NCBI GenBank assembly: GCA_024280535.1
Contig: JAJRPY010000057.1
Location: 1 to 11,632, forward strand
Length of the DNA: 11,632 nucleotides
Source of the DNA: Gammaproteobacteria bacterium
GTDB taxonomy: Bacteria; Pseudomonadota; Gammaproteobacteria; PS1; Pseudothioglobaceae
Direction: 5' to 3'
Below the pieces are notes generated by a model, which was not told the origin of the DNA, did no database searches, and saw nothing but the letters and a program-made list of their open reading frames with translations. This document shows positions 1 through 11,632 of this stretch, one piece after another (position 1 is the stretch's first letter; each line of letters opens with the position of its first letter). The translations under genes and the position numbers were made by a program.

Positions 1-1076
1 AATAATGAGTTAGCAAATGACTTGCTACAATTGGAAAAAAATAAACGCCAACAAAATAACTTAGCGTAAAAAATGCAATAGCTTGATGTTGCTTATGCTT
101 GCTGGATATTTTGACCGAATAGGTTTTTATTAAAGGGTAAGCCAACCCATACGAAATGCCTATAAGAGTGGCACTGACGCTATACATAAGGCTATTGTTA
201 ACATTAAATAATAGCAACGACAAACCGACAATCATCAATAATAAAATTAGTGGTAGCTTTTTTTACAGGGTTATTTTTAGCAAGCACACCGCCAAAAAAT
301 ACCCTGCTTAATATCACAGATAATGTATAGAAAATAAAGAATAAGGAATATTCCAGCATTCTTTCTTTGGCATACTGTACCTGAAAAGTCATCATTACAG
401 AAAACACACAAGCGCCTAAAAACACCATGGTAAAAGCAGTATTAGATTTTTCTTTTAGAATGGAAAAATCTATTTTTTGAATTTTAATGGATACCTTTTC
501 TCGGTTAATAGCAAACAAGCGTCCAAGATATAAAAATAGCAATGCACTGATTAACGATGAAATAAACGCCGTTTGATATAATAATTGCAAAGAATAACTA
601 GCACCTAATTGTGTTGTTATATTGTAAATAACGGGCAAAGTTGCCGTCCCAATGACAATAAATACTGAAATTAAACTTAAATATTTCCCTCGGTCGTCGT
701 CTTTAATTAAAGAGCTAAGTACAATCATTGAGGAAGATGCGTGATAAAAACTCCACCCCAATCCAATAAATATTGCAATTAAATAATAAACATAATCCAT
801 CTTATCAAGAAAGGACATAGCCAATAAACTAATGCCACATAATAAAACCCCCACAGATGATACAACATGCGCGCCATATTTTTTTGAGATACTGCCAGAC
901 ATACCAACCATCAAAACGCTAGCCACACCTGAAAATACTAAAAAATGACCAAAATCAATCACACTGCCAGATAAATTAATTTGGGTGTATTCAATTAGTA
1001 AATAGATACTGCCATAAGCAAAAGCAGCCAAATAACATGCGATGAATAAATAGTGTTCTTTTTTTATGCTAGTCAT
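1..1076 (-). pseudogene. MFS transporter, frameshifted, 3' end cut by window edge
   Basis: An inner-membrane major facilitator superfamily transporter; the substrate cannot be told. The first frame (ATG at 1076 down to TAA at 204) gives about eight membrane helices, a motif-A-like loop between helices 2 and 3 (GSISKKYGA, residues about 61-69) and a charged DDDRGK loop after helix 4. Near residue 270 it turns into non-transporter sequence and stops. The other frame resumes exactly there, at an A7 run (258-264), as KLPLILLLMIVGLSLLLFN, and stays open to position 1 with helices 9-11 (for example SATLIGISYGLAYPL and FTLSYFVGVYFFPIV). Removing one A restores a continuous protein of at least 358 residues, near the usual 390-400. 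This is a one-base insertion, transcriptional slippage or a sequencing error. A second A7 run lies in codons 4-6. No clear Shine-Dalgarno precedes the ATG. Family call is firm; functional state is not. Confidence 0.85.
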
Positions 1077-1211
1077 AATTTTTTGAGTATGTTAAATCAT
1101 ACCAAATTTTTAATACGAAATTAAATTCAAAATTACAAGTGGACTCTTTTAAAAATAAAAAATTGTTGGTATGCTGAGTTAGAAGGATGATACCATCTGT
1201 TCTTTAAAATA

Positions 1212-1240
1212 AGTAAAATTTAGTAAAATTTAGTAAAAAA
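1212..1240. repeat. 10-bp AT-rich tandem repeat
   Basis: AGTAAAATTT is present twice in tandem (1212-1221 and 1222-1231), followed by a degraded third copy AGTAAAAAAA. It sits in the 222-bp gap between the transporter start and the plus-strand ORF. It could be a slippage product or an A-tract upstream element. I see no gene in this gap. Confidence 0.6.
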
Positions 1241-1259
1241 AGACTTGTATTTTCTAAAA

Positions 1260-1298
1260 AATAACTATAAAATAGTATTTTTTATTAAATTAGTTATT
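1260..1298. other. Inverted repeat abutting the start codon at 1299
   Basis: AATAACTA (1260-1267) is perfectly complementary to TAGTTATT (1291-1298), so the two enclose 23 bases and end directly before the ATG at 1299. In RNA this could form a hairpin that hides the start region. The right arm continues into GTTATTA (1293-1299), the same heptamer found at the right end of the attC-like site at 2167-2251, so it may also be the remnant of a cassette boundary. The inner arms do not resemble attC sequence, so this reading is weak. Confidence 0.35.
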
Positions 1299-2144
1299 AT
1301 GAATATACGATACCAGTTGTCACAAGCAGAAATAATTTTTGAAGATGTTGCATTTCTTATTGCCAAAGGAGCTTCTGCAAAAGATATTCACTCAAATATA
1401 ATCAAGGGGTTAATAGTTTTGTCAGATATTAAGAAATCAATATTAACGCAAGATATTAAAGAAGAAAAACCTAATCAAAGTGAATCTGACGAAGTAGAAA
1501 AAGTACAAAGAAGATTAAAGTTATGGAGTAAGCCAGAAAGACAACAAAATATTAACTCTCAAATATTAAATGCATTTTTAAAATTAAGACAGTCTGGTGA
1601 AAAACATATAACAGAAATTGATATTCAAAATAAATTGAAAAATGTAGATGATTTTAAAAATAATTTTGATCAAATGAAAAATATTGCTGAGAAAAATCAC
1701 GGTAAAGTTTTTGAACAAAATGGAGGTCAAATTGAGATATGGGAGCCAGTAAGTTTGCTTGTATCTGAATATGAGATAACGGTATTTCAAAAAATAAAAC
1801 CACATGACATAACAAATCATTCCAGTCAGCCACTAACGCATAGGATGAATTCAGGCGTTCATAGTATGGAGCAAAAATTCAAAAATTGGCTGATTAAACA
1901 AGGGTATTCAGAACCAGGTGCAGTGAATAGCTATCCTCAAGCCATCCCGAAAATATCAGAACATTACTCAAGGCGCACAGGAAAGACTGTAGATATTTAT
2001 TCTGTAACAGATCAAAATATAATTAGCCAAATCGCCCATGATTATAGTCAATCAGGACAATTTGCGCAATTTGGTTATGAACAGCATAGCAGGTATAGGG
2101 CTGCTATTTCAAGATACTCAGAATTCTTTGCTTATAAAGGTTAG
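1299..2144 (+). CDS. Hypothetical protein, probable fusion of two gene-cassette ORFs
   Basis: Function not recognised. The frame is open from a TTG at 1245, but the ATG at 1299 is the better start (281 residues) because the 18 upstream codons are low-complexity AT-rich sequence. No Shine-Dalgarno is visible. Residues 1-55 are helical, 56-80 are a charged linker, and about 82-152 look like a small winged-helix-type domain (INSQILNAFLKL, HITEIDI, NHGKVFEQNGGQIEIW). Residues 170-189 (ITNHSSQPLTHRMNSGVHS) are encoded by an attC-like site, and 190-281 start with a Met and form a separate alpha-helical domain. That domain resembles the core-binding (SAM-like) N-terminal domain of tyrosine recombinases, but no catalytic domain follows. 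The simplest reading is two cassette genes joined by loss of the first stop. Base composition is more AT-rich than the core genes to the right. Confidence 0.7.
   Translation: MNIRYQLSQAEIIFEDVAFLIAKGASAKDIHSNIIKGLIVLSDIKKSILTQDIKEEKPNQSESDEVEKVQRRLKLWSKPERQQNINSQILNAFLKLRQSGEKHITEIDIQNKLKNVDDFKNNFDQMKNIAEKNHGKVFEQNGGQIEIWEPVSLLVSEYEITVFQKIKPHDITNHSSQPLTHRMNSGVHSMEQKFKNWLIKQGYSEPGAVNSYPQAIPKISEHYSRRTGKTVDIYSVTDQNIISQIAHDYSQSGQFAQFGYEQHSRYRAAISRYSEFFAYKG
1807..1863 (+). other. attC-like integron recombination site 1 (inside the ORF)
   Basis: This 57-bp element has the layout of a short attC (59-base element). The left end is ACATAAC (R''-like, RYYYAAC) followed by AAATCATTCCAG. The right end is GAATTCAGGC followed by GTTCATA (R'-like). 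From memory, aadA-type attC sites read TAACAATTCGTTCAAGCC on the left and CTTAACTCAAGCGTTAG on the right, and about 13 of 17 positions agree on each side. The arms pair imperfectly (TCA 1826-1828 with TGA 1846-1848; CC 1830-1831 with GG 1843-1844; AAC with GTT). R' does not fit GTTRRRY well, so the site may be decayed. An ATG (1866) begins 2 bp after its end, as is typical of cassettes. Confidence 0.55.
1866..2144 (+). CDS. Putative stand-alone cassette ORF, core-binding-like domain, 92 aa
   Basis: This is an alternative, shorter reading of the 3' third of the ORF above, in the same frame. ATG 1866 lies just behind the right end of attC-like site 1, and the TAG at 2142-2144 lies about 22 bp before attC-like site 2, so the unit has the anatomy of one integron gene cassette. 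The product (MEQKFKNWLIKQGYSEPGAV to ISRYSEFFAYKG) is a compact helical domain with an F-x-x-WL-x-x-x-G-x-S pattern and a later RYRAAISRYSEFF helix. This resembles the DNA-binding core-binding domain of tyrosine recombinases, which is also found attached to some restriction-type proteins. No catalytic residues are present. A weak AGG (1853-1855) lies 10 bases before the ATG. Function unknown. Confidence 0.45.
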   Translation: MEQKFKNWLIKQGYSEPGAVNSYPQAIPKISEHYSRRTGKTVDIYSVTDQNIISQIAHDYSQSGQFAQFGYEQHSRYRAAISRYSEFFAYKG

Positions 2145-2166
2145 TAAAATAGTTGTTAGAAAAAAC

Positions 2167-2251
2167 ACATAACAAATCATTTAATCCGATCGTTTGATAG
2201 GTTGTAGCACTTTACTCCGTATAAAGTAGTCGGTTGATTCGAATGTTATTA
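2167..2251 (+). other. attC-like integron recombination site 2
   Basis: An 85-bp imperfect palindrome in the 144-bp gap between two convergent genes. Outer arms ATAACA (2169-2174) and TGTTAT (2244-2249) pair perfectly, inner arms CCGA (2186-2189) and TCGG (2230-2233) pair, and a central hairpin ACTTTA/TAAAGT (2209-2214, 2222-2227) fills the middle. The left sequence TAACAAATCATTTAATCCGA matches the remembered aadA-type TAACAATTCATTCAAGCCGA at 17 of 20 positions; the right side CGGTTGATTCGAATGTTA also resembles CGGCTTAACTCAAGCGTTA. R'' is ACATAAC; R' is GTTATTA, a poor fit to GTTRRRY. Orientation is ambiguous: read on the minus strand the R' would be GTTATGT, a better fit. The plus reading is favoured by the 15 bases shared with site 1. 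Confidence 0.6.
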
Positions 2252-2288
2252 GACACACAAAAAATAAACAATTTGCGCTATCTCCTTT

Positions 2289-3146
2289 TTATATGTTTGG
2301 TTTTCTTAATTGTTGAATCGTTTCTATGGTTAGTCCAGTTTTCAAGGCGATGGTTTCGTTGTCTAGGAGATCCAGGAGATTTTTAGCAACTGTAAGCACG
2401 CCTTGCTCAATACCTTGCTCAATACCTTGCTCAATACCCTTGTTTTTGGCAGTTTGTAGGGCATTTATATCATCAAATTCTTTTAATGAAACATAGTCGT
2501 AAATTTCTAACTCCTGTTTATTCCAAGTGGTTTGGGTGGCGACGTTAAAGGCTTCTTTAAAATCTTTATGTTGGTAGTTTTCAGGAATCATGGTCAGGTT
2601 TTCTACATTTTTGATGAAGTAAATCCATTTATCCAAGATGCTTTTGAGTGCTTCTAAGTCCTTGTTGAATTTAGGCAGTTCAATAAAACTAAATTCAAAA
2701 TCACTCAGGTCTTGAAGGCCGGTTTCTTGGTTGATAATCAGGTGACGGGAGATAAAATTTGGATGTTCAAAAATAATAAAGTTGACAATGCCAATAAAAT
2801 AGACTTTTTTGAGTTTGTTGTAGTCATTGCCTTTGTCTAATTGATTGACGTAGGCTTTTGAGGTGTAGTATAGGCTGCGTTTGTTGAAGTTACCTAAGTC
2901 TTTTCTTTGCATCTCAACGATAAAGGTATTGCCTTTTTGATTGGTGGCTTTGATGTCAAGGATGGTTTCTTTGAGTTCGGGAATTTTTGGGACTTGGTAG
3001 GGATTGGCCAGTGTTACCGCGACAATGGTATTGTCTCCGCTGAAATCAAGTACGGCATTGAGAAAGGAAATAAGGATATTTTTATGTTGGTCGTTGCCAA
3101 ATATTTTTTTGAAAGCGATATCGTTTTTTGGGTCAGCGAATTTCAT
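2289..3146 (-). CDS. Rpn-family PD-(D/E)XK nuclease (transposase_31-like)
   Basis: A 285-residue member of the Rpn / PDDEXK family, long annotated as recombination-promoting nuclease or putative transposase; E. coli relatives are DNA endonucleases tied to phage defence. The N-terminus MKFADPKNDIAFKKIFG is the family signature, which fixes the ATG at 3146. The nuclease core is ILDIKA (D64) followed by IVEMQR (E78, Q80), the D-x13-E-x-Q form of the active site. Family features SLYYTSKAYVNQL (residues 91-103) and YFIGIVNFIIF (116-126) follow. Residues 237-248 are GIEQ repeated three times from a 12-bp DNA repeat, leading into a short helical C-terminus. A TATAAT (3185-3180) lies 34 nt upstream and there is no Shine-Dalgarno. 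It points toward the attC-like site at 2167-2251 and may be a cassette gene itself. Confidence 0.85.
   Translation of the reverse strand: MKFADPKNDIAFKKIFGNDQHKNILISFLNAVLDFSGDNTIVAVTLANPYQVPKIPELKETILDIKATNQKGNTFIVEMQRKDLGNFNKRSLYYTSKAYVNQLDKGNDYNKLKKVYFIGIVNFIIFEHPNFISRHLIINQETGLQDLSDFEFSFIELPKFNKDLEALKSILDKWIYFIKNVENLTMIPENYQHKDFKEAFNVATQTTWNKQELEIYDYVSLKEFDDINALQTAKNKGIEQGIEQGIEQGVLTVAKNLLDLLDNETIALKTGLTIETIQQLRKPNI
2402..2437. repeat. 12-bp tandem repeat, 3 copies, in the Rpn gene
   Basis: CTTGCTCAATAC is repeated exactly three times (2402-2413, 2414-2425, 2426-2437), with CTTG recurring just after it. On the minus strand each unit encodes GIEQ, so gain or loss of copies would keep the frame and change only the linker length before the C-terminal helix. 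Confidence 0.9.
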
Positions 3147-3179
3147 TTGTAGTGGTTGGTTGGGGTGATTTTGGGGTTT

Positions 3180-3185
3180 ATTATA
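3180..3185 (-). promoter_or_regulatory. Probable -10 box of the Rpn gene
   Basis: A perfect TATAAT on the minus strand, with a poor AT-rich -35 region. A start near 3173 would give a leader of about 27 nt before the ATG at 3146. Everything between the -10 box and the ATG lacks G on the transcribed-sense strand, and there is no ribosome binding site. Confidence 0.4.
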
Positions 3186-3264
3186 TCATTGATGCTGATG
3201 TTATTATTAATCGTGTGAAAAATCAAAATTGTTCTGTGCAATAACGTTGGCTTTTATAACAAGT

Positions 3265-3292
3265 AACTAATTGGCAAAAAAAACCAATAGTT
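3265..3292 (-). terminator. Stem-loop at the miaA stop codon, possible weak terminator
   Basis: AACTAATTGG (3265-3274) and CCAATAGTT (3284-3292) pair over nine base pairs with one bulged A, around a loop containing A8 on the plus strand. It overlaps the last base of the miaA TAA. On the miaA transcript the U run is in the loop rather than after the stem, so it is not a textbook intrinsic terminator. It may still protect or end the mRNA. Confidence 0.35.
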
Positions 3293-4212
3293 TACGGATT
3301 TTGAATAAAGTGAAGGGCTTTTTTTATGTCGGCAGTGGCTAATAAAAGTGCGTTGGTTTCGTGTTTTAGCCATGTGCTTTGGCGTTTGCAAAGTTGGCGA
3401 GTGGCAATGATTGATTTTTCGATCATGGTTTGTTCGTCTATTTCGTTGTTTAAAAATTGCCAGGCTTGGCGGTAGCCTACGCAGCGAATTGAGGGTAAAT
3501 CTTGATGCAGGTTTTTGTCTTTTTTTAGGGCGTTCACTTCTTGTATAAAGCCTTGTTTTAGCATGGTGTGGAAGCGTGTTTCAATGCGTTGATGGAGTAG
3601 GGTGCGATCTGGCATTAGGATAATTTTTTTGATGTGGTGGTTAAGTCCACCTTGTTTGTTGCCTTGTAATTCGGTTAAGGTTTGTCCGCTAATATCAAAT
3701 ACTTCTAGGGCGCGCGTAATTCGTTGGGAGTCGTTTGGGTGAATGCGTTGAGCGGCGATAGGGTCGATGGATTTGAGTGTTTTGTGGAGTAATTCAGCGC
3801 CTTGTTCTTTGAGTAGTTGGGTGTATTTTTGTCGAGATTTTGTGGTGGATTCTGGTAGATTTGACAAGCCGTATTCCAAGGCATTAAAGTAAAACGAAGT
3901 GCCGCCTACTAAAATGGGCAGGGTGTGATTGGCCAAGGCTAGCTCAATTTGCTTATTCGCATCAAGCATAAAATCACGTGCGGAATAGGCATCACCGGGT
4001 TCGCAAATGTTGATTAAATGATGTGGGTGTTTTAGCAAGGTTTGCGCGTCAGGCTTTGCGGTGCCAATATTCATACGTTTGTAAATTAGGGCAGAATCGA
4101 CACTGATTAAGCGAGCGTTTAGTTGTTTGCTGATGTCAATGGCAAAGTCGGTTTTGCCAGAAGCAGTGGGGCCCATTAAAAAAAGTACAGTATTGGTAGG
4201 AGGGTTTTGCAC
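3292..4212 (-). CDS. miaA: tRNA dimethylallyltransferase
   Basis: MiaA transfers a dimethylallyl group from DMAPP to N6 of A37 in tRNAs reading UNN codons, in the cytoplasm. The 306 residues are the normal length. Visible marks are the P-loop GPTASGKT (14-21), the DSALIYKRMNIGTAKP segment (catalytic Asp and tRNA contact), HHLINICEPGDAYSARDF, PILVGGTSFYFNAL, QRITRALEVF and GYRQAW near the C-terminus. The start is a GTG at 4212: an AAGGA Shine-Dalgarno lies 5 nt before it, and no ATG precedes the P-loop. A CTGACA-16-TATAAT promoter lies just upstream. In many gammaproteobacteria hfq and hflX follow miaA; here a stem-loop and then the accessory stretch follow instead. Identification is secure. 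Confidence 0.97.
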   Translation of the reverse strand: MQNPPTNTVLFLMGPTASGKTDFAIDISKQLNARLISVDSALIYKRMNIGTAKPDAQTLLKHPHHLINICEPGDAYSARDFMLDANKQIELALANHTLPILVGGTSFYFNALEYGLSNLPESTTKSRQKYTQLLKEQGAELLHKTLKSIDPIAAQRIHPNDSQRITRALEVFDISGQTLTELQGNKQGGLNHHIKKIILMPDRTLLHQRIETRFHTMLKQGFIQEVNALKKDKNLHQDLPSIRCVGYRQAWQFLNNEIDEQTMIEKSIIATRQLCKRQSTWLKHETNALLLATADIKKALHFIQNP

Positions 4213-4238
4213 AAATATCCTTGCATTAGTAAGTATTT

Positions 4239-4266
4239 ATTATAACGACCTAGATTATAATGTCAG
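4239..4266 (-). promoter_or_regulatory. miaA promoter
   Basis: On the minus strand CTGACA (4266-4261, five of six matches to the -35 consensus) is followed after 16 bp by a perfect TATAAT (4244-4239). Transcription would start near 4232, about 20 nt before the GTG, leaving just enough room for the AAGGA ribosome binding site. The -35 box shares a base with the -10 box of the divergent promoter. Confidence 0.65.
4256..4261 (+). promoter_or_regulatory. -10 box for the oxidoreductase-bolA-mltD operon
   Basis: A perfect TATAAT with no good -35 box at normal distance. The predicted start near 4268 gives a leader of about 26 nt to the ATG at 4294. It lies back to back with, and touches, the miaA promoter, so polymerase probably cannot occupy both at once. 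Confidence 0.45.
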
Positions 4267-4293
4267 CATTCAACATTGTTAGAAAATAAATAC

Positions 4294-5307
4294 ATGTTTA
4301 CAGTAGAAAATCAAGTAACAGGTCATCATTTTAAGATTGAGCCAGGCGAAACCATCTTGGATGGCGCTATGAGCAACGGTATCGGCTTGCCGTATGGTTG
4401 TCGAAATGGGTTTTGTGGCAAATGCAAGGCAACTTTAATAGAGGGCGAGATTTGTTATGAGGCAGGCACTCCGCCGGCGTTAAGTGCGGAAGAGATTGCT
4501 GATGGTATGATTCTTCCGTGCAAATGTCAGGCAATGACGGATTTGTCAATTGTTGTGACGGAATTAGAAAGTATTGCGGATATTGAGGTAAAGACACTGC
4601 CTTGCAAAGTGGCTAAAATTGAACATTTGAATGCGGATGTAGCTAAAATTATTTTGATTATTCCTGGTAGTGAGTCGATGCAGTATTTGTCGGGTCAGTA
4701 TATTGATTTAATTCATCCTGATTTTGAGCCTAGGGCTTTTTCAATTGCCAATGCACCGCATAATACAGGGGTGATTGAATTGCATGTGCGTTTGATTTCG
4801 GGAGGGCGATTTACTCATTTTGTGTTTAATGAATTACAAGAAAAATCTTTATTAAAAATTGAAGGACCTAAGGGGCATTTTTATTTAAGAGAGCATAGCG
4901 ATAAGCCTATTATTATGGTGGCTGGTGGGACGGGTTTTGGCCCTGTTAAGGCGATGGTGGAGCATACGCTTGAATTGGGCAGCCAAAGAGACATTCATAT
5001 TTATTGGGGGGTTAGGAGCAAGCAGGATTTATATATGAGTTTGCCAAGTGAATGGGCCAAAGAGTTTGAGCATATTAGTTTTATACCGGTGTTGTCAATG
5101 CCTGATAATTCATGGAAAGGGCGTACGGGCTATGTGCATGAGGCGGTGCTGGCTGATTTTGAAACGCTAACAAATTACGAGGTATATGCTTGCGGCCCGC
5201 CTCAAATGGTAAGATCAGCGGCCAATACGTTTGTTAAAAAAGGCATGTTTGAAAATAATTTTTATAATGATAGTTTTGATTTTGCCTATCAAGTGGGTGA
5301 AGCATGA
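4294..5307 (+). CDS. [2Fe-2S] ferredoxin / FAD-NAD(P)H oxidoreductase (CDP-6-deoxyglucoseen reductase-like)
   Basis: A soluble electron-transfer flavoprotein that would pass electrons from NAD(P)H through flavin to a [2Fe-2S] cluster and on to an unknown acceptor. The N-terminal ferredoxin domain has C36, C41, C44 and C76 (GCRNGFCGKC, then LPCKC), the plant-type pattern. The ferredoxin-reductase part has the flavin motif PRAFS (146-150), the nucleotide-binding GGTGFGP (211-217) and the C-terminal ACGPPQM (299-305). At 337 residues it matches proteins often labelled CDP-6-deoxy-delta-3,4-glucoseen reductase, but no deoxysugar genes are nearby, so that name should not be taken literally; reductase partners of oxygenases look the same. 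The ATG at 4294 is preferred over a TTG at 4276. Its stop overlaps the next start as ATGA, so the two are probably translationally coupled. Confidence 0.88.
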   Translation: MFTVENQVTGHHFKIEPGETILDGAMSNGIGLPYGCRNGFCGKCKATLIEGEICYEAGTPPALSAEEIADGMILPCKCQAMTDLSIVVTELESIADIEVKTLPCKVAKIEHLNADVAKIILIIPGSESMQYLSGQYIDLIHPDFEPRAFSIANAPHNTGVIELHVRLISGGRFTHFVFNELQEKSLLKIEGPKGHFYLREHSDKPIIMVAGGTGFGPVKAMVEHTLELGSQRDIHIYWGVRSKQDLYMSLPSEWAKEFEHISFIPVLSMPDNSWKGRTGYVHEAVLADFETLTNYEVYACGPPQMVRSAANTFVKKGMFENNFYNDSFDFAYQVGEA

Positions 5308-5621
5308 ATGATGTCACCTCTATGCAGCAGCATTTAATACAGCAACTTGAGGTGGCTTTGTCGCCCAGTTATTTAGAAGTGATTAACGAATCTGCCAATC
5401 ATTCTGGCCCTGCTACTGAGTCGCATTTTAAATTGATTGTGGTCAGTGATGGTTTTAATGAGTTGGCGTTAATCAAAAGGCATCGCTTAATTAACCAATT
5501 ATTTAAAGAGGAGTTGGCACATATTCACGCTTTGGCTATGCACACTTATACCAAAGATGAGTGGGCGGCAAAGAAGGGCGCGCCTGCTTCTCCTCAATGT
5601 GCAGGTGGCTCTAAATCTTAA
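5304..5621 (+). CDS. bolA: BolA family protein
   Basis: A small cytoplasmic BolA protein of 105 residues. BolA proteins bind monothiol glutaredoxins through a shared [2Fe-2S] cluster, and E. coli BolA also acts on morphology and cell-wall genes. The family sequence is clear: LEVINESANHSGPATESHFK (24-43), HRLINQLF (60-67) and HALAMHTYTKDEW (75-87), which includes the conserved C-terminal His region. The last 15 or so residues form a short loose tail with a Cys. The start overlaps the upstream oxidoreductase stop (ATGA) and has a GGGTGA ribosome binding site. The link to an iron-sulfur oxidoreductase on one side and a murein hydrolase on the other fits both known BolA themes. The symbol bolA rather than a paralogue name is probable, from the close likeness to the E. 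coli BolA core. Confidence 0.93.
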   Translation: MNDVTSMQQHLIQQLEVALSPSYLEVINESANHSGPATESHFKLIVVSDGFNELALIKRHRLINQLFKEELAHIHALAMHTYTKDEWAAKKGAPASPQCAGGSKS

Positions 5622-5623
5622 CG

Positions 5624-7135
5624 TTGGCTAAACAATTATTGTTGTCTATTTTTTTATTGTTGGGTACTTATAATAGCCAAAATAAGATTGACTTGTCGCA
5701 GGTTAAGCAATATTCAGTATCACCAAAACCAGAGAAAGATTTGTGGCGTTATATTGTCAATCGATCAACTTTAAGCGCATCAAATGACGAGTATTTGCAT
5801 GAGTATATTGATTGGTTTAGGCAGCATCCTGATTATTTAACCCGCATTACTAGGCGAGCCAAGCCGTATTTGTATTTGGTTACTCAAGAGGTTGAACGCG
5901 CAGGGTTGCCATTAGAAATTGCATTGTTGCCTGTGGTTGAATCGGACTATTATCCTTTTTCTTATTCGCACGGCACCGCATCAGGTTTGTGGCAATTTAT
6001 CCCTTCCACCGGAAAACTTTACGGGCTAAAGGAAAGCTGGTGGTATGACGGTCGTCGAGATGTATTGGCATCGACCAAGGCGGCGGTTAAATATTTGCAA
6101 AATTTGCAAATATTGTTTAAAGGTGATTGGCTGCTGGCGATTGCGGCTTATAATTCGGGCCCTGGTCGTGTGCAAAAGGCGATTAAGGCAAATAAGGATC
6201 AGGGTAAGCCGACCGATTTTTGGCATCTTCAATTGCCTAAAGAAACCAAAGATTATGTGCCAAAATTATTAGCAGTGACTGAATTAATTCGATATCCAGA
6301 AAAATACGGGCAAACGATTACTCGGGTGATTAATCAGCCTGCTGTGCAATCAATTGAGCTCACTAGTCAGTTTGACATTGCCCTAATTGCGCAGTGGTCT
6401 GAGCTGGAAATAGAGGCGTTGTATGCACTCAATCCAGGGTTAAAGCGCTGGGCAACCCCAAGTGAAGGCACTTATACATTGCTTTTACCTAATGATAATA
6501 TGGCGTTATTTAAGCAGGCAATGCAAAATAATCCGAATGTTGAGAAATTTAAGTGGGTTCGCTATCAGGTTAAATCTGGGGATAATTTGAGCTCAATTGC
6601 GCAAAAACATAAAACTATGACCAGTCAAATAACCCAGATTAATAATCTTGATGGTCAGTTGATTAAAACGGGTGATTATTTAATTGTGCCTAGTATGCAA
6701 AAGTCTGGCGACTATCCATGGTCTAAATCTCAGCGTAAACAAGCAGAGTTAAACCGTAAAGTTATACATACAGTGGTGGCGGGTGATAATTTGTGGCGTA
6801 TTGCTAAAAAATATCAAGTAAGTGTTAATAATATGATTAAATGGAATTATTTAAAGCATCCAAAATTGTTAAAAATCGGCAAGCAGCTGATTATATGGCA
6901 GCCTCAATTGATGACAGTTAGGAAAGATTTATCATTAGCAATGACGACGGGAATTAATATTGACAGAAAAGTCTTTTATCAGGTTAAAAGTGGCGATAAT
7001 TTGTCTGTAATTGCAGCGAAGTTTGATGTGACTGTTTTGCAAATTAAGCAATGGAATCAATTGAAGGATAAGCCATTACAGCCCGGACAAAAACTAACCG
7101 TTATGGTTAATATAATGAATACAAATATGAAATAA
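5624..7135 (+). CDS. mltD: Membrane-bound lytic murein transglycosylase D, three LysM domains
   Basis: Cleaves the MurNAc-GlcNAc bond of peptidoglycan to 1,6-anhydro ends, on the periplasmic side. Residues 2-15 (AKQLLLSIFLLLGT) form a short signal or anchor. There is no Cys lipobox, unlike E. coli MltD, so it may not be lipidated. The SLT domain spans about 85-185 with catalytic Glu106 in PVVESDYYPF, then GLWQFIP (121-127) and AYNSGPGRV (175-183). A linker domain follows (about 245-300), then LysM repeats at about 312-356, 381-425 and 450-494, each opening with a (S/A)GDNL turn, for binding glycan. The start is TTG, 2 bp after the bolA stop; no ATG is available before the hydrophobic segment. 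The next gene starts 2 bp after its stop, so this is one operon. Full length at 503 residues. Confidence 0.93.
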   Translation: MAKQLLLSIFLLLGTYNSQNKIDLSQVKQYSVSPKPEKDLWRYIVNRSTLSASNDEYLHEYIDWFRQHPDYLTRITRRAKPYLYLVTQEVERAGLPLEIALLPVVESDYYPFSYSHGTASGLWQFIPSTGKLYGLKESWWYDGRRDVLASTKAAVKYLQNLQILFKGDWLLAIAAYNSGPGRVQKAIKANKDQGKPTDFWHLQLPKETKDYVPKLLAVTELIRYPEKYGQTITRVINQPAVQSIELTSQFDIALIAQWSELEIEALYALNPGLKRWATPSEGTYTLLLPNDNMALFKQAMQNNPNVEKFKWVRYQVKSGDNLSSIAQKHKTMTSQITQINNLDGQLIKTGDYLIVPSMQKSGDYPWSKSQRKQAELNRKVIHTVVAGDNLWRIAKKYQVSVNNMIKWNYLKHPKLLKIGKQLIIWQPQLMTVRKDLSLAMTTGINIDRKVFYQVKSGDNLSVIAAKFDVTVLQIKQWNQLKDKPLQPGQKLTVMVNIMNTNMK

Positions 7136-7137
7136 AT

Positions 7138-7830
7138 ATGATGAATATACTGCCTATTAATAAAATAATTTTAGCGAGTTTTGCATTTGCTTTGACCCAT
7201 TGGAAAAAGATGCTTGAAATTTCAATTCTTCCTGTGTTGGTGTCATTGCCACTATTGTCTATTTTGCCACAGATATTTGAATTGATGGAAGTGGTGCTTC
7301 AAGGTGATCAGTTGACTGATGTTGTATTGCCGGATAATATGCTGCTTTATTTGGGGTTGTTTACGTATGGTTACCTGAGTTTATCCATTAATTTGTATCG
7401 TTTAGTGATGATGGGTGAGCAAAGTGTTTCTATTAAGGCACTGGTTCTTAATCTTAGGCAGATAGGTCAATTTATTGGCTTGGCGTTGGTGATTGGCATC
7501 ATAACAATACTTCCAGCTGCGTTAAGCAAGATTGACTTTTTACAATTGGTTGCTTATTTCTTAATCATCCCAATTACCTTAAATTTTATCAATATTGCTA
7601 TTCGCCAGCCCTTGCAATATAAATGGCATTTAAATTTTGTTACGCAGGCTAATTTGTTTTTATTGCAAGTTATTATTCCGACTTTAATTAGCATCATTGC
7701 GCTATTTATAGTGGGTGCTGTTGGCTTGCCTGATTTTTTTGTATGGGGGGTTAAAGTGATTGTGTTTTATTGGAGTTCGGTGAATTTGGCCATGTGCTAT
7801 CAATTAATTGTCGCTAATACTTCAGCGTAA
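7138..7830 (+). CDS. Integral membrane protein of unknown function
   Basis: Not recognised. The 230-residue product is very hydrophobic, with about six likely membrane helices (roughly residues 25-46, 68-88, 108-130, 132-152, 168-196 and 200-224) and short polar loops (QGDQLTDVVLPDN, RQPLQYKWHL). It lacks a signal peptide, catalytic motifs and known transporter signatures. Two ATGs stand in tandem (7138, 7141), and the first lies 2 bp after the mltD stop, so it is probably co-translated with MltD and may act at the same membrane. Its last 17 bp overlap the 3' end of ftsQ on the other strand, with no terminator between. Codon use looks like its operon neighbours. Confidence is in the gene, not its role. 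Confidence 0.82.
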   Translation: MMNILPINKIILASFAFALTHWKKMLEISILPVLVSLPLLSILPQIFELMEVVLQGDQLTDVVLPDNMLLYLGLFTYGYLSLSINLYRLVMMGEQSVSIKALVLNLRQIGQFIGLALVIGIITILPAALSKIDFLQLVAYFLIIPITLNFINIAIRQPLQYKWHLNFVTQANLFLLQVIIPTLISIIALFIVGAVGLPDFFVWGVKVIVFYWSSVNLAMCYQLIVANTSA

Positions 7831-8590
7831 ATCCTTTGGAGTAGCGCATATCGTAAGTGGCTTTATTGAGTTTTCTGAGGGGAATTTTCTTTCTTAATTT
7901 GGCATAAATTTTAATAAAATCTTTTAGGCGCTGCTGCTGCTGATTGTAGCCTAGTATAACGGTGATATTAGGTTTGATGATTAAGCGTTCAATGTTGCTT
8001 TGTATCAACTTTGTGATGTGCATTTTGGTTAAAATTTGCTGATAGGTTTGATAGTGCTCAAGCAGAGAATTATTATTGTTTTCATCATACGCAGAATACA
8101 GTTTAATAGCGTCGTTTGACCCCTCCTGCTGGTGATAAAACAAGTTTTTTGGGGTGATAATGACCCCTGTGGTGGTGACATATCCTTGGCAATGATTGGC
8201 TGATTGATCTTGCTCACAGGCGATATTTTGCCAATGGGTAGCAATTTCATGAGTGGTAATATTAATATCGATAGTGTCTAATAACAAGCGCTTCACTTGT
8301 GCTTCTTTTACCCAAGGATGGCGTTCTAATTCATGTTTGATGGCGTGCAAATCCAGCTGATGAAGTTCAGCAACCAGTGGTTTAATGCTGTTTTCTAAAC
8401 GGGGTCTATCGACCAAATAAGTACGATCAATGTGCCAATTAACAGAGACTTTTAATAGTTCGCTAGGATTGTATTGATAGATATTCCAGCCAATGGTTGA
8501 AAATAGCGCAAGCAATAACAAAGGCTTAATCCAGCGTTTTAGGTGCTGGGTAATGGGCAGTTTTCGTTTGTTTTTTTTTCTAAACCTCAT
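7814..8590 (-). CDS. ftsQ: Cell division protein FtsQ
   Basis: A bitopic inner-membrane divisome protein that recruits FtsL/FtsB and later septal synthases. The 258 residues show a basic cytoplasmic tail (MRFRKKNKRK), one membrane helix (about 22-36), a POTRA domain (about 47-116, including HPWVKEAQVKR) and a C-terminal beta domain ending KATYDMRYSKGFTLKY, which matches the usual D-x-R-Y-x-x-G-F ending. Sequence outside these parts is divergent, as is normal for FtsQ. Position supports the call: directly after murB and ddl, with the start overlapping the ddl stop by 11 bp. Codons 4-7 contain an A9 run (8571-8579), a potential slippage site. ftsA and ftsZ do not follow; the gene ends against a convergent gene. 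Confidence 0.9.
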   Translation of the reverse strand: MRFRKKNKRKLPITQHLKRWIKPLLLLALFSTIGWNIYQYNPSELLKVSVNWHIDRTYLVDRPRLENSIKPLVAELHQLDLHAIKHELERHPWVKEAQVKRLLLDTIDINITTHEIATHWQNIACEQDQSANHCQGYVTTTGVIITPKNLFYHQQEGSNDAIKLYSAYDENNNNSLLEHYQTYQQILTKMHITKLIQSNIERLIIKPNITVILGYNQQQQRLKDFIKIYAKLRKKIPLRKLNKATYDMRYSKGFTLKY

Positions 8591-9464
8591 TAATAATGCG
8601 CTTTGTTAGTTGATTAAAACATAGCCCTTCAGCCTTGGCCGCTATGGGTACGAGAGAATGAGAAGTCATGCCGGGTACGGTGTTGATTTCTAGCAAATAC
8701 GGCTGATTTTTTTCATCTATAATAAAATCAATACGCCCCCAGCCGCGTGCGCCAATCGCATTAAAAGCCTTAAGTGCTATTTGCTGTAAGTGCAATTCTT
8801 GCTGCTCATTCAGACCGCAGGGGCAAAAATATTGAGTGTTGGCAGAGCGATATTTGGCAGTATAACTATAAAAACTTTGATCACTCACGATGATTTTAAC
8901 AACAGGCAGTGGCTTGTTGCCCAAAATGGCCACGGTGTATTCATTGCCCGCTATCCACTGCTCAATCAAAACTTGATCATCATATTTCCAGGCCAATGCC
9001 AATGCCTTATCTAAGTCTGATATTTTCTCGACCTTGCTAATGCCGATACTAGAGCCTTCACAAACAGGTTTTACTGCCCAAGGTAGAGCAAAGTGTATGT
9101 CAGCTAGGGCGCTGGTTCGTTCAACCAAGATAGAGTCCGCTAACGGTAACCCTGATTGTTGCCAAATTTGCTTGCTTAGATGCTTGTTCATACTATTGGC
9201 ACTTGATTCAGCGTCAGACCCTGTGTGGGCAATGCCGCGTTTTTCAAGTTGTTGCTGGATGTAGCCATCTTCGCCGCCACGACCATGCAAAATGATAAAG
9301 GCCAAATCAAATTTTTTACTCCAAAGTTCGGACAAATTATCACCTTGCCAGTCAAATGCAAAGCAGGCAATATTTTGTCGGATTAGAGATTGGTAAACCG
9401 CTTTGCCACTCTCCAAAGAGACATCTCGTTCCGCAGAATTACCGCCCATTAAGATAGCAATCAT
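8580..9464 (-). CDS. ddl: D-alanine--D-alanine ligase
   Basis: ATP-grasp enzyme joining two D-alanines for the peptidoglycan stem peptide, in the cytoplasm. All key parts are present in 294 residues, slightly shorter than E. coli DdlB (306): GGNSAERDVSLESG (7-20) with the N-terminal catalytic Glu12 and S16, HGRGGEDG (60-67), the ATP-binding loop EGSSIGIS (136-143), YSYTAKY (199-205) of the omega loop, GRIDF (243-247, Arg244 for the transition state), and LEINTVPGMTSHS (258-270) with metal-binding Glu259 and Asn261. A Tyr rather than Phe in the omega loop fits D-Ala-D-Ala rather than D-Ala-D-lactate specificity. The start overlaps the murB stop as ATGA and the end overlaps the ftsQ start, so this is a tight operon. 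As the dcw-linked copy it corresponds to ddlB. Confidence 0.96.
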   Translation of the reverse strand: MIAILMGGNSAERDVSLESGKAVYQSLIRQNIACFAFDWQGDNLSELWSKKFDLAFIILHGRGGEDGYIQQQLEKRGIAHTGSDAESSANSMNKHLSKQIWQQSGLPLADSILVERTSALADIHFALPWAVKPVCEGSSIGISKVEKISDLDKALALAWKYDDQVLIEQWIAGNEYTVAILGNKPLPVVKIIVSDQSFYSYTAKYRSANTQYFCPCGLNEQQELHLQQIALKAFNAIGARGWGRIDFIIDEKNQPYLLEINTVPGMTSHSLVPIAAKAEGLCFNQLTKRIINEV

Positions 9465-10294
9465 ATTATTTTAAGCTCGGTTTCTAAGTCAATATTGGCC
9501 GTTAATTTTACAGTTTGTTGGATGTGTAAAATTAAATTTTCAATATCATCAGCGCTGGCTTGGTTGGTATTAATAATAAAATTAGCATGCTTGGTAGAGA
9601 TGCAAGCACCACCAATGCAAACGCCTTTAAGCCCTGCTTGTTCGATTAATTGAGCCGCATAATGACCGGTTGGATTTTTAAACACACTGCCACAACTAGG
9701 CAAGCCGATGGGTTGAGTGGCATTTCTTTTGTTTAATAAATCTTGAATGAGTTGGTTTGAGTGAGGATTGTTAAAGTTTAGCGTTGCTGAAACAAAACAT
9801 TCGCCTGTATGATGGGGTGTTACTTTTCGATACTCAATATCAAAATCTTCGACTTGGCGCTGGTGTATTGTGCCTGAATTATCGAGGGTGGTTACCTGCT
9901 TAACAAATGACCAAAATTCAGCGCCAAAAGCACCCGCATTCATTGCCAAAGCGCCACCAACCGTGCCTGGAATAGCGCTTAAAAATTCGCCACCATAAAG
10001 ATTATTGGCCAATAAAAATCGAGATAATTTTGCCAAGGTTGCCCCTGAATCTACTGTAATTTTAGTTTTATCAAGGTGAATAGATTTAAGCAATGTGAGT
10101 TTAATAACTACCCCTTTAAAGCCCTGATCGCGAATTAATAAGTTGCTGCCTAAGCCTATAAACAAGAGGGGCTGAGTGGTGTGTTTGAGAAAATCAACCA
10201 ACGCAGTAACGCTTTCAGGTGTGTAAAAATCTTGTGCCAAGCCGCCAGCTCGTAAAGAACAATGTGAGGCCATGGGTTCGTTGTGCTTTAACAT
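9461..10294 (-). CDS. murB: UDP-N-acetylenolpyruvoylglucosamine reductase
   Basis: FAD enzyme reducing UDP-GlcNAc-enolpyruvate to UDP-MurNAc with NADPH, in the cytoplasm. FAD-binding motifs are IGLGSNLLIRD (46-56) and IPGTVGGALAMNAGAFG (108-124). The active site shows EYRK (154-157, catalytic Arg156), SCGSVFKNP (200-208) with the proton-donor Ser203, and a C-terminal Glu in LETEL (probably Glu273). At 277 residues it is shorter than E. coli MurB (342) and looks like the compact type II form with GSVFKNP instead of GSFFKNP. The residues after YR (KVTP) differ from the common YR-x-S, a small oddity. The ATG lies 9 bp after the murC stop with no evident Shine-Dalgarno, so translation probably depends on coupling. 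Confidence 0.96.
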   Translation of the reverse strand: MLKHNEPMASHCSLRAGGLAQDFYTPESVTALVDFLKHTTQPLLFIGLGSNLLIRDQGFKGVVIKLTLLKSIHLDKTKITVDSGATLAKLSRFLLANNLYGGEFLSAIPGTVGGALAMNAGAFGAEFWSFVKQVTTLDNSGTIHQRQVEDFDIEYRKVTPHHTGECFVSATLNFNNPHSNQLIQDLLNKRNATQPIGLPSCGSVFKNPTGHYAAQLIEQAGLKGVCIGGACISTKHANFIINTNQASADDIENLILHIQQTVKLTANIDLETELKII

Positions 10295-10303
10295 GATGGA
10301 TTA

Positions 10304-11632
10304 TTAACAATAGTGTGCTTTTAATAAATCTGGCAGGGCGTGAATGTCGCCTGCGCCTAAGGTTAAGAGTACGTCATTGTCGCTGATTAAATTGGGTAAT
10401 ACGCTTAATACTTCTTGCGTATTTTTAATAACCACTGGATTTAGGGTGGATCTTTTTCTAATGGCTTCTGCCAAAGTTGAGCTGCTGATTTTGGCAATGG
10501 GTTGTTCGCTAGCAGGGTAAATATCTAATAAAATTAGCCCATCTGCTGTTGATAGCGCTCGAGCAAAGTCATCAAAAAGATCACGTGTTCGTGAATAGCG
10601 ATGTGGCTGAAAAATCACTACCAAGCGTTTATTAGGATAAGTGTTTCTAAGTGAGTCAAAAATAGCGCTAACCTCAACGGGGTGATGCCCGTAATCATCA
10701 AATAGCTCAACAGATTGTTGGTTAATGGTTAATTTTTGGTGATAATTAAGCCTTCTAGCAACGCCTGAAAATTCATTCAGCGCTGATTGAATGACCTTAA
10801 CCTCAATACCCAGTTCACAGCAAATACCAATAGCAGCCAGTGTATTGAGAATATTATGCCGACCAATGAGGTTTAACTGGACTGGGAAGGGCTGGTTATA
10901 AGTAGTTTGAGGGTGCGAGCAAATAACCTCAAAATGCATTTGCATACCCACTTGCTTAATGTTAGTGGCGCGTATATCAGCGCCTGCATTAAAGCCATAA
11001 CTAATAATAGGACGGTGAATATCAGCCACAATGTCCTGCACTCCAGCATCATCCGTACAAAGAATACAGGCGCCATAAAAAGGCAGATTGGAGGTAAAAC
11101 TAACAAAGGCATTTTTTAATTGCTGATAATCATTGTTATAAGTGGACATATGGTCTTCATCAACGTTGGTGATTACGCTCAGCATGGGCTGTAAGTATAA
11201 AAAAGAGGCATCCGATTCGTCCGCTTCGGCGACCAGATAATCGCTTTCGCCCAGTTTTGCATTGATGCCGCTTGAATTTAAAATGCCACCAATAATATAG
11301 GTCGGGTCCAGTTCTGCCTGATTAAGAATATGGGTAATAATACTGGTAGTCGTGGTTTTTCCATGGGTTCCGGCTACTGCAATACCAAACCTAAAGCGCA
11401 TAATTTCTGCCAGCATTTCGGCTCTAGGGACAATGGGCAGGTGTAATTTTTTGGCTTGAATGAGTTCAACATTAAGTTCATCAATAGCACTCGAAACAAC
11501 CACTGCTTGAGCTTGATTGACATTATCCTGATGGTGCTGGTGGCTGATTTGGCAGCCCATTTTGGAGAGTCTGTTGGTGATGCTATTTTGATTAACATCT
11601 GAGCCAGAAATTTGATAGCCTAAATTGTGTAG
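10304..11632 (-). CDS. murC: UDP-N-acetylmuramate--L-alanine ligase, 5' end outside window
   Basis: Mur ligase adding L-alanine to UDP-MurNAc with ATP, in the cytoplasm. The frame is open to the right edge: the 24 codons before the first ATG (11560) read LHNLGYQISGSDVNQNS and so on, which is genuine MurC sequence, so that ATG is internal. 442 residues are visible; roughly 20-40, including the Rossmann GIGG-x-GM motif, lie beyond the window. Visible marks are AGTHGKTTTT (P-loop, visible residues 87-96), EADESDASFL, TNVDEDHMSTY, GRHNILNTLAA, DDYGHHPVEV, FQPHRYSRTRDLFDDF and LDIYPASE. It is the first of four tightly packed genes (murC, murB, ddl, ftsQ) here. The promoter is not in the window. 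Confidence 0.97.
   Translation of the reverse strand, partial: LHNLGYQISGSDVNQNSITNRLSKMGCQISHQHHQDNVNQAQAVVVSSAIDELNVELIQAKKLHLPIVPRAEMLAEIMRFRFGIAVAGTHGKTTTTSIITHILNQAELDPTYIIGGILNSSGINAKLGESDYLVAEADESDASFLYLQPMLSVITNVDEDHMSTYNNDYQQLKNAFVSFTSNLPFYGACILCTDDAGVQDIVADIHRPIISYGFNAGADIRATNIKQVGMQMHFEVICSHPQTTYNQPFPVQLNLIGRHNILNTLAAIGICCELGIEVKVIQSALNEFSGVARRLNYHQKLTINQQSVELFDDYGHHPVEVSAIFDSLRNTYPNKRLVVIFQPHRYSRTRDLFDDFARALSTADGLILLDIYPASEQPIAKISSSTLAEAIRKRSTLNPVVIKNTQEVLSVLPNLISDNDVLLTLGAGDIHALPDLLKAHYC

Follow-up and report, generated by a model that had tools for sequence, protein, structure and literature searches.

Described Counterparts of the Locus

Recombination at attC sites proceeds by a cut at G^TT, and the core of their R' box follows the consensus GTTRRRY. 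Arrays of at least two attC sites without a neighbouring intI are termed CALINs in the available texts of PMC10295459 and PMC12444791; the former, in the same portion, credits the symbiont of Bathymodiolus septemdierum with four CALINs and one In0, and the symbiont of B. thermophilus with three CALINs. Similarly, CALINs away from intI are described for Xanthomonas in the available text of PMC12444791, where insertion at attG sites is cited. Moreover, the accessible part of PMC12901181 describes delta-attI gene cassettes of class 1 and class 2 integrons, in which a partial attI replaces the attC site downstream of a gene.

The locus under study lies in a window of 11,632 bases, which is the whole of contig C92 of genome G000 (1.27 Mb, 177 contigs, 83% complete). 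The host is a SUP05-family (Thioglobus-like) gammaproteobacterium; Candidatus Thioglobus is assigned to the Pseudothioglobaceae by the NCBI taxonomy. For comparison, a family set of 83 genomes, presumably all contained in a wider set of 145 relatives, and a genus set of 12 genomes (G000 and 11 mates) were used. Judged from its sequence, the feature is very probably a small, eroding, integron-derived array of two cassettes, in which gene A is followed by attC site 1 and a truncated gene B by attC site 2; the best reading is that of an eroding two-cassette CALIN or of the far end of an array on contig C70 of the same genome. Because one site and one gene are decaying and an integrase gene resides on another contig of the same genome, the element is regarded as a degraded example of an already described type, in a lineage known to carry such arrays.

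Like a CALIN, the window has two attC-type sites on one strand, with cassette genes before and between them, and no intI in the contig; unlike a CALIN, it contains in site 1 an attC that has decayed beyond the folding seen in related sites, and only 1.8 kb of sequence is available on the left side, so that an intI may lie just beyond it. In terms of the parts found, contig C92 holds one strong and one weak attC, while the components of a complete integron are spread over separate contigs, intI and an attI-like sequence being on C70 and attC on C92. The 57-bp attC sites of the SUP05 family, which occur near intI in G060, G063, G022, and G062 and without an intact intI in G043, have the same length as site 1, align with it without gaps, and share its outer left arm, whereas the inner stem and the outer R' bases are changed in the window. 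Insertion of cassettes at attG sites, reportedly described by Loot et al. in 2024, is comparable to the family pattern in that cassettes lie away from intI at many chromosomal places; it would differ in that part of the family's dispersed arrays start with attI-like sequence. The delta-attI cassettes resemble the family pattern in that attI-derived sequence is found away from its usual place beside intI; however, in the available text of PMC12901181 the partial attI lies within an array, whereas the attI-like copies of the family stand before separate chromosomal arrays. In the open-licence literature, no title on dispersed attI copies in the SUP05 family was found.

Surroundings of the Array

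To the left of the array, a gene for an MFS transporter (204–1076, minus strand) runs against the cassettes and is found in only one of the 12 genus genomes, namely its own, with no match at E ≤ 1e-20 in the 11 genus mates. This gene (2–238 and 204–1076, minus strand) seems to go on in another frame after about position 238 and may be frameshifted. On the right flank, a gene of the Rpn family of recombination-promoting nucleases/putative transposases (2289–3146, minus strand) is followed by the conserved neighbour miaA (3292–4212, minus strand), which is present in all 12 genus genomes, with murD directly next to it in 10 of the 11 mates and not in G006. Three tandem 12-bp units (CCTTGCTCAATA) are held within the Rpn-family gene at 2401–2438. 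In none of the 11 mates did the up to 1500 bases after miaA show blastn similarity to window positions 1–3290; as both this stretch and the MFS gene are absent from the genus mates, the array is considered to lie in a variable stretch. Likewise, no empty site for the array was found among the 11 genus mates, because they lack the region.

The Two attC-Type Sites

The first-pass annotation had reported two copies of a 15-bp sequence, ACATAACAAATCATT, at 1807–1821 and 2167–2181, 360 bp apart, each followed by a right-hand half to give spans of 57 and 85 bp, and all of these elements are present in the sequence as described, with the right halves GGATGAATTCAGGCGTT at 1843–1859 and GGTTGATTCGAATGTT at 2232–2247. 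Taken by itself, the 15-bp repeat could well be due to chance, because 62 of the 300 dinucleotide-shuffled versions of the window also contain one or more repeated 15-mers, and it is the comparison with relatives that supplies significance; the remaining repeated 15-mers of the window lie inside two short tandem repeats. For this comparison, a covariance model (R1) was prepared from six 57-bp attC sites of relatives, with the window excluded; these sites lie near intI in G060, G063, G022, and G062, while those taken from G043 flank gene A. The first-pass annotation had suggested a resemblance to aadA-type attC sites; the likeness tested is one to the family's own 57-bp attC sites. A covariance-model search for attC, of the kind proposed by the first-pass annotation, was made with R1 and returned site 1 strongly and site 2 weakly.

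Site 1 (1807–1863, plus strand, 57 bp) is matched by R1 over 1807–1865 at a score of 38.5 bits, corresponding to E values of 3e-9 for the window and 3.3e-7 for the 1.27-Mb genome, and it starts about 11 bp past the usual end of gene A. It aligns with the six reference sites without a gap, 32 of the 57 columns being invariant. Its stem retains 8 of 17 Watson–Crick pairs, including 3 of the 7 R pairs, against 14–16 of 17 in the six references, and the decay suspected earlier is thereby supported for this site. The bottom-strand fold gives z = −0.10 (0.14 in a separate run against shuffles), compared with −2.03, −3.99, and −3.80 for the three of the six reference sites that were folded and −1.74 for an 87-bp candidate of G062. 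Its R' box, GTTCATA, keeps the GTT and does not match RRRY. With few stem pairs and no fold excess in comparison with the references, site 1 is read as a decayed attC, whose recombination activity has probably been lost.

Site 2 (2167–2251, plus strand, 85 bp) starts 22 bp past the stop of gene B and is matched by R1 at exactly these coordinates with 19.9 bits (E = 0.14 genome-wide and 0.049 over 438 kb of loci); when R1 was run on the window alone with filters off, 2167–2198 at 14.9 bits was returned in place of the full site. In the predicted bottom-strand fold, the outer and inner arms pair, with z = −0.06 (0.08 in a separate run), and the R' box, GTTATTA, again keeps the GTT and does not match RRRY. 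On this basis site 2 is probably an attC, and its recombination in trans may still be possible. The proposed pair of attC sites is thus well founded for site 1 and probable for site 2, while the bottom-strand folding suggested as a check found neither window site more stable than shuffles. Rfam gave no match to the window at gathering score and nothing relevant at E ≤ 10.

Across the family, stem covariation was calculated from 63 matches at 52 loci, and the value of 0.252 exceeds that of shuffled alignments (0.141 ± 0.008; 0 of 500 as high), the alignment leaning towards R1 because it was fitted to R1, with both window sites included. When the stem partners are slid, the share of cells that pair falls from 82% to at most 40%. 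The count of pairs with changes in both partners is a less clear measure, since 31 of 500 shuffles reach it. A scan for attC by arm complementarity, which served only to choose candidates next to intI, placed neither window site at its cut-off and returned many implausible sites elsewhere. When 15 attC sites of differing lengths were aligned, their central parts did not line up correctly, and no model was made from this alignment.

Cassette Genes

The coding part of the first cassette is gene A (1299–1795, plus strand); its relatives end at about this position, and the window frame has no stop there. No left boundary was found for this cassette. The second cassette (1858–2245, plus strand, 388 bp) is delimited by the expected G^TT crossovers after G1857 and after G2245, and contains gene B (1866–2144, plus strand), which corresponds to the first 92 amino acids of a NucS-like (PF01939) family of about 243 amino acids. 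Gene B lacks the NucS domain that is present in its relative P0014 and is therefore regarded as truncated. Both sites follow cassette genes, and the small gene-cassette array proposed from the letters alone is borne out to this extent; by its position between sites 1 and 2, gene B is probably a cassette gene, and it is treated here as a candidate.

A frame without a stop reads through from gene A and attC site 1 into gene B (1299–2144, plus strand), with a length of 281 amino acids from ATG 1299 or 299 amino acids from TTG 1245. A protein search returned 122 relatives at E ≤ 0.001, of which 120 were listed, one being the window's own; among the other 119 listed, 69 match only the gene A half (158–269 amino acids, mostly about 165), 50 match only the gene B half (171–257 amino acids, mostly about 243), and none match both. 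Since each of these listed relatives covers one half, 1299–2144 is taken as two genes read through. In alignments with 13 relatives for each half, gene A usually ends near 1795 and gene B usually starts at 1866, and site 1 fills the gap between them.

Among the matches listed, the relatives of gene A are named "hypothetical protein" where the sources name them. One of them, P0118, also carries a Swt1-like HEPN domain (PF18731), which may point to a function of gene A in defence. In G043 (L048), gene A stands between two 57-bp attC sites, the second of which lies 538 bases before the gene, and it runs into an intact attC at the same point as in the window. Around the gene A relatives of G031 and G022, the surrounding 15.0 and 13.8 kb, respectively, contain no attC match at E ≤ 0.05, and a loose cut-off gives scores near 15 bits only; the similarity 3' of gene A breaks off roughly where the site would begin. 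Because these two relatives have no R1 match at this threshold, gene A is not always beside an attC.

The relatives of gene B, among the matches listed, are, where named, mostly NucS/DUF91 proteins, with Vibrio, Marinobacter, and Candidatus Thioglobus among the hosts; a full-length relative, P0090, is named Candidatus Thioglobus sp. Against plasmid records, gene B gave 19 matches, all below 60% identity, and against viral contigs none. Of 369 class genomes, two gave a match, one being that of the window and the other showing a domain match of 34% identity; it was also found in 3 of the 83 family genomes, namely its own, G043 with an N-terminal match, and G023 with a C-terminal match.

Integrase and attC Sites in the Genome and the Family

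The window contains no intI remnant, and contig C92, which starts 1.8 kb to the left of attC site 1, contains no intI. The first-pass annotation had accordingly seen no integrase; this does not hold for the genome, in which a full-length integron integrase is encoded on contig C70 (381–1334; 420 bits against a cut-off of 265), and the absence from the window may be a contig effect. The proposed search of other contigs thus located intI, together with three candidate attC sites that R1 matches with genome-wide E values: C76:116–171 (28.2 bits, E = 4.3e-4), C98:2213–2269 (24.8 bits, E = 0.0046), and C125:606–654 (21.7 bits, E = 0.038).

The earlier view that such an array was not to be expected in this lineage is not supported. 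At E ≤ 1e-60, intI was found in 29 of the 145 relatives, 28 of them above the intI family cut-off, and 8 of the 29, G000 included, belong to the window's family. R1 matches to attC at E ≤ 0.1, some of them barely so, occur in 28 of the 83 family genomes. Furthermore, IntegronFinder results for a family member are already in print, in the available text of PMC10295459. At one of the family loci (L131, 3037–3553; G014), a gene of the RelE/StbE family, assigned by NCBIfam just above the cut-off, and a small neighbouring frame stand directly before a 57-bp attC; this locus adjoins recA and a RecX-like gene.

Alternative Readings

Among the accounts to be weighed against the preferred reading, the strongest, though an unlikely one, takes the array as the distal end of the C70 integron and its integrase-less appearance as a product of the assembly break only. 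The contig ends allow for this, as C70 ends just past attI, inside the first cassette gene, with its array running off the contig, while C92 starts 1.8 kb to the left of attC site 1 in a genome of 177 contigs. However, the MFS gene, which separates gene A from the left end of the contig, is oriented against the cassettes; C92 goes on into miaA and murC, whereas C70, on the other side of intI, goes on into a TtcA-like gene (its best family match, below the cut-off of that family) and cysE; and relatives hold many attC sites far from intI. Somewhat less probable is the reduction of the locus to one decayed cassette and an unrelated gene fragment, in which only site 1 is an attC and the match at 2167 is a chance or copied fragment. 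Site 2 is indeed weak (19.9 bits, E = 0.14, no fold excess), and a repeated 15-mer is found in the 62 shuffles mentioned above; yet R1 aligns end to end with site 2, and its E value refers to 1.27 Mb on both strands, so that chance would be far lower for a match that shares its strand with a secure attC a few hundred bases away and starts 22 bp past a gene of cassette size.

It is very improbable that the read-through frame encodes a working fusion protein through attC site 1 rather than reflecting a lost stop. The frame does stay open over 281 codons; nevertheless, none of the 119 listed relatives spans both halves, gene B is without its nuclease domain, and the stop would have been lost at an A-rich run (near 1788–1797), where an indel or an assembly effect may be responsible. 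Least credible of all, to the point of being nearly dismissed, is a chance resemblance with no integron element behind it: on first inspection there were only the 15-mer and two loose halves, with unremarkable folds, but an E value of 3.3e-7 over the whole genome, from a model untrained on the window, refutes chance for site 1, and the order of gene A followed by attC recurs in G043.

Proposed Origin of the Array

For the preferred reading of an eroding, integron-derived array of two cassettes, a sequence of events can be proposed. The integron integrase native to the lineage, encoded on C70, would have inserted the cassettes via attC recombination; the array would then have been left behind, either through the loss of a neighbouring intI or as the far end of the C70 array. 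The former option would be in line with the intI pieces that stand beside attI-like copies at other family loci. Mutations may subsequently have broken attC site 1 as well as the gene A stop codon and the 3' portion of gene B.

A broader and tentative scheme, with the probability lying rather against it, is that of a distributed integron, in which one integrase gene serves several attI-headed mini-arrays over the SUP05-family chromosome; these would arise by the copying of the intI–attI head and later lose intI, and the window would represent the last, headless stage with dissolving attC sites. In this scheme, IntI would serve the attI-like copies in trans. To our knowledge, the origin of CALINs has so far mostly been inferred; if the distributed scheme were true, the window would show how CALINs form and die. 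The family may present the stages side by side, that is, intI with attI and cassettes, attI-like sequence with intI pieces, attI-like sequence with cassettes only, and attC alone, the window itself being an ordinary late stage.

Dispersed attI-Like Copies

An attI-like element of about 63 bp is found beside intI and at other cassette loci of the family; it was met in an empty-site test at a cassette locus of G060, in which no clean empty site emerged. In six genomes (G000, G006, G035, G060, G062, and G063), intI has a copy of the element upstream, from which copies a sequence-only model (R2) was prepared, and all except that of G000 end in ...AATAGTT at the expected crossover. In the G000 copy on C70 (L009, 193–261), which is beside the intact intI, the core TATAATGTAAC replaces TAATAGTTA. 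The intact intI genes of G022 and G031 have no R2 match beside them, which counts against the attI reading. R2 matches at E ≤ 0.01, some of them short and weak, occur in 32 of the 83 family genomes, whereas a search of the window with R2 at E ≤ 10 gave no match.

The arrangement of these copies was counted over 12 large chosen replicons, smaller contigs being left out, with attI-like matches taken at E ≤ 1e-6 and attC taken among the matches listed (to E of about 0.009; G014 1285125–1285151 left out). Eleven of the replicons, from 10 genomes, carry 33 attI-like copies, of which 3 are beside an intact intI and 30 are not. Among the attC matches listed, a same-strand attC is located within 3 kb downstream of 16 of the 33 copies (13 of the 30 away from intI), upstream of one, and on the other strand of none, whereas random placement of the copies, with the length of G053 rounded, gave a mean of 0.16 and a maximum of 2 in 2000 trials. 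Conversely, 23 of the 64 attC matches listed have an attI-like copy within 3 kb upstream, and 41 have none. Because attC lies downstream of 13 of the 30 copies away from intI, part of the dispersed arrays is considered to begin with attI-like sequence.

Pieces of intI were detected by tblastn with three intI proteins (E ≤ 1e-3) at 6 of 29 loci (L057, L125, L186, L196, L199, and L200), where they are oriented away from the attI-like copy, matching the layout of an integron; no intI pieces were found at this threshold in the remaining 23 loci. Loci L113–L147 had been fetched for their attC matches and part of L185–L204 for their attI matches, so that the loci are not a whole-replicon sample. At L057 (G043:C1:1270500–1290400), a stretch of about 13 kb contains three intI remnants, all of which have an attI-like copy next to them, and the array with gene A comes after one of these remnants; the intI search at E ≤ 1e-60 did not return G043. 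In G000 itself, two further attI-like copies with TAATAGTTA cores are present at C82:206–268 (L186; 24.1 bits) and C88:5005–5069 (L185; 26.4 bits), and these contigs end about 200 and 520 bases, respectively, behind the copy. With its attI-like copy and the intI pieces found by tblastn, C82 looks like a second, decayed integron.

Two further arrangements were observed among the family loci. At L128 (2995–3110; G031:C1:885994–886109), an attI-like copy sets in immediately at the GTT of an attC, as though it were the beginning of a cassette. Behind the RNase R gene of G060 and at the matching places of G012 and G029 (L154, L156, and L116), all belonging to one genus, an attI-like copy occupies the same place, with differing sequence behind it.
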